This document shows, piece after piece, positions 1 through 64,000 of a DNA stretch of 64,000 bases. Below the pieces are notes generated by a model. It searched no databases, was not told the origin of the DNA, and saw only the letters and a program-made list of their open reading frames with translations. A program made the translations under genes and the position numbers. Position 1 is the stretch's first letter; every line of letters starts with the position of its first letter. This DNA comes from Trichlorobacter ammonificans (GTDB taxonomy: Bacteria; Desulfobacterota; Desulfuromonadia; Geobacterales; Pseudopelobacteraceae), in NCBI RefSeq assembly GCF_933509905.1, contig NZ_OW150024.1, positions 62,001 to 126,000 of the forward strand, in the 5' to 3' direction.

Positions 1-888
1 AGCCACTCTGAAAGCCAGGGGTATGGCCTGCTGCTGGCCCTGCGGTATGACGACCGCCCGGCCTTTGCGGCCATGGCGCGCTGGACGGAGGACAACCTGC
101 GGATGCGCAGGGACGGCCTGCTGTCCTGGTCCTGGGGCAAGCGGGTCACCGGCCAGTGGGGGGTCATCGACTGCAACAACGCCACCGACGGCGACCTGCT
201 GGTGGCCTACGCCCTGCTCCGGGGGGGCGAGCGGTGGCAGGCGCCGGAGTACCGGCGGATGGGGCTCGCGCTGGTGCGGGCGATCCGGGAGCATCTGGCG
301 GTGACCCACCGGGAGCGCACCTACCTGCTGCCCGCCTATTACGGATTTCAGCAGGAGGGGGTGTTGGTGCTCAACCCTTCCTACCAGGTTTTTGCCGCCT
401 ACCGTCTCTTTGCCCGGGTCGACGACCGGAGCTTCTGGGAACGGGTGCACCGGGACAGCCTGCCGCTGGTGCAGGCGACCCGGTCCGGCCGGATGAAGCT
501 GCCCGCCGACTGGGTGGCTCTCGATGCCAACGGCGTGGCTCCCTGGAAGGAGCGGCCCCCGCTCTTCGGGTACGAAGCGATCCGGGTGCTGCTCTACCTG
601 GCCTGGGAGCCACAGCCGCGCTTTCCCGAGGGGCTGCAGGAACTGCTGCGGCTCTACCAGCGCACCGGGAGACTGCCGGCCAGCGTTGATCTGAAAACAG
701 GGACCTTTTCCCGTGAGGAGGCATCGGCCGGCTTCTACGGGGTCTACGCCCTGGCGGCGGAAAAGTCGGGCAACGGTCCCCTTGCCGCACAGCTCCGGGC
801 CCGGGCCCTTGAAAAAGCTGCCGCGGAAAAGGACCGTTACTACTCCATGAGCCTGCTGTTACTGGCACTGTGCCCCCCCGAACCATGA
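1..888 (+). CDS. bcsZ: Glycoside hydrolase family 8 endoglucanase (BcsZ-like), 5' partial
   Basis: The frame is open from base 1, so the N-terminus lies outside the window. The first visible residues (SHSESQGYGLLLAL) fit the conserved GH8 motif carrying the catalytic Glu. Further on, ATDGDLLVAYALLRGGERW fits the GH8 family signature with its catalytic Asp. GH8 enzymes of this type cut beta-1,4-glucan and are usually periplasmic parts of cellulose synthase operons, where they trim the nascent polymer. The stop overlaps the next start (ATGA), and bcsG lies two genes on, which supports a cellulose-type exopolysaccharide role. Assignment to the Bcs system is inference because the synthase genes are not in view. 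Confidence 0.82.
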   Translation, partial: SHSESQGYGLLLALRYDDRPAFAAMARWTEDNLRMRRDGLLSWSWGKRVTGQWGVIDCNNATDGDLLVAYALLRGGERWQAPEYRRMGLALVRAIREHLAVTHRERTYLLPAYYGFQQEGVLVLNPSYQVFAAYRLFARVDDRSFWERVHRDSLPLVQATRSGRMKLPADWVALDANGVAPWKERPPLFGYEAIRVLLYLAWEPQPRFPEGLQELLRLYQRTGRLPASVDLKTGTFSREEASAGFYGVYALAAEKSGNGPLAAQLRARALEKAAAEKDRYYSMSLLLLALCPPEP

Positions 889-3743
889 AGAGGGCGATCC
901 GCCTCCTGCGCTCGTCCCGACTGCTGCTGACACTGCTCTTCGCGGCAACGGCCACCCAGGCCGGAGCCGCCGACTTCAGCATCCAGGCGGGAGCCTTCGC
1001 CGACCGACGTAATGCCGACAGCTTGGTAACGGCACTGCAACGGGCTAAGCACCAGGCTGGCTATTCCTGCAACGGAAACGGTCTGTACGTTGTCCATACG
1101 GGGCGGTACGACAGCCGGGACTCGGCGCGGCGAGAAGCGCAGCTCCTGGTGGCCGCACGGCTGATCGAAGGGTATCTGGTGGTGCCGTTTGCCGGTGTGT
1201 CCGCCGGTGAGTCCTGCGGGATGCGGCCACGGACGTCAAATGCGGCGTCTTTGGTCAACCGCTCTCCGGTTCCCGAGGGGGGGCGGAAACCTTTAATCAG
1301 GGGTATTAACGGCACGACCGCGGCGGCCGGCCGGACGCGGCAGGTCGTGTCCCAGCAGCCACAACGTGTTGCTGAAATGTCCGCCAGAGCGCCGGAGAAC
1401 ACTACGCTGCACCGTGTCAGTCCGGTGCAGATAGCCCACGGAAGCGGCGGTGAGACGGTGCAGGTAATGACCCAGTCCCCGGGGATCATCGAGCAGCGGG
1501 AACATGGCGGCAGAATCGTGCCAGCCCAGGCCGAGCCACAGACCCAGCTGTCGACAGCCTCGCAAGCGGGTGGAGGACCGCTTGTCGCTGCCTGGGAACA
1601 GTACCGTGCCGGTGCGGTGACGGCTGCAGCAGCTCTGTTCCGGCAATCGATCCAGCAGCCGGAGCTTGCCGATGAGGCTTCCTTCGGTCTGGCCCTCTGT
1701 CATCGTGCCGACAAGGAGAGCAGCAAGGCCCAAGCACTGCTGGAAGGGCTGGTGAAGAAGCATTTCCGCCTTCGCGAAACGGTGCCGGCGCTCCTGGGCA
1801 TACTGCTTGAACGGCAGGAGATGCGCAAAGCCGCCGACTACCTCGCCCTGCTTGGGGGGCGGGAGCGGGCGGTCTGGCAGGCCCGCATTGAGCAGGAGGT
1901 GTTCATCCAGGAGTTCCGGCAGCTTCAGGCGGCGCTGGAGCCGACGGCCGCGCTTGCCTTTGTGAACCGGCATGATGCTTTCTTGCAGCAGTGCCGAATG
2001 GCCGATCAGTTTAACCGCGTTGCCGGTTATCTGGCGCAGCGGGAGCAACGGGCGGAAGCGGCGGCAATCTATCGCCGGCTGCTTGCCTGCAGCGATGACG
2101 AGGGGATGCGGTTGGGGATGCTCTACTCCCTCAAGCCGCTGGTACCGGCCGATGAGCTGCTGGCCCTGGCAGAGCGGCAGCAGCACGTTGCGGGAGTATC
2201 GGCGACGCAACGCGGCAAGCTTGTGACATTCCGGCTGGAACTGCTGCAGGAACGCCTCACGGCGGAGCCGGAGCAGGCGGAGCGACATGCCCGGGCCATT
2301 CTCGCCCTGCAGCCTGAGCACCGGGGAGCCCTGGCGGCGCTTGGGTGGTGGCACTTTAAGGGAGAACGCTACAAGGAGGCCTATGACTGCTTCAGCCGCC
2401 TGAGCCGCCTGCCGGGACGGCATAGCGAGCACCTGGAGGGAATGATCCTCTCGTTGGTGAAGCTGGAGCAGTTCGACGAGGCCTTGACCGTGGCGCGGCT
2501 GAACAGCGCAGACCGCAGAATCGCCTCCCTGGCGGAGGAGGTGCAGCTCCAGCTGCTCTGGAACCGGTTGGCCGCACAGCCGCCGGACTCGCCGGAAATC
2601 GAGGCGCTGGTCAATGCCATTCTGCAGATCCGGCCGGACAATGAGAATGTCCGGGTGGTACGTGCCTGGTGGCACTACAACCGGCAGGAGTTCGAGCAGG
2701 CGTACCGGGAGTTCAGCGACCTGCTGGCGCGCAATCCCCTCGGGGATGGTTACGCCTACGGCCTGGTGCGTACCCTTGCCAAATTGGGGCGTTATGACGA
2801 GGCGGTCGCCGCTGCCGCTGCCAACCGGCAGCACGACCAGCGTCTGACCGCCCTGGAAACCGAGATCCGCCGCGAATGGGCGCAGCGTGCCTATGAGCAG
2901 CAGCGGTATCGGGAGGCGGAACTTCAGTTTGCCAAGGTAGTGGAGGCGGACCCCGACGATGAGGAGTCAAAGATACTGCTTGATTCCAGCAGATACCGGC
3001 AGACCCTGCTGGCAAAGCTGGTATCGCCCCTGGCGGGATTGCCCGGCCATAGCTGGGGCTCGGTCTACCACGATCTGCAGGGGCCGGCCGGAACCGGCGG
3101 CTCGTTCCTGCTCAACCAGGGGATTGACTGGGTACGGCTGCCCGGGGACGTGGTGCTGCGCACCTACGGCGAGGTCTGGTACCGCGCTCGCAGCAAGGAA
3201 CCGCGCTATCACGATCTGGTCGGGCAGGCCGCCGGGATCGAACTGCGCAAGGAGATGTTCCGGCTGGGGGCGGAGTACGCCGCCGAGCAGTACACCCGGC
3301 AGGACAAGCACAACAGCGGGGCAGTGCTGTTCCTCTCCTGGTACCGGGATTGGTACCGTTACCTGTACGACCGCAGCGACGATGCCGGCTGGTTCAACCC
3401 CCAGTCCCTCTCCGGCTCCACCTATGGCCGGATTTCCCAGGACCTTGGCGGCAATACCGGCACCACCGCCACCGGCAGCGTCAGCCAGGGGATCGACTGG
3501 CTCACCCTGCCGGGTGCCACGCTGCTCAGCTCTTTTCTGGAGTACCGCTTCAGTTTCAGGAGCGGTGACAATTACTACTACAACGAACACGGTCCGGTGG
3601 TGGGAACGGAACTGCAGAAAGCACCGTTCAGGGCCGGCATTGAGTACTACTGGCAGCACGAGACCGAGCGGCAGCGTCATAACCAGCGCGCCACCGTCTA
3701 CCTGAAGTGGTACTACGACTGGAACCTGAAACCGAACAAGTGA
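885..3743 (+). CDS. SPOR-domain and TPR-repeat exopolysaccharide secretion protein
   Basis: About 952 aa. The start at 885 gives an ATGA overlap with the glucanase gene and a good signal peptide (basic MKRAIRLLR, then a hydrophobic stretch ending near AGAA). Residues ~30-100 look like an SPOR (peptidoglycan-binding) domain (FSIQAGAFADRRNADSLVTAL). Residues ~230-690 are helical TPR-type repeats. The last ~230 residues contain two related segments rich in Tyr/Trp (QGIDWVRLPG and QGIDWLTLPG), likely beta-rich and outer-membrane associated, similar in style to the end of NfrA. Its place between a GH8 and bcsG suggests the job of BcsC, periplasmic scaffold plus export, but it is not a standard BcsC. 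Function is inferred from layout and context. Confidence 0.6.
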   Translation: MKRAIRLLRSSRLLLTLLFAATATQAGAADFSIQAGAFADRRNADSLVTALQRAKHQAGYSCNGNGLYVVHTGRYDSRDSARREAQLLVAARLIEGYLVVPFAGVSAGESCGMRPRTSNAASLVNRSPVPEGGRKPLIRGINGTTAAAGRTRQVVSQQPQRVAEMSARAPENTTLHRVSPVQIAHGSGGETVQVMTQSPGIIEQREHGGRIVPAQAEPQTQLSTASQAGGGPLVAAWEQYRAGAVTAAAALFRQSIQQPELADEASFGLALCHRADKESSKAQALLEGLVKKHFRLRETVPALLGILLERQEMRKAADYLALLGGRERAVWQARIEQEVFIQEFRQLQAALEPTAALAFVNRHDAFLQQCRMADQFNRVAGYLAQREQRAEAAAIYRRLLACSDDEGMRLGMLYSLKPLVPADELLALAERQQHVAGVSATQRGKLVTFRLELLQERLTAEPEQAERHARAILALQPEHRGALAALGWWHFKGERYKEAYDCFSRLSRLPGRHSEHLEGMILSLVKLEQFDEALTVARLNSADRRIASLAEEVQLQLLWNRLAAQPPDSPEIEALVNAILQIRPDNENVRVVRAWWHYNRQEFEQAYREFSDLLARNPLGDGYAYGLVRTLAKLGRYDEAVAAAAANRQHDQRLTALETEIRREWAQRAYEQQRYREAELQFAKVVEADPDDEESKILLDSSRYRQTLLAKLVSPLAGLPGHSWGSVYHDLQGPAGTGGSFLLNQGIDWVRLPGDVVLRTYGEVWYRARSKEPRYHDLVGQAAGIELRKEMFRLGAEYAAEQYTRQDKHNSGAVLFLSWYRDWYRYLYDRSDDAGWFNPQSLSGSTYGRISQDLGGNTGTTATGSVSQGIDWLTLPGATLLSSFLEYRFSFRSGDNYYYNEHGPVVGTELQKAPFRAGIEYYWQHETERQRHNQRATVYLKWYYDWNLKPNK

Positions 3744-3760
3744 GAAGGGGGAGCCGGCGC

Positions 3761-5389
3761 GTGAAACAGCTCGCGGGAACCATCGGTCGGCATATCGACG
3801 CAACGGATCAGATCATGCTTTGGAATGTGTACTTCCTGATCAAGATCTGCCTGTACGCGATCGACGCCATCAACCTGAATGTCGGGACGAATCTGCTGCT
3901 GTTCCTGGCCATCCTGCTGCCGTTACCCCGGCGGGGGTGGTGGCGGAGCTGCCGCACCACGGCTCTGGCCGTTGCGGCAGTACTGGTGCTCTGGCATGAA
4001 TCATGGCTGCCGTCGCCGGGTGACACGTATCGTTTGCTCGCGGACCACGGCCTGCCGTCGGTTGCGTATATGGGATCTTTCATGAAGGGAGCGGTCAGTA
4101 TGTCGGTGGTGTGTTCTTTCGGAGTGGTGGTGGTGGTGAGTTATCTGTTGCGTTCCTTTAAGCGGGTGTCGATTGTCGCCATGGCGGCGGTGATCACCGT
4201 GTCCCCCCTCTTGAAGGGGTTCGGCGATCCCGCCCGTCCCGGTGGTGTGATCCAGGTTGAGGAAGCGGAGGCGGCGGAGAAGGACCCGGCGAAATACCTG
4301 GAGTCGTTTTACGCCCGCGAGTCGGAGCGGATGATCGTCTTCAAGCAGCCGCAGGCCGGCAGCGTCCCCTTCGATGTGGTGGTGCTGCATCTCTGCTCGC
4401 TCTCCTGGGACGACCTGGAGCAGATCGGCATGTCGCCGGAGAGTCCGTTCTTCCGGGAGTTCGACTACCTGTTCACCAATTTCAACTCCGCCACCGGCTA
4501 CAGCGGTCCGGCGGTGATGCGGCTTTTGCAGGCCAATGGCGGTCAACGCAGCCACGGCGACGTGCACGGCAGCGCCACCCCCAAGGAGTACTTTCTGTTC
4601 GAGAGCCTGGCTTCGCTGGGCTATGAGCGTTACATCGCCATGGATCATGACGGAAAATACGGCAACTACAACAGCGCGTTGAAGAAGAACGGCCTGAACG
4701 GCGCCCGGTTGATCAACCACGACTCGCTCTCCTCGGCGGCGGTGTTCTTCGACGGCAAGACCCCCCTCTACAGCGACCAGGCCATGTTCAGGAAATGGCT
4801 GGATGTGCGCAACGGTTCAAAGGCGGAGCGGGCGGCACTGTACTTCAATTCCGTGCTGATGCATGCGGGCACCCACTGGGTCGGCGAGAAGAAATGGGCC
4901 GGCCGTGACCCGCGGGACCAGTACAAGGATGTGGCTTCGGTGGTACAGAAGGACATTGTCAGGATGATCGACCTGCTCAAGGCGTCCAAACGCAACACCG
5001 TGCTGGTGCTGGTTTCCGAGCATGGCCGGGCCCTGACCGGCAGCCCCTTCCAGCCCCCCGACATGCGGGACGTTCCCCTGCCCAAGATCACGAAGGTGCC
5101 GATGGCGGTCAAGCTGATCGGGCCCAAGTTCAACGGTGCCCGGGTCAATCAGACGGTGGTGAGCAAGCCCACCAGCTATTTTGCCATCTCCTGGCTGCTG
5201 GCGCGCTTCATGGAGCGCAGTCCCTTCGGCCCCACGGCGGAAACACCCCAGGAGCTGGCGGGCCGCATTCCCCGGACCGATTTCGTGGCTGAGAACGACA
5301 GCGGCAAGGTCGTTGAGATAGCGGGTGTCTACCACTACCTCGGCAAAACCAAGCGTTGGGTGCAGCTGACGCCGGCCCAGTTGAAGTGA
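3761..5389 (+). CDS. bcsG: Cellulose phosphoethanolamine transferase BcsG
   Basis: About 542 aa from a GTG preceded by a strong purine-rich site (GAAGGGGGAG); an upstream ATG at 3707 would lie inside the previous gene. The N-terminal ~150 residues carry several membrane segments, beginning WNVYFLIKICLY like enterobacterial BcsG. The rest is an alkaline-phosphatase/sulfatase-fold domain. Ser248 in the GYSGPA motif matches the nucleophile position of known BcsG; SEHGRAL near the C-terminus would supply metal ligands. The family moves phosphoethanolamine from phosphatidylethanolamine to cellulose in the periplasm. The length matches E. coli BcsG (~559 aa). Confidence 0.85.
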   Translation: MKQLAGTIGRHIDATDQIMLWNVYFLIKICLYAIDAINLNVGTNLLLFLAILLPLPRRGWWRSCRTTALAVAAVLVLWHESWLPSPGDTYRLLADHGLPSVAYMGSFMKGAVSMSVVCSFGVVVVVSYLLRSFKRVSIVAMAAVITVSPLLKGFGDPARPGGVIQVEEAEAAEKDPAKYLESFYARESERMIVFKQPQAGSVPFDVVVLHLCSLSWDDLEQIGMSPESPFFREFDYLFTNFNSATGYSGPAVMRLLQANGGQRSHGDVHGSATPKEYFLFESLASLGYERYIAMDHDGKYGNYNSALKKNGLNGARLINHDSLSSAAVFFDGKTPLYSDQAMFRKWLDVRNGSKAERAALYFNSVLMHAGTHWVGEKKWAGRDPRDQYKDVASVVQKDIVRMIDLLKASKRNTVLVLVSEHGRALTGSPFQPPDMRDVPLPKITKVPMAVKLIGPKFNGARVNQTVVSKPTSYFAISWLLARFMERSPFGPTAETPQELAGRIPRTDFVAENDSGKVVEIAGVYHYLGKTKRWVQLTPAQLK

Positions 5390-6252
5390 CCTCGCACCTG
5401 ATCGTCAATACCCAGGCGGGGGGCTACCGCCCCGAGTTGATCCTCCGCCTGGGGCGCGAACTGGCGGATGCGGGGCACAGTCCCCGTCTGCACCTGGTCA
5501 GTACCCTTGCTGAGGCACGGGAAACCGCCGCCGCCATCCAGGCAACGGAGCCGCATCCCTACCTGCTGGTGGCGGCAGGGGACGGCACCATCAACGCCGT
5601 CCTGAACGGGCTTGTGCCGGGCAGGGCGACGCTGGCGGTCATACCCGTCGGCACCGCCAATGTGCTGGCCCTTGAACTGGGCATCCGTTCCGTCGACGAG
5701 GCGCTGCAGCGGATTCGCAGCGGCAACCGGCGTCCCTTGGCGGTAGGGGTTGTCACAAGCGGCGGCAGCCGGCGCTATTTCAGCCTGATGGCCGGTATCG
5801 GCTGTGATGGTGCGGTGGTGGCGGCAGTCAACTGGCGGGAAAAACAGGTGCTCAAGAAGGGGGCCTACCTGCTGGCGGCAATGCGTACGCTCAGGGGGTG
5901 GGATCGCGGGACCATGACCGTGACCGTGGGGCAGGAACGGATGACCTGCCATTCCGTCATCGTCAGCAACGCCGCACGCTATGGCGGCGACCTGCTGCTG
6001 GCGCCGGGGCAGGACGTGGCGGTGCCGACCCTCAGCGTCGTCTGTATCTGCAGCAACCGGCGCAGGACCTACCTGCGCCTTGCTCTGCGTTTTCTGCTGG
6101 GCTTCGGTCTCTCCGGCCCCGATGTCCGCCGCCGGTTCGGACGGGAGCTGTCCATTGAGGGCACGAAGCCGATACAGGTGGATGGCGACGCCATCGGCTG
6201 CGCCCCCGCCCGGATCGGCGTCATCGAGCGTTTCGCCCAGATCATCCGTTAG
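5386..6252 (+). CDS. Diacylglycerol kinase-like (YegS/LCB5 family) lipid kinase
   Basis: About 288 aa from a GTG at 5386 that overlaps the bcsG stop by 4 nt (GTGA); an ATG at 5356 is the alternative. The N-terminal lobe has the family signature AGDGTINAVLNGL (nucleotide-binding loop), followed by IPVGTANVLALELG. The protein should phosphorylate a lipid such as diacylglycerol, using ATP, at the cytoplasmic membrane face. BcsG releases diacylglycerol each time it uses phosphatidylethanolamine, so tight coupling to bcsG suggests recycling of that product. The family call rests on the motifs; the substrate is inference. Confidence 0.8.
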   Translation: MTSHLIVNTQAGGYRPELILRLGRELADAGHSPRLHLVSTLAEARETAAAIQATEPHPYLLVAAGDGTINAVLNGLVPGRATLAVIPVGTANVLALELGIRSVDEALQRIRSGNRRPLAVGVVTSGGSRRYFSLMAGIGCDGAVVAAVNWREKQVLKKGAYLLAAMRTLRGWDRGTMTVTVGQERMTCHSVIVSNAARYGGDLLLAPGQDVAVPTLSVVCICSNRRRTYLRLALRFLLGFGLSGPDVRRRFGRELSIEGTKPIQVDGDAIGCAPARIGVIERFAQIIR

Positions 6253-6258
6253 CGGTCG

Positions 6259-7608
6259 TTACGGCTCCATCATCTCCGCCACCAGATCGTAATCGGAGGA
6301 GTCGGTGATGCGGCAGGGGACGATATCCCCCACGTTGGCCTGGCCGGCGGTGATGTAGACCTGACCGTCGATATCCGGTGCCTGGCGGCTGGTACGTCCC
6401 TTCAGCAGCAGCTCGGTCTCTTCGCTGTAGCCTTCCACGATCACCTGTTCCACCGTCCCCACCAGTGCCCGGTTGCTGCGGAAGGAGACCCTACCCTGGG
6501 CTTTCATCAGCTTGCGGTGCCGCTCCCGCTTGACCCGCTCCGACACTTGGTCCGGCATCTCCGCCGCCGGCGTTCCTTCTTCCTTGGAATAGCAGAAGAC
6601 CCCCAGACGGTCGAAACGGGACTGTTCCACAAAGCGGAGCAGTTCGGTGAAGTCCTCCATGGTTTCGCCGGGAAAGCCGACGATCAGCGACGTGCGCAGG
6701 GTAATTCCCGGAATCTCGCTGCGCAGGCGGGCGATCAGGGTACGGATCTGCTCCTCGGTGCTGCGGCGGTTCATCCGTTGCAGCACCGGGGTGCTGATGT
6801 GCTGGATCGGGATATCCAGGTACTTGCAGAGCTTGGGCTCGGTTTTCAGCAGTTCGATCAGCTCGTCGTCGATGCCGTCCGGGTAGGCGTAGAGCACCCG
6901 GATCCAGCGCAGCTCCTCGATGGTGGCCAGGGCGCGGATCAGGCCGGACAGGCTGCTGTTGTCGGTCAGGTCGGTGCCGTACTTGGTGGTGTCCTGGGAA
7001 ACTAGGATCAGTTCCCGGACCCCGCCGGCCACCAGGCGCCGCGCTTCAGCCAGCAGGGCCTCCTGGGGACGTGAGCGGTAGGCGCCGCGGATGCTTGGGA
7101 TAGCGCAGTAGGTGCAGCAGTTGGAGCAGCCCTCGCCGATCTTCAGGTAGGCGTACCAGCCGGGGGAGGAGTTGAGCCGCGGCAGGGTCTCGTCGAAGAT
7201 GTAGTTGGGGTCACCCACGTACTTGATCTGTCCTGCGGCCTCCGCCTTTTCCGCCAGGATTTCCGCCACCCGGGGGTAGTCGCCGGTGCCGATGAAGATA
7301 TCCACCTCCGGCAGCTCTGCCGCCAGTTCCTCCTGGTAGCGCTGGGGAAGGCAGCCGGCCACGATCAGGGTGTGGCAGCGGCCGTCATGCTTGCGGTCCG
7401 CCAGGTCCAGGATCGCCTCCACGCTCTCCTCCCGGGCCTCCTTGATGAAGGAACAGGTGTTGACGATGATGATGTCCGCATCCTTTTCCTCGGTGGTGAT
7501 CTCGTATCCCTGGTTGGCCAGGACCCCCAGCATCACTTCCGCATCCACCAGGTTCTTGGGGCAGCCCAGGCTGACCATGCTGACTTTCTGCTTTTCCACG
7601 TTGCTCAC
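6259..7608 (-). CDS. rimO: Ribosomal protein S12 methylthiotransferase RimO
   Basis: About 449 aa from a GTG at 7608 with AGGTG a few bases upstream; GTG at 7599 is an alternative. The N-terminal UPF0004 domain begins with [17 protein letters not shown], the RimO form of this motif, and holds the first cluster cysteines ([13 protein letters not shown]). The radical SAM cluster motif is CSNCCTYC (CxxxCxxC) in [19 protein letters not shown] domain ends the protein. RimO methylthiolates an Asp of ribosomal protein S12. MiaB is the closest alternative, but the GCPKN start favours RimO. It is convergent with the lipid kinase gene. Confidence 0.92.
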
Positions 7609-7762
7609 CGAACACCTCGTACGTTTGAACTGTCCGATGTTCTTACCTGAATCAACGCGCAGCGGCAAGGGATTTGTCCGGGGAGCGGCCCGTGGAAACA
7701 CTTGACGACGCCGGAAAAATGGTCGAGCCTGTGGAGCAGAGGTCAAAACGAGGTGGTGCTGC

Positions 7763-8509
7763 ATGCATGGTGAATTTTCTGATATGCCGCCGCTGCTGGT
7801 GCTGGCGGCGGTTCCGGCGGAACTTGCGCTGTTGACCGGTTCCCTTGCGGATCGGCAGGAGCCGCTCCATCCGGCTTGGCCGGCTGCTGTGGGGCGGCTG
7901 GGGGGACAGCGCCTGGTCTGCTGTGCCGCCGGGCCGGGCACGGCCAACGCCGCCGGTGCGACAGCGGCCCTGATCGAACGGTACCGGCCCTCACGGGTGC
8001 TGATACTCGGCTGTGGCGGCGCCTTTCCCGGCAGCGGTCTCGGGGTGGGGGACCTGGCGGTGGCCACGGAGGAGCTGTTTGCCGACCTCGGCGTCATGGC
8101 GCCGGAGGGGTGGCTGGATATGGCCGATCTGGGACTGCCGCTGGCCACGGTGGCGGGAGAACGCCACTACAACCGGATTCCCCTTGATGCCGCGCTGGCG
8201 GAGCAGGCGCTGTGCTGCGCCGGGCGGCAGGGGGTGCGGGCCGCGGGGGGGAGCTTCGCCACGGTGGCCGCCTGCAGCGGCACCACGGCGCGGGGGGAGG
8301 AACTGGCCCGGCGCTACGACGTCATCTGCGAGAACATGGAGGGGGCCGCCGTGGCGCTGGTCTGCCGGCGCTACGCCATCCCCTGCGTCGAAATCCGTGG
8401 CATCAGCAACCTGGTGGAGGATCGCACTCGTGCCAACTGGGATATCCCCGCCGCGGTGCAGGTGGCCCAGCGCGCCGCTCTCTCCCTGCTGGCAGAGCTC
8501 GCGCCATGA
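7763..8509 (+). CDS. mqnB: Futalosine hydrolase MqnB
   Basis: 248 aa; ATG at 7763 lies 6 nt after AGGTGG. A nucleoside phosphorylase/hydrolase fold with [20 protein letters not shown] and [27 protein letters not shown], the Met-Glu-Gly-Ala motif binding ribose in MTA/SAH nucleosidase relatives. Length and the RGISN ending match futalosine hydrolase, which removes hypoxanthine from futalosine in the alternative menaquinone pathway. This fits an anaerobe that respires with menaquinone. It is translationally coupled (ATGA overlap) to the next gene. Another nucleosidase of the same fold cannot be fully excluded. Confidence 0.82.
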
Positions 8510-10263
8510 GCCACCTGCCGATCACTGCCGAGGAGGTCAAACGCCGGGGGTGGGATGAACTGGATATCATCTTCGTCTCCGGCGACGCCTACATCGACCA
8601 CCCGGCCTTCGGCGTGCCGCTCCTGGCCCGCTGGCTTGAGGCCCACGGCTTCCGGGTGGGGATCATCCCCCAGCCGGACTGGCGCAGCAAGGAAGCGTTC
8701 ATGGCGCTGGGGCGGCCGCGGCTCTTCTTCGCCGTGGCGGCCGGGGCCATGGATTCCCTGGTGGCCCACTACACCCCCCGCAAGAAGCTGCGCCACGACG
8801 ACGCCTACACGCCGGGCAACCGCCACGGCGCCCGCCCCAACCGGGCCACCATCGTCTATACCGGCCGCCTCAAGGAGGCGTACCGGGATGTGCCGGTGGT
8901 GATCGGCGGGGTGGAGGCGTCGCTGCGTCGGCTGGCCCACTACGATTACTGGGACGACAAGGTGCGCCGCTCCATCCTGCTGGACGCCAAGGCCGACCTG
9001 CTCTGCTTCGGCATGGCGGAGCAGTCGCTGCTGGAGATCGCGACGCGGATGCGGGAGGGCGAGCAGCTTGCCGCCATCCGTGACGTGCGCGGCACCACCT
9101 TCGTGGGGCAGCATCTGCCGGAAACCGCCGTGGTCCTCCCCTCCTTCGAGCAGGTCAGTACCGACAAAACTGCCTTTGTCAGCGCCTTCCGCCAGATGGA
9201 GGCGGAACAGAACCCCTGGTGCGGCCGTCCCCTGGTCCAGGCCCACGGTGACCGGCAGGTGGTCTGCCTGCCGCCTCCCCTGCCCCTGGATATGGCTGCC
9301 ATGGATGCCGTCTATCGCCTCCCCTTCACCCGGGAGCCGCACCCCTCCTACCGTGAGCTGATCCCGGCCTTCGAGCAGATCAAGCTCTCCATAACCACCC
9401 ACCGGGGCTGTTTCGGCGGCTGCGCCTTCTGCGCCATTGCCGGGCACCAGGGGAAGTTCATCCAGTCCAGAAGCCAAACCTCCGTCCTGGAGGAGGTGGA
9501 GCGGCTGGCGCAGAAGCGCTGGTTCGCCGGTGCCCTGAGCGACCTGGGCGGCCCCACGGCCAACATGTACGGCCTCGGCTGCGGGGCAAAGGATGGCGGC
9601 CGGAACTGCCGCCGTCCCAGTTGCCTGCATCCGGCTCCCTGCCCCAACCTGAAGAGCGACGACAGCCACGCGGTGGCGATGCTGCAGGCCGTGGAGCGGC
9701 ATCCCGCCATCAGGCACCTGACCATCTCCTCCGGCATCCGCCATGACCTTTTAGCCAAACAGGAGCGCTACTTCGCCGGACTGGTGGCCCGCTACACCGG
9801 CGGCCTGCTCAAGGTGGCGCCGGAGCACCTGGCGGAACGGGTGGTGCGGCTGATGCGCAAGCCGGACCGCAGCACCTTTGAACGGTTTCTCAAGCAGTTC
9901 CGGGAGGAGAGCCGGCGCCAGGGGAAACGGCAGGGGGTGGTCCCCTACCTGATCTCCGGTCACCCCGGCTGTACCCTGGAGGATATGGTCGTTCTGGCAG
10001 GGGAACTGAAACGGCTGGGGCTGAAGGTGGAGCAGGTGCAGGAGTTCACCCCCACACCGGCCACGGCGGCGGCCTGCATGTACCACACCGGCATCGACCC
10101 CGAGACCGGCGACACGGTCTTTGTGGCAAAGAGCGACCGGGAGAAGATCCTGCAGAAGGGGGTGCTGCTCTGGCACCTGCCGGAACAGCGACAGAAGGTG
10201 CGGCAGATGCTGCTGAAGGAGGGGCGGGGGGATCTGGTGAAGCGGCTGGAAAAGGGTTGTTGA
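8506..10263 (+). CDS. YgiQ family (UPF0313) radical SAM protein
   Basis: 585 aa from the ATG overlapping the mqnB stop. The N-terminal domain ([21 protein letters not shown]) is typical of UPF0313/YgiQ. The radical SAM cluster motif CFGGCAFC (CxxxCxxC) lies near residue ~300 in [22 protein letters not shown]. The C-terminal part has [21 protein letters not shown], also characteristic. The family is cytoplasmic, widely conserved and of unproven biochemical role. The stop codon sits inside the left arm of a large palindromic repeat (10254-10374). Confidence 0.88.
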
Positions 10264-10374
10264 AAAACGGTCATCTCGCCGCCGTCCTCGCCAGCCCACT
10301 CGTCGGCGTAGCGCTGCTACGCCTCCTCATGGACTGGCTGCGGGTGCGACGATCTGGCCATTTTTGAACAACCC
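10254..10374. repeat. Palindromic intergenic repeat, copy 1
   Basis: The outer arms GGGTTGTTGAAAAACGG (10254-10270) and CCATTTTTGAACAACCC (10358-10374) are near-perfect inverse complements. The centre holds the perfect palindrome GGCGTAGCGCTGCTACGCC (10305-10323). The element separates two convergent genes and overlaps the ygiQ stop codon, so it may act as a bidirectional terminator. The same 19-bp centre recurs at 25068-25086. Confidence 0.8.
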
Positions 10375-10375
10375 G

Positions 10376-11323
10376 TTAGGATTCTGCCAAACGTCCTTGA
10401 TAGCTGTTCCGATGCTTTATTTCGTTTATTACCGCGTACCACAGCTGGTTGTTCTTCAGCCCCCACTGCGGCGCCACCCGGATCTCCAGCGGCGAGGAGC
10501 CGTAGAGCCGCTGCACGCTGATCCGTGCCGGCAGCCGCTCCAGAAAATCGGCGGCAGTGGTCACGTACTGTGCCAGGGTCAGCGGCGTGAACTCCCCCCG
10601 GCGGTACATGGCGGCCAGTTCGGTCCCCTCCACGGCGTGCAACTGGTGCAGCTTCACCGACGTAATGCCGTCCAGTGACGCCAGCAGGTCGGCCCCTTTG
10701 ACGAATTCTTCGGCCCGCTCATCGGGAAACCCGTGGATCAGGTGGGCGCAGATGTCGAACCCGCGCCCCGCGGCCCGTTGCACCGCACGCAGGAAATCCT
10801 CCAGCGAATGGCCCCGGTTGATCCGCTCTAAAATGGCATCGTCCGCCGACTGCAACCCCAGCTCCAGACAGACGTAGCGAGTGCGCGCCATCTCCGTGAG
10901 CAGCTCCAGGGCTCCGTCGGTGAGACAGTCGGGACGGGTTCCCACCGAGATCCCCAGCACATCGGGCAGGTCCAGGGCGCGGCGGTACAGGGCGGCCAGT
11001 TGTTCCACCGCGGCGTAGGTGTTGGTGTACTTCTGGAAGTAGACGATGAACTTTTCCGAGCCGAGCCGCCCACGGTGGTAGGCCATGCCGTGGCGCACCT
11101 GTTCTTCCAGCGGAATGTCGGCCAGGGTGTCCCGGGGGGAAAAGGAGACGTTGTTGCAGTAGATGCAGCCGCCGGTCCCCTTGCTGCCGTCGCGGTTGGG
11201 GCAGGTGAAACCGGCGTCCACGTTGACCTTGCTGACCCGGCAGCCGAAACGGTTGCGCAGGTACCAGCCGTAGGAGTTGATCCGCAGGTGGGGATGGATA
11301 TCAGAATGTTCGCTTACGCTCAT
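10376..11323 (-). CDS. YhcC-like radical SAM protein (TIGR01212 type)
   Basis: 315 aa. The protein starts with HLRINSYGWYLRNRFG, the family hallmark, and carries the cysteine cluster FTCPNRDGSKGTGGCIYC. ISVGTRPDCL and HLIHGFPDE are further conserved blocks. It belongs to the Elp3-like radical SAM proteins; the cellular role is unproven. It ends beside the palindromic repeat and faces the ygiQ-like gene. Confidence 0.85.
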   Translation of the reverse strand: MSVSEHSDIHPHLRINSYGWYLRNRFGCRVSKVNVDAGFTCPNRDGSKGTGGCIYCNNVSFSPRDTLADIPLEEQVRHGMAYHRGRLGSEKFIVYFQKYTNTYAAVEQLAALYRRALDLPDVLGISVGTRPDCLTDGALELLTEMARTRYVCLELGLQSADDAILERINRGHSLEDFLRAVQRAAGRGFDICAHLIHGFPDERAEEFVKGADLLASLDGITSVKLHQLHAVEGTELAAMYRRGEFTPLTLAQYVTTAADFLERLPARISVQRLYGSSPLEIRVAPQWGLKNNQLWYAVINEIKHRNSYQGRLAES

Positions 11324-11341
11324 ACAGAACCTATTGACAAG

Positions 11342-11459
11342 AGCACGCGGATTGTGCGGATCAGGCGGAGCTGCGCGGATAGCTTCATTATCGGGAAAGC
11401 CACGCAGCGCACTGGTGTTAATCCGCGAAAATCAGCATCTTCCGCGTCATCCGCGTGCC
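11342..11459. repeat. Imperfect inverted repeat, GCACGCGGAT family, copy A
   Basis: The left end (GCACGCGGATTGTGCGGAT) and right end (ATCCGCGTGC at the far side) are inverse complements with degenerate CGCGGAT-like units in each arm. It fills the gap between the yhcC-like gene and thiE. A related element lies between nifH and nifD at 23434-23532. Confidence 0.7.
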
Positions 11460-11468
11460 ATTACTACT

Positions 11469-12083
11469 TTAGATCAGCCCCCGCCGGAACGCTTCCGCCG
11501 CTGCCGCCGGGTCCGGCGCCTCAAGAATGGCGCCGATGACCGCCACCCGGTGGCAGCCGGTGGCCGTTACGTGGTCCAGGTTGTCCAGGGTTACTCCTCC
11601 CAGGGCAAAGACCGGACCATGCAGGGTGGCACAGGCCCGGGCCAGCTCGGCGCACCCTTTGGGTTCGCCGAAGGCTGCCTTGGAAGGGGTGGGAAACACC
11701 GGGCCAAAGGTGACGAAGTCGGCCCCCTTGGCCAGGGCCGCGGCCGCCTCTCCCACGCCGTGGCTGGAGTAGCCGATCAGCAGGTCCGGCGCGATCCGCC
11801 GGGCCGCGGTCACCGGCAGGGAATTGATCCCCAGGTGTACGCCATCCGCCTCCACCGCCAGGGCCACGTCGATCCGGTCGTTGATCAGCAGCCGAGCGTC
11901 AAAACGGGCGGTCAGCTCCCGCAGTTCCCAGGCCAGGTCGTACAGCTCCGCCGGCGGCAGGTCCTTTTCCCGCAGCTGCACCGTCCGCACCCCGCCGGCC
12001 AGGGCCGCCGCCACCACCTCCGGAAGGGGGCGGTTGGCGGTCCGGTGGCGGTCGGTGATCAGGTAGAGGGAAAAATCAATCAC
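11469..12083 (-). CDS. thiE: Thiamine-phosphate synthase ThiE
   Basis: 204 aa TIM-barrel protein. YLITDRH at the N-terminus, [30 protein letters not shown] and [10 protein letters not shown] are the standard ThiE blocks for the pyrimidine diphosphate and thiazole phosphate sites. It joins HMP-PP and the thiazole phosphate to give thiamine phosphate in the cytoplasm. The start overlaps the thiG stop by 4 nt, placing it last in a thiS-thiG-thiE operon behind a TPP riboswitch. The family is ~210 aa, so it is full length. Confidence 0.93.
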
Positions 12084-12859
12084 GATCCAATGATATCAGT
12101 CAGCGGACTTGAAGCGGTGGCGTAGAGCTTCTTCGGAATCCGTCCCGCCTCATAGGCCAGCCGTCCCGCCTCCACCCCCAGCTTCATGGCCCGTGCCATG
12201 GCCACCGGGTCCTGCGCGCCGGCGATGGCGGTGTTCATCAGAATGCCGTCGCAGCCCAGCTCCATGGCCAGGGCGGCGTCGGAGGCGGTGCCGACGCCGG
12301 CATCCACGATCACCGGCACGCTGACCGCTTCCATGATGATCTTGAGGTTGTAGGGGTTGCGGATGCCGAGGCCGCTGCCGATGGGGGCTGCCAGCGGCAT
12401 GACCGCGGCGCAGCCGAGCTGCTCCAGCTTCTTGCAGAGGATCACGTCGTCGCTGCAGTAGGGGAGCACGGTGAACCCTTCGGCCACCAGCACCTTGGCT
12501 GCCTTGAGCAGTTCCTCGTTGTCCGGGAACAGGGTCTTTTCGTCCCCCAGCACCTCCAGCTTGACCATGTCGGACAGGCCGGCCTCCCGGGCCAGGCGGC
12601 AGGTGCGGATGGCGTCCTCCGCCGTGTAGCAGGCGGCGGTGTTGGGCAGCAGGGTATACTTCTTGGGGTCGATGTAGTCCAGCATGCAGCCCTTGCCCAT
12701 CTCGGCCAGATTGACCCGCCGCACCGCCACGGTGATGATCTCGGCGCCGGACGCCTCCAGGGCCGCCACCATCTGCTCGTTGCTGGCGTACTTGCCGGTG
12801 CCCACCATCAGCCGCGAATTGAACTCCTTGCCCGCAATCACAAACTTCTTGTTTGCCAT
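12080..12859 (-). CDS. thiG: Thiazole synthase ThiG
   Basis: 259 aa, full length. The blocks [54 protein letters not shown] and [31 protein letters not shown] are diagnostic; the Lys in VKLEVLGD would form the imine with the deoxyxylulose-5-phosphate substrate. ThiG builds the thiazole ring using sulfur from ThiS thiocarboxylate. It starts 4 nt after the thiS stop. No thiH or thiO is adjacent, so the dehydroglycine source must be elsewhere. Confidence 0.95.
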
Positions 12860-12863
12860 GGTT

Positions 12864-13064
12864 CTATCCTCCGCCCACGAAATGGACTATCTCGATTTTG
12901 TCGTTGTCCTGCAGGGTATGCTGATCATAGGCCGCCTTGGGGACGATCTCCAGGTTGACCTCCACCGCCACCCGCACCACCGGAATCTGCAGCTCGTCCA
13001 GCAGACTGCGTACCGTGGTCCCTTCCGCTGCACTCCTCGATTCACCGTTGACGATCAGTTGCAT
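12864..13064 (-). CDS. thiS: Sulfur carrier protein ThiS
   Basis: 66 aa ubiquitin-like protein starting MQLIVNGES and ending in the essential Gly-Gly tail (HFVGGG; the family usually ends in GG). The start at 13064 has a strong AGGAGGT 7 nt upstream. The C-terminal glycine is adenylated and turned into a thiocarboxylate that donates sulfur to ThiG. It is first in the thiSGE operon, directly after the TPP riboswitch and its terminator. Confidence 0.93.
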
Positions 13065-13083
13065 GAGACTACCTCCTGAAAAC

Positions 13084-13110
13084 AAAAACGCCGCCCGGAA
13101 AAGGCGGCGA
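13084..13110 (-). terminator. Intrinsic terminator of the TPP riboswitch
   Basis: Read on the minus strand, CGCCGCC and GGGCGGCG form a GC stem around TTTTCC, followed by TTTTTG. It sits between the riboswitch core and the thiS ribosome binding site, so it is probably the expression platform that stops transcription when TPP is bound. Confidence 0.8.
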
Positions 13111-13127
13111 TTCGTGTGCTCCACAAT

Positions 13128-13216
13128 CGGCCGCTTCCCTCCGCCGGAATTACCCGGATCAGGTTCCAAGGGTCGCAGCCGTAAGGCTGCTCTCAGTCGA
13201 AACTCCCCTAGCGGTG
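13128..13216 (-). promoter_or_regulatory. TPP riboswitch (THI element)
   Basis: On the minus strand the conserved THI-box segments appear in order: GGGGAG, CTGAGA, a short variable hairpin, ACCCTTGGAACCTGATC, then GGGTAATTCCGGCGGAGGGAA. This is the canonical TPP aptamer. It precedes thiSGE and its terminator, so the operon should be shut off when thiamine pyrophosphate is plentiful. Confidence 0.95.
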
Positions 13217-13347
13217 TGTATGGTTCAACAGCAAAGAACGTGGGCTAAACCTAGAAGATTCCCCGAAGAATGTCAACGGGATTCTCCCCGGCGGGCCGGG
13301 CGCTCGCCTGTTTACAGTGCACGGCGGTGTATGGTAGAGAAACATGA

Positions 13348-15570
13348 ATGTCAGACCATCTTCTCTCCCATCTCAACCCCCCCCAGAAACAGGCCGTGCT
13401 GCATGGCGAGGGGCCGCTTCTGATCCTGGCCGGGGCCGGCTCCGGCAAGACCCGGGTCATCACCCACCGGATCGTCCACCTGATCCGGGAGCGGGGGGTG
13501 CGCCCCCGCAGCATCCTGGCAGTCACCTTCACCAACAAGGCAGCCGGCGAAATGGCGGAACGGGTGCGCCATCTGCTGGGCAGCAACGACATTCCGCTGA
13601 TCTCGACCTTCCACGCCGCCTGCGGCCGTATCCTGAGAAACGACGGTTACCACCTGGGCTACGACTCCTCCTTTGCCATCTACGACGACAAGGACAGCGA
13701 ACGCTTGCTGAAAGAGATCGTGCGGGAGCTGAACCTGGACGAGAAACGCTTTCCCCCGGCACAACTGGGGGGGCGGATCGACGACTGCAAGAACCGGGGC
13801 CTGGCCCCGGAGGAGCTGCCCCTGGGGGACCTCTGGAACCGGCAGTTCGTGGAGATCTATGCCACCTACCAGGAGCGGCTGAAGCGGTGCAACGCCATGG
13901 ATTTCGGCGATCTGCTGCTGCAGGCGGTGCGGCTCTTCGAGCAGCATCCGGCGGTGCTGGCCCAGTGGCAGGAGCGGTTCCAGTGGCTGCTGGTGGACGA
14001 GTACCAGGATACCAACCCGGTGCAGTACCGCCTGATCCGCCTGCTGGCCGGGGAGCGCAAGAACCTCTGCGTGGTGGGGGACGACGACCAGTCCATCTAC
14101 TCCTGGCGGGGGGCGGATATCCGCAACATCCTGGAGTTCGAGAAGGATTTTCCCGAGGTCACCGTGATCCGGCTGGAGCAGAACTACCGCTCCACCCCCA
14201 CCATCCTCAAGGCGGCCGGCAGCGTGGTGGCCCGCAACATGGGGCGCAAGGCCAAGACCCTCTGGACCGACAACCCGGACGGCGAGCCGATCCGCCACGA
14301 GCGGCTGGAGAACGACCGGGACGAGGCCCGCTTCGTGGCCCGGGAGATCCTGGGACTCCACCGGGGCGGCCTCCCCCTCACCGAGGCGGCGGTGTTCTAC
14401 CGCACCAACGCCCAGTCCCGCCTGCTGGAAGAGGCGCTGGTGGCCGAGGGGCTTGCGTACCATATTGTCGGCGGGGTCCGGTTCTACGCCCGGATGGAGG
14501 TGCGGGATATCCTGGCCTACCTGCGGCTTCTGGAGAACCGCTCCGACGAGGTGGCGCTGAAGCGGATCATCAACGTGCCTGCCCGGGGGATCGGTAGCGC
14601 CACCATCGACCGGATCGCCGACCTGGCGCTGCGGGAGGGGATCGATTTCGACACCGCCCTGGGTCGTGCCGCCGAAGGGTCGCTTCTGGCAAGCGGCCCC
14701 ACCGCGAAGGTGGCCGGGTTTGTTGGCTTGCTGGAGAGTTTCCGGCGCCGTTTGGCCACAACGCCGCTGCCGGAGCTGGTGCGGGCGGTGGTGGAGGAGT
14801 CGGGCTATGCCGAGCGGCTGCGCCAGAGCCGGGACGAGGAGGATGCCGAGCGGCTGGAGAACCTGGATCAGTTGCTGGCGGCGGTGGAGGAGTTCAGCGA
14901 GGGGAACCCGGAGGCCGGTCTGGCTGGTTTTCTGGAGCAGGTGGCGCTGGTGAGCGACCTGGAGCGGGGGGAAAAGGGGACGCCGTCGGTGACCCTGATG
15001 ACCCTGCATGCCGCCAAAGGGCTGGAGTTCCGCGCCGTGTTCATGGTGGGGATGGAGGAGCGGCTCTTCCCCCATGTCCGTTCCCTGGACGACCCGGACG
15101 CCATGGAGGAGGAGCGGCGGCTCTGCTACGTGGGGATGACCAGGGCCCGGGAGCGGCTCTACCTGCTGAACGCCCGGCGGCGGCACCTGTTCGGCCAGGA
15201 ACAGGTGAACCTGGTCTCCCGTTTTCTGCGGGAAATCCCGGGGGAGTTGCTCACCGGCAGCGGCGCTGTCCAGGAAGGCTGGAACCAGTCGTCCTGCCGC
15301 AGCGACAGCGCCTGGCGGGCACCGGAGCCGGTCGGTCACAATCTGGCCGCCGTTTCCTCGGCTTTGGAAGAGGTAGAAATGGTGCCGGAGCCGGCGGAGG
15401 AGTACGGGGACGGTGTCCATCTCGGCATGAAGGTCCGCCATCCCAAGTTCGGGCCCGGCACGGTGCGCAAGATCGAAGGGAGCGGCGACAGCCAGAAGGT
15501 GACGGTCTGGTTCAATAGTTGCGGTCCCAAAAAGCTGATGGTCCGCTTTGCCGGACTGGAGAGGGCCTGA
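13348..15570 (+). CDS. UvrD/PcrA-type superfamily 1 DNA helicase
   Basis: 740 aa. Walker A is AGAGSGKTR near residue 30; motif II is DEYQDTNPVQY near residue 217, then VGDDDQSIYSWRGA. The C-terminal half has TLHAAKGLEFRAVF and YVGMTRARERLYL. The end (HPKFGPGTVRKIEG) is a PcrA/UvrD-type C-terminal Tudor-like segment. The enzyme unwinds DNA 3' to 5' in repair and in clearing stalled transcription or recombination complexes. Whether to call it uvrD or pcrA cannot be settled here. A minus-strand open frame of the same length is a high-GC shadow. Confidence 0.92.
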   Translation: MSDHLLSHLNPPQKQAVLHGEGPLLILAGAGSGKTRVITHRIVHLIRERGVRPRSILAVTFTNKAAGEMAERVRHLLGSNDIPLISTFHAACGRILRNDGYHLGYDSSFAIYDDKDSERLLKEIVRELNLDEKRFPPAQLGGRIDDCKNRGLAPEELPLGDLWNRQFVEIYATYQERLKRCNAMDFGDLLLQAVRLFEQHPAVLAQWQERFQWLLVDEYQDTNPVQYRLIRLLAGERKNLCVVGDDDQSIYSWRGADIRNILEFEKDFPEVTVIRLEQNYRSTPTILKAAGSVVARNMGRKAKTLWTDNPDGEPIRHERLENDRDEARFVAREILGLHRGGLPLTEAAVFYRTNAQSRLLEEALVAEGLAYHIVGGVRFYARMEVRDILAYLRLLENRSDEVALKRIINVPARGIGSATIDRIADLALREGIDFDTALGRAAEGSLLASGPTAKVAGFVGLLESFRRRLATTPLPELVRAVVEESGYAERLRQSRDEEDAERLENLDQLLAAVEEFSEGNPEAGLAGFLEQVALVSDLERGEKGTPSVTLMTLHAAKGLEFRAVFMVGMEERLFPHVRSLDDPDAMEEERRLCYVGMTRARERLYLLNARRRHLFGQEQVNLVSRFLREIPGELLTGSGAVQEGWNQSSCRSDSAWRAPEPVGHNLAAVSSALEEVEMVPEPAEEYGDGVHLGMKVRHPKFGPGTVRKIEGSGDSQKVTVWFNSCGPKKLMVRFAGLERA

Positions 15571-15571
15571 C

Positions 15572-16777
15572 ATGATCAGCTACGAACTGGTGCTTGAAGC
15601 TGCCGACCGCCTGCGCAAGCGGGTGCTGCAGACCGAACTGATCGCTTCCCCCCACTTCAGCGAGCACCTGGGGGTGCCGGTGCTGCTCAAGTGCGAGAAC
15701 CTGCAGAAGACCGGGGCCTTCAAGCTGCGCGGCGCCCTTAACTTCATGACCGCCCGCGACCGGGCCGGACTGGCCCGGGGGGTCACCGCCGCCTCAGCCG
15801 GCAACCATGCCCAGGGGGTGGCCTTCGGTGCCGACCTGCTGGGGATTCCGGCCCGCATCTTCATGCCGGAAACCACGCCCCCCCAGAAGGTGCAGGCCAC
15901 CCGCGACCTGGGGGCCGAGGTGGTGCTGACCGGCGCCAATTTCGACGAATCCTACGACGCGGCCCTGGCCGACAGCGAGCAGAGCGGCACGGTCTTCATC
16001 CATCCCTTCGACGATCCCCTGGTGATCGCCGGCCAGGGGACCATTGGCCTGGAAATCCTGAAGAGCCTGCCGGATGTGGGGACCGTGGTGGTGCCGATCG
16101 GCGGCGGCGGACTGATCGCCGGTATCGCCACCGCCATCAAGGCCACGCACCCCCGGGTGCGGATCATCGGGGTGGAGACCGCCTCGGCCCCCTCCATGTA
16201 CCAGGCGGTAAAGACGGGCAGGCGCTGCACCGTTTCCCTGGCCCAGACCATTGCCGACGGCATCGCGGTCAAGACCGCGGGGAAGGTGACCCTGCCGATC
16301 ATCCGCGACCTGGTGGACGAGATCGTGCTGGTGCAGGAAGAGGAGATCGCCCTGGCCATCGTGGCGCTTTTGGAGAAGAGCAAGCTGCTGGTGGAGGGGG
16401 CCGGTGCCGTGACCCTGGCGGCCCTGCTGAACAACCGGGTGAGCGACCTGCAGGGGAAGACGGTCTGCCTGCTCTCCGGCGGCAACATCGACGTCCGCAC
16501 CCTCTCGGTGGTGGTGGAGCGGGCCCTGCTGGCCGCCGGCCGCTACCTGAAGCTGCGCATCCAGCTTGAGGACCTGCCCGGCGCCCTGGCCCGCCTGGCC
16601 GGTGATATCGCCGCCTCCCAGGCCAATATCAACCTGATCAACCATGACCGCCGTTCCAAGGGGCTGGGGCTGGGGCGCACCGAGGTGCACCTGGTGCTGG
16701 AAACCAGGGGGCAGGAACATGCCGCCGCCGTGCTGGCCCAGCTGCGGGAGCGGGGGTACCGGTTGGAGGTGGAGTAA
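15572..16777 (+). CDS. ilvA: Threonine ammonia-lyase (threonine deaminase) with ACT domain
   Basis: 401 aa; the ATG follows the helicase stop almost immediately. The PLP lysine is Lys51 in NLQKTGAFKLRGA; the phosphate-binding Gly loop is IGGGGLIAG and SGGNID is near the C-terminal part of the catalytic domain. Residues ~325-401 form one ACT domain (LRIQLEDLPGALARLAGDIA). It converts threonine to 2-oxobutanoate, the first step of isoleucine synthesis, with probable feedback control through the ACT domain. The single short ACT region resembles the TIGR01127 form rather than long E. coli IlvA. Confidence 0.9.
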   Translation: MISYELVLEAADRLRKRVLQTELIASPHFSEHLGVPVLLKCENLQKTGAFKLRGALNFMTARDRAGLARGVTAASAGNHAQGVAFGADLLGIPARIFMPETTPPQKVQATRDLGAEVVLTGANFDESYDAALADSEQSGTVFIHPFDDPLVIAGQGTIGLEILKSLPDVGTVVVPIGGGGLIAGIATAIKATHPRVRIIGVETASAPSMYQAVKTGRRCTVSLAQTIADGIAVKTAGKVTLPIIRDLVDEIVLVQEEEIALAIVALLEKSKLLVEGAGAVTLAALLNNRVSDLQGKTVCLLSGGNIDVRTLSVVVERALLAAGRYLKLRIQLEDLPGALARLAGDIAASQANINLINHDRRSKGLGLGRTEVHLVLETRGQEHAAAVLAQLRERGYRLEVE

Positions 16778-16848
16778 GCTCGCGAGCACCCCGGCACGCA
16801 TGCCACCGGTTGTTCTGCACCGATTTTCCCGCACAGGCCCAAGCTGGC

Positions 16849-16864
16849 TGGCACGGTTTCTGCT
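16849..16864 (+). promoter_or_regulatory. Sigma54 (-24/-12) promoter of the ANTAR regulator gene
   Basis: TGGCACGGTTTCTGCT has the invariant GG (16850-16851) and GC (16862-16863) with exactly 10 nt between, and a near-consensus TGGCACG. The expected start is near 16875, about 36 nt before the gene. The hairpin GTGGCA-TGGG-TGCCAC follows at 16873-16888. Confidence 0.8.
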
Positions 16865-16910
16865 GCTGCCCCGTGGCATGGGTGCCACTCCACGACGATA
16901 CGACGCTCGG

Positions 16911-17486
16911 ATGAGCGTACTGATCTGCTGCCCGGACCGCCTCTCCTTGCACCTGCTTGAACAGCAGGTGTATCAGGCCGGCCATCGGCCAATCTGCTGC
17001 ATACACGCGGACAGAGTGCTGGAAACAGCCCGTGAGCAGCTTCCCGACAGCATTCTGGTCGTTCACGATCCGCCTGCTTCAGACGGCATAGCCCTGGCCG
17101 GACAGATACGGGGGAACTATACCTGCCCGCTTGTCCTGGCAGCCGATCATTGGGACGGGGAGCTGGCAAAAGCGGCAACTTCTGCAGGATATGCCGCTTT
17201 TCTCGGCATGCCGGCAACCGGGACCTCGCTTGTGCCGGCCCTGCTGCAAGCCGAAGCAGGGCACAACGAGCTGCGGTACCTGAAAGACCGGGTGGCAGAA
17301 CTGGAGCAGCGTCTGGCGGAGCGAAAGCTGGTTGAAAAGGCAAAAGGCATGGTGATGCTCCAGCAGCAGCTCAGCGAAGAGCAGGCGTTCCGTACCCTGC
17401 GCAGCGAGGCCATGCGTCGCAGGATCAGCCTGGCGAGGCTGGCGGAAGAGCTGTTAGCGTCAAAGGACACGGGACGCGATCGATAG
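16911..17486 (+). CDS. ANTAR-domain RNA-binding antitermination regulator (GnfR-like)
   Basis: 191 aa. Residues ~1-115 have the beta/alpha pattern of a response-regulator receiver domain but lack its active site: the acidic pair after strand 1 is replaced by Cys residues, the phospho-acceptor position aligns with Val in ILVVHDPP, the Thr/Ser is Ala (VLAAD) and the Lys is Met (FLGMPA). A coiled-coil linker (LKDRVAELEQRLAERK) leads to a typical ANTAR domain (VEKAKGMVMLQQQLSEEQAFRTLRSEAMRRRISLARLAEELL). ANTAR proteins bind paired hexaloop hairpins and prevent termination. A sigma54 promoter precedes it and candidate targets precede nifB and nifH. It abuts draG tail to tail with no gap. No sensor kinase is adjacent. 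Confidence 0.85.
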   Translation: MSVLICCPDRLSLHLLEQQVYQAGHRPICCIHADRVLETAREQLPDSILVVHDPPASDGIALAGQIRGNYTCPLVLAADHWDGELAKAATSAGYAAFLGMPATGTSLVPALLQAEAGHNELRYLKDRVAELEQRLAERKLVEKAKGMVMLQQQLSEEQAFRTLRSEAMRRRISLARLAEELLASKDTGRDR

Positions 17487-18410
17487 TCACACCTGCACAT
17501 TCCCGGCCCCTGCTCTCCCTGCCGGACTGGCCAGCACCAGGCGCTCCGCATGCTGCTCCAGCTCCGTCAGCAGTTTTTTGTCCATCTTTTTAAGCCAGCG
17601 CCGGGGGATCGCCTCCATGCCGTAATAGGCGCCGGCCAGCATCCCCGTAATCGCTCCGGTGGTGTCGGCATCCCCGCCCTGATTCACCGTACCCACCAGA
17701 CACTCCTCAAAACTCCTGCCCCTGAAAAAGTGGTGGAACACGGTCTGCATCGTATCCGCCACATAGGCTCCGGCCAATCCACGATACGGCTCAAAGGCGA
17801 ATGAGGGGAAGCGGGCCACCAGTCCGTCGACCTCCCGGCGAAGCCGAGCCTTTGAAAATCCCCGCAGGATCAGGTGCAGCAGGCTGCCGAGGCAGATGCA
17901 GGCGGCGTCGGAGAGGTGCTGATGATGGGTGATCCGGGCCTGTTCAAGGGCATATTTCTTCATCAGCTCCGTATCGGGTAACGACAGCAGGGCTGCGGGC
18001 AGCATCCGCATGACGGCGCCGTTGCCGCCGTCCCACGTGTTGTAGGGGACTTCAAGGGTACCGTGCAACATGAAGGAGCGGATTCCCTTGCGGCAGGTAT
18101 CGCCGCAATCCACCGGCCGGGACTTCAGCCAGACGGCAAATTCCTGGGCAATGGCCTCGCGGGACCAGCCCTGGGCCTTGTTGACTGCCCTGGCGATACA
18201 GAGCGCCATTTCGGTGTCGTCAGTCACCTGCCCCGGCTGCAGCCGCAACCAGCCGCCACCTGAAATCTCCTTGAAAACACCGTGTTGGGCGGCAATCTCC
18301 GCTGCCGTCATGAATTCAACCGTGGCCCCCAGGGCATCCCCGATTGCCATACCGACAAAGGCAGCCCTGGCTCGGTCAGTAAGTTCGCGCATATCGAGCT
18401 GGAGGATCAT
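17487..18410 (-). CDS. draG: ADP-ribosyl-[dinitrogen reductase] hydrolase DraG
   Basis: 307 aa, the usual DraG length. Metal-site motifs of the ADP-ribosylglycohydrolase fold are present: GMAIGDALGATVEF, VTDDTEMALCIARAV, and NQGGDADTTGAITGMLAGA. DraG removes ADP-ribose from NifH and reactivates nitrogenase. Starts at 18410 or 18392 are possible; neither has a clear ribosome site. A plausible sigma54 promoter lies at 18466-18481 on this strand. Its partner draT is ~22 kb away at the other edge of the nif region, unlike the draTG operons of purple bacteria. Confidence 0.9.
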   Translation of the reverse strand: MILQLDMRELTDRARAAFVGMAIGDALGATVEFMTAAEIAAQHGVFKEISGGGWLRLQPGQVTDDTEMALCIARAVNKAQGWSREAIAQEFAVWLKSRPVDCGDTCRKGIRSFMLHGTLEVPYNTWDGGNGAVMRMLPAALLSLPDTELMKKYALEQARITHHQHLSDAACICLGSLLHLILRGFSKARLRREVDGLVARFPSFAFEPYRGLAGAYVADTMQTVFHHFFRGRSFEECLVGTVNQGGDADTTGAITGMLAGAYYGMEAIPRRWLKKMDKKLLTELEQHAERLVLASPAGRAGAGNVQV

Positions 18411-18465
18411 GTCATGACGTCAAGCAAAGACTGTTCCCAGAATGTCATGCTGCTGCAATCAGATT

Positions 18466-18481
18466 CGCGTTCCTTGTGCCA
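18466..18481 (-). promoter_or_regulatory. Possible sigma54 promoter of draG
   Basis: On the minus strand TGGCACAAGGAACGCG has GG and GC spaced by 10 nt. The -24 half is consensus; the -12 half is weaker than TTGC. The predicted start is about 45 nt upstream of draG. Confidence 0.5.
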
Positions 18482-18587
18482 AAGCTTTCATCGTGCAACG
18501 TTACCGGACCGGACCGTGCTGCATGCAAAATAAGCAGCACGCCAGGCCGGCTGCAATAACATCCTGGTATTATTAGGCTTGGCAAAC

Positions 18588-18603
18588 TGGCACGCTCTGT
18601 GCC
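18588..18603 (+). promoter_or_regulatory. Sigma54 promoter of the nifB operon
   Basis: TGGCACGCTCTGTGCC carries GG at 18589-18590 and GC at 18601-18602 with 10 nt between. The start is expected near 18613, just before the leader hairpins. Confidence 0.8.
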
Positions 18604-18612
18604 TCACCGGAT

Positions 18613-18664
18613 ACGGAGCTCAGGCAACGGCGCCTGCGGGGGAATTCCCCTGCGGCGCCGTTTT
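18613..18664 (+). promoter_or_regulatory. nifB leader: hexaloop hairpin versus intrinsic terminator (ANTAR-type)
   Basis: Hairpin 1: stem CAGGC/GCCTG (18621-18625/18632-18636) closes the hexaloop AACGGC, which has A at position 1 and G at position 4, as in known ANTAR targets. Competing terminator: ACGGCGCC (18627-18634) pairs with GGCGCCGT (18654-18661), with GGGG/CCCC inside, and is followed by TTTT. The two structures share bases and are mutually exclusive. The second ANTAR hairpin expected in the motif is not clear. Confidence 0.65.
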
Positions 18665-18684
18665 CATTGAAAGGAGCAGACACC

Positions 18685-19506
18685 ATGGCAACCATATGCG
18701 AGCAGATGAAGAAGGTTCATGGCCATCCCTGTTTTGGAGGCGGCACACATACAACCGGCCGGATGCATCTGGCAGTGGCCCCGGCCTGCAACATCAAGTG
18801 CGGTTACTGCACCCGCAAGCACGACTGCGCCAATGAATCACGCCCCGGCGTCACCAGTCGGCTCCTGACGCCGCAACAGGCGCTTGCAAAAGTGCGGGAG
18901 GTCATGGCTTCGCCGGTCCTCGGCCCCACCATGAAGGTGGCCGGCATTGCCGGCCCCGGCGATCCGCTGGCCAATCAGCAGACCTTCGAGACCTTCCGGC
19001 TGATCGGCGAAGCGTTTCCGGAACTGATGAAATGCATGAGCACCAACGGCCTGCTGCTGCCGGAGTCACTGGACCGGCTGCTGCAGGCCGGTCTGCACAG
19101 CCTGACCGTCACCATCAATGCCGTGGAGGCAGCCACGGCGGCAAAGATCTACCGCCATATCTGCTACCACGGCCGCCGCTACAGCGGCAGGGAGGCGGCG
19201 GAGATCCTGCTGGCACGCCAGTACGAAGGGGTGCAGCGGGCCTGTGCACTGGGCCTGGTGGTCAAGGTCAACACCGTGCTGATACCGGGCATCAACGACC
19301 GGGAGATCCCGCAGATTGCCGAACGGATCAAAGACATGGGGGCCTTGGTGATGAACGTCATGCCGTTGATCCCCCAGGCGGAACTTGCCGGCATTGCCGC
19401 CCCGACCCCTGAATACCTGGACCGGGTACGCAACGACAACGAACGGATCATCGGCCAGATGCGCCATTGCAGGCAGTGCCGGGCCGATGCGATCGGCCTG
19501 CTGTAG
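18685..19506 (+). CDS. nifB: FeMo-cofactor biosynthesis radical SAM protein NifB (short form)
   Basis: 273 aa; ATG at 18685 with AAGGAG upstream. The radical SAM motif is CNIKCGYC in LAVAPACNIKCGYCTRKHDC; HPCFGG near the start and RHCRQCRADAIGLL at the end are NifB blocks with additional cluster cysteines. NifB fuses two Fe4S4 units with a carbide and sulfur to give the NifB-cofactor, the core of FeMo-co. The form here stops after the SAM domain and lacks the C-terminal NafY/NifX-like domain of Azotobacter NifB (~500 aa). Two free-standing NifX-like proteins are encoded downstream of nifEN. First gene of a sigma54 operon. Confidence 0.92.
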   Translation: MATICEQMKKVHGHPCFGGGTHTTGRMHLAVAPACNIKCGYCTRKHDCANESRPGVTSRLLTPQQALAKVREVMASPVLGPTMKVAGIAGPGDPLANQQTFETFRLIGEAFPELMKCMSTNGLLLPESLDRLLQAGLHSLTVTINAVEAATAAKIYRHICYHGRRYSGREAAEILLARQYEGVQRACALGLVVKVNTVLIPGINDREIPQIAERIKDMGALVMNVMPLIPQAELAGIAAPTPEYLDRVRNDNERIIGQMRHCRQCRADAIGLL

Positions 19507-19526
19507 GAGCGCTGCGGAGGACCAGC

Positions 19527-20330
19527 ATGCGGATAGCCCGTTTCACCCCTGATGATATCCACCCCTTTCTTGCCCTGGCAAAGGACGAAGGCTGGATAAG
19601 CCACCGCCGGGAACTGGCCTTTCTGTTGGAACGATCCCCCAACGGCTGCCTGGTCTGCCATGAGGACAACCAGGCCCTGGGGTTCGTGACCGCCGTCCGT
19701 CATGAGCGTTCCGGCTGGATCGGCAACCTGCTGGTACGGCCCGGCTCACGGGGACGGGGCATCGGCAGCGCCCTGTTCCGGCAGGCTATGGAGGTACTTG
19801 CGCTGGAGGGTGCGGTAACCGTCTGGCTGACGGCATCAGCGGCAGGACGTCCACTGTACGAACGCAACGGGTTCCGCTGCTGCGACACCATCCGGCGCTG
19901 GGAGCGCGACGGGGCAGGCAGGCCGAAACATCCGGCAACCACACCGCTCCTGCCGGACTGGCGGGCCATCGACTACCTGGGCTGGGGCGATGCGCGGGAC
20001 GCTCTGCTCGGCTATGCGGCTGCCGGCGGCAGCGCGCTGGGTGCGGAGCAGGGATTTCTGATGCTGCAGCCCCTCGGCGGCTGCAGCCAGATCGGCCCCT
20101 TCGGTGCCCTGGTCGGCAGCACGGCCGAAGCGTTGCTGGACCAGGTTGTTGCCGCATCGGAGGAACGACTGCTGCTGGACGTTCCGGCCGCCAACCGTGC
20201 GGCCCCCCGGATGCTTACCGCCAGACGGTTCACCGTCATGGGCGAGGCGGACCTGATGTACGCGGGTAAGCCGCCCGCCTACCATCCGGAATGCATTTAC
20301 GGTCTGGCCAGCATGGGAAGCATCGGATAA
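19527..20330 (+). CDS. Two-domain GNAT N-acetyltransferase (YitH-like) in the nifB operon
   Basis: 267 aa. Residues ~1-135 are a GNAT domain with the acetyl-CoA loop in NLLVRPGSRGRGIGSALFRQAMEVL and a typical YERNGFRCCDTIRRWER ending. Residues ~150-265 look like the second, Acetyltransf_18-type domain (GFLMLQPLGGCSQIGPFGALV). It lies 20 nt after nifB and 16 nt before nifV and so should be co-transcribed with them. The substrate is unknown. GNAT enzymes are not core nif functions, so its presence in this operon is notable. Confidence 0.75.
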   Translation: MRIARFTPDDIHPFLALAKDEGWISHRRELAFLLERSPNGCLVCHEDNQALGFVTAVRHERSGWIGNLLVRPGSRGRGIGSALFRQAMEVLALEGAVTVWLTASAAGRPLYERNGFRCCDTIRRWERDGAGRPKHPATTPLLPDWRAIDYLGWGDARDALLGYAAAGGSALGAEQGFLMLQPLGGCSQIGPFGALVGSTAEALLDQVVAASEERLLLDVPAANRAAPRMLTARRFTVMGEADLMYAGKPPAYHPECIYGLASMGSIG

Positions 20331-20346
20331 CCGAAAGGAGGGTGCC

Positions 20347-21492
20347 GTGATCAGCGCCACCGACATCATCATCGACGACACCACCCTGCGGGATGGCGAA
20401 CAGACTGCCGGGGTGGTCTTCTCCCGGTCTGAAAAACTGGCCATCGCCCGGATGCTGGACAGCATCGGCGTGCAGGAGATCGAGTGCGGCATCCCGGCCA
20501 TGGGCCGGGATGAGCAGGACAGCATCCGTGCCCTGGTGGAGCTGGGCCTTGCCGCCCGTCTGATCACCTGGAACCGGGCACTGGTCCCGGAGATACGGGC
20601 CAGCCTCGACTGCGGCGTCACTGCCGTGGATATATCCCTTTCCGTTTCCGACCAGATGATCGAGCGCAAGCTGAAAAAGGACCGCTGCGCCGTGACGGAG
20701 CAACTGAAGGCCGCGCTGGGCTTTGCCAAGGATCACCATCTGTATGTCTCCGTGGGTGGCGAGGATGCGGGACGGGCCGACCTTTCCTTTCTGGTGGAAC
20801 TACTGGAGATCACCCGCGCACTGGGGGGCGACCGCTTCCGCTTCTGCGACACCCTGGGCATGCTGGACCCGTTCACCATGTTCGAGAGGGTGGCGTTCCT
20901 GCGGGCTGCGGTGCCGGAGGTAGCGATAGAAGTACATACCCACAACGACCTGGGCATGGCCACCGCCAACGCCATTGCCGGCATCCGGGCCGGTGCCCGT
21001 TTTGTGAACACCACGGTCAACGGCCTGGGTGAACGGGCCGGTAACGCCGCCCTGGAAGAGGTGGTGATGGGCCTGAAACATGCCTGCGCTATTGACACCG
21101 GCATCAACACCCACCGCTTCCGGGAGCTGTCGCTGATGGTGGCTAAGGCGTCACGGCGCCACCTGCCCGCCTGGAAACCGGTGGTGGGCAAGCGGGTCTT
21201 TGCCCACGAATCCGGCCTGCATGCCGACGGCGTGCTGAAAGACCCGTACAATTACGAGGGATTTGATCCGGCAGAGGTGGGGTTATCCCGCCAGATCGTG
21301 GTGGGTAAACATTCCGGCTGCAGCGGTATGATCGAACGCTATCGCAAGCTGGGTATCGTGCTTTCCCGGCCGGATGCCGACCTGCTGCTGCCGGTGATCC
21401 GTCACGAAGCCCTGCGCCGCAAGCGTGATCTGAAAGATCGGGAGCTGATGGAGATTTACCTGGCTGGAGCGGCGCTGTTGCAGGCGGCTTAG
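20347..21492 (+). CDS. nifV: Homocitrate synthase NifV
   Basis: 381 aa from a GTG preceded by AAAGGAGG. Catalytic blocks: DTTLRDGEQTAGVVFS near the start, EVHTHNDLGMATANAIAGIRAGA (metal-binding HxH), VNGLGERAGNAALEEVVMGL. It condenses acetyl-CoA and 2-oxoglutarate to homocitrate, the organic acid of FeMo-co. 2-Isopropylmalate synthase shares the fold, but the shorter length, the lack of a regulatory domain and the nif operon context favour NifV. Confidence 0.9.
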   Translation: MISATDIIIDDTTLRDGEQTAGVVFSRSEKLAIARMLDSIGVQEIECGIPAMGRDEQDSIRALVELGLAARLITWNRALVPEIRASLDCGVTAVDISLSVSDQMIERKLKKDRCAVTEQLKAALGFAKDHHLYVSVGGEDAGRADLSFLVELLEITRALGGDRFRFCDTLGMLDPFTMFERVAFLRAAVPEVAIEVHTHNDLGMATANAIAGIRAGARFVNTTVNGLGERAGNAALEEVVMGLKHACAIDTGINTHRFRELSLMVAKASRRHLPAWKPVVGKRVFAHESGLHADGVLKDPYNYEGFDPAEVGLSRQIVVGKHSGCSGMIERYRKLGIVLSRPDADLLLPVIRHEALRRKRDLKDRELMEIYLAGAALLQAA

Positions 21493-21527
21493 GGGCTTCA
21501 GAAATCAGCCTGAAAGGAGACACCGGC

Positions 21528-21764
21528 ATGTGCATCGCAGGAGAGAATTTCGTCACCATGGGGGAGGCAGCGGCCTATCTTGCAACAACCGAAACCAGAA
21601 TCCTGCTGCTGCTGAAAACGCAGGAGCTGCGCGGAAAGCAGGTGGAAGACGCCTGGTTTGTGGACAAGGCATCGCTGCAGCTCTGCGGCAAACCCAAGCC
21701 GTCCGACTTCGGCACAACCGGCTGCGGCGGAGGGTGCGGCAGCGGCGGCTGCGCTGGACAGTGA
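21528..21764 (+). CDS. Small protein: HTH-like domain with Gly/Cys-rich tail
   Basis: 78 aa with AAAGGAG upstream; not recognised as a named Nif protein. Residues ~10-52 (MGEAAAYLATTETRILLLLKTQELRGKQV, then WFVDKASL) resemble the excisionase/MerR-like winged helix seen in small DNA-binding proteins. The last 15 residues (TGCGGGCGSGGCAGQ) hold three Cys in a Gly-rich tail, suggestive of metal or Fe-S binding; Cys2 and Cys53 are further candidates. It sits between nifV and another small gene. A regulatory or cofactor-related role is only inference. Confidence 0.7.
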   Translation: MCIAGENFVTMGEAAAYLATTETRILLLLKTQELRGKQVEDAWFVDKASLQLCGKPKPSDFGTTGCGGGCGSGGCAGQ

Positions 21765-21783
21765 CTGACAGGAGCACGCACCC

Positions 21784-22068
21784 ATGCTGACCATCAAGGC
21801 ATCTGACCTGAAATTTAAATACCCCCGGGATACCGCCCGCCGTAACGAGCCGAAATTCTCCGGTCTGCCGGACCCGGCAACCTTCAACCGGAACGATCTG
21901 TACGAGGTGCTGCCGATGATGGCAGCAGCCATGGATGAGCTGGGTTCGGTTGATGGCGAGGTGCTGCATCTGCTGGAGGACATTCTGAACACAATGCCCG
22001 GTTTCATCGTCAGCCGCGAAGAGGTATTCAACTATCTGACGGGCTGTGCCAGAGAGGTGTTGTACTGA
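21784..22068 (+). CDS. Small conserved-looking protein of the nifB operon, function unknown
   Basis: 94 aa, ATG 20 nt after the previous stop. Mostly helical by eye: FNRNDLYEVLPMMAAAMDEL, then GEVLHLLEDILNTMPGFIVSREEVFNYLTGCAREVLY. One Cys near the C-terminus. No signal peptide or membrane segment. It resembles none of NifT, NifZ, NifW or NifQ to me. It is the last gene before a strong terminator, so it belongs to the nifB-GNAT-nifV unit. Confidence 0.65.
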   Translation: MLTIKASDLKFKYPRDTARRNEPKFSGLPDPATFNRNDLYEVLPMMAAAMDELGSVDGEVLHLLEDILNTMPGFIVSREEVFNYLTGCAREVLY

Positions 22069-22117
22069 GTGCTGGCGCACTGTTGGAAAATGCAAACATC
22101 GGCTGGACCGGGGGGGA

Positions 22118-22151
22118 GGGGGGAGATGCCGTATCTCTGCCCCCTTTTTTT
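22118..22151 (+). terminator. Intrinsic terminator after the nifB operon
   Basis: GGGGG-GAGAT pairs with ATCTC-(tg)-CCCCC around a 5-nt loop and is followed by seven T. It separates the nifB operon from nifH. Confidence 0.8.
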
Positions 22152-22262
22152 GCAAGTACGCCTGCCCCCCACGCAGCGCCTCCGGTAAAAATCGGAGGCA
22201 CTCACCAGTGAGGTGCTCTCTAACGCCCTTGTTTTAATGGGTTTTTATATATTTTTCTGATT
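22152..22262. other. Intergenic region upstream of the nifH promoter
   Basis: Contains the hairpin GCCTCCG/CGGAGGC (22178-22184/22193-22199) and a short CTCAC/GTGAG palindrome after it, then an AT-rich stretch just before the sigma54 promoter. An activator site would be expected here, but no TGT-N10-ACA NifA motif was found. No gene is seen. Confidence 0.5.
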
Positions 22263-22278
22263 TGGTACGGCAAATGCT
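22263..22278 (+). promoter_or_regulatory. Sigma54 promoter of nifHDK
   Basis: TGGTACGGCAAATGCT has GG at 22264-22265 and GC at 22276-22277 with 10 nt between. Transcription should start near 22289, some 255 nt before nifH, leaving a long structured leader. Confidence 0.78.
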
Positions 22279-22288
22279 TACCTACGGT

Positions 22289-22373
22289 CAATCGTTCTTC
22301 GACACATGAAGCAGCACAAGAACCAAGGCAACGGCGCCTTCCAATGATTATCACGCATTGGGGCGCCGTTTTT
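22289..22373 (+). promoter_or_regulatory. nifH leader: hexaloop hairpin versus intrinsic terminator (ANTAR-type)
   Basis: Hairpin: AAGGC/GCCTT (22325-22329/22336-22340) closes the hexaloop AACGGC, the same loop as in the nifB leader. Terminator: ACGGCGCC (22331-22338) pairs with GGCGCCGT (22362-22369), extended by CCAATG/CATTGG inside and followed by five T. The structures exclude each other. An upstream CTTC/GAAG hairpin (22298-22312) could be the first of the pair but has a 7-nt loop. A 14-nt core (AGGCAACGGCGCCT) is identical in the nifB and nifH leaders. Confidence 0.7.
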
Positions 22374-22452
22374 CGTGGCCCCACGAACAAGACAAATCAC
22401 ATGGGTGTCGATGTGGCGATGGATCCTGCGGCAGTGAGAAGCCGGCACCGGA

Positions 22453-22494
22453 GGCGTACCGTGTCGTACGCCGAGGATGCAGGCTCCGAGCCTG
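22453..22494 (+). other. Two hairpins in the nifH 5' untranslated region
   Basis: GGCGTAC/GTACGCC (22453-22459/22466-22472) with a 6-nt loop, and CAGGCT/AGCCTG (22480-22485/22489-22494) with a 3-nt loop. Both lie between the leader terminator and the nifH ribosome site and may stabilise the nifH mRNA 5' end. Role is inference. Confidence 0.5.
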
Positions 22495-22512
22495 ACGTGC
22501 AAGACACGCTAA

Positions 22513-23412
<900 letters not shown>

Positions 23413-23433
23413 CCGAAAAAGCTAACTGCAATA

Positions 23434-23532
23434 GCACGCGGATGACACGGATTGTGGCTGATTAACGCAGATTACAACCGGTTTGACCGTTGCCGTATCT
23501 GCGCAGACCTGCTCAATCCGTGTTGTCCGCGG
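23434..23532. repeat. Imperfect inverted repeat, GCACGCGGAT family, copy B, between nifH and nifD
   Basis: The left arm (CGCGGATGACACGGATTG...) and right arm (...CAATCCGTGTTGTCCGCG) are inverse complements over roughly 35 bp with a few mismatches. It could fold in the mRNA between nifH and nifD. Same family as 11342-11459. Confidence 0.7.
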
Positions 23533-23569
23533 CCTATCATCATGGCTTTTCATCATTAAGGAGCATGTT

Positions 23570-25015
23570 ATGTCACACACCATAAAGAAACTGGACGGCA
23601 TCACCAAGGAGTCCACCGAGGCGATGATCAACGAGGTGTTGGCGGTCTACCCGGAAAAAGCCCGCAAAAAGCGCGCGCCGCACCTGGGGGCCAACGATCA
23701 GGGCTCAGGCAGCGCCTGCGTCAAATCCAACAAGAAGACCGTACCCGGCGTCATGTCTGCCCGCGGCTGCGCCTATGCCGGCGCCAAAGGGGTGGTCTGG
23801 GGACCGATCCGCGATATGGTGCACGTCTCCCACGGCCCGGTTGGCTGCGGCTGGTACTCCTGGGGCACCCGGCGCAACCTGGTGACCGGCATCAACGGCG
23901 TGACCCAGTTCGCCATGCAGTTCACCTCGGATTTCCAGGAAAAGGACATCGTCTACGGCGGCGACAAGAAACTGCGCACCCTGCTGGAAGAGGCCAAAGA
24001 GCTGTTCCCGCTGGCCAAAGGGATCTCGGTGCTGTCCGAATGCCCGGTGGGGCTGATCGGCGACGATATCAACTCGGTGGCCAAGACCGCCTCCAAGGAG
24101 ATGGGCATACCGGTCATTCCCTGCAACTGCGAGGGGTTCCGGGGCGTTTCCCAGTCTCTGGGCCACCATATCAGTAACGATACCATCCGGGACTACATCA
24201 TCGAGACCCGCGAGTTTGCCGAGCCGGAAACCCCCTATGACATCGCCCTGATCGGCGATTACAACATCGGCGGCGACGTCTGGTCGGCCAAGCCCTTGCT
24301 GGAAGAGATCGGCCTGAACGTCAAGGCGGTCTGGACCGGCGACGGCGAACTGGAGAAGATTGCGGCCACCCACAAGGTGAAGCTGAACCTGATCCACTGC
24401 TACCGTTCCATGAACTACATGTGCAAGGTGATGGAAGAGAAATTCGGCATCCCCTGGCATGAGTTCAACTTCTTCGGCCCCACCAAGATCCGGGAATCGC
24501 TGCGTTCCATCGGCGCCCTGTTCGACGAGACCATCCAGGCCAATGTGGAGAAGGTGATCGCCAAGTACGACCCGATCATGCAGGGGATCATCGACCAGTA
24601 CAAGCCGCGCCTGGACGGCAAGAAGGTGATGCTGCTGGTGGGCGGCCTGCGCCCCCGCCATACCATCGGCGCTTACGAAGACCTGGGGATGGAGTGTGTC
24701 GGTTCCGGCTACGAATTCGCCCACACCGACGACTACGACCGCACCGCGCCGGAAATGCCGGACGCCACCGTGGTCTATGACGACCCGTCGGAGTATGAGT
24801 TTGAGAAGTTCGCCGATGCCCTGCGGCCCGACCTGATCGGTTCCGGCATCAAGGAAAAGTACGTCTTCCAGAAGATGGGCATTCCGTTTCGCCAGATGCA
24901 CAGTTGGGATTATTCCGGCCCGTACCACGGCTACAAGGGGTTTGAGATCTTTGCCCGGGATGTGGATATGGCGGTGAACAGCCCCACCTGGAAACTGGTG
25001 AAGTCGCCGTTTTGA
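23570..25015 (+). CDS. nifD: Nitrogenase molybdenum-iron protein alpha chain NifD
   Basis: 481 aa from the ATG after AAGGAGCATGTT; an upstream in-frame start at 23483 would fall in the inverted repeat. P-cluster cysteines are in [21 protein letters not shown] and [11 protein letters not shown]. FeMo-co ligands are Cys in [11 protein letters not shown] and His in [20 protein letters not shown] holds the substrate-channel His. Partner of NifK in the alpha2beta2 dinitrogenase. No 50-residue insertion of the clostridial type is evident. Confidence 0.97.
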
Positions 25016-25016
25016 C

Positions 25017-25135
25017 GGCGCTTGCCTTTGCGCCATCTCGACATCGGGTTTCGGATTTTCGTTGTGCGGCGTAGCGCTGCTACGCCTCCGCCGAAATCCT
25101 CACCCGCCGCCGACCTGGCATCAAAAGCAAACGCC
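25017..25135. repeat. Palindromic intergenic repeat, copy 2, between nifD and nifK
   Basis: Contains GGCGTAGCGCTGCTACGCC (25068-25086), identical to the centre of the copy at 10305-10323. Outer arms GGCGCTTGCCTTTG (25017-25030) and CAAAAGCAAACGCC (25122-25135) are imperfect inverse complements. It directly follows the nifD stop. Confidence 0.75.
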
Positions 25136-25199
25136 GAATAGAAAAACAAAATACATTTCGGTGGTGTAACAGATTGGTTTCCCACCAAAGGAGTTTGTC

Positions 25200-26669
25200 A
25201 TGGCTAACGCACTGGGCCTTGAGGTCAAGAAAGTAACCGACTATACCGCCGAAGAGGTGGAAACAACCAGAAACTGGATCAACAGCGAGGAGTACAAGGA
25301 GAAGAACTTTGCCCGTCAGGCGCTGGTGATCAACCCGGCCCACGCCTGTCAGCCGCTGGGGGCGCAACTGGCCGCCCACGGGTTCGAAGGAACGCTTCCC
25401 TTTGTACACGGCTCACAGGGTTGCGCCTCCTACTACCGCTCCACCCTGAACCGTCATTTCCGCGAGCCTGCTCCGGCGGTTTCCGACGCCATGACCGAGG
25501 ACGGCGCGGTGTTCGGCGGCCAGAACAACCTGCATGAGGGGCTGGAAAACGCCATCGCCCTCTACAAGCCCAAGATGGTGGCGGTCTTTACCTCCTGCAT
25601 GCCGGAGGTGATCGGCGACGACCTGACCGCTTTCATCAAGAACGCCCGGCAGAAGGGCTTTGTGCCCAAAGAGCTGCCGGTGCCCTATGCCAACACCCCC
25701 AGCTTCAACGGCAGCCATATCCATGGCTATGATGCCATGCTGCTGTCGATCCTGCAGAGCCTGACCGAGGATAAAAAGCTTGAAGGGCGCTGCACCGGCA
25801 AGCTGAACCTGATCCCGGGCTGCGACTTCAACACCGGCAACTACCGCGAATACAAGCGGATACTGGAGGAGTTCGGCATCCCCTGTACCATGCTGGCCGA
25901 TATCTCCGACACCTTTGACTCCCCCTGCGACGGTACCTACCACACCTACCTGGGGGGCACCAAGCTGGAGGATGCCGCGGATTCCATCAACGGCAAGGCG
26001 ACCATCACCCTTGGCCCCTACGCAACTCCCAAGACCTTTGCCTGGATCAAGGACACCTACTCCGGCAAGCAGGTCAGCATGCCGCTGCCCATGGGGATCG
26101 AGAAGACCGATGCCTTTATCATGAAGATCGCCGAGCTGTTCGGCAAGGAGGTGCCCGCTTCACTGAAAAACGAGCGCGGACGGGCCGTGGATGCCATGAC
26201 CGATTCCCACCAGTACATGCACGGCAGGAAGTTTGCCGTCTACGGCGACCCGGATTACCTGATGGGCTACGTCTCGTTCCTGCTGGAGATGGGGGCAGTG
26301 CCGCAGCACATCCTCTGCAGCAAGGGGACCAAGAAGATTGAGAAGGAGTTGCAGGGGCTGCTGGACGGTTCACCCTACGGCGCGGGCTGCAAGATTTACA
26401 TGAACAAGGATCTGTGGCACCTGCGCAGCCTGGTGATGACCGAGCCGGTGGACGCCATCATCGGCGACACCCACGGCAAGTTCGCGGCCCGCGATGCCGG
26501 TATCCCGCTGTTCCGCTTCGGCTTCCCGATCATGGACCGGGTCAACAAGCACCGCTATCCGCTGGTGGGCTACCAGGGGGTGATCAACATGGTCACGGAG
26601 ATCTGCAACAAGTTTATCGATATCAAGGATGAGACCTGCGAGGATCGGTATTTTGAGATGATGCGGTAA
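25200..26669 (+). CDS. nifK: Nitrogenase molybdenum-iron protein beta chain NifK
   Basis: 489 aa, ATG with AAAGGAG upstream. P-cluster cysteines are in NPAHACQPLGAQLAA, HGSQGCASYYRSTLNRHF and FTSCMPEVIGDDL; the conserved serine region and SFNGSHIHGYDAML are present. Completes the nifHDK operon. The final 13 codons plus stop (26627-26669) are duplicated exactly at 36149-36191, beyond the inserted restriction-modification island, so the functional gene end here is one of two copies of the putative integration site. Confidence 0.97.
   Translation: MANALGLEVKKVTDYTAEEVETTRNWINSEEYKEKNFARQALVINPAHACQPLGAQLAAHGFEGTLPFVHGSQGCASYYRSTLNRHFREPAPAVSDAMTEDGAVFGGQNNLHEGLENAIALYKPKMVAVFTSCMPEVIGDDLTAFIKNARQKGFVPKELPVPYANTPSFNGSHIHGYDAMLLSILQSLTEDKKLEGRCTGKLNLIPGCDFNTGNYREYKRILEEFGIPCTMLADISDTFDSPCDGTYHTYLGGTKLEDAADSINGKATITLGPYATPKTFAWIKDTYSGKQVSMPLPMGIEKTDAFIMKIAELFGKEVPASLKNERGRAVDAMTDSHQYMHGRKFAVYGDPDYLMGYVSFLLEMGAVPQHILCSKGTKKIEKELQGLLDGSPYGAGCKIYMNKDLWHLRSLVMTEPVDAIIGDTHGKFAARDAGIPLFRFGFPIMDRVNKHRYPLVGYQGVINMVTEICNKFIDIKDETCEDRYFEMMR
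26627..26669 (+). repeat. 43-bp direct repeat, left copy (3' end of nifK)
   Basis: Runs from GGATGAGACCTGCG to GATGATGCGGTAA. Every base matches 36149-36191. It encodes the C-terminal residues of NifK and the stop codon. Such duplication of a gene's 3' end around an insert is the usual trace of site-specific integration. Confidence 0.9.
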
Positions 26670-26697
26670 AAAACAATAATAACAGGCAGAGCAAAAG

Positions 26698-26737
26698 GGA
26701 CGTCTCCGGTTTTGGAGGCGTCTCTTTTTATTTTACG
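26698..26737 (+). terminator. Intrinsic terminator after nifK
   Basis: GGGACGTCTCC and GGAGGCGTCTC pair (one G-U) around a GGTTTT-type loop and are followed by TTTTTATTTT. It should stop nifHDK transcripts, so nifEN would not be reached from the nifH promoter. Confidence 0.8.
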
Positions 26738-26775
26738 ACCCGCAATAACAGTAATAACGTTTTTGCAATTTATCG

Positions 26776-26826
26776 TTGCCGGGCGACACAATTAATGCTA
26801 TATACACAGTAACATCATTACTGTGT
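26776..26826 (+). promoter_or_regulatory. Promoter and palindromic operator of the hsd operon
   Basis: A sigma70-like promoter, TTGCCG (26776-26781), 17-nt spacer, TATATA (26799-26804), overlaps a perfect inverted repeat ACACAGTAA-CATCA-TTACTGTGT (26804-26826). The palindrome covers the expected start point and lies 11 nt before the first gene. It fits a repressor or controller operator; a 5' mRNA hairpin is the alternative. Confidence 0.6.
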
Positions 26827-26836
26827 AGGGTTTATC

Positions 26837-27412
26837 ATGAAGACGGTCCTAAAAAATATCACCTCCATTCAGGCAGGTTATTCATTCCGCTCTCGCCTGG
26901 AATCTACGGAAAACGGTTCTCTTGCCGTCATCCAGATGAAAGACCTGACAAGCGCAAACCTTGTTTGCTGCGACGAACTGGCACGTGTCAATATAGAAAC
27001 ACCCAAGGCACACCATCTGGTACGACCTGGCGATCTGATCTTCCGTTCACGAGGATTAACCAGTAATTCTGCCCTACTTACAACCGATCCCGGCGATGCC
27101 GTACTTGCGGCGCCCCTTTTGCGGATCAGGATAACCAGCAAGCAGGTTTTGCCGGAATACCTGAACTGGTATATCAGTCAGCCTCCCGCACAGTCATACC
27201 TTGCAAGCTGCGCCGAAGGCACTGCACTCAAGATGATCAGCAAGCAGTCACTGCAAAATCTTGAGGTATTCGTGCCGTCAATTGCCAGGCAACGGCTGGT
27301 TGTGGAGATGGCATTGCTGGCCGTGGAAGAACAGCGCATCCTGAAAACTCTCGCAGAAAAACGGAATCACTATATTTCATCCACGTTACTTCAGTTGGCA
27401 CAAGGAGAATAA
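26837..27412 (+). CDS. hsdS: Half-size type I restriction specificity subunit (single TRD)
   Basis: 191 aa, about half a normal HsdS. It has one target-recognition-type domain (LKNITSIQAGYSFRSR near the start, PGDLIFRSRG, GTALKMISKQSLQNLEVFVPSIARQR) and one C-terminal helix (LLAVEEQRILKTLAEKRNHY) that would act as the conserved spacer. Half subunits can dimerise to recognise symmetric targets. It is the first gene after the island promoter, 5 nt before hsdM, while a full-length hsdS lies downstream. Confidence 0.7.
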   Translation: MKTVLKNITSIQAGYSFRSRLESTENGSLAVIQMKDLTSANLVCCDELARVNIETPKAHHLVRPGDLIFRSRGLTSNSALLTTDPGDAVLAAPLLRIRITSKQVLPEYLNWYISQPPAQSYLASCAEGTALKMISKQSLQNLEVFVPSIARQRLVVEMALLAVEEQRILKTLAEKRNHYISSTLLQLAQGE

Positions 27413-27417
27413 CCACA

Positions 27418-28974
27418 ATGGCTGAGCACATTGATCAGAAAGATATCAACAACGCGGCCTGGGCTGCCTGCGACACCTTCCGCGGCGTGGTGGATCCGGC
27501 ACAATACAAAGATTACATCCTCGTCATGCTGTTCGTAAAATACATCTCGGATGTCTGGAAAAGTCACTACGAAGAATACCGCCAGCACTATGGCAATGAC
27601 GATGTGCGCATCAGGCGGAGACTGGAGCGGGAGCGTTTTGTGCTTCCCTTTGCCGAGCTGAAGAACCATGAAACCGGCAAGGTGGAAGACCGTTTTCTGG
27701 CAGACTTCTACAGCCTGTATGAACGGCGCAATGCGGCCAACATCGGCGAGTTGATCAATATCGTGCTGGACGCCATTGAAGAGGCTAACAAGGCAAAGCT
27801 GGAAAGCGTCTTTCGTAATATCGACTTCAACAGCGAATCCAATTTGGGCAAAACCAAGGACCGCAACCGTCGCCTGAAAACACTGCTGGAAGACTTCAAC
27901 AAGCAGTTGCTGGATATGAGTCCCGGCAAGGTTTCCGAAGATGTCATCGGCAACACCTACATCTACCTGATCGAACGCTTTGCTTCTGACTCCGGCAAAA
28001 AGGCCGGAGAATTCTACACTCCGCACAAGATTTCAACACTGGTGGCCAAGCTGGGCAGACCCAAGCAAGGCGATCGCATCTGCGATCCGACCTGTGGCTC
28101 GGGTGGACTTTTAATTGAGGCGGCCAGAGAGGTCAATGACCGCAACTTCGCCCTGTTCGGCATGGAATCAAACGGCAGCACCTGGGCGCTGGCGCGGATG
28201 AACATGTTCCTGCATGGTGCCGACAGCGCCCGTATTGAATGGTGCGACACCCTCAACAGTCCGGCTTTGGTGGAAAATGACCGTTTGATGAAGTTCAACG
28301 TCGTGGTGGCAAATCCACCCTTTTCCCTCGACAAGTGGGGTGCCGAAAATGCCGAAAGCGACCGCTATAACCGCTTCTGGCGCGGTGTACCGCCCAAATC
28401 AAAGGCTGACTGGGCATTCATCAGCCACATGGTTGAATCGGCACTGGAAAAGGAAGGGCGGGTTTCTGTTGTCGTGCCCCATGGCGTGCTGTTCAGAGGC
28501 GCAGCCGAAGGGCGCATACGGCAGAAGATGATCGAAGAGAATCTGCTGGATGCCGTTATCGGCCTGCCGGGCAATCTCTTCACCACCACCTCCATTCCGG
28601 TGGCAATCCTGGTTTTTGACCGCAGCCGCGAAAAAGGGGGAGCCAATCAGGGGCGCAAGGACGTGCTCTTTGTGGATGCCAGCCGTGATTATCTGCCGGG
28701 CAAAAACCAGAACTCCCTTTCTGAAGAACATATCCAGAAAATTGTCGATACGGTTACTGCTCGGCAGGATGTTGATAAATACGCCCATGTGGCCTCCTTC
28801 GACGAGATCAAGGAAAACGACTTCAACCTGAACATTCCCCGCTATGTGGACACCTTCGAGGAGGAGGCGGAGATCGATATCGATGCCGTGCAGGCGGAGA
28901 TCGAGCAGTTGGAGGGTGAACTGGTGACAGTGCGGGCCAAAATGGCGGCGATGCTGAAGGAGATCGAGCGATGA
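27418..28974 (+). CDS. hsdM: Type I restriction-modification DNA methyltransferase subunit HsdM
   Basis: 518 aa. The N-terminal helical HsdM_N region (AAWAACDTFRGVVDPAQYKDYIL) is followed by the N6-adenine methylase core: FYTPHKIS, SAM-binding DPTCGSGGLL, and catalytic NPPF near residue 298 (VVVANPPFSLDKWG). It methylates adenine in the site chosen by HsdS and is also needed for restriction. It overlaps the rhuM-like gene by 4 nt. Confidence 0.95.
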   Translation: MAEHIDQKDINNAAWAACDTFRGVVDPAQYKDYILVMLFVKYISDVWKSHYEEYRQHYGNDDVRIRRRLERERFVLPFAELKNHETGKVEDRFLADFYSLYERRNAANIGELINIVLDAIEEANKAKLESVFRNIDFNSESNLGKTKDRNRRLKTLLEDFNKQLLDMSPGKVSEDVIGNTYIYLIERFASDSGKKAGEFYTPHKISTLVAKLGRPKQGDRICDPTCGSGGLLIEAAREVNDRNFALFGMESNGSTWALARMNMFLHGADSARIEWCDTLNSPALVENDRLMKFNVVVANPPFSLDKWGAENAESDRYNRFWRGVPPKSKADWAFISHMVESALEKEGRVSVVVPHGVLFRGAAEGRIRQKMIEENLLDAVIGLPGNLFTTTSIPVAILVFDRSREKGGANQGRKDVLFVDASRDYLPGKNQNSLSEEHIQKIVDTVTARQDVDKYAHVASFDEIKENDFNLNIPRYVDTFEEEAEIDIDAVQAEIEQLEGELVTVRAKMAAMLKEIER

Positions 28975-30023
28975 CCCAACAGCAGGCAGGAGAGATTCTT
29001 TTCTACCAGACCGAAGACGGACGCATCCGGCTGGAATGCCGCTTTGAGGACGAATCGCTGTGGCTGACCCAGGCTGCTATGGCTGAGCTGTATCAGGTCA
29101 CGCCTCAGAACGTTACATTGCATCTGAAAGCGATCTACGAGGAAGGCGAACTGGAGCAGACAACAACCTGTAAGGATTACTTACAAGTTCAATCAGAAGG
29201 CGGGCGCGAGGTCTCCCGGACCCGGAAGTTTTACAATTTGGACGCGATCCTGGCCGTTGGCTACCGGGTCCGCTCCCACCGGGGCACCCAGTTCCGCAGG
29301 TGGGCCACTGACCGGCTGAAAGAATATCTTGTCAAGGGCTTCACCATGGACGACGAGCGGCTGAAGAATCCGCCCGTGGCCGGCTCGGCCGTTCCTGATT
29401 ATTTCGACGAGATGCTGGCCCGTATCCGCGACATCCGTGCCAGCGAACGCCGGATGTATCTGCGGGTGAAAGAGATTTTCACCCTGGCCGGTGATTATGA
29501 CCCGTCTTGGCCGGAGACTACCAAGTTCTTCAGCGTTATTCAGAACAAGCTGCATTTTGCCGCAACCGGCATGACTGCTCCGGAGCTTATCCACAGCCGT
29601 GCCGACCATACCAAAGCAAATATGGGGCTCACGAGCTTCAAAGCTGGTGAGGTTCGCAAAACCGATGTAACCATTGCCAAAAACTATCTGACTGAGAAAG
29701 AAATTGATGAACTGAACCGGATCGTGGTCATGTGGCTGGATTACGCCGAAGATCAGGCCCGGCGGCGCAAGCAGGTGTTCATGAAGGACTGGGAGCAGAA
29801 GCTGGATGAGTTTCTGCGTTTCAATGACCGGCGGGTGCTGGAAAATGCCGGTTCGGTCAGCAAAAAGCATGCGGAAACCCATGCCCGTGATGAGTATGAC
29901 CAGTTTGCCCAACGGCGGCGGGAGCATAAGGAAGCTGTTGGGGAGGAAGAGTCGATAAAGGCGCTGGAGGAAGCGGCGCGGGTGTTTGGTGGTGGGCAGA
30001 AGAAGGTTGGGGGTGGGGAATGA
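28971..30023 (+). CDS. RhuM family protein
   Basis: 350 aa. The N-terminal region EILFYQTEDGRIRLECRFEDESLWLTQAAMAELYQVTPQNVTLHLKAI, followed by REVSRTRKFYNLDAILAVGYRVRSHRGTQFRRWA, is the hallmark of RhuM/virulence-type proteins with a DNA-binding-like domain. The family often lies inside type I systems and genomic islands, but its function is unknown. It overlaps hsdM and hsdS by 4 nt each, so it is part of the operon. It could be the regulator acting on the palindrome at 26804-26826; this is inference. Confidence 0.85.
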   Translation: MTQQQAGEILFYQTEDGRIRLECRFEDESLWLTQAAMAELYQVTPQNVTLHLKAIYEEGELEQTTTCKDYLQVQSEGGREVSRTRKFYNLDAILAVGYRVRSHRGTQFRRWATDRLKEYLVKGFTMDDERLKNPPVAGSAVPDYFDEMLARIRDIRASERRMYLRVKEIFTLAGDYDPSWPETTKFFSVIQNKLHFAATGMTAPELIHSRADHTKANMGLTSFKAGEVRKTDVTIAKNYLTEKEIDELNRIVVMWLDYAEDQARRRKQVFMKDWEQKLDEFLRFNDRRVLENAGSVSKKHAETHARDEYDQFAQRRREHKEAVGEEESIKALEEAARVFGGGQKKVGGGE

Positions 30024-31183
30024 GTAACCATTCTTGGCCAATGAAGAAAATCGGAGATCTGTTTGATGTTCAACTGGGTAAAATGCTTAACGAAAAAGCC
30101 AAACAGGGCAATTTGTTACCATATTTAGCTAACTTTAATGTCAGGTGGGGTTCATTCGATCTCACACGACTAAACGAGATGACTTTTTCTGAAAAGGAAC
30201 GAAAGAAGTTCTCTCTTGAGCGTGGCGACTTACTCATGTGCGAAGGTGGAGAAATCGGTCGATGTGCCGTTTGGGAAGAGGCATATCAACCAATTTATTT
30301 CCAAAAAGCGCTACATCGACTTCGCCCTTTAAGTCGCGGCACCAATGCAGAATTTTACTGCTACTTCATGCAGTATATTGCCTCAAAAGGTGACTTGCCA
30401 AAGCTGGTTGGCGAAACGAGTATCGCTCACCTTACAAGAGAAAAACTTCTTTGCTTACGCGTTCCTGCCCCTCCACTCCCCGAACAAACCGCCATCGCCT
30501 CCCTGCTCTCCATCTGGGATCTTGCCATCGAAAAAACCGAGCGGCTGATTGCGGCCAAGGAGAAGCAGTATTTAGGCCTGCTCAGCCGCTTGATAACAAA
30601 TGGCAGATATCCACACAGCCATATTCGGGAGTTTGCCACTGAAGTTTCACGGCGGAACAGTGGTGCGGCAATCGTACAAGTTCTCAGCGTCACCAACCGT
30701 AATGGTTTTGTCCTTCCAGAAGATCAATTTGAACGTCAGGTTGCCAGCAGTGACCTGAGCAATTACAAGGTTGTTACCAACGGGCAGTATGCCTACAACC
30801 CTTCCCGTATTAATGTCGGATCAATTGCACGGCTGGATAATTGGAACATCGGCGTTCTCAGCCCGATGTATGTAGTTTTCAAGCTTGATGAAGCGAAGGT
30901 CAATTCTGATTTTTTTCTTCATTGGCTTGAATCGCATGAAGCCAAGCAGCGAATCAGCAAGAGCGCTCAAGGCAGTGTGCGCGAGACCGTCAGCTTTACA
31001 GACCTCGCAGCAATTCCGTTTCCTCTTCCATTCATTGACCAGCAAAAACAGATCGCCGCCATCCTCACCACCGCTCGCCAGGAAATCGACCTACTGAAAA
31101 AACAGGCCGAAGCCTATCGCAGACAGAAGCGCGGACTGATGCAGCGGCTGTTGACCGGGGAATGGCGGGTGAAGGTCTCGTAG
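30020..31183 (+). CDS. hsdS: Type I restriction specificity subunit HsdS (full length)
   Basis: 387 aa with two TRDs: residues ~1-150 and ~195-345, each followed by a conserved helix region (LPEQTAIASLLSIWDLAIEKTERLIAAKEKQY and DQQKQIAAILTTARQEIDLLKKQAEAYRRQKRGLMQRLLTGEWRV). It sets the DNA target of the HsdRMS complex. The coding sequence is visibly more AT-rich in the TRDs than its neighbours, as is common for shuffled specificity genes. Confidence 0.92.
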   Translation: MSNHSWPMKKIGDLFDVQLGKMLNEKAKQGNLLPYLANFNVRWGSFDLTRLNEMTFSEKERKKFSLERGDLLMCEGGEIGRCAVWEEAYQPIYFQKALHRLRPLSRGTNAEFYCYFMQYIASKGDLPKLVGETSIAHLTREKLLCLRVPAPPLPEQTAIASLLSIWDLAIEKTERLIAAKEKQYLGLLSRLITNGRYPHSHIREFATEVSRRNSGAAIVQVLSVTNRNGFVLPEDQFERQVASSDLSNYKVVTNGQYAYNPSRINVGSIARLDNWNIGVLSPMYVVFKLDEAKVNSDFFLHWLESHEAKQRISKSAQGSVRETVSFTDLAAIPFPLPFIDQQKQIAAILTTARQEIDLLKKQAEAYRRQKRGLMQRLLTGEWRVKVS

Positions 31184-31201
31184 GGTTTGGCGGGGGTTGT
31201 T

Positions 31202-31244
31202 GTGGACATGGTGGACAGCATGGACTTTGTGGACGGAGTGGACA
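31202..31244 (+). repeat. GTGGACA minirepeats upstream of the four-helix-bundle gene
   Basis: Five degenerate units of the form (G/A)TGGAC spaced 9-12 nt follow the hsdS stop. The same unit recurs in both orientations inside the following gene (31670-31764). Confidence 0.75.
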
Positions 31245-31265
31245 GATTTGTGTGTGGGAGGTTGT

Positions 31266-31943
31266 ATGGGTGGGGGTGAGGGGTTGATTCCCAGGCATGG
31301 CGGCTATCGCAACCTGAAAAGCTTTCAGATTGCCCAACTGGTCTATGATGTGACCGTCCGTTTCTGCGAGCGCTACATCGACCGCTTCAGCCGCACCCGC
31401 GACCAGATGGTGCAGGCGGCGCGCAGCGGCGTGCAGAACATCGCCGAAGGAAGCCAGGCTTCCGGCACCTCGAAGAAGACCGAGCTGAAACTGACCAACG
31501 TAGCCCGCGCCAGCCTGGAAGAGCTGAAGCTGGATTATGAAGACTTTCTGCGCCAGCATGGGCTGCCGCTCTGGGAGCGGGAAGACCCGCGCCGGAAGGG
31601 GTTGGTGGCGCGGCGATGCGGGACGGCGGATGAGGTGGCGGCTTGGTGCAAGGAAGTGCACGGGCAGGGTTTTTGTGGACTTGGTGGACCAAATGGACAG
31701 AATGGACGTGATGGACAGTCCAGAGCGTCCACGTCGTCCATGATGTCCACAGCGTCCACAAAAACGCCTGAACCCCACCCCACCTACCCAGAAATTGCTG
31801 CCAACGCCGCCCTCACCCTGCTGGCCGTCGCCTGCTCCCTGCTGGACCGCCAGCTTGCCGCCCAAGCTGCGGCCTTTGAAAAAGAAGGGGGCTTCACCGA
31901 ACGCCTCTACCGCACCCGCAGCCAGGCCAGGAGAAAACCATGA
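31266..31943 (+). CDS. Four-helix-bundle protein (S23/IVS-type) with repeat-bearing linker
   Basis: About 225 aa from ATG 31266; earlier starts would translate the TGGAC minirepeats. Residues ~12-105 match the four-helix-bundle family (YRNLKSFQIAQLVYDVTVRF, MVQAARSGVQNIAEGSQASGTSKKTELKLTNVARASLEEL). A low-complexity linker (about residues 130-165) is encoded by an imperfect 95-bp palindrome of TGGAC/GTCCA units. The C-terminal suffix (NAALTLLAVACSLLDRQLAAQAAAFEKEGGFTERLYRTR) is typical of the four-helix-suffix form. Genes of this kind often sit inside type I systems; role unknown. It overlaps hsdR by 4 nt. Confidence 0.75.
   Translation: MGGGEGLIPRHGGYRNLKSFQIAQLVYDVTVRFCERYIDRFSRTRDQMVQAARSGVQNIAEGSQASGTSKKTELKLTNVARASLEELKLDYEDFLRQHGLPLWEREDPRRKGLVARRCGTADEVAAWCKEVHGQGFCGLGGPNGQNGRDGQSRASTSSMMSTASTKTPEPHPTYPEIAANAALTLLAVACSLLDRQLAAQAAAFEKEGGFTERLYRTRSQARRKP
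31670..31764. repeat. 95-bp imperfect palindrome of TGGAC/GTCCA units inside the four-helix-bundle gene
   Basis: Outer arms TTTTTGTGGAC (31670-31680) and GTCCACAAAAA (31754-31764) are perfect inverse complements. Between them, direct TGGAC units on the left half mirror GTCCA units on the right half. It lies in the region coding for a linker. Confidence 0.75.
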
Positions 31944-34900
31944 CCGTTTTCCGCTTCAACGAAAAATACCTTTCCCAGATCCCAGCCCTGCAACTCCTGA
32001 TCAACCTGGGCTATGAATATCTCCCCCCAGAGCAGGTCATGAAACAGCGCCAGGGCAAAACCGGCAATGTGCTTCTTGAGGGTATCCTGTGCGACCAGCT
32101 GAAACGACTCAACCGCATCAACTACAAAAGCCGCGAATTCCTGTTCAGCGAAGAGAACATCCAGACCGCCGTCCAGAAACTGAAGAACGTCAAATACGAC
32201 GGACTGCTCAAAACCAACGAAGCAATATACGACCTGATTACCCTCGGCACCGCGCTGGAACAGACTGTCGAAGGGGACTCCAAGAGCTTCAACCTGAACT
32301 ACATCGACTGGCGCAACTGGGAGCGCAATGCCTTTCATGTCACCGCTGAATTCAACGTGGCACGCTCCCGCAGTAACGAAGCCGCCCGGCCGGATATCGT
32401 CCTGTTTGTCAACGGTATCCCGCTGGCGGTGATCGAATGCAAATCGCCCAACGTGGGTGTAGAACAGGCCATCTCCCAATCCATTCGCAACCAGAATGAC
32501 GACTTCATCCCCAAACTGTTCGTCTATACGCAACTGGTCATGGGGATCAACAAAAATGCCGCACAGTACGCAACGACCGGCACCCAGGCGAAATTCTGGG
32601 CGCCCTGGAAAGAGCTGCGTGACAAAGAAAGTGATGTTGCCGGTTGCGTCAATGCCGCTCTTGCAATCGACAAGAAAGATCTGCTGTTCAGCGGCGAATT
32701 TGCCGTTGCCCGGTCATTTTTCGATGCCCATGAAACAGAAGGCGAACGCCTGGTTACCGAGCAGGACAAGGTTCTCTACAGCCTCTGTCGCCCCGAACGG
32801 CTGCTGGAACTGGCCTTCAAATTCACTGTTTTCGACGGCGGCATCAAGAAGATCGCCCGCTATCAGCAGTTCTTTGTCATCAAGTCAACCCTGGAGCGGA
32901 TCAAACAACTGGACAGTGAAGGCCGTCGTCGGGGCGGCATCATCTGGCACACACAGGGGTCGGGTAAATCACTGACCATGGTTATGCTGGGGAGAAATCT
33001 GGCCCTCGATCCGTGCGTAACCAATCCACGCATCGTGCTGGTGACGGACCGTGACGACCTGGACAAACAGTTGGGCAATACCTTTGCCGCCTGCGGGCTG
33101 GACCCTAGCCGGGCCACCTCGGGCAAGCACCTGATGGAACTGGTGGCGGAGCACAAGGCCAGCATCGTCACCACACTGATTCACAAGTTCGACAAGGCGC
33201 TGAACATCAAGAAATACCAGGATGACTCCCCCGATATCTTCATGTTGATTGATGAAAGCCACCGCACCAACTTCGGCAATTTCTCGGCACGGATGCGGCA
33301 GATGTTCCCCAATGCCTGCTACATCGGTTTTACCGGCACGCCGCTCTTGAAAAAGGAGAAGAACAACTTCCAGAAGTTCGGTGGCCTGATTGAACCGCAC
33401 TACTCCATCAACCAGGCGGTGGAGGACGGGGCAGTTGTCCCGCTGCTCTATGAGGGACGACATGTAGAGATGGAGCAGAACAAGACCGCCATCGATCTCT
33501 GGTTCGAGCGTCATACGCAGGGGCTGAGCAAAGAGCAAAAGGCTGACCTGAAACGGAAATATGCCAAGGCTTCGATGCTGAACAAGGCCGATCAGGTGGT
33601 CTACATGCGGGCCTTCGACATCAGTGAGCATTTCCGCGCCAACTGGCAGGGAACCGGTTTCAAGGCTCAACTGGTTGCCCCGAGCAAAGCCGTGGCCCTG
33701 AAGTATCAGGAACACCTTGAAGAGATCGGCTTTGTCTCTTCCGAAGTGGTTATCTCGGCACCGGACAGCCGCGAAGGATATGATGAGACCGACGACGAGC
33801 CAACGGACGAGGTGGTCAAGTTCTGGCTGAAGATGATGAAACGCTACGGCAGCGAAGATGAATATACCAAGCAGATCATCAACCAGTTCAAGTTTGGATC
33901 AGAACCGGAAATTCTGATCGTGGTGAGCAAGCTGCTGACCGGTTTCGATGCTCCGCGCAACCGGATCATCTACATCTGCAAGGAACTGAAGGAACATACC
34001 CTGTTGCAGGCCATAGCCCGCGTCAACCGGCTGTCGGAAGACAAGGACGAAGGGTTTGTCGTTGACTACGTGGGGCTACTGGGTGAACTGGATAAGGCCC
34101 TGACCATGTACAGCGCTTTTGAAGGGTATGACGAGGATGACCTGAAAGGGTCGATGACCTCCATAAACAGCGAGATCGAGAAGCTGCCCCAACGTTACTC
34201 CGACCTGTGGGACATCTTCAAGGAGGTCAAGAACAGCTATGACGAAGAGGCCTATGAGGTTCTGCTGGCCGATGATGCCGTACGGGAAGACTTTTACCAA
34301 TGCCTGGCTGAATACAGTAAAACGCTGGGCATCGCTCTTTCGTCGGAAGCGTTTATTACAACAGTCGATGAGGCCCGGCTCTATCGCTACAAGGCCGATT
34401 TGAAGCGCTTTCACAACCTGAAAGCCTCCGTCAAACTCCGCTATGCCGAGGCCATTGACTACCGGGATTACGAACCGAAGATCAGGAAGCTGCTCGACAC
34501 CCATATTCAAGCAAATGAGGTTATTCAACTGAATGAACCGGTAAATATCTTTGACGAAAAGATGTTCAATGTGGTGAAGGAAGAACAGGGCGTTTACGGC
34601 AAGAGTACGGCGGCCAAGGCTGATGCCATTGCCCATGCCACGAAACGGGTCATTACGGAAAAGATGGCTGAAGATCCGGCATTTTACCAGAAATTTTCCA
34701 AACTGATTCAGCAGGCCATTGAGGATTTCCGGGCCAAGCGTATATCGGATCTTGACTATCTGAACAAAGTTTCCGACATCCGCACCCATGTTGTTACCCG
34801 TCACCATGACGATATACCGGAATCCCTCACCGGCAACGAGGAAGCGATGGCATTTTATGGCGTCCTGAAGCCGTTCTTCGAGCAGCATGATCTGGAACGG

Positions 34901-35137
34901 TGTGCAGGCGAGGCCATTGCCGCCGAAACCGCCCTGGCCATTCAGGCCATTCTGGACCGTCATTGGAAGGTGCAGTTCTGGGATGACGATGATGCCCAGA
35001 AACAGGTCATCAACGACATCGACGACTATCTGTTTGACGAGGTAATAAGCAATAAAAGAGTAGAAATCAGCCTTGAACAGATGGACAAACTCATTGAACA
35101 GACCATGCAGGTGACCAGGCACCGGAGAACCCCATGA
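31940..35137 (+). CDS. hsdR: Type I restriction endonuclease subunit HsdR
   Basis: 1065 aa, normal length. The nuclease domain has the PD-(D/E)XK core PDIVLFVNGIPLAVIECKSP near residue 160. Helicase motor motifs follow: Walker A HTQGSGKSLT near residue 338, DESHR near 437, and FTGTPLL and LLQAIARVNR further on. HsdR translocates and cuts unmethylated DNA together with HsdM and HsdS. No break or missing motif was noticed, so the system looks intact. Confidence 0.95.
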   Translation: MTVFRFNEKYLSQIPALQLLINLGYEYLPPEQVMKQRQGKTGNVLLEGILCDQLKRLNRINYKSREFLFSEENIQTAVQKLKNVKYDGLLKTNEAIYDLITLGTALEQTVEGDSKSFNLNYIDWRNWERNAFHVTAEFNVARSRSNEAARPDIVLFVNGIPLAVIECKSPNVGVEQAISQSIRNQNDDFIPKLFVYTQLVMGINKNAAQYATTGTQAKFWAPWKELRDKESDVAGCVNAALAIDKKDLLFSGEFAVARSFFDAHETEGERLVTEQDKVLYSLCRPERLLELAFKFTVFDGGIKKIARYQQFFVIKSTLERIKQLDSEGRRRGGIIWHTQGSGKSLTMVMLGRNLALDPCVTNPRIVLVTDRDDLDKQLGNTFAACGLDPSRATSGKHLMELVAEHKASIVTTLIHKFDKALNIKKYQDDSPDIFMLIDESHRTNFGNFSARMRQMFPNACYIGFTGTPLLKKEKNNFQKFGGLIEPHYSINQAVEDGAVVPLLYEGRHVEMEQNKTAIDLWFERHTQGLSKEQKADLKRKYAKASMLNKADQVVYMRAFDISEHFRANWQGTGFKAQLVAPSKAVALKYQEHLEEIGFVSSEVVISAPDSREGYDETDDEPTDEVVKFWLKMMKRYGSEDEYTKQIINQFKFGSEPEILIVVSKLLTGFDAPRNRIIYICKELKEHTLLQAIARVNRLSEDKDEGFVVDYVGLLGELDKALTMYSAFEGYDEDDLKGSMTSINSEIEKLPQRYSDLWDIFKEVKNSYDEEAYEVLLADDAVREDFYQCLAEYSKTLGIALSSEAFITTVDEARLYRYKADLKRFHNLKASVKLRYAEAIDYRDYEPKIRKLLDTHIQANEVIQLNEPVNIFDEKMFNVVKEEQGVYGKSTAAKADAIAHATKRVITEKMAEDPAFYQKFSKLIQQAIEDFRAKRISDLDYLNKVSDIRTHVVTRHHDDIPESLTGNEEAMAFYGVLKPFFEQHDLERCAGEAIAAETALAIQAILDRHWKVQFWDDDDAQKQVINDIDDYLFDEVISNKRVEISLEQMDKLIEQTMQVTRHRRTP

Positions 35138-35847
35138 ATTCTGCCTTTGGCACCATCAAGTACGGCAGGGAACAGGTACAATTCAATGTGCTCTACTCCG
35201 CCAGAAAAACCTTGGGAATTGAGGTTTATCCTGACAGCAGTGTTGTCGTTAAAGCACCGCTCGGGATCGATTCGTCAGAGGTGCAAAGAAGGGTCTTCAG
35301 GCGTGTCCGATGGATAGTAAGGCAGCAGCGCTATTTCCGTCAGTTTGACCCGAGAACACCAGTGCGGCAGTTTGTCGGGGGAGAAACCCACCTGTATCTG
35401 GGCAGGCAATTTCGGCTCGCAATCAGTTCAGGGAATCAGGATTCAGTAAAGTTGACCCGTGGTTACTTTACCGTCGCAGTCAGGGGCACTGTTTCTTCTG
35501 ATAAAGTAAAAAGCCTGCTGGATAGTTGGTATGCCGCAAAGGCAACTGCAAAGTTTGAAGAAATTTTAACCCACCGCTGGCCACATTTTGAAAAGTTGGG
35601 ATTGTCGAAACCGCGCATGCAGACCAAATACTTGAAGAAACGTTGGGGTAGCCTGTCACGAAACGGACTGTTAACACTCAATACGGATCTGATCCGCGCT
35701 CCAAAAGAGTGTATCGATTACGTCATCACCCATGAGCTTTGCCATCTGCAATACCACGACCACAGTGCTGAGTTTTATCGGCTTCTTGAAAAGGTACTGC
35801 CGGACTGGGAGAAGCGGAAACACAAACTGGAACTGACGCTGGCCTGA
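35134..35847 (+). CDS. YgjP-type (DUF45/M48-like) metallopeptidase
   Basis: 237 aa. Zinc motif HELCH near residue 199 in YVITHELCHLQYHDHSAEFYRLLEKVLPDWEKRK; MQTKYLKKRWGSLSRNGLLTLNTDL precedes it, as in the family. It overlaps hsdR by 4 nt. This family is frequently the last gene of type I restriction operons; its substrate there is unknown. Confidence 0.88.
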   Translation: MNSAFGTIKYGREQVQFNVLYSARKTLGIEVYPDSSVVVKAPLGIDSSEVQRRVFRRVRWIVRQQRYFRQFDPRTPVRQFVGGETHLYLGRQFRLAISSGNQDSVKLTRGYFTVAVRGTVSSDKVKSLLDSWYAAKATAKFEEILTHRWPHFEKLGLSKPRMQTKYLKKRWGSLSRNGLLTLNTDLIRAPKECIDYVITHELCHLQYHDHSAEFYRLLEKVLPDWEKRKHKLELTLA

Positions 35848-36063
35848 ACACCCTCATGGTTTACACTGCATTAGTATGCCCCTCTGCGTAGCTTTGGCTG
35901 CGCCTGTCATTCTCCACGATAGCCACATTGTGCAGTGTCTCTTTGCCCGGTCCCTGAAACTTCGACAGGCATCTGCATAAAAATCCATCACAAGCAATGT
36001 AAAATCAACAAAGACAAAAAAATATGATGTGTATAAACGGCATGTTACGCGGTTAGAGGCGTT
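35848..36063. other. Non-coding right end of the island
   Basis: AT-rich sequence with no credible gene. A segment near 35885-35912 (TGCGTAG..GGCTGCGCCT) looks like a decayed relative of the palindromic repeats at 10305 and 25068. No TGT-N10-ACA activator motif was found upstream of the nifEN promoter. Confidence 0.4.
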
Positions 36064-36079
36064 TGGCACAGCTCCTGCT
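36064..36079 (+). promoter_or_regulatory. Sigma54 promoter of nifEN, inside the island's right end
   Basis: TGGCACAGCTCCTGCT has GG at 36065-36066 and GC at 36077-36078 with 10 nt between. The start is expected near 36090, upstream of the right repeat copy. It would give nifEN its own promoter. Confidence 0.78.
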
Positions 36080-36089
36080 ATAAATTGAG

Positions 36090-36148
36090 CGCATGAGAAA
36101 CTGTAAGCATAGCAACAGCGCCATAGCTTTATGCCGATTCCAGTTCAG
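36090..36148 (+). promoter_or_regulatory. Truncated nif-type leader upstream of nifEN
   Basis: AGCAACAGCGCC (36111-36122) resembles the AGGCAACGGCGCC core of the nifB and nifH leaders. The possible stem ATAGC/GCCAT has one mismatch and the loop AACAGC has A rather than G at position 4. No downstream GGCGC arm or T-run follows before nifEN, so the terminator half is absent. The sequence stops at the 43-bp repeat. Confidence 0.5.
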
Positions 36149-36191
36149 GGATGAGACCTGCGAGGATCGGTATTTTGAGATGATGCGGTAA
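36149..36191 (+). repeat. 43-bp direct repeat, right copy (relic of nifK 3' end)
   Basis: Identical to 26627-26669, including the stop codon, but not attached to any nifK reading frame. It ends 70 nt before the nifEN start. Confidence 0.9.
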
Positions 36192-36261
36192 TCAGGCAGG
36201 GGGGAGGTGTTTCCGTCCCCATTGTTCCTCGGTTGCTCACCGTAGAGAAACGAGACCAATC

Positions 36262-39009
36262 ATGGCAAAACCTGATTATTACGATACCGAAGACTGCGCC
36301 ACCCACGAAAAGGGAGCCCCCAAGTTTTGCAAGAAATCGGAGCCTGGCGAGGGGACCGAACGCTCCTGCGCCTACGATGGCGCCCGGGTGGTGCTGATGC
36401 CGGTGACCGATGCGATCCATCTGGTGCACGGCCCCATCGCCTGCGCCGGTAACTCCTGGGATAACCGGGGAGCGCGCTCGTCGGACTCGCAACTGTACCG
36501 CCGCGGTTTTACCACGGAAATGCTGCAGAACGATGTGATCTTCGGCGGCGAGAAAAAGCTGTACCGGGCGATTCTTGATCTGGCGGCGCGGTATCCGGAG
36601 GCAAAGGGGATGTTTGTCTACGCCACCTGTGTGACCGCCATGACCGGCGACGATCTGGAGGCGGTCTGCAGCGCAGCCCAGAAAAAAATTGCCCTCCCGA
36701 TCGTGCCGGTCAACACCCCCGGTTTTATCGGCGACAAGAACATCGGCAACCGCCTGGCGGGCGAAATACTGTTCAAACAGGTGATCGGCACCGCGGAACC
36801 GCCGCTGCTGGGCGAGTATCCGATCAACCTGATCGGCGAGTACAACATCGCCGGCGATCTCTGGGGGATGCAGCCGCTGTTTGACCGGCTGGGCATCCAG
36901 ATCCTTTCCTGCTTCAGCGGTGACGCGAAATTCGAGGAGCTGCGCTACGCCCACCGGGCCAAGCTGAATATCATCATCTGCTCCAAAAGCCTGACCAACC
37001 TGGCCAAGAAGATGCAGAAGACCTACGGCATGCCCTATCTGGAAGAATCATTCTACGGCATGACCGACACGGCCAAGGCGTTGCGCAACATCGCCCGAGA
37101 ACTGGACGATGCCGTGGGGGGCCTGGAAAAGCGGATCATGCAGGACCGGGTGGAACAGGTGCTGGAAGAGGAAGAGAGCAGGTGCCAAGAGCTGATCGCC
37201 CCCTGCCGTGCCCGTCTGGAAGGCAAACGGGCCGTGCTGTTCACCGGCGGGGTCAAGACCTGGTCCATGGTCAACGCCCTGCGGGAACTGGGGATCGAGA
37301 TCCTGGCCGCAGGCACCCAGAACTCGACCCTGGAAGACTTCTACCGGATGAAGGCGTTGATGCACAAGGATGCCCGGATCATCGAAGACACCTCAACCGC
37401 CGGACTGCTGGGGGTGATGAAGGAGAAGATGCCGGACCTGATCGTTGCCGGCGGCAAAACCAAGTTTCTGGCGCTGAAGACCAAGACCCCGTTTCTGGAT
37501 ATCAATCACGGCAGGTCCCACCCCTATGCCGGGTATGCGGGGATGGTCACCTTTGCCCGGCAGCTCGACCTGACGGTCAACAACCCGATCTGGCCGCTCT
37601 TGAACGGCCCGCCCCCCTGGGAGGCGGAGAGCGCAGCACTGGTAGCGGCGGCCCGCAGCCATGCCGCAGACTATCTGGCGGAAGACCTGGCCGCTTCACG
37701 GGTTGCCGTGCCCACCAAGGCAGCCACGGTCAATCCGCAGAAGAACTCCCCGGCACTGGGGGCGACCCTGGCCTATCTGGGCATCGACCAGATGCTGGGC
37801 CTGCTGCATGGCGCCCAGGGCTGCTCCACCTTCATCCGCTTGCAACTGTCGCGGCACTTCAAGGAATCCATTGCCCTGAACGCCACGGCCATGAGCGAGG
37901 ACAGCGCCATCTTCGGCGGCTGGGAAAACCTGAAGCAGGGCATCACCAGGGTGATCGAGAAGTTTCATCCTGCGCTGGTGGGAGTGATGACCTCCGGCCT
38001 GACCGAGACCATGGGGGACGATGTCCGCTCCGCCATCCACCAGTTCCGCGCGGAACATCCGGAGCATGACGGCGTGCCGGTGGTCTGGGCCTCCACCCCG
38101 GACTACTGCGGCTCGTTGCAGGAGGGGTATGCAGCGGCGGTTGAGGCGATCCTGAGCAGTATCCCCGAAGCCGGTGAGACGATCCCCGGCCAGGTAAACT
38201 TGTTGCCGGGAGCGCAGTTGACCCCGGCCGATGTCGAGGAGTTGAAGGAGATCATCGAATCCTTCGGCCTCTCCGTGCTCTGCATCCCCGACATCGCCAA
38301 CGCCCTGGACGGCCATATCGATGAAGAGGTCTCACCCCTGTCAACCGGTGGCATCAGTGTCGAAAAGATCAGGCTGGCCGGCCGCAGCAGCGCCACCCTC
38401 TATGCGGGGGATTCGCTGGCCAAAGCCGCTGCCGGCATGGAAGAGCAGTTCGGCATCCCGGCCTACGGTTTTACCTCGCTTTCCGGCATGGCGGAAACCG
38501 ACCGGTTCATGGCAGTGCTGGCTGCCATAAGCGGCAGGCCGATACCGGAGAAACACCGCCGCTGGCGTTCCCGTCTGGCCGATGCCATGGTGGATTCCCA
38601 CTATCAGTTCGGCAACCGAAAGGTGGCCCTGGCACTGGAGGCTGACCACCTGAAGGGGATGACCCGCTTCCTGGCCGGCATGGGCTGTGCCATACAGGCT
38701 GCCGTGGCTGCCACCCGCACCAGGGGGCTGGACAGCCTGCCCTGCGACAACGTCTTTGCGGGGGATCTGGAAGATCTGGAAACCGCCGGCACCGGGGCGG
38801 AGCTGCTGGTGGCCAACTCAAACGGCAGGCAGGCAGCGGCAACCTTGAAGATCGGCGCCCATCTGCGCACCGGCCTGCCGGTGTTTGACCGGCTGGGGGC
38901 GCACCAGAAGCTGTGGGTGGGGTATCGCGGCACCATGAACCTGGTCTTTGAGGTGGCCAACCTGTTCCAGGCCAATGCCAATGAGGCCCAGAAGCTGGCA
39001 CACAACTGA
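36262..39009 (+). CDS. nifEN: Fused FeMo-cofactor scaffold protein NifEN
   Basis: 915 aa. Residues ~1-450 are NifE: CAYDGARVVLMPVTDAIHLVHGPIACAGNSWDNRG and VYATCVTAMTGDDL hold the cluster cysteines, and DINHGRSHPYAGYAGM ends the domain. A linker near residues 460-490 leads to NifN (NPQKNSPALGATLAYLG, HGAQGCSTFIRLQLSRHF, TSGLTETMGDD). NifEN receives NifB-cofactor and matures it to FeMo-co with Mo and homocitrate. The fusion matches the fused nifEN known in Geobacter. It is separated from nifK only by the island. Confidence 0.95.
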   Translation: MAKPDYYDTEDCATHEKGAPKFCKKSEPGEGTERSCAYDGARVVLMPVTDAIHLVHGPIACAGNSWDNRGARSSDSQLYRRGFTTEMLQNDVIFGGEKKLYRAILDLAARYPEAKGMFVYATCVTAMTGDDLEAVCSAAQKKIALPIVPVNTPGFIGDKNIGNRLAGEILFKQVIGTAEPPLLGEYPINLIGEYNIAGDLWGMQPLFDRLGIQILSCFSGDAKFEELRYAHRAKLNIIICSKSLTNLAKKMQKTYGMPYLEESFYGMTDTAKALRNIARELDDAVGGLEKRIMQDRVEQVLEEEESRCQELIAPCRARLEGKRAVLFTGGVKTWSMVNALRELGIEILAAGTQNSTLEDFYRMKALMHKDARIIEDTSTAGLLGVMKEKMPDLIVAGGKTKFLALKTKTPFLDINHGRSHPYAGYAGMVTFARQLDLTVNNPIWPLLNGPPPWEAESAALVAAARSHAADYLAEDLAASRVAVPTKAATVNPQKNSPALGATLAYLGIDQMLGLLHGAQGCSTFIRLQLSRHFKESIALNATAMSEDSAIFGGWENLKQGITRVIEKFHPALVGVMTSGLTETMGDDVRSAIHQFRAEHPEHDGVPVVWASTPDYCGSLQEGYAAAVEAILSSIPEAGETIPGQVNLLPGAQLTPADVEELKEIIESFGLSVLCIPDIANALDGHIDEEVSPLSTGGISVEKIRLAGRSSATLYAGDSLAKAAAGMEEQFGIPAYGFTSLSGMAETDRFMAVLAAISGRPIPEKHRRWRSRLADAMVDSHYQFGNRKVALALEADHLKGMTRFLAGMGCAIQAAVAATRTRGLDSLPCDNVFAGDLEDLETAGTGAELLVANSNGRQAAATLKIGAHLRTGLPVFDRLGAHQKLWVGYRGTMNLVFEVANLFQANANEAQKLAHN

Positions 39010-39028
39010 CATCCTGAACCCACCCCAG

Positions 39029-39091
39029 CCCTCCCGTGTCCGGGAGGGAGTTGAGGCGAAGACGTTTTGAGCTTTCCCCCTGACCAGGGGG
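39029..39091. repeat. Paired GC hairpins between nifEN and nifX
   Basis: CCCTCCCG-TGTC-CGGGAGGG (39029-39048) and CCCCCTG-AC-CAGGGGG (39076-39091). They resemble dispersed intergenic GC-rich repeats common in Proteobacteria and may protect or attenuate the mRNA. Confidence 0.6.
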
Positions 39092-39120
39092 GATCGAGGG
39101 GGGGTAGAAAGAGGCAAACC

Positions 39121-39510
39121 ATGAAGATCGCATTCACCACCACCGATGGCACGATGATTGACCAGCACTTCGGCCAGTGCGAGCGATTCCAGATCTGGGA
39201 GATCGGGCCCCATGAGGCTGCTTTTGTGGAAGCAGTGGCGGTCACCGCCCACGGTGGTGATGAAGAAGACCGGATTGCCGCCCGCGCCGCCCTGCTGGCC
39301 GACTGCGCCATCGTCTACACCATGCAGATCGGCGGCCCTGCCGCTGCCAAGCTGATCGCTCGGAAGATCCATCCCATGAAGACCACGGTGGAAGCGGGTC
39401 TCAAGGAGACCATCGAGAAGCTTCAGGACGTACTGCAGGGCAACCCGCCCCCCTGGCTGCGCAAGGCGATGAACAAAGGACAGGATTCGGCATCCTTTGA
39501 GGAAGACTGA
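39121..39510 (+). CDS. nifX: NifX-type FeMo-cofactor carrier
   Basis: 129 aa from ATG 39121. MKIAFTTTDGTMIDQHFGQCERFQIWEIG is the typical start of NifX/NafY/NifB-C domains, with the His in QHFG as a probable cofactor ligand. The C-terminal LKETIEKLQDVLQGNPPPWLRKAM is characteristic of NifX. Proteins of this fold hold NifB-cofactor or VK-cluster between NifB, NifEN and NifDK. It follows nifEN in the same operon. Confidence 0.88.
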   Translation: MKIAFTTTDGTMIDQHFGQCERFQIWEIGPHEAAFVEAVAVTAHGGDEEDRIAARAALLADCAIVYTMQIGGPAAAKLIARKIHPMKTTVEAGLKETIEKLQDVLQGNPPPWLRKAMNKGQDSASFEED

Positions 39511-39536
39511 TACCACTACATCAGGAGGAGAGCATC

Positions 39537-39800
39537 ATGGCGTACATCACCGGCTTAACCAAAAACAAGCAGGAGTGGACCCCGCAGTTCATCGTATCCA
39601 TCGACGAAGAGGCCTGTATCGGCTGCGGCCGCTGTTTCAAGGTCTGTTCACACGACGTGCTGGCCTTTGAGGAGCTGGACGAGGATGATTCGGCCAAGAT
39701 GTTCATGAAGGTGGAAAACGCCGGCAACTGTATCGGCTGTGAGGCCTGCGGCAAGACCTGTTCCAAGAAGTGTTTCACCTTTGCCCCGCTTGCGGCATAG
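39537..39800 (+). CDS. fdxB: Nif-specific 2[4Fe-4S] ferredoxin (ferredoxin III type, FdxB-like)
   Basis: 87 aa; AGGAGGAG precedes the ATG. Two cluster motifs: CIGCGRCFKVC and CIGCEACGKTC, the second followed by SKKC. The start AYITGLTKNKQEWTPQFI is typical of nif-specific ferredoxin III. It probably supplies electrons to NifB or NifEN maturation rather than directly to nitrogenase; this is inference from the family context. Confidence 0.88.
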   Translation: MAYITGLTKNKQEWTPQFIVSIDEEACIGCGRCFKVCSHDVLAFEELDEDDSAKMFMKVENAGNCIGCEACGKTCSKKCFTFAPLAA

Positions 39801-39810
39801 GGAGCTTGCC

Positions 39811-40215
39811 ATGCTGATTGCCGTAACCTCGACAGACGGCGTGACCGTCAATCAGCACTTCGGCCATGCCGGCCGTCTCCTCATCTTTGAAGTAGCGGAC
39901 GGCAGGGTTGAGCTGCTGCGGGAGTGTGCCGTTACCCCCTACTGCACCTGGTCGCAGACCGTGCGTGATCTGCCGGCGGACCAGTTCGCCGCAACGGTGC
40001 AGCAGATGCGGGAATGCGTTGACCGCCAGCCGGGACACGGTATGCGCCCGGCACAGCTGGCCGCCTTTGCCGAGGCCCTGGGCGACTGCCGGGTGGTGGT
40101 AACCGCCATGATCGGTGAGGCACCGCAGGAAGAGCTGGCTCGCATCGGCATCGCGGTGCATGCCGTTACCGGGCCGATTGCGCAGGTGTTGCCCGAAATA
40201 GTCAAGTTGTACTAA
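39811..40215 (+). CDS. Second NifX/NafY-like dinitrogenase cofactor-binding protein
   Basis: 134 aa from ATG 39811, 10 nt after the ferredoxin stop. MLIAVTSTDGVTVNQHFGHAGRLLIFEV again gives the cofactor-binding fold with the QHFG His. It is diverged from the preceding NifX and lacks its C-terminal tail, so it resembles the detached C-terminal domain of long NifB proteins. NifB here lacks that domain, so this protein may replace it in trans. Confidence 0.82.
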   Translation: MLIAVTSTDGVTVNQHFGHAGRLLIFEVADGRVELLRECAVTPYCTWSQTVRDLPADQFAATVQQMRECVDRQPGHGMRPAQLAAFAEALGDCRVVVTAMIGEAPQEELARIGIAVHAVTGPIAQVLPEIVKLY

Positions 40216-40221
40216 GGAGGC

Positions 40222-40302
40222 TGGCAAACTTATTATTGCGAGCCTCCTAAGTCGCTCGGTTTACGTCGCAAGGACGGCGCCGCCGCACATATCTCCTTGC
40301 GT
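40222..40302. repeat. Two intergenic hairpins before draT
   Basis: GGAGGCT/AGCCTCC arms surround a TTATTATTG-rich loop near 40217-40249, and CGCAAGGA/TCCTTGCG arms flank a GC-rich loop near 40267-40301. Neither is followed by a T-run. They look like REP-type units and may reduce readthrough into draT. Confidence 0.55.
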
Positions 40303-40328
40303 TGAACATCGGACACGGGGTCGTCTCA

Positions 40329-41123
40329 ATGTCGAGCACCGCCTTCAACCACTGCAATCTGCCCCCCTGGGTCATTGCCTCGCGGCACTACAATGACCAT
40401 CCCCAGCCGTTGGAGGTGCAGGGGGTGCGGGGGGCCAACCGCTTTCTGTTCAACCGTCTGGAGACCATCGCCGACCGTGATGAGCGGGGGCAGGTGTTCA
40501 GCGACTACCTGTCGGTGAAGTTCGCCCTGCACCATGAGCAGGGACAGACCGACACCGCCCGCAAGAGTCTGCGCAACAGCTACCTGCGCTTTCTCAAGGG
40601 GTGGATGATGGACAGCAATTCCGTGGAAGGGGCGGTGCTGAAGGGGTGGGTGGAAAGCCGCATGGGCATTGCGCCGGCCTTTCACAACGGCCGGATCAGC
40701 GGCAGCGACTCGGAAGCCCATTACCGCTACGTCATGGACCGTACCCGCGGCAGCAAGCGGACCAACGCCATCAACGCCCAGCTCGACCTGCTCTACGAGT
40801 ACTGTCAGTATGAACTGCACCGGGAGCATGGCGCGAAACCATGGCTTGACCTGTACCGGGGCACCCACGATGCCTCCGAGCACGATCTGGTGGAGCAGAT
40901 CGGCAAGCGGGAACAGATCGTGCGGCTGAACAATCTGGTCTCCTTCACCGACCAGGAGGAGCGAGCCTGGGAGTTCGGTTCCACGGTCTGGGCCACCCGG
41001 GTGCCGCTGACCAAAATCTTCTTTTTCGACCAACTGCTCCCCACCAGCCTCCTGAAGGGGGAGGGGGAGTATCTGGTAATCGGTGGTGAGTACCTGGTGC
41101 GCCGGATCATGTGCACTTTTTGA
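40329..41123 (+). CDS. draT: NAD+--dinitrogen-reductase ADP-D-ribosyltransferase DraT
   Basis: 264 aa from ATG 40329; a TTG at 40302 is the other option and neither has a strong ribosome site. The start FNHCNLPPWVIASRHYNDHPQPLEVQGVRGANR, the middle LYRGTHDASEHDL and VSFTDQEERAWEFGSTVWATRVPLTKIFFF, and the ending GEGEYLVIGGEYLVRRI are typical DraT blocks. DraT uses NAD+ to ADP-ribosylate the NifH arginine (Arg99 here) and switch nitrogenase off on ammonium or energy shock. It is probably the last gene of the nifEN operon. Confidence 0.9.
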   Translation: MSSTAFNHCNLPPWVIASRHYNDHPQPLEVQGVRGANRFLFNRLETIADRDERGQVFSDYLSVKFALHHEQGQTDTARKSLRNSYLRFLKGWMMDSNSVEGAVLKGWVESRMGIAPAFHNGRISGSDSEAHYRYVMDRTRGSKRTNAINAQLDLLYEYCQYELHREHGAKPWLDLYRGTHDASEHDLVEQIGKREQIVRLNNLVSFTDQEERAWEFGSTVWATRVPLTKIFFFDQLLPTSLLKGEGEYLVIGGEYLVRRIMCTF

Positions 41124-41140
41124 GGGTTTTTTCTGTCTGT

Positions 41141-41183
41141 CGTTGTATAGCTGTTGACATAACGGATTGGGTAGAGGTAGATA
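41141..41183 (+). promoter_or_regulatory. modE promoter overlapping a ModE-like box
   Basis: TTGACA (41154-41159) and TAGATA (41178-41183), 18 nt apart, form a sigma70-type promoter. The imperfect palindrome CGTTGTATAG-ctgttg-ACATAACG (41141-41164) overlaps the -35 and resembles the ModE site before modA. This suggests autoregulation. Confidence 0.55.
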
Positions 41184-41220
41184 GCTCAGACATTGAGCAC
41201 CGGTCGGGAGTTTCACGGAT

Positions 41221-42030
41221 ATGGCACGAACGAAACAACAGGTCTCCCTTGACGCCAGCCTTTGGCTGAATCGGGCCGACAGCAGGTTCCTCGGCGCAGA
41301 CCGTATTGCGCTGCTGGAAAAGATCGACGAGCTGGGCTCCATCACCAAGGCGGCACAGGCGGTGGGGATCAGCTACAAAACCGCCTGGGACCAGGTCAAC
41401 ACCATCAACAACCTGGCGGACAAGCCGTTGGTGGAACGGCTGACCGGCGGCAAGGGGGGGGGCGGCACCAGCTTGACCACTGCGGGCAAGAAGGTGGTTG
41501 AGCAGTTCAGAACCATCCAGGAAGAGCACGGTACGTTTCTGCGCAACCTGGAACAGAGGCTGGGAGACAGCGGCAGCCTGTACCAATTCCTGCGGAGGAT
41601 CAGCATGAAAGTCAGCGCACGCAACACCTTTGCCGGCAAGATCAGCAGCATCACCACAGGAGGGGTTAATGCCGAAGTGACTCTTACCCTGAAAGGCGCT
41701 ATCCCGCTGGTGGCCACCGTCACCAACGGCGCCGTGGACAATCTGGGGCTGCGTGTCGGCATGGATGCCTACGCCATCATCAAGGCCAGCTCCATCATCA
41801 TCGGCACCGACCTGCATGACGCGAACGTCAGCGCCCGCAACATCTTCCACGGCACCATCACCAAGGTGGTCGAAGGGCCGGTCAACACCGAGGTTGATCT
41901 GGAGATCGGCAATGAGAACACCGTAGCCGCCGTGATTACCCATGACAGCGCCGCCCGGCTCGGTCTGAAGGTGGGCGGCAAGGCCTGTGCAATGTTCAAG
42001 GCCTCCAGCGTGATCATCGGGGTGAACTGA
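41221..42030 (+). CDS. modE: Molybdate-responsive transcriptional regulator ModE
   Basis: 269 aa. Residues ~1-110 are the LysR-like winged helix of ModE (LLEKIDELGSITKAAQAVGISYKTAWDQVNTINNLADKPLVERLTGGKGGGGTSLTTAGKKV). Residues ~125-265 hold two Mop/TOBE domains (SARNTFAGKISSITTGGVNAEVTL and SARNIFHGTITKVVEGPVNTEVDL), each binding molybdate. With molybdate it should repress modABC. It precedes modA and follows the nif region, linking Mo supply to nitrogenase. Confidence 0.93.
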   Translation: MARTKQQVSLDASLWLNRADSRFLGADRIALLEKIDELGSITKAAQAVGISYKTAWDQVNTINNLADKPLVERLTGGKGGGGTSLTTAGKKVVEQFRTIQEEHGTFLRNLEQRLGDSGSLYQFLRRISMKVSARNTFAGKISSITTGGVNAEVTLTLKGAIPLVATVTNGAVDNLGLRVGMDAYAIIKASSIIIGTDLHDANVSARNIFHGTITKVVEGPVNTEVDLEIGNENTVAAVITHDSAARLGLKVGGKACAMFKASSVIIGVN

Positions 42031-42060
42031 CGGCTGTTTGGCAGGAGCGATTTTTTTTGC

Positions 42061-42864
<804 letters not shown>

Positions 42865-42875
42865 CCGGAGTGCTG

Positions 42876-43553
42876 ATGTTTCTTGATCCCGCCGACATCC
42901 AGTCGCTCTGGCTGACCGTGCGGCTGGCTGCCGTGGTCACTGCTCTCCTGCTGCTGCTGGGGACACCGGTGGCCTGGTGGCTGGCCCGTACCCGCTCCCG
43001 CTGGAAAGGACCCGTCGGCGCGGTGGTGGCGCTGCCGCTGGTGCTGCCGCCGTCGGTGCTGGGGTTCTACCTGCTGCTGGCCATGGGGCCCAGCGGCCCG
43101 GTGGGGTGGCTGACCCGCGCCGTGGGGGGGGAGCCGCTGCCGTTCACCTTTGGCGGCCTGGTGGTGGCCTCGGTCTTCTACTCGCTGCCGTTCATGGTGC
43201 AGCCGCTGCAGAACGCCTTTGAAGCCATCGGTGACCGTCCGCTGGAAGTTGCCGCCACCCTGCGGGCATCAAAGCTGGACACCTTTTTCAGCGTGGTGCT
43301 GCCGCTCTCCCTGCCCGGCTACCTCACCGCCTCCATCCTCACCTTTGCCCATACCGTGGGGGAGTTCGGGGTGGTGCTGATGATCGGCGGCAATATTCCC
43401 GGCGTCACCCGGGTGGCCTCGGTGCAGATCTACGACCATGTGGAGGCCCTGGCCTACGGGCAGGCCCACCGCCTGGCGGCGGTGCTGCTGGCCTTCTCCT
43501 TCCTGGTGCTGCTGGCGCTCTACGCCTGGCGGCCCGGCCGGAAGAAGGGGTAA
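42876..43553 (+). CDS. modB: Molybdate ABC transporter permease ModB
   Basis: 225 aa from ATG 42876 with CCGGAG upstream; GTG 42870 is too close to that site. Several membrane segments and the permease motif [53 protein letters not shown] (EAA loop and following helix). Forms the channel with ModC. It starts 11 nt after modA and ends 3 nt before modC. Confidence 0.95.
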
Positions 43554-43556
43554 GCG

Positions 43557-44630
43557 ATGGAAACGATAACCGCGCGTTTTCGGGTTGACTGGCCCGGTTT
43601 CAGCCTGGACCTCGATCTGGAGCTGCCGGGCCGCGGCGTCACCGCCATCTTCGGCCATTCCGGCTCCGGCAAGACCACGCTGCTGCGCTGCATCGCCGGG
43701 CTTGAGCGGGCAACGACCGGTTGTTTGAGCTTCAAGGGGGATATCTGGCAGGATGAACGCACGTTTCTGCCGGTACACCAACGGCCGCTGGGCTATGTCT
43801 TTCAGGAGGCCAGCCTTTTTCCCCATCTTACCGTGCTGGGGAACCTGCGCTACGGCCAGAAGCGGATTCCTGCCGCAGAACGCAGGGTCAGCCTGGAGCA
43901 GGCCATTGAACTGCTGGGAATCGGCCATCTGCTGGAACGCAAGCCGGATCGTCTTTCCGGCGGCGAGCGGCAGCGGGTGGGTATTGCCCGGGCCCTGGCG
44001 GTCAGCCCCCGCATCCTGCTGATGGATGAACCGCTGGCAGCCCTGGATCTGGCCCGCAAGCAGGAGATCCTCCCCTACCTGGAACGGCTGCACGACGAGC
44101 TGGAGATTCCGGTGCTGTACGTCACCCACTCACCGGACGAGGTGGCCCGGCTGGCCGATCATCTGGTGGCGCTGGAGGCTGGCCGGGTCACGGCCCGGGG
44201 GCCGCTGGCCGAAACCCTGGCCCGGCTTGACCTGCCGGTCAGGCTGGGGGAAGAGCGGGCCGTGGTGCTGGAAGGGACGGTTGCCGAGCGGGATGAGCAA
44301 TGGAGCCTGGTGAAGGTCTCCTTCGACGGCGGCAGTCTCTGGACCCGCGACCGCGGTATTGCCGTGGGCAGGCAGGTGCGGCTGCGGGTGCCGTCCAGCG
44401 GGGTCAGCCTCTGCCGGGTGCCGCAGCAGGAGACCAGCATTCTGAATACCCTGGCCGGCCGGGTAGAGGGGATTGGCCCCGATGATCACCCGGCCCATGC
44501 CTTGGTGCGGGTGGCCATCGGCCACTCGGTGCTGCTGGCTCGGATCACCCGGCGTTCGGTGGCGGCGCTGGCCCTGGAGCCGGGGCAGGAAATCTGGGCC
44601 CAGGTGAAGTCGGTGGCGGTGCTGGAGTAG
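43557..44630 (+). CDS. modC: Molybdate ABC transporter ATP-binding protein ModC
   Basis: 357 aa. Walker A GHSGSGKTT, signature LSGGERQRVGIARAL, Walker B ILLMDEPLAALD, switch His in YVTHSPDEV. The C-terminal ~125 residues form a TOBE/Mop-type regulatory domain (TSILNTLAGRVEGIGPDDHPAHALVRVAIG). Energises molybdate import and completes the modABC operon. Confidence 0.95.
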   Translation: METITARFRVDWPGFSLDLDLELPGRGVTAIFGHSGSGKTTLLRCIAGLERATTGCLSFKGDIWQDERTFLPVHQRPLGYVFQEASLFPHLTVLGNLRYGQKRIPAAERRVSLEQAIELLGIGHLLERKPDRLSGGERQRVGIARALAVSPRILLMDEPLAALDLARKQEILPYLERLHDELEIPVLYVTHSPDEVARLADHLVALEAGRVTARGPLAETLARLDLPVRLGEERAVVLEGTVAERDEQWSLVKVSFDGGSLWTRDRGIAVGRQVRLRVPSSGVSLCRVPQQETSILNTLAGRVEGIGPDDHPAHALVRVAIGHSVLLARITRRSVAALALEPGQEIWAQVKSVAVLE

Positions 44631-44642
44631 CCGTGTCGCAGC

Positions 44643-45413
44643 TCAGGAAAGCCGTCCCGCCCTGATGGCAAGGGGCCAGACGACCTGTCGCCGTCCCGCT
44701 CCCCAAAGGGGACGCAATTCCCGTTCAAGCGCCTCCACCGGGTCACTGCCGTGCAGCTCCCGGTAGCGGGCCGTGGCGGACCAGCTGCGCAGATACCCGG
44801 CCAGGTCGGCCAAACGCCACGCCACGGCCATGCTGAAGGCAGGCACTGTCACCGGCGCAAAGGGAAAGGCCAGATCGGCGTAGCCGTTTTCCACATGCCG
44901 CCGCTGCGGCGGCCAATACGGCCCCACGGTCTCGTAATAGAACGTGTGCAGCATCTGCTGCACCGCTGCCGTATCCTCTCCCCCCTCGGTACCGAACACC
45001 CCGTAGGTCCAGACCGCCAGCAGTCCCCCCGGCTTCAGCACCCGCCGTACCTCGGCATAGAACCGGTCCAGGTCGAACCAGTGCAGGGCCTGGGCCACGG
45101 TGATCAGATCCACCGAACCGGCTTCCAGCCCCGATTGCTCCGCCGGCGCGGCGCGGTACTCCACGCCGGCGCAGGGGGTGGCGGCGGCAATCTGGCCGGA
45201 GCTGGCGTCGGTGGCCACCACCCGGTTGAAGCGCCGCGCCAGTTCACCGGCGGCCTGGCCGGTGCCGGTGGCGCAGTCCCAGGCCAGGTCGCGTACCGGT
45301 ACCTGACCGGACAGCCAGTCGAACAGGGCCGGCGGATAGGTGGGGCGGTGGGCGGCGTAGTGATCGGCCACCTGCGCGAAATGATCGGTAAAGCCACGGG
45401 ATGCTGGTGTCAT
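44643..45413 (-). CDS. Class I SAM-dependent methyltransferase
   Basis: 256 aa. The SAM-binding motif I is DLAWDCATGTGQAAGELARRF; VDLITVAQALHWFDLDRFYAEVRRVLKPGGLLAVWTYG gives the later motifs of this family. Start overlaps the stop of the antiporter gene by 4 nt, so the two are probably co-transcribed. The substrate is not evident. Its stop lies 12 nt from the convergent modC stop. Confidence 0.8.
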   Translation of the reverse strand: MTPASRGFTDHFAQVADHYAAHRPTYPPALFDWLSGQVPVRDLAWDCATGTGQAAGELARRFNRVVATDASSGQIAAATPCAGVEYRAAPAEQSGLEAGSVDLITVAQALHWFDLDRFYAEVRRVLKPGGLLAVWTYGVFGTEGGEDTAAVQQMLHTFYYETVGPYWPPQRRHVENGYADLAFPFAPVTVPAFSMAVAWRLADLAGYLRSWSATARYRELHGSDPVEALERELRPLWGAGRRQVVWPLAIRAGRLS

Positions 45414-47392
45414 GCCTTCCCCTCAAACAGCCGTCCGGCGTGGCGCAACTGGTCCGGCGTTCCCAGCAGCAGCGCCACGTCGCCCTGATGGAGCTGCCAG
45501 AGCGGATCCGGATTGGGGGCCACCTCCTCACCCCGCTTGATGGCCAGTACTGTGGCTCCGGAGCGGGTTTTCAGCACGCCGTCCCGCAGACTCGATCCCT
45601 CAATGACCGCGCCCTGCCTGACGGTGAAGGCCCCCACCTCGGCGCCGGACAAAAAGCCGGTGATCCCCACCGCATGGCTGTGGCGGCGGCTCATCCCCCG
45701 GAACATCTCGTAGGAGTCGCCGCGGATGGCGGTGACGCAGCTGTCGATCTCATCCTCCGGCACCAGGTATTTGCGCAGCACCCGGGCAAAGATCTCGATG
45801 GAGGTCTCGAACTCTTCCGGCACCACCTCGTTGACCCCCAGCTGGTAGAGCGGCTCCATCTCGGCCACGTAGCGGGTGCGGACGATGATGTGCAGGCGGG
45901 GGTTGAGGCTGCGGGCCACCGCCGCCACCCGACGGCTGGCGGAAGCGTCGGAGATGGCGATCACCATCAGGCGGGCCTGGTGAACGTGCATGTGCTCCAG
46001 TACTTCCTGCTTGCTGGCGTCGCCGAAGATGATGTGGACCCCTTTTTTCTTCTGGCTGCGCACCGTGAACGGGTTGGCCTCGGCGATGATATGGGGGATC
46101 GACTGGCTTTTCAGCACATTGGAGAGGTTGCGGCCGTTTAAGCCGTAGCCGATGATGATGACGTGGTCGCTCAGCCGGGCCTTCCGCTCGCGGTCCATCA
46201 GGGGGCCTGCGCCCCGCAGCAGCCGGCGGGGAAGCAGGCGGGTGATCCGGTCGGCCAGCCAGGGGGCACTGTTGAGCATGAAGGGGGTGAGCGTCATGGT
46301 GGTCACCGAGGCGGCCAGGAAGACCTGGTAGGCCGCTTGGGGCATCAGGCCGCTTTTCACCCCGGCCTGGGCCAGGATGAAGGAGAACTCACCCACCTGG
46401 GCCAGGGAGATGCCGGCCACGGCCGCGATCCGGGCCGGGATGCCCAGGAGCATCACCGAGCCAGCGGTAACGGCTGATTTGATCAGCAGGATCAGCACGA
46501 TGATGCCGCCCAGCAGCAGAGGATAGCGCAGGAATACCGTGGGATCCAGCAGCATCCCCACCGAGATGAAGAAGAGGCTCATGAAGGTGTCGCGGAAGGG
46601 GATGATATCCCCCAGGGCCTGGTGGCTGTACTCGGATTCCGAGATGGCCAGGCCGGCGATGAAGGCGCCCAGGGCCATGGAAAGGCCGGTCATGGCGGTG
46701 AGCCAGGCCGTTCCCATGCCGACGAAGAGGATGGTGAGCAGGAACAGTTCGCGGCTGCGGGTTCTGACCACCTGGCTGAAGATCCAGGGGATGGCGAAGC
46801 GGGCGCCGAAATGGGCCGCACCCACCACGGCCAGCGCCTTGGCGGTGGTGACGAGGATGCCGGTCCAGCCGCCACCCTGGCCGGCCAGAAAGGGGGTGAA
46901 GAGCATCAGCGGCACCACGCAGAGATCCTGAAATATGAGCACCCCCAGGGCGGTTTTGCCGTGAGGGGTGTCCATCTCGCCGGCGTCCATCAGCAATTTC
47001 ATCAGGATAGCGGTACTGGACAGGGAAACCAGGAAGCCGGCAAAAACCGCCTGGTTGAAGGTGAGGCCGAAGAGCAGGCTGCCGGCGGCAACCGCGGCGA
47101 TGGTGAGCAGCAGTTGCGCGCCTCCCCCCAGGAAGACCAGTTTGCGAATCCGCATCAGTTCTTTCAGGGAGTATTCAATCCCGATGGTGAACATCAGCAG
47201 CACCACACCGATTTCAGCCATCTGCTCCACCTGGTGGGTGTCGCGGATCAGGCCGAGCGCGTGGGGGCCGGCCAGGGTGCCGGCAGCCAGGAAGCCGATG
47301 ATGGAGGGAAGGCTCAGGCGACGGAACAGCACCACCGTAACGATGGCGATGCCGATCATGATTTCGAAATCTCTCAGTCCTTCAAACGGCAT
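45410..47392 (-). CDS. Kef-type K+/H+ antiporter with TrkA-N and TrkA-C domains
   Basis: 660 aa. Residues ~1-385 are a CPA2-type exchanger with about 12 membrane segments (IIGFLAAGTLAGPHALGLI, GVLIFQDLCVVPLMLF, LSMALGAFIAGLAISES). Residues ~410-530 form a TrkA-N nucleotide-binding domain (HVIIIGYGLNGRNLSNVLK) and ~570-655 a TrkA-C domain. It should exchange K+ or Na+ for protons under NAD(H) or nucleotide control. The KefB/KefC name is not certain since related proteins have other ions. Confidence 0.85.
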   Translation of the reverse strand: MPFEGLRDFEIMIGIAIVTVVLFRRLSLPSIIGFLAAGTLAGPHALGLIRDTHQVEQMAEIGVVLLMFTIGIEYSLKELMRIRKLVFLGGGAQLLLTIAAVAAGSLLFGLTFNQAVFAGFLVSLSSTAILMKLLMDAGEMDTPHGKTALGVLIFQDLCVVPLMLFTPFLAGQGGGWTGILVTTAKALAVVGAAHFGARFAIPWIFSQVVRTRSRELFLLTILFVGMGTAWLTAMTGLSMALGAFIAGLAISESEYSHQALGDIIPFRDTFMSLFFISVGMLLDPTVFLRYPLLLGGIIVLILLIKSAVTAGSVMLLGIPARIAAVAGISLAQVGEFSFILAQAGVKSGLMPQAAYQVFLAASVTTMTLTPFMLNSAPWLADRITRLLPRRLLRGAGPLMDRERKARLSDHVIIIGYGLNGRNLSNVLKSQSIPHIIAEANPFTVRSQKKKGVHIIFGDASKQEVLEHMHVHQARLMVIAISDASASRRVAAVARSLNPRLHIIVRTRYVAEMEPLYQLGVNEVVPEEFETSIEIFARVLRKYLVPEDEIDSCVTAIRGDSYEMFRGMSRRHSHAVGITGFLSGAEVGAFTVRQGAVIEGSSLRDGVLKTRSGATVLAIKRGEEVAPNPDPLWQLHQGDVALLLGTPDQLRHAGRLFEGKA

Positions 47393-47465
47393 GCAAACCT
47401 CGTGGTCTGAAAATTGGGGTGGAGCGGCGCAGGTACGGCGATGGAGTACGGCAGAGCGGGAGAGG

Positions 47466-49652
47466 TTATGGGTCAGGGCCGTCGGTGAGGCGGGTCAGTT
47501 CCGCCAGCAGCCGCTCGATTTCAACCGGCTTGGGGACATGGGCGTCGAATCCCTGGCTGAGCAGACGCAGGCGCTCGTCATGCATGGCGTGGGCCGTGAG
47601 TGCGATGATCGGAATATGGCCGCCGTTCTGGCGCTCCTGCTCCCGAATGATCCGGGTCGCCTCGTCGCCCCCCATCACCGGCATCTGGATATCCATCAGG
47701 ATGCAGTCGAAGTGGTGGCGTGCCAGGTGCACCAGTGCCCGGGCGCCGTTTTCCACCACGGTGATGCGGTGCCCCAGCCGTTCCAGAATACGGGCGACGA
47801 AGTCGGCATTGACCCGGTTGTCCTCGGCCAGCAGGATTTCCAGGGGGCGCAACGTTGACTCCGCCACTTCGGAGCGAGGGGGGGGGAGCGGCTGTTCGGC
47901 AGCGGACGGAAGTCCGAAGGGGAGCTCCACCTGGAAGGTACTGCCGATGCCCTGCCGGCTTTCCGCCCAGATCCGGCCCCCCATCAGTTCGACCAGCCGG
48001 CGGCAGATGGTCAGCCCCAGACCGCTGCCGCCGTAGCGCCGGGTGGTGGAGTTGTCGGCCTGCTCGAAGGGAGCGAATATCCGCTCGGTGATATCAGGGG
48101 TCATGCCGATGCCGGTATCGGCAACGCTGAGGCGAAGAACGGTGCCGGCCGGAGCGGAGGAAATCTGGGCGGCGGTGATGGTGATGGAACCTTCTTCGGT
48201 GAACTTGATGGCATTGCCCAGCAGGTTGAGCAGGATCTGGCGTGTGCGCAGGTAATCCCCCAGCAGGACGTCCGGCACACTGTCCGGAATCTCCGTGGCG
48301 ATGGTCAGGTTTTTCAGGCGGATATGGAACTGCTGGCTGTCCAGCAGTTCCTCGATGGTTCTGCGCAGGGAAAAACTGACCTGCTCAAGCTCCATTTTGC
48401 CCGACTCGATTTTGGAGAGGTCCAGAATGTCGCTGATCAGCGTCAGCAGGCTGCTGGAGCAGCCCTCGATGTTTTTCAGGTACTGTTCCTGATCTGGGGT
48501 GAGCGGGGTCGTACGGAGCAGGTGGGCCATGCCGATGACGCCGTTCATGGGCGTGCGGATTTCGTGGCTCATGTTGGCCAGGAACTCGCTCTTGGCACGG
48601 TTGGCGGCCTCGGCCGCCTCCTTGGCCTGTTGCAGCTTTTCCTCCACCTGCTTGCGGGTCGTGATATCCCGCGCCACGCCGATGACACCGCCCACCTGTC
48701 CCCACGAGTCGTAGAAGGGGCGTTTCAGCACTTCCACAACCGCCTTTTCTCCGCTGTGCAACGTCAGGTGCCGCTCAACGATCAGGGTGGTACCGGTCGC
48801 CATGACCTGGCGGTCCGACTCCCGGTACTGCTCGGCCAGGTCCCGGTCCGGAACGACATCGGCGTCGCTGCGGCCGATAATCTGCTCCTTGGGGAGACCG
48901 ATGTAACGGCTGGCGTAGGCCTCGTTGCAGCCCAGGAAGATGCTGGCGGTGTCTTTGTAAAAGATCATGTCCGGAATGGCGTCCAGCATGGTCTGCAGAA
49001 AGCGCTGGTCTTCTTCCCGCCGCAGTTCCAGCAGCTTGCGTTCGGTGATGTCGATGAGGCTCCAGACAACCCCGGCCTCGCCGTCGGGCAGGAGTTGCCG
49101 GACACCGGTCAGAAAGCACCAGAAGATACTGCCGTCCTTGCGGCGCAGCCGGTATTCCGCGCTCAAATGGGTCATGCCGTCCCGGGCCTGCCGGAAGGTG
49201 GGAGCCCAGTCATCGTAATGGTGTTGGTCGAGGTGCAGCATCCGCACCGATCGTCCCAGCAGTTCCGGCTCCTCATAGCCGAACATCTCGCAAAACTGGC
49301 GATTTACCTTCAGCATGATCCGCTGGGAGGAGACGATCAGGTTGCCGGTTCCGTTGTACTCGAACAGGGTTTCCAGGTGTGCCCGCTGGGCCACCAGGTC
49401 GGCTTCCACCAGTTTCCGCTCGTTGATTTCGCTCTGCAGGCGGCGGTTCACGCGCTTGAACACAACGATCGAGCCGCCGAGAAGCGTGATGATGACGACG
49501 CAGACGAGGATGACCGTCAGTTGGAGCCCGTCGGCAGGGCCCGGGAGGGAAGCCGGCGTTGCGACAGCCTCCCCGGCCCAAAGCGCGAGCAGGGTGGAAA
49601 AGGCGGCCATGGGCCAGCCGATGGACGGCGTGCGTGTTTTCAGCAGGTGCAT
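47466..49652 (-). CDS. Membrane hybrid sensor histidine kinase with two PAS domains
   Basis: About 728 aa from ATG 49652, preceded by AAAGGAAC; an ATG at 49730 would add 26 residues. One or two membrane segments by residue ~70 ([21 protein letters not shown]), PAS near 95-205 and 215-330, HisKA with [10 protein letters not shown] near 365, HATPase ([25 protein letters not shown]), and a C-terminal receiver with phospho-Asp in [13 protein letters not shown]. Third of three tandem hybrid kinases. No output regulator is adjacent. Confidence 0.85.
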
Positions 49653-49748
49653 GGAGAACGGTTCCTTTGGGACCGGCCGGGTCACATACTGCATACCTAG
49701 CGACTTTCCTGCTGTCCTGTCAACAGCCATCTGTCGCTGTCGGCCCGG

Positions 49749-51887
<2,139 letters not shown>

Positions 51888-51897
51888 CGGCTCTCCA

Positions 51898-54192
51898 TTA
51901 CACCGCCGCCCTGCTCCGGTCGCTGGTGATCCGCTCCAGCTCCGTCAGCAGTCTCTGCATCTCCACCGGCTTTGCCAGATAGCCGTCAAAGCCGGCATGC
52001 AGCAGCCGTTCCCGATCATCCCGCATGGCATGGGCGGTCAGCGCCACCACCGGGGTGCGGGTGGCTGCGTGCTGCTCGGTCTGGCGGATGAACTGCAGGG
52101 CCTCGATCCCGTCCATGACCGGCATCTGGATATCCATCAGGATCAGGTCGACCCCCCCCTTCATCCAGAAAGCCAGCGCCTCCTTGCCGTCGGCGGCGCA
52201 GATGACGCTGTAGCCGTGTTTTTTGAGTATTTCGGCGACTGCCTTCTGGTTGATCAGGTTGTCCTCGGCAATCAGAATGGTGCGGCCGTCGCCTGTCGTC
52301 GGCGTCGTATCGCCGGCTGGCGGGGCCGGTGCCTCCGCCAGCGGCGCCGCCCTGAAGGGAAGCGTGATGGTGAAGCGACTTCCCTTGCCTGCTTCGCTTT
52401 CAAGCGTGATGCTGCCCCCCATGCGCTGTACCAGCTTGTTGCAGATGGAGAGTCCCAGACCGCTGCCGCCGTAGCTGCGGGTATGGGACATGTCGGCCTG
52501 CACGAACGGCTCGAAGATCCGCTCCCGGTCCTTCTGGTCAATGCCGATGCCGGTATCGCTGACCGTGACCCGCAGGGTCACCACGCCGTCGCCGGTGTCG
52601 TCGGTAGCGGCATGCAGGACGATTTCGCCCTGGTGCGTGAACTTGACCGCGTTACCCAGCAGGTTGCTGACAACCTGGGTCAGTCGCCGGCTGTCGCCCA
52701 GCACCCGCGCCCCCAGGCCATCGGCCAGTTCGACGGTCAGTGCCAGCCCGCGCTCTTCAATGGCGGTGCGGTGCGGCACGATGGCGGAGGTGATGCTCTC
52801 CCGCAGGACAAAGGGTGCCTCCTGTGTCCTGATGTCCGCCGCATCCAGGCTGGCCAGGTCCAGCAGATCGTTGACCAGTGCCAGTTCGTTGCCGGCGGAC
52901 AGCTCGATCATCCGCAGATACTCACGCTGTTCGCAGCTGAGTTCGGTCATATCCAGCAATTGAGCACCGCCGATAACGCCGTTCAGCGGCGTACGCAGTT
53001 CGTGGCTGATCACCGCCAGCAGTTCGTTCTTGGTGCGGGTGGAGGCTTCCGCCGCATCGCGGGCCGTAATCAGCATCTCTTCGGCTTGTTTGTAGTGGGT
53101 GATATCCTGCAGGGTGCCCACCAGATAGCTGCCGCTGTGGTTTTCAACCCGGCCCAGACAGCGTACGTCGCACCAGAACTGACGTCCCGTCGCCGTGGTC
53201 ATCCGGCAGGTATGGCTGAAGCCGCTGCCGCTTTTCCAGGACTCGGCAAGTGCCTGGTCAATGCGGTCCCTGTCATCCGGATGGACGACGGAAAAGCCTG
53301 ATTCGTGGGTAAGCCGGAACTCCGCGGGGCACTCCAGCATCTGGTACAGTTCGTCGGTCCAGCGCAGCACGCCGGTGTCGGGATTGGATTTCCACCCCCC
53401 CACCCGGGCGATGGCCTGGCTTTCCCGCAGGAACAGGGCCGTCTCCTGGAGGCGTTCTTCCGCCTCTTCCCGCCGGCGCTGCTGGCGGTCGTACAGAATA
53501 CTGCCCACGGTGATCGATGCCATCCCCAGCAGCCAGATGCCGCCGTGTGCCAGGCGAATCGCCCTGACGCTCTGCGATGCGGCCGCCAGGTGGGGGGCAA
53601 GCGGGACGGCGGTACTGATACCGCCGCGGATGCCTCCCACCGGAATACCGGTGTCGGCATGGCATTTCAGGCAGCCCTGTTCCATTTTCATCGGCAGGAT
53701 CAGGCGGTAGTACGGTGCGCCGTTGATGGTGACCGTCGTCGAAGCCGACTCGGCGCCGCTTGCAAACGCGAGCAAGGCCTGCCGTTCCCAGTCATCGGGT
53801 GCATTGTCGGGATTTTTCAGGTGCAGGCTGGTGATATGCCCCTTGGTGCCGTGCGTTTCGTTGTACATCGCCATGACCTGGCGGGTGACGTAGGCGGGGT
53901 TCATCAGGGTGAGCAGGTCGCCGTCGCTGGTGACGATATCCCGTTTGGGGACGGTCAGCCAGGGGTTGGGCGGGGTCTGGGCGGTGGGGCGGACGTAGAC
54001 GCCGCCATGCATGGTGACCCAGCGCCGGAAGGTCAGATCCTTGAGAATGGTGTTGCGGGCTTCGTGATGGGCGAACTCGTTGATGCGGTGCTGGCTGAGG
54101 TGTTCGTTCCAGAGTAGTGAGGCCAGTATGATGACGGACCAGAGCAGCCCCCACTGCGCAAGCAGTTTCCGTACAGAGCGATCGGTCGGCAT
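51898..54192 (-). CDS. Hybrid sensor histidine kinase with c-type heme (Tll0287-like) sensor domain
   Basis: 764 aa. Membrane segments near residues 15-32 and 215-235 flank a periplasmic domain of the Tll0287/DUF3365 type holding a CxxCH heme motif (CLKCH) near residue 172. PAS (~265-365), HisKA with SHELRTPLNG, HATPase and a receiver ([13 protein letters not shown]) follow. The heme site suggests redox or gas sensing. First of three tandem hybrid kinases; resB and ccsA, which could attach the heme, are ~4-6 kb away. Confidence 0.87.
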   Translation of the reverse strand: MPTDRSVRKLLAQWGLLWSVIILASLLWNEHLSQHRINEFAHHEARNTILKDLTFRRWVTMHGGVYVRPTAQTPPNPWLTVPKRDIVTSDGDLLTLMNPAYVTRQVMAMYNETHGTKGHITSLHLKNPDNAPDDWERQALLAFASGAESASTTVTINGAPYYRLILPMKMEQGCLKCHADTGIPVGGIRGGISTAVPLAPHLAAASQSVRAIRLAHGGIWLLGMASITVGSILYDRQQRRREEAEERLQETALFLRESQAIARVGGWKSNPDTGVLRWTDELYQMLECPAEFRLTHESGFSVVHPDDRDRIDQALAESWKSGSGFSHTCRMTTATGRQFWCDVRCLGRVENHSGSYLVGTLQDITHYKQAEEMLITARDAAEASTRTKNELLAVISHELRTPLNGVIGGAQLLDMTELSCEQREYLRMIELSAGNELALVNDLLDLASLDAADIRTQEAPFVLRESITSAIVPHRTAIEERGLALTVELADGLGARVLGDSRRLTQVVSNLLGNAVKFTHQGEIVLHAATDDTGDGVVTLRVTVSDTGIGIDQKDRERIFEPFVQADMSHTRSYGGSGLGLSICNKLVQRMGGSITLESEAGKGSRFTITLPFRAAPLAEAPAPPAGDTTPTTGDGRTILIAEDNLINQKAVAEILKKHGYSVICAADGKEALAFWMKGGVDLILMDIQMPVMDGIEALQFIRQTEQHAATRTPVVALTAHAMRDDRERLLHAGFDGYLAKPVEMQRLLTELERITSDRSRAAV

Positions 54193-54287
54193 GGAACGGC
54201 TTCTCCCGTTGGGCAGGTAGTGTGGTGGTCGGCTCTCCTGAATGCTCTTAAGCTTGTATCATCCTGCCATGTAAAGTCAATGGCTGG

Positions 54288-55520
54288 TCAGTGCTTTGGC
54301 GGCGGCAACCGCAGTGCGGCCAGGGAAGCGGCAAAGGTTGTGGCGGCGGCCGTCAGGTAGGCGGGGGCGAAACTGCCTGCCTGCTTGCCGATCATGCCGG
54401 CCAGTGCCGGGCCGAGGGTCTGGCCGGCGGCAAAAAAGACCGTTACCAGGGCAAAGGAGCCGGCGGCCCGTGCCGCGCCCAGATAGTCCCCCACCGTGGC
54501 GGCCATGATGGCCGGAATGGCGAAAACAGCCGAACCGTACAGAACGATGGAGAGGGCCAGGCCGATGGCGCCCGGCGCACGTCCCGCCAGCAGGTAAGCC
54601 AGGGTCTGTACCAGGAAGACCAGGGCCAGCCCCCGTGGTCGTCCGATGCGGTCGGACAGTGCGCCGAAGGCAACTCCCGAGAACACGCTGAACAGGCCCA
54701 CAAAGGACCAGTAACGTCCGGCCTGCGCTTCGCTGAAGCCATGTTCCGCCACCATGGTGGTGACGATGAAGGTGCCGTAGATCATGAAGGTGGCGCCGAA
54801 TGCCAGGTAGAGGAGCCCAAGCCGTGCCAGCAGCCAGGCGTCGCCTCTGTGCTCCGTCGGGGGGTACGGGGGCTGTTCCGGCAGGCCCGCAGCCTCCCCC
54901 ATGGCTTCGCTTCCGGTCTCAGCCGGATGATTGCGCAGCAGCAGCCCGGCGATGCAGGACACCAGCAGCGTCACGCCGGCCAAAAGGCTCCAGGCGGTCC
55001 GCCAGCCGTCGGCCCCCAGCCGGCTGTTCAGGACCGGTATCAGGAGTCCGGCACAGATGATGGCCATACCGTTGCCGCCGATGATCAGGCCGGCGGCCCG
55101 TCCCCGCATCCGGCTCCTGAACCAGCAGGGCACCAGCGCCATCAGGGGGATGTTGGCGAAACCGCCACCGGCACCGGTCAGCACATACAGCAGCAGAATC
55201 CGCTCGTACTGCGTGGCGTGGCTGATGCCGGCCATACTGAGGGCGATCAGCAGCAGGCCGGCAACAATGACGGCTCGGGGACGAAAGCGTTTGATCAGGG
55301 ACGGCGCCAGCAACACCGCTACCAGGTAGCCGCTGAAATTGGCGGTGCCGATAAACCCCATTTGATCGTAGGAAAACCCAAGGCCGCTCTGCATGGCCGG
55401 TACCAGCATCGTATAGGCGTAGCGGGCCAGTCCCAGGCAGGAAAAAAGCACCAGGGCGCCGGTAACGATGATCACCCAGCCGTAGTGCAGCCGGGCGCTA
55501 TGTGGGCTGTTTTCGGACAT
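54288..55520 (-). CDS. Major facilitator superfamily transporter (YbfB/YjiJ-like)
   Basis: 410 aa with about 12 hydrophobic segments. HYGWVIIVTGALVLFSCLGLARYAYTMLVPAMQ and LSYLTGAGGG-like VLTGAGGGFANIPLM match the YbfB/YjiJ-type family; GALSDRIGRPRG is the MFS loop motif between helices 8 and 9. Substrate unknown. Transcribed away from the following PGPGW gene. Confidence 0.8.
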   Translation of the reverse strand: MSENSPHSARLHYGWVIIVTGALVLFSCLGLARYAYTMLVPAMQSGLGFSYDQMGFIGTANFSGYLVAVLLAPSLIKRFRPRAVIVAGLLLIALSMAGISHATQYERILLLYVLTGAGGGFANIPLMALVPCWFRSRMRGRAAGLIIGGNGMAIICAGLLIPVLNSRLGADGWRTAWSLLAGVTLLVSCIAGLLLRNHPAETGSEAMGEAAGLPEQPPYPPTEHRGDAWLLARLGLLYLAFGATFMIYGTFIVTTMVAEHGFSEAQAGRYWSFVGLFSVFSGVAFGALSDRIGRPRGLALVFLVQTLAYLLAGRAPGAIGLALSIVLYGSAVFAIPAIMAATVGDYLGAARAAGSFALVTVFFAAGQTLGPALAGMIGKQAGSFAPAYLTAAATTFAASLAALRLPPPKH

Positions 55521-55637
55521 TACGGCGCATCATGGCATATCCGGAAACCGGAATCCATGGCGAATATGGGTTCGGCGAATTCCGTTGACTGCGCTTCGAG
55601 AGCTGAAGTATTTAGTTCAAAACAACGTTATGTAGCC

Positions 55638-55952
55638 ATGGGTCGAAGGATGATACAGTGGACACTGAAACAGGCCCGCCGTCTGATTGTGGCGGTCATC
55701 GGCGGTACGGTGCTGATCGCCGGGATCGTTATGATCGTGACGCCGGGGCCGGCGGTGGTGGTGATTCCCCTGGGCTTGGGAATTCTTGCCACGGAGTTCG
55801 TCTGGGCGCGGCATCTGCTGCAGCGGGTACGGGATCATATCGCCAGGGCCGCGGAGAAAGTGAAGAACAAGAATGGCGGTGCCGCCAATCCCGTTGCCGG
55901 CACATCCGGCTGCACCGATTCAAATCCCCTTGACAACGGCGGGGGGCGCTGA
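55638..55952 (+). CDS. Small PGPGW-type membrane protein
   Basis: 104 aa from ATG 55638; ATG 55650 is also possible. Two closely spaced hydrophobic segments around VTPGPAVVVIPLGLGILATEFVWARHLLQRVR, the core of the putative transmembrane PGPGW family (here VTPGPA). A basic helix and a Gly/Asn-rich tail follow. Function unknown. It ends just upstream of the promoter of the Mn riboswitch. Confidence 0.75.
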   Translation: MGRRMIQWTLKQARRLIVAVIGGTVLIAGIVMIVTPGPAVVVIPLGLGILATEFVWARHLLQRVRDHIARAAEKVKNKNGGAANPVAGTSGCTDSNPLDNGGGR

Positions 55953-55959
55953 CTATCAT
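55930..55959 (+). promoter_or_regulatory. Sigma70-type promoter of the htpX operon
   Basis: TTGACA (55930-55935), 18-nt spacer, TATCAT (55954-55959). It overlaps the 3' end of the PGPGW gene and leads directly into the riboswitch. Confidence 0.65.
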
Positions 55960-55965
55960 TACCCT

Positions 55966-56114
55966 CAACCATAAAGGGGAGTAGCTACCGGCCGGAGACA
56001 TGGCCGGCCCATGATCCGTCAATACGGCCCTGCGGCCCGGACATGGGGCGAGTGACATCGACAGCAAGACCTTTATCCAGGTGTTTTCAGGCGCCCAGGA
56101 TAAAGGTCTTTTTT
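55966..56114 (+). promoter_or_regulatory. yybP-ykoY (Mn2+) riboswitch with terminator
   Basis: The conserved GGGGAGTAGCTACC start, GGAGACATGG segment and CAAGACC end of the yybP-ykoY aptamer are present. The expression platform is AAGACCTTTATCC (56066-56078) pairing with GGATAAAGGTCTT (56098-56110), followed by TTTTTT; the first arm belongs to the aptamer, so Mn2+ binding should block the terminator and turn expression on. Downstream genes are htpX and a UPF0016 cation exporter, the latter a frequent target of this class. Confidence 0.85.
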
Positions 56115-56146
56115 AATACTCCGCGAACGCACAGGAGGGACAGGTC

Positions 56147-57001
56147 ATGATGAACCGATTCAAGACAACCGTGCTGTTAAGCCTTTTGACGGTATTGCTG
56201 GTCATGATGGGGGGGGCGCTGGGCGGCCAGGGGGGCATGCTGATCGCCTTCGTGATGGCGGCGGTGATGAATTTCGGCAGTTACTGGTTTTCCGACAAGA
56301 TCGTGCTGCGCATGTACAATGCCCAGGAGGTGACCCGGGCCGACAACCCGGCCTTCTACGACATGATCAAGCGCCTGGCCGATCGTGCAGGGCTGCCGAT
56401 GCCCAAGGTCTACATTATTCCGGACCAGTCTCCCAACGCCTTCGCCACCGGCCGTAACCCCGAGCATGCCGCCGTGGCGGCCACGGAGGGAATCCTGCGG
56501 ATTCTTTCGCCCGAGGAACTGGAAGGGGTGATGGCCCACGAGCTGGCCCACGTCAAGAACCGCGACATTCTGGTCTCCACCATTGCCGCCACCTTTGCCG
56601 GCGCCATCTCCATGATCGGCAGCATGCTGCAGTGGGGCGCCATGCTGGGGGCCGGTCGCGGTGACGATGAGGAGGGGGGCGGTATCGGTGGTCTGGTCGG
56701 CTCCCTGGCCATGGCGATTATTGCGCCGATCGCCGCCATGCTGATCCAGATGGCGGTTTCCCGCTCGCGGGAGTACCTGGCCGACGCCACCGGCGCTGAA
56801 ATCTGCGGCAAGCCCCTGGCGCTGGCCGGTGCCCTGGCCAAGCTGCAGAACGCCTCGCAGATGATCCCGATGGACGACCAGCGGCCGGCCACGGCCCACC
56901 TCTTTATCGTCAACCCGCTCACTGGCGGCGGCCTGGCGTCGCTGTTCTCCACGCACCCGCCGATGGAAGAGCGGATTGCGCGGTTGCGGGCGATGCGGTA
57001 G
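56147..57001 (+). CDS. htpX: Membrane zinc metalloprotease HtpX
   Basis: 284 aa with AGGAGGGA upstream. Two N-terminal membrane segments, zinc motif [10 protein letters not shown] near residue 131, further hydrophobic segments, and the third ligand Glu in [26 protein letters not shown] ends the protein as in the family. It degrades misfolded membrane proteins with FtsH. Unusually, it sits behind a Mn2+ riboswitch and is followed after 6 nt by a cation exporter gene. Confidence 0.93.
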
Positions 57002-57007
57002 CCACGG

Positions 57008-57592
57008 GTGGAGTCGATCTTTGTCAGTACCTTTGCCCTGATCTTTCTGGCGGAGCTGGGCGACAAGACCCAGCTCACCGCCATGGCCCTGGCGCTGCGC
57101 TACCCCTGGCGCCGGATATTCATCGGTATTGCCGCCGCGTTCGTGGTGCTGAACCTGGCGGCGGTGCTGGTGGGGAAGGTCCTTTTTCTGCTCTTGCCGA
57201 TTTTCTGGGTGACCCTGGTGTCGGCACTGCTGTTTTTGTATTTCGGGTACAGTACGCTGCGGCACGCCTGCGCCGATGCGGATGATGACGCACCGCCGCC
57301 ACCAGCGGCAAGTGCGGTGCGCACTGCCTTCGTGATGATTTTCATGGCGGAGCTGGGCGACAAGACCCAGCTGGTGACCGCCAGCCAGGCGGCGCGTTAT
57401 TCCGGCAGCCTTGCCGGCATGGCATCGGTCTTTTCCGCCTCCACCCTGGCGCTGTGGTCGGTGTCGCTGCTGGGCATCTTCGCCGGACGTCAGCTGGTCC
57501 GCTACATTCCGGTCTGCTGGATACACCGGGCAGCCGGGGTGATGTTTCTCCTGTTCGGCCTGCTGATGGCCATCAGGTGTTTTTCGATGTAG
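57008..57592 (+). CDS. UPF0016 (GDT1/TMEM165/MneA-type) Mn2+/Ca2+ exporter
   Basis: 194 aa from a GTG. Two inverted-repeat halves each carry the family motif ELGDKTQL (FLAELGDKTQLTAMAL and FMAELGDKTQLVTASQ), on the first helix of each half. Members export Mn2+ from bacteria and are often controlled by yybP-ykoY riboswitches, as here. Substrate assignment is inference from family and riboswitch. Confidence 0.88.
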   Translation: MESIFVSTFALIFLAELGDKTQLTAMALALRYPWRRIFIGIAAAFVVLNLAAVLVGKVLFLLLPIFWVTLVSALLFLYFGYSTLRHACADADDDAPPPPAASAVRTAFVMIFMAELGDKTQLVTASQAARYSGSLAGMASVFSASTLALWSVSLLGIFAGRQLVRYIPVCWIHRAAGVMFLLFGLLMAIRCFSM

Positions 57593-57652
57593 CTGCACGG
57601 TGACCACGCTGGAATACCTGTGATCCCGCTGAAAGGGGAGTACCGCGCTTCC

Positions 57653-58011
57653 ATGAATTCGAGCCGTTTCCGCATAAGCTGTGCGACACTGCTGGCGGTG
57701 CTTGCCCTGGCAATGTTGCTGGTACTGCCCTTCGCTGCCTTCAGCCAGCCGACACCCTACCAGGCGGCAGCGGCGGACAGTACGGGTTGCTGCGGCGGCT
57801 GCCCCGTTACCCCCCCGCCGAGGCCCCCCTCCCCACCGACGGCTGCTGTGCCGCCGAAGGGTGCTGTAGCGCCTGTAGCGCTCCTTTGGGTACCCGTGTC
57901 CTGCTCCCCGTTGTTGCTCCTGTCGTCGGCCGCCTGGCCGCTACCGATCCGCTGGTGCTGTTTCCCGAAGTCTATCTCCCCATCTTCGTCCCTCCCGAAA
58001 GCCGCTCCTGA
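57653..58011 (+). pseudogene. Small secreted Cys-rich protein gene with apparent frameshift at a C7 tract
   Basis: Starts MNSSRFRISC with a strong signal/membrane segment, then QAAAADSTGCCGGCPVTPP. At the run of seven C (57810-57816) the plausible coding signal moves to another frame: APLPTDGCCAAEGCCSACS, then LFPEVYLPIFVPPE and a stop at 58011. One extra C would join both parts into a 119-aa protein with repeated Cys-Cys motifs. Without it the first frame runs on to 58159 with a low-quality sequence. It may be a true mutation, a phase-variable tract or a sequencing error. Function unknown. Confidence 0.5.
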
Positions 58012-58200
58012 CGTCGTTCCGATACCGGACCGCCGCTGCCCGCAGTGGCGCGTCATTGAGGGCGGGGCGCGGAGCTTCCCGCCAGAGGTGCCGTTTATCG
58101 CCTCTGGTGCTGTGGCTTGGTGCCCGGCATCCGTTTCCCCTCCCTCGTGCTGCAGATGAGGTACATCCGCCCGATCGTACCCAGAGGAGATTATCCAATC
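58012..58200. other. Intergenic region before resB
   Basis: Contains a hairpin CCAGAGG/CCTCTGG (near 58082-58107) without a T-run. No further gene supported. Confidence 0.4.
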
Positions 58201-59607
58201 ATGTCCACTCCATCACCTTCACCGGCGACCCGGCTCCTGGATGCCCTGGCGTCGCTGCGTCTTACCATGGCACTGCTCCTGGTCCTTGCCCTGGTGTCGA
58301 TTATCGGCACCGTCATCCCCCAGGGAGAGCTGGCGCCGGAATATCTCGCCTCCATCGGCGGCGAGCAGGGCAACCGCTACAAACTCTATGCAATGCTCGG
58401 CTTTTTCAACATGTACCACTCCTGGTGGTTCGTGGGGCTTTTGTCCCTGTTGTCGGCAAACCTGCTGGCCTGTTCCCTCAAGCGGCTGCCGGCGGTCTGG
58501 CGTCTGGCGTTCAAGCCGGACGGCATCCTGAGCGAGGCGGTGGAACGCTCCGCCACCGGCAGCCATCATATTCCCGCCGATGCGGCATGCGCCGCAGGGC
58601 AGGTCGAGGAACGTCTGCGTGCCGCCTGGGGCGGGTTCACCGCCCTCGAACATGACGGGGCGCGACATCTTTTCGCCCAGCGCCGTCCCTGGAACAGACT
58701 GGCGGCCTACGTGGTGCATGCCAGCATTATTCTTATCTTCATCGGCGCCATCATCGGCAGCCTGTTCGGTTTCAAGGGGTTTGTAACCATCCCCGAGGGA
58801 GACACCGTCAGCACCTACCAGGACCGGCGGGGTGGCGAGCGCCCCCTGGGCTTCGAGATCCGCTGCGACCAGTTTACGGTCACCTACTACGACGCCCCCG
58901 GCGGCGGTCCCAGCCAGATGCCCAAGGAGTTCAAGAGTATCCTGACCCTGACCGAAAACGGCACCGAAGTGCCCGGTTACAAACATGCCCGGGTGATCGT
59001 CAACGAGCCGCTCACCTATCGGGGGATCACCTTCTACCAGTCCAGCTACGGTCAGGTGGGCTCCTTCAGCTTCCGGGTCGGCGGTGCCGCCGGCGCGGAG
59101 GCCGCCACGGTGACGGTGGAGAGCGGCCATGCCGCCCGGCTGCCGGACGGCAGCAGCCTGCAGGTGCTGGAAACGGTACCCGATGTCGCCCCCTTCATAC
59201 CGGGCCTGCACGGTCCTGCCGCCCGGGTCGCCCTGCATCCCGCCGACGGCACTCCCCACCGGGTTTTTGTCTCCTTTGCCGCCCATCCGGAGTTGAACCG
59301 GCAACAGGCACAGGAGAACGGCGGTCCGCTGGTTGAGTATCTGGGGGGAACGGAGCGCCCCTATACCGGGCTGCAGGTCAACAAGGACCCCGGCGTCTGG
59401 GTGGTCTGGGTCGGCTGCATTCTGATGTGCCTTGCCCTGTATGCCGGGTTCTTCATGCCCCATCAGCGCATCTGGGTGCGCATCACTGAGCACGGTGTCA
59501 CGGTCGCCGGTCATACAACCAGGGGGCAGGAGCCGTTTCGTCGGACATTGGAGGAACTGGTCGCGAGCCTTACGAAACCGGACGCCAAGGAGGAGCAATC
59601 ATGCTGA
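58201..59607 (+). CDS. resB: System II cytochrome c biogenesis protein ResB (Ccs1)
   Basis: 468 aa from ATG 58201 with AGAGGAG upstream. The N-terminus LLDALASLRLTMALLLVLALVSIIGTVIPQ, NMYHSWWFVGLLSLLSANLLACSLKRLP and SIILIFIGAIIGSLFGFKGFV are ResB membrane blocks; a large periplasmic domain follows and a last helix (WVGCILMCLALYAGFFMPHQRIWVRI). With CcsA it delivers and attaches heme to c-type apocytochromes. It overlaps ccsA by 7 nt. Confidence 0.9.
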   Translation: MSTPSPSPATRLLDALASLRLTMALLLVLALVSIIGTVIPQGELAPEYLASIGGEQGNRYKLYAMLGFFNMYHSWWFVGLLSLLSANLLACSLKRLPAVWRLAFKPDGILSEAVERSATGSHHIPADAACAAGQVEERLRAAWGGFTALEHDGARHLFAQRRPWNRLAAYVVHASIILIFIGAIIGSLFGFKGFVTIPEGDTVSTYQDRRGGERPLGFEIRCDQFTVTYYDAPGGGPSQMPKEFKSILTLTENGTEVPGYKHARVIVNEPLTYRGITFYQSSYGQVGSFSFRVGGAAGAEAATVTVESGHAARLPDGSSLQVLETVPDVAPFIPGLHGPAARVALHPADGTPHRVFVSFAAHPELNRQQAQENGGPLVEYLGGTERPYTGLQVNKDPGVWVVWVGCILMCLALYAGFFMPHQRIWVRITEHGVTVAGHTTRGQEPFRRTLEELVASLTKPDAKEEQSC

Positions 59608-60449
59608 GTGCGAAACTGTTCAACATCACCACCATTTTCTACATGGCCTCCACCCTGGCCTTCCTGGGGTACCTGGCCGGTCGCAATAAAAACGTCGGCC
59701 TGGGCGGCGTCGTCCTGGCCTGGGGCGGTTTTGCCATCCACACCGTCGCCACCCTGCTGCGCTGGAAGGAATCCTACGACATCGGCCTGGGACACGCCCC
59801 GCTCTCCAACCTCTACGAGTCGGTGGTCTTCTTTGCCTGGAGCATCGTGCTGATTTTCGGGCTGATCGACGCCAAATACAAGTACCGGGTCATCGGCGCC
59901 TTTGTCATGCCCTTTGCCCTGCTGGCCATGGCCTGGGGCCAGCTGTATCTTCCCACCGACATCAACCCGCTGATGCCGGCCCTGCAGAGCAACTGGCTGC
60001 TCTACCACGTGCTGACCTGCTTTCTGGGCTATGCCGGTTTTGCGGTGGCCTGCGGCGTCTCCATCATGTACCTGATCAAGGTGCGGAGTGAGGAGAAAGG
60101 GACGGCGGCAGCCGGCAGCATTGTCTCCCAGTTCCCGCCCACCAAGGTGCTGGATGAGCTGAACTACAAGGCGATCATGATCGGCTTTCCGCTCTTGACC
60201 CTGGGGATCATCACCGGCGCGGCCTGGGCCAACTACGCCTGGGGCACCTACTGGAGCTGGGACCCGAAGGAGACCTGGTCCCTGATCGTCTGGTTCATCT
60301 ACGCTGCGTTCCTGCACGCCCGCTTCACCAAGGGGTGGGTGGGCAAGCGGGCCGCCTGGCTCTCCATCATCGGATTCCTTGCTACCCTGTTCTGCTATCT
60401 GGGGGTCAACCTGCTGCTGTCCGGTTTGCACAGCTACGGCGGCCTGTAG
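59601..60449 (+). CDS. ccsA: System II cytochrome c heme lyase CcsA/ResC
   Basis: 282 aa, about eight membrane segments. The heme-handling WWD motif is WGTYWSWDPKETWSL, and conserved His residues occur in LYHVLTCF and FLHARF. It exports and ligates heme together with ResB. Both genes fit an organism rich in multiheme cytochromes. Confidence 0.93.
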   Translation: MLSAKLFNITTIFYMASTLAFLGYLAGRNKNVGLGGVVLAWGGFAIHTVATLLRWKESYDIGLGHAPLSNLYESVVFFAWSIVLIFGLIDAKYKYRVIGAFVMPFALLAMAWGQLYLPTDINPLMPALQSNWLLYHVLTCFLGYAGFAVACGVSIMYLIKVRSEEKGTAAAGSIVSQFPPTKVLDELNYKAIMIGFPLLTLGIITGAAWANYAWGTYWSWDPKETWSLIVWFIYAAFLHARFTKGWVGKRAAWLSIIGFLATLFCYLGVNLLLSGLHSYGGL

Positions 60450-60640
60450 GAGGCGTTCAACGCCTGTCCGGCGTCCGGGTGCGTGCGCACAGGCAACGGC
60501 AGCGCCGTCTGTGTCGTACCGCCCCGGAACGTCGGGCGGGGATGAATAAATGCTCCCGGTTTTCAGGCTTTTGGCGTAGTATGAAAAAATTGCGTTTTAC
60601 CTACGCCATCAGGGCCATGCAGGAAAGCAGAGGAGCAGCC

Positions 60641-61579
60641 ATGTCGCCGGAAACAATTATGTGGGTCGCCTTCGGGTTGATGGTTTCAGTGGTGTTGTTC
60701 ATTGACCTGGGCCTGAACCGCAAGAGCCATGTCGTCAGCTTTCGGGAAGCCGCCGGCTGGAGTCTGCTCTGGTTCACCCTGGCCCTGCTCTTTGACCTGG
60801 GCATCTGGCTGACCATGGGCTCCCAGAAGGCCCTGGAGTTTCTGACCGGCTACCTGATCGAGCAGTCGCTGTCGGTGGACAACCTGTTCGTCTTCATCAT
60901 GATCTTCACGGTGTTCGGTGTACGGGGAGAACTGCAGGCGCGGGTGCTGAAGTGGGGCATTCTGGGGGCCATCGTGCTGCGGCTTTTGTTCATCTTCATC
61001 GGGTCGGCCCTGCTGAAGGAGTTTCAGTGGCTGTTCTACATCTTCGGCATCCTGTTGCTCTACACCGCCTGGAAGATGGCCTTCGGCGAGGACGAGGAAA
61101 TGGAGCCGGACAAGAATCCGCTGGTGCGTTGTGCCCGCCGTATGCTGCCGATGACGAAAAAGATACGGGGAGACTGGTTCTTTACCCGCCGCCTGGGGTT
61201 GTGGGTTTCCAGCCCCCTTTTCATGGTACTGCTGGTGGTGGAAAGCAGCGACGTGGTCTTTGCCCTGGATTCGATTCCGGCCATCTTCGCCATCACCCTG
61301 GACCCCTTCATCGTGCTCACCTCCAACATCTTTGCGATCATGGGCCTGCGGTCGCTGTTTTTCCTTTTGTCAAACCTGATGGGGATGTTCGCCTACCTCA
61401 AGTTCGGCATCTCTTTCATCCTGGCCTTTGTCGGGCTCAAGATGATCCTGATGATGACCGGCGTTCATATCCCGATCGCCCTCTCCCTGGCGGTGATCGT
61501 CCTTACCCTCGCCGCGGCGGTGGTGGTTTCGGTACTTGTTCGCAAGCCGGAGGACGGGGAACTGCCCGAATCAGTCTGA
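60641..61579 (+). CDS. TerC family integral membrane protein (Alx-like)
   Basis: 312 aa from ATG 60641 with AGAGGAG upstream. About nine membrane segments with the TerC motifs IEQSLSVDNLFVFIMIF and VVESSDVVFALDSIPAIFAIT, whose acidic residues likely bind metal. The family is linked to Mn2+ export, tellurite resistance and metalation of exported proteins. The upstream hairpin GGCGTAG/CTACGCC (60573-60607) is not a recognisable riboswitch. Confidence 0.88.
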   Translation: MSPETIMWVAFGLMVSVVLFIDLGLNRKSHVVSFREAAGWSLLWFTLALLFDLGIWLTMGSQKALEFLTGYLIEQSLSVDNLFVFIMIFTVFGVRGELQARVLKWGILGAIVLRLLFIFIGSALLKEFQWLFYIFGILLLYTAWKMAFGEDEEMEPDKNPLVRCARRMLPMTKKIRGDWFFTRRLGLWVSSPLFMVLLVVESSDVVFALDSIPAIFAITLDPFIVLTSNIFAIMGLRSLFFLLSNLMGMFAYLKFGISFILAFVGLKMILMMTGVHIPIALSLAVIVLTLAAAVVVSVLVRKPEDGELPESV

Positions 61580-61643
61580 GCCGGCCGCAGCCTGCGTTCC
61601 TGGCGGGCTTTTCCCGTGTCGCAGGGGGAGCTGCCGGGTCCTG

Positions 61644-62177
61644 CTATTCCCCGAAAATTTCGGCGGTGAAGACCAGCATCCGGCAGCTGCGGCGCCAGGC
61701 ATCCTCGGGAAGCCCGGCCTTGCGACAGGTCTGGCGCAGGAAGGTTTCCCGGTCCCAGCCCTGCTCAACGGCCACCTGGGGCAGCAGCACGCCGTGGGCG
61801 GCGCCTTGGATAACGTAGAGGCCGTGGGTTCCCACCTCGATTTCGTCAACGGAGGTGATATCCCGCAGCGGGGAGAGCACGGAGATTTCCAGCTGGAAGT
61901 CGGCCAGCTCCTCCACCTGCATCGGGCGAAAGCGGGGATCGTGGGTGGCGGCGGACACCGCCATCTCCCGCACTGTTTCCCAAAGCGGCTGCTCCGATAC
62001 GAAGGTGCCGATGCAGCCCCGCAACTGTTTCCTGCGCTTGATGGTGACGAAGCAGCCCGATCTGATGCACAGGGGGGGTGAGGGATTTTCGACGACCGGC
62101 AGGAGGGAGCCGCCGACACGGGCAACGATGGTTTCCCGGGCCAGGCGGAGCAACTGCTGCTGTTCCGATGGGGTCAT
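61644..62177 (-). CDS. amrA: AmmeMemoRadiSam system protein A (AMMECR1 domain)
   Basis: 177 aa from ATG 62177 with GGAGGAG upstream. The AMMECR1 motif is LRGCIGTF (RKQLRGCIGTFVSEQPLWETV), with DPRFRPMQVEELADFQLEISVLS following. In many bacteria it is encoded with a Memo-like protein and a radical SAM protein; those partners are not adjacent here. Function unresolved. Confidence 0.87.
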   Translation of the reverse strand: MTPSEQQQLLRLARETIVARVGGSLLPVVENPSPPLCIRSGCFVTIKRRKQLRGCIGTFVSEQPLWETVREMAVSAATHDPRFRPMQVEELADFQLEISVLSPLRDITSVDEIEVGTHGLYVIQGAAHGVLLPQVAVEQGWDRETFLRQTCRKAGLPEDAWRRSCRMLVFTAEIFGE

Positions 62178-62193
62178 GGTGCTCCTCCCGTGT

Positions 62194-62703
62194 TCAGCGG
62201 TAGTTTTTGCGTCTGAACAGGCCGGTGGCCACATTGATCACCCGGTCCAGAAACAGCACCCCGTCCAGGTGATCCATCTCATGCTGGATCGCCACCGCCT
62301 CGAACCCGGTGGCCCGCACCTCCCGCGGCTCGCCGGTGAGGCCGTCCAGGAAGCGGACGGTGATCTCCGTTGCCCGTTCCACGTCGCCGGTATAGTCCGG
62401 CACGCTCATGCACCCCTCCCGCATGACGGCGGAGCCGGCGTGTTCGATGATCTCCGGATTGACCATCAGCAGTCTGCCGTGATTGTTGTCCCTGCCGTGG
62501 CGGCTTTGGGAAACATCCACGACGCAGACCCGCAAGCCCACGCCGATCTGCGGCGCAGCAACCCCCACGGAGCCGGGGCCGGCCTCCATGGTATCCACCA
62601 GATCCTGCACCAGGGTTCTGATCTCGTCGTCCAGGCGGGGCACCGGATGGGCCAGCTTTTTCAGCAGCGGATGGGGGTATTTCAGAATGCTCTGGACTGC
62701 CAT
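62194..62703 (-). CDS. def: Peptide deformylase
   Basis: 169 aa. Motif 1 GVAAPQIGVG, motif 2 EGCMSVPD (Cys metal ligand; usual form EGCLS), motif 3 QHEMDHLDG (HEMDH with two His ligands). It removes the formyl group from new proteins, using Fe2+ in a cytoplasmic reaction. Single gene, 16 nt upstream of the AMMECR1 gene. Confidence 0.95.
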   Translation of the reverse strand: MAVQSILKYPHPLLKKLAHPVPRLDDEIRTLVQDLVDTMEAGPGSVGVAAPQIGVGLRVCVVDVSQSRHGRDNNHGRLLMVNPEIIEHAGSAVMREGCMSVPDYTGDVERATEITVRFLDGLTGEPREVRATGFEAVAIQHEMDHLDGVLFLDRVINVATGLFRRKNYR

Positions 62704-63261
62704 CTACAGCTCCACCGGCGTGATCACCCGCACGCCGATCTCCACCTTGAGTTCCGTTTTCAGTCCGGCGAGCAGCCCTTCCACCTCCGCAGGGGCGAGG
62801 TCGTCGGGCAGGGCCGCTTCCAGCAGCATGATGTAGACCGGTTCCGTCTCGGTTCCGGCCAGCTTGGTCTGCAGGTCCATGATGTTGACCTTGCGGGCTG
62901 CCAATGCGCTGGTGACCCGGTAGACGATGCCCGGTTGATCGGCGCCGTAGACCGTGATCTGACAGATTTCCCCCGGTGCTTCAGTGCGCCGCTCCTCGCC
63001 TGTCGTGAGGTGACGTACCGACAGAGTCATACCCAACCGGTCGCAGGCCGGTTTCAGCTCGTCCACCAGGCGGCTCTTGGTGAACGGTCGAGGGTGGGAG
63101 ACGATCAGGATCATGGCGAATTCGCCGGCCAGCATGGCGCAACTGGAGTCGGCGATATTGCAGCCCAGGCGATAGAAGACCTCGGTAACACCGGCAACGA
63201 TACCGGTACGGTCGGCGCCGACCACGGATACGGCGAAATAGGTCGATTCGTTCGAATGCAT
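62704..63261 (-). CDS. Tandem ACT-domain protein, GcvR-like
   Basis: 185 aa from ATG 63261 with AAGGAG upstream. Two ACT domains: YFAVSVVGADRTGIVAGVTEVFYRLGCNIADSS and CQITVYGADQPGIVYRVTSALAARKVNIMDL. This layout is that of GcvR-type regulators that sense glycine or other amino acids. Its stop directly abuts the def start. The partner protein is unknown. Confidence 0.8.
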   Translation of the reverse strand: MHSNESTYFAVSVVGADRTGIVAGVTEVFYRLGCNIADSSCAMLAGEFAMILIVSHPRPFTKSRLVDELKPACDRLGMTLSVRHLTTGEERRTEAPGEICQITVYGADQPGIVYRVTSALAARKVNIMDLQTKLAGTETEPVYIMLLEAALPDDLAPAEVEGLLAGLKTELKVEIGVRVITPVEL

Positions 63262-63378
63262 GATCCGCTCCTTGTCGAAGGTTCTGAAACTGTTCGTTGG
63301 TATCACTAACCGGCCGGCCGTCGCAACGGTTTTGACGATTGACAAAGCAACAGTCCCCTCTTTAGACTGGCGTCGCCC

Positions 63379-63891
63379 ATGACACGAGATCAACTTAAAC
63401 AGCGCTTTACCGCCATTCTTGCCCTGGACAGCCATCCCGGCCATATCGCCGCCGGTTTCGCCGTGGGGGTCTTCATCAGCATTACCCCTTTCTTCGGTCT
63501 GCACACCGCCATGGCCGTGGCTGCCGCCTTCCTGTTCCGACTCAACAAGCTGACCACCATCACCGGTGCCTGGATCAATACGCCGCTGACCGTGCCGCCG
63601 GTGCTGATCGCCTGCTACAAGCTGGGGGCCTGGCTGCTGGGGGAAACGGCCCGTCCCTTCAGCGTCACCACCCTGGAATGGGACTATCTCAAAGGGTACG
63701 CCGAGGCCCTCATGCTGGGCAGCGCCGTGATCGGCCTGGCTGCTGCGGCGGCGGGGTACGGACTCTGCTACTGGCTGGTGGTGCGCTTCCGGCGCAAGGA
63801 TCCCGCCCTGGCCGAGCTGACCCGTGAAACGCTTTTGACCGGTGAAGACCTGGAGCAGGTGCTGGAACAGCCGGACAGGAACCGACCATGA
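63379..63891 (+). CDS. DUF2062 membrane protein
   Basis: 170 aa. [57 protein letters not shown] is the DUF2062 signature; two to three membrane segments. Function unknown. Its stop overlaps the radC start (ATGA). Confidence 0.85.
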
Positions 63892-64000
63892 GTGGCGGCG
63901 GAATTAATCAGTGGCCCGAGGAGGAGCGGCCCCGCGAGAAACTGCTCAAGCGGGGCAGTGCGGCCCTCTCCGATGCCGAATTGCTGGCGCTGGTACTGCG
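63888..64000 (+). CDS. radC: RadC family protein, 3' partial
   Basis: The first 37 residues are visible: [30 protein letters not shown], the N-terminal helical region of RadC. The JAB1-like metalloprotease domain lies beyond the window. Despite the name, a repair role is unproven. Confidence 0.85.

Follow-up and report, generated by a model that had tools for sequence, protein, structure and literature searches.

The closest described counterpart of the gene considered here is the nifEN fusion gene of Geobacter sulfurreducens (GSU2806), for which the available part of the original report describes an RpoN-dependent promoter mapped by primer extension (PMC2725144). A second point of reference is provided by leaders under the control of ANTAR proteins, which, according to the available sections of two papers, require an A at position 1 and a G at position 4 of the hairpin loop (PMC3369931, PMC8164766). 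A third is the fused nifHDK-nifEN operon of Geomonas and of the congener G007; in the latter, a 79% complete draft genome, nifK lies 120 bp from nifEN, uninterrupted and with no sigma54 site in the spacer. The GnfR system of G. sulfurreducens (Ueki and Lovley 2010) reportedly works by ANTAR antitermination.

Across the order, nifEN follows a simple rule: where it is fused to nifK it has no promoter, and where it stands apart it has a sigma54 promoter of its own; one exception is known. An earlier sequence-only reading of this DNA had pointed to the nifEN upstream regions of relatives as a useful comparison, and this proved to be the case with a set of 81 other loci (80 of 98 relatives were kept, and G000 and G007 were added; upstream sequence is short for L136, 155 bp, and L139, 110 bp). 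At 18 of the 81, nifK lies within 168 bp of nifEN, and the 300 bp before nifEN contain no strict sigma54 site. The other 63 have a separate nifEN with its own sigma54 site, which is within 300 bp in 61 cases, the remaining two being L137, with its site at 315 bp, and L139, where 110 bp is all the upstream sequence there is. At these separate-type loci nifK comes no nearer than 329 bp on the available stretch. In G014 (L025 6242-7102), a nifH-like gene, 87% identical, is found between the nifK end and nifEN.

The window, by which we mean the whole 64,000-nucleotide stretch that was analysed, corresponds to bases 62001-126000 of the Trichlorobacter ammonificans genome, a single contig of 3.06 Mb; coordinates below refer to its + strand. 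The nifHDK genes end with nifK (25200-26669), which is followed by an intrinsic terminator (26693-26728) as strong as the sequence-only reading had supposed: folding gives -24 kcal/mol over 26670-26745, with a z of -3.5. The gap between nifK and nifEN then holds a 9.5-kb insertion that includes a type I restriction-modification island (26837-35847; hsdS-like, hsdM, rhuM, hsdS, IVP-like, hsdR and YgjP-like genes), with a sigma54 promoter at its right end. The nifEN fusion gene itself (36262-39009) matches Pfam Oxidored_nitro over two stretches. Compared with the 81 other loci, this is the only one at which both states are combined: nifEN is preceded at 74 bp by a nifK tail and at -199 by a sigma54 site, so that a 47-bp tail intervenes between promoter and gene. 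Like GSU2806 (PMC2725144, as far as its available text goes), the locus has a sigma54 promoter of its own for the nifEN fusion gene, predicted in our case, but only here does a nifK-tail fragment follow the promoter and a restriction island precede it. With the fused operons it shares the nifK tail 74 bp 5' of nifEN and a spacer end close to that of G007, yet just 47 bp of nifK are present and a sigma54 promoter stands in front. We consider it probable that the locus is a chimera, in which a separate-type nifEN promoter has been fused to a nifK-tail/nifEN junction and most likely drives nifEN separately. Our literature search, which was largely without subscription papers, found no report of such an arrangement.

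The sequence-only reading had placed a well-spaced -24/-12 promoter between the island and a right-hand repeat copy. Such a promoter, TTGGCACAGCTCCTGCT, is indeed present at 36063-36079, with GG-N10-GC spacing and both the TGG and TGC elements. An enhancer-like site (UAS), TGCATAAAAATCCATCA at 35974-35990, starts 89 bp 5' of the -24 TTGG, and an enhancer-like palindrome occupies the position 89-90 bp before -24 in most of 62 relatives' nifEN promoters. From those promoters, leaving out the present locus, we derived by eye the consensus TGCMYAAWWWWWRGGCA; four or fewer mismatches to it are found at the same place in 55 of the 62, against 0.68% of shuffles. The present site has four mismatches, with a good left half and a degenerate right half, so activation may be weak, and the best UAS match within 700 bp falls exactly at -89. 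A further element, AACGGCATGTTAC at 36036-36048, which we take to resemble an IHF site, lies 27 bp 5' of the -24 TTGG. It differs from ATCRGYATRWTAG by two mismatches at a fixed position, as do 0.045% of shuffles, an optimistic rate because the motif was sought after the locus had been seen to resemble G016 and G021. This -27 element is not universal, being found with at most two mismatches in 12 of the 62 nifEN promoters and with at most three in 22, and in 0/31 nifH promoters at either threshold. The window contains nine strict sigma54 matches, six of which were compared; among these, the 36063 site alone has both elements near their place, with 6 mismatches summed over the two against at least 16 for the five others.

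An alignment to nif promoters, another comparison that had been put forward at the outset, gave a consistent picture. The promoter sets, for this as for the upstream elements, came from those of the 80 loci whose upstream sequence was long enough (62 or 59 nifEN, 31 nifH and 1 nifB). Over 155 ungapped bp, the closest match is the nifEN promoter L158 of Pelotalea chapellei, with 77 identities, while the 31 nifH promoters reach at most 58 and 300 shuffles at most 61; the eight best matches are nifEN promoters in every case. Because both the upstream elements and the 155-bp identity favour nifEN over nifH promoters, we read the site at 36063 as a predicted nifEN-class sigma54 promoter, of a type known from other genera. 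A nifH-type promoter is ruled out by the same identities and by the absence of the -27 element, at three or fewer mismatches, from the nifH set. The promoter is also unlike its genus, given that the congeners' own nifEN promoters (L090-L093, L104 from Trichlorobacter thiogenes, and L109) lack the -27 element, and their leaders are short. A DNA search of 141 genomes with 35990-36144 returned short or weak matches only and no homologous copy elsewhere; the best outside the own genome is 36 bp long (G018, 1.4e-4), and the surrounding stretch that was examined there has no sigma54 site.

Downstream of the promoter is what appears to be the remnant of an ANTAR-type leader hairpin (36112-36122), with the hexaloop AACAGC. 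The sequence-only reading had described a nif leader fragment resembling those of nifB and nifH, in a feature given as 36064-36148. The nif-type hairpin is there, but promoter and leader are like those of nifEN in relatives rather than those of nifB or nifH, and the leader-like part stops near 36122, because a dispersed repeat takes over, its 5' end matching 36123-36154. Searching the own genome for a pattern that combines sigma54 site and hairpin (TGGYRC-N6-TGC-N15..45-GCAAMRGYGCC) gave two matches, at nifB and at 36064, and none with the reversed version used as control. In 141 genomes of the order, 114 matches are listed, some of which resemble coding sequence, against 3 for the control, and 93 genomes have a match. 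A chance sigma54 match is ruled out by these counts together with the fit of the upstream elements. Scoring of the hairpin flanks discriminates weakly (7.5 with the nifEN model, 7.3 with a nifH model built from 4 sequences), and the class of the promoter therefore rests on the upstream elements.

The layout shared with separate-type Geobacterales nifEN promoters such as L158 comprises a putative UAS near -89, the -27 element, the -24/-12 site and the ANTAR-type hairpin; however, leaders of the L158 type run on into a terminator, whereas the present one is cut off at the repeat and nifK tail. What it has in common with ANTAR antitermination leaders, as the available part of one description presents them (PMC3369931), is a hexaloop hairpin with A1 after a nif promoter, but here loop G4 is changed, no second hairpin is apparent and there is no terminator. 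The lack of a terminator arm had been noted from the sequence, and a scan of the + strand over 36080-36262 likewise found no terminator; the leader by itself folds no better than shuffles (z 0.56). G4 is kept in 45 of 46 hairpin-bearing nifEN leaders of relatives, the exception (L113) also reading AACAGC. Since 19 of 63 relatives' nifEN leaders are without a terminator by a crude T-run criterion, terminator loss is not unique to this locus. The nifH and nifB leaders of the own genome are complete (the nifH promoter, ANTAR-type leader and terminator, at 22262-22380, served for comparison), and the sole ANTAR-domain protein found in the genome (16644-17486) is a candidate antiterminator of its nif leaders. 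Without loop G4 and terminator, nifEN has probably lost ANTAR control here. An Rfam scan of the window gave a TPP riboswitch as its sole match. Among the congeners, the nifEN leaders of L090, L093 and L104 are 63 bp long, with an AACGAT hexaloop hairpin adjoining the ribosome site and without a terminator; translational rather than antitermination control is possible for these.

Directly after the hairpin begins a dispersed repeat, about 125 bp long in full and represented here by its 5' end (36123-36154), which occurs throughout the genus (in 14/15 genomes); the copies listed number 40 in G005 (presumably T. lovleyi), 38 in G011 and 8 in the own genome. By eye, the nifH 5' UTR of the own genome and of G008 looks like a diverged copy of this repeat. 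The repeat's last 10 bp here (36145-36154) coincide with the start of the right repeat copy of the sequence-only reading (36145-36191), which repeats the 3' end of nifK: 46 of its 47 bp are identical to 26623-26669, with one base differing from the real nifK end, and it finishes with the stop codon. Full repeat copies read TTCAAGGATGATAG and nifK reads ATCAAGGATGAGACC; the two share TCARGGATGA, and the joint falls there. After the tail comes the nifK-nifEN spacer (36192-36261), in which 36235-36254 is 19/20 identical to the fused spacer of G007, both being 27 bp from the ATG. To judge by this nifK tail, and by a G007-like spacer at equal distance from the start codon, the sequence to the right of the joint was once a nifK-nifEN junction, and that to its left is a separate-type promoter. 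The tail copy is nearest to the own nifK (46/47, compared with 44 for G027, 43 for G012 and 37 for G007), which disfavours a G007-like resident source and allows plain duplication. This identity is better explained by local duplication of the nifK tail, or by exchange between strains that are nearly identical, than by a G007-like source. The shared 10 or so bp suggest recombination at short homology, a signature of the kind left by homology-facilitated illegitimate recombination during DNA uptake.

The relatives that carry the same island allow its history to be followed further. Judged by one conserved protein, G012 is the closest congener (89% compared with at most 84%); it has the same island directly 3' of nifK, flanked on its right by methyltransferase and exchanger genes which in the window come after the molybdate genes. 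Its nifEN is on a separate contig with its own short promoter, and no sigma54-like site, strict or loose, is present in the 1,450 bp after ygjP. In G118, from another genus, the same restriction operon lies near a nifK-tail copy, from which a gene judged by eye to be rubrerythrin-like separates it; no strict sigma54 site is present at the operon's right end, where a single loose match falls within a long ORF. For both relatives examined we therefore reject the idea that the promoter regularly belongs to the restriction operon. The nifD and nifK trees join the own genome with G012 (100/99), while the nifE tree separates them (92/93, with the split drawn open). Identity to G012 at third codon positions is 80-87% for the island, 74-75% for nifDK, 64% for nifH, 64% for nifEN and 49-61% for three flanking genes. 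These values suggest that the island was exchanged after the own species and G012 had split, slow evolution of the island being an alternative, and, taken with the trees, that the nifDK-island stretch was probably exchanged as a block.

Two histories had been proposed from the sequence, namely that the island brought the promoter or that the promoter is the remnant of a second nif operon. Neither agrees with the data in its original form. Our results lie nearer to the former, because G007 has the nifK-nifEN junction uninterrupted and the promoter here falls on the side of that junction taken up by the insert, although the restriction operon is without such a promoter in G012 and G118. In the explanation that we favour, DNA uptake would have brought nifDK, the restriction island and the nifEN promoter, and recombination at short homology, in the repeat end sharing about 10 bp with the nifK tail, would have joined the separate-type promoter and leader to the fused-type nifK-tail/nifEN junction, so that the leader lost its terminator. 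Whereas the arrangement of the sequence, its rarity and the place of the joint are observed directly, we infer the mechanism and direction of this exchange, as we do the activity of the promoter and its activator; the predicted layout consists of an enhancer site of NtrC type followed by an IHF-like element, the -24/-12 site and a leader with an ANTAR-type hairpin. As a strong terminator closes nifHDK and there is no other convincing promoter, nifEN is most likely transcribed separately from this site, its RNA beginning with a leader some 170 bases long, and the earlier proposal that the promoter keeps nifEN expressed beyond the nifK terminator fits the evidence.

The exchange may instead have run in the opposite direction, with a separate nifEN and its promoter resident and foreign DNA carrying a fused nifK-tail/nifEN replacing the leader's terminator and the nifEN beyond the repeat. 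The joint would look identical, the trees place the own nifE among congeners but nifDK with G012 alone, and G012 combines the island after nifK with a separately promoted nifEN. Nevertheless we think this unlikely, given that the tail copy resembles the resident nifK and is unlike that of a foreign fused donor such as G007. The second-operon history would require the loss of everything between leader and nifK tail in another nifHDK operon, and promoter, leader and tail are in the correct order for this. However, the promoter is of nifEN class, its -27 element and its 155-bp sequence having no match among the nifH promoters (0/31 and at most 58/155, as above), the nifH leaders of the genus read CAAGGCAACGGCGCCTTCC, unlike the leader here, and blastn of 35848-36262 gave no nifH or nifD piece; we regard this history as very improbable.

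A site-specific mobile island at the nifK 3' end seems to us about as unlikely as the opposite direction of exchange; in this case the 47-bp repeats would be attL and attR, the left one restoring nifK, and the promoter would be cargo that spares nifEN from polarity. The insert is bounded by a direct repeat that ends exactly at the nifK stop, and inserts after nifK are likewise bounded by a second nifK tail in G048, G057 and G118; with the own genome this makes four cases among the 116 genomes in which the nifK tail was matched. The cargo of these inserts differs, being type I restriction-modification in the own genome, ATPase and AAA/TPR pairs in G048 and G057, and SecDF with an exchanger in G118. 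Yet no integrase family was found among the seven island proteins (Pfam) or the ten insert proteins scanned, the tail copies differ in length (47-139 bp), in G118 the nifK tail does not form the border of the same restriction operon, and the promoter is absent from the right end in both relatives with the island. Finally, the sigma54 site and leader could persist as a fossil, nifEN being transcribed by readthrough or from another promoter. The weak right half of the UAS and the loss of loop G4 and terminator would be expected of a fossil, but the -24/-12 site is intact, a strong terminator precedes the island, and sigma-70-type sites are not in excess (6 compared with 5.9 in shuffles), with none immediately 5' of nifEN, so that we think a fossil distinctly improbable.

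If our favoured explanation is true, the locus would be a natural case of an operon split by a foreign insert whose downstream gene keeps a promoter of its own class. The survival of nif operons through rearrangement would then become testable at a single junction. More speculatively, and in our view less likely than not, the nifK 3' end may be a recurrent landing place for defence genes and other cargo in Geobacterales, where inserts splitting a nifHDK-nifEN operon persist if they come with a nifEN promoter beside the landing site; the promoter of the present island would on this account have rewired nifEN into a separate operon and freed it from ANTAR antitermination control, so that the insertion of a defence island would have altered how nitrogenase cofactor assembly is regulated and yet not have silenced it.

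The island has two further features of its own. Besides the full hsdS (30020-31183), a half-size type I specificity-like protein is encoded 5' of hsdM at 26837-27412, which PADLOC assigns to Specificity_I and which has no Pfam match. Between hsdS and hsdR, the IVP-like gene contains at 31669-31765 a 48-bp near-perfect inverted repeat composed of 9-bp-like units, with arms 73% complementary.
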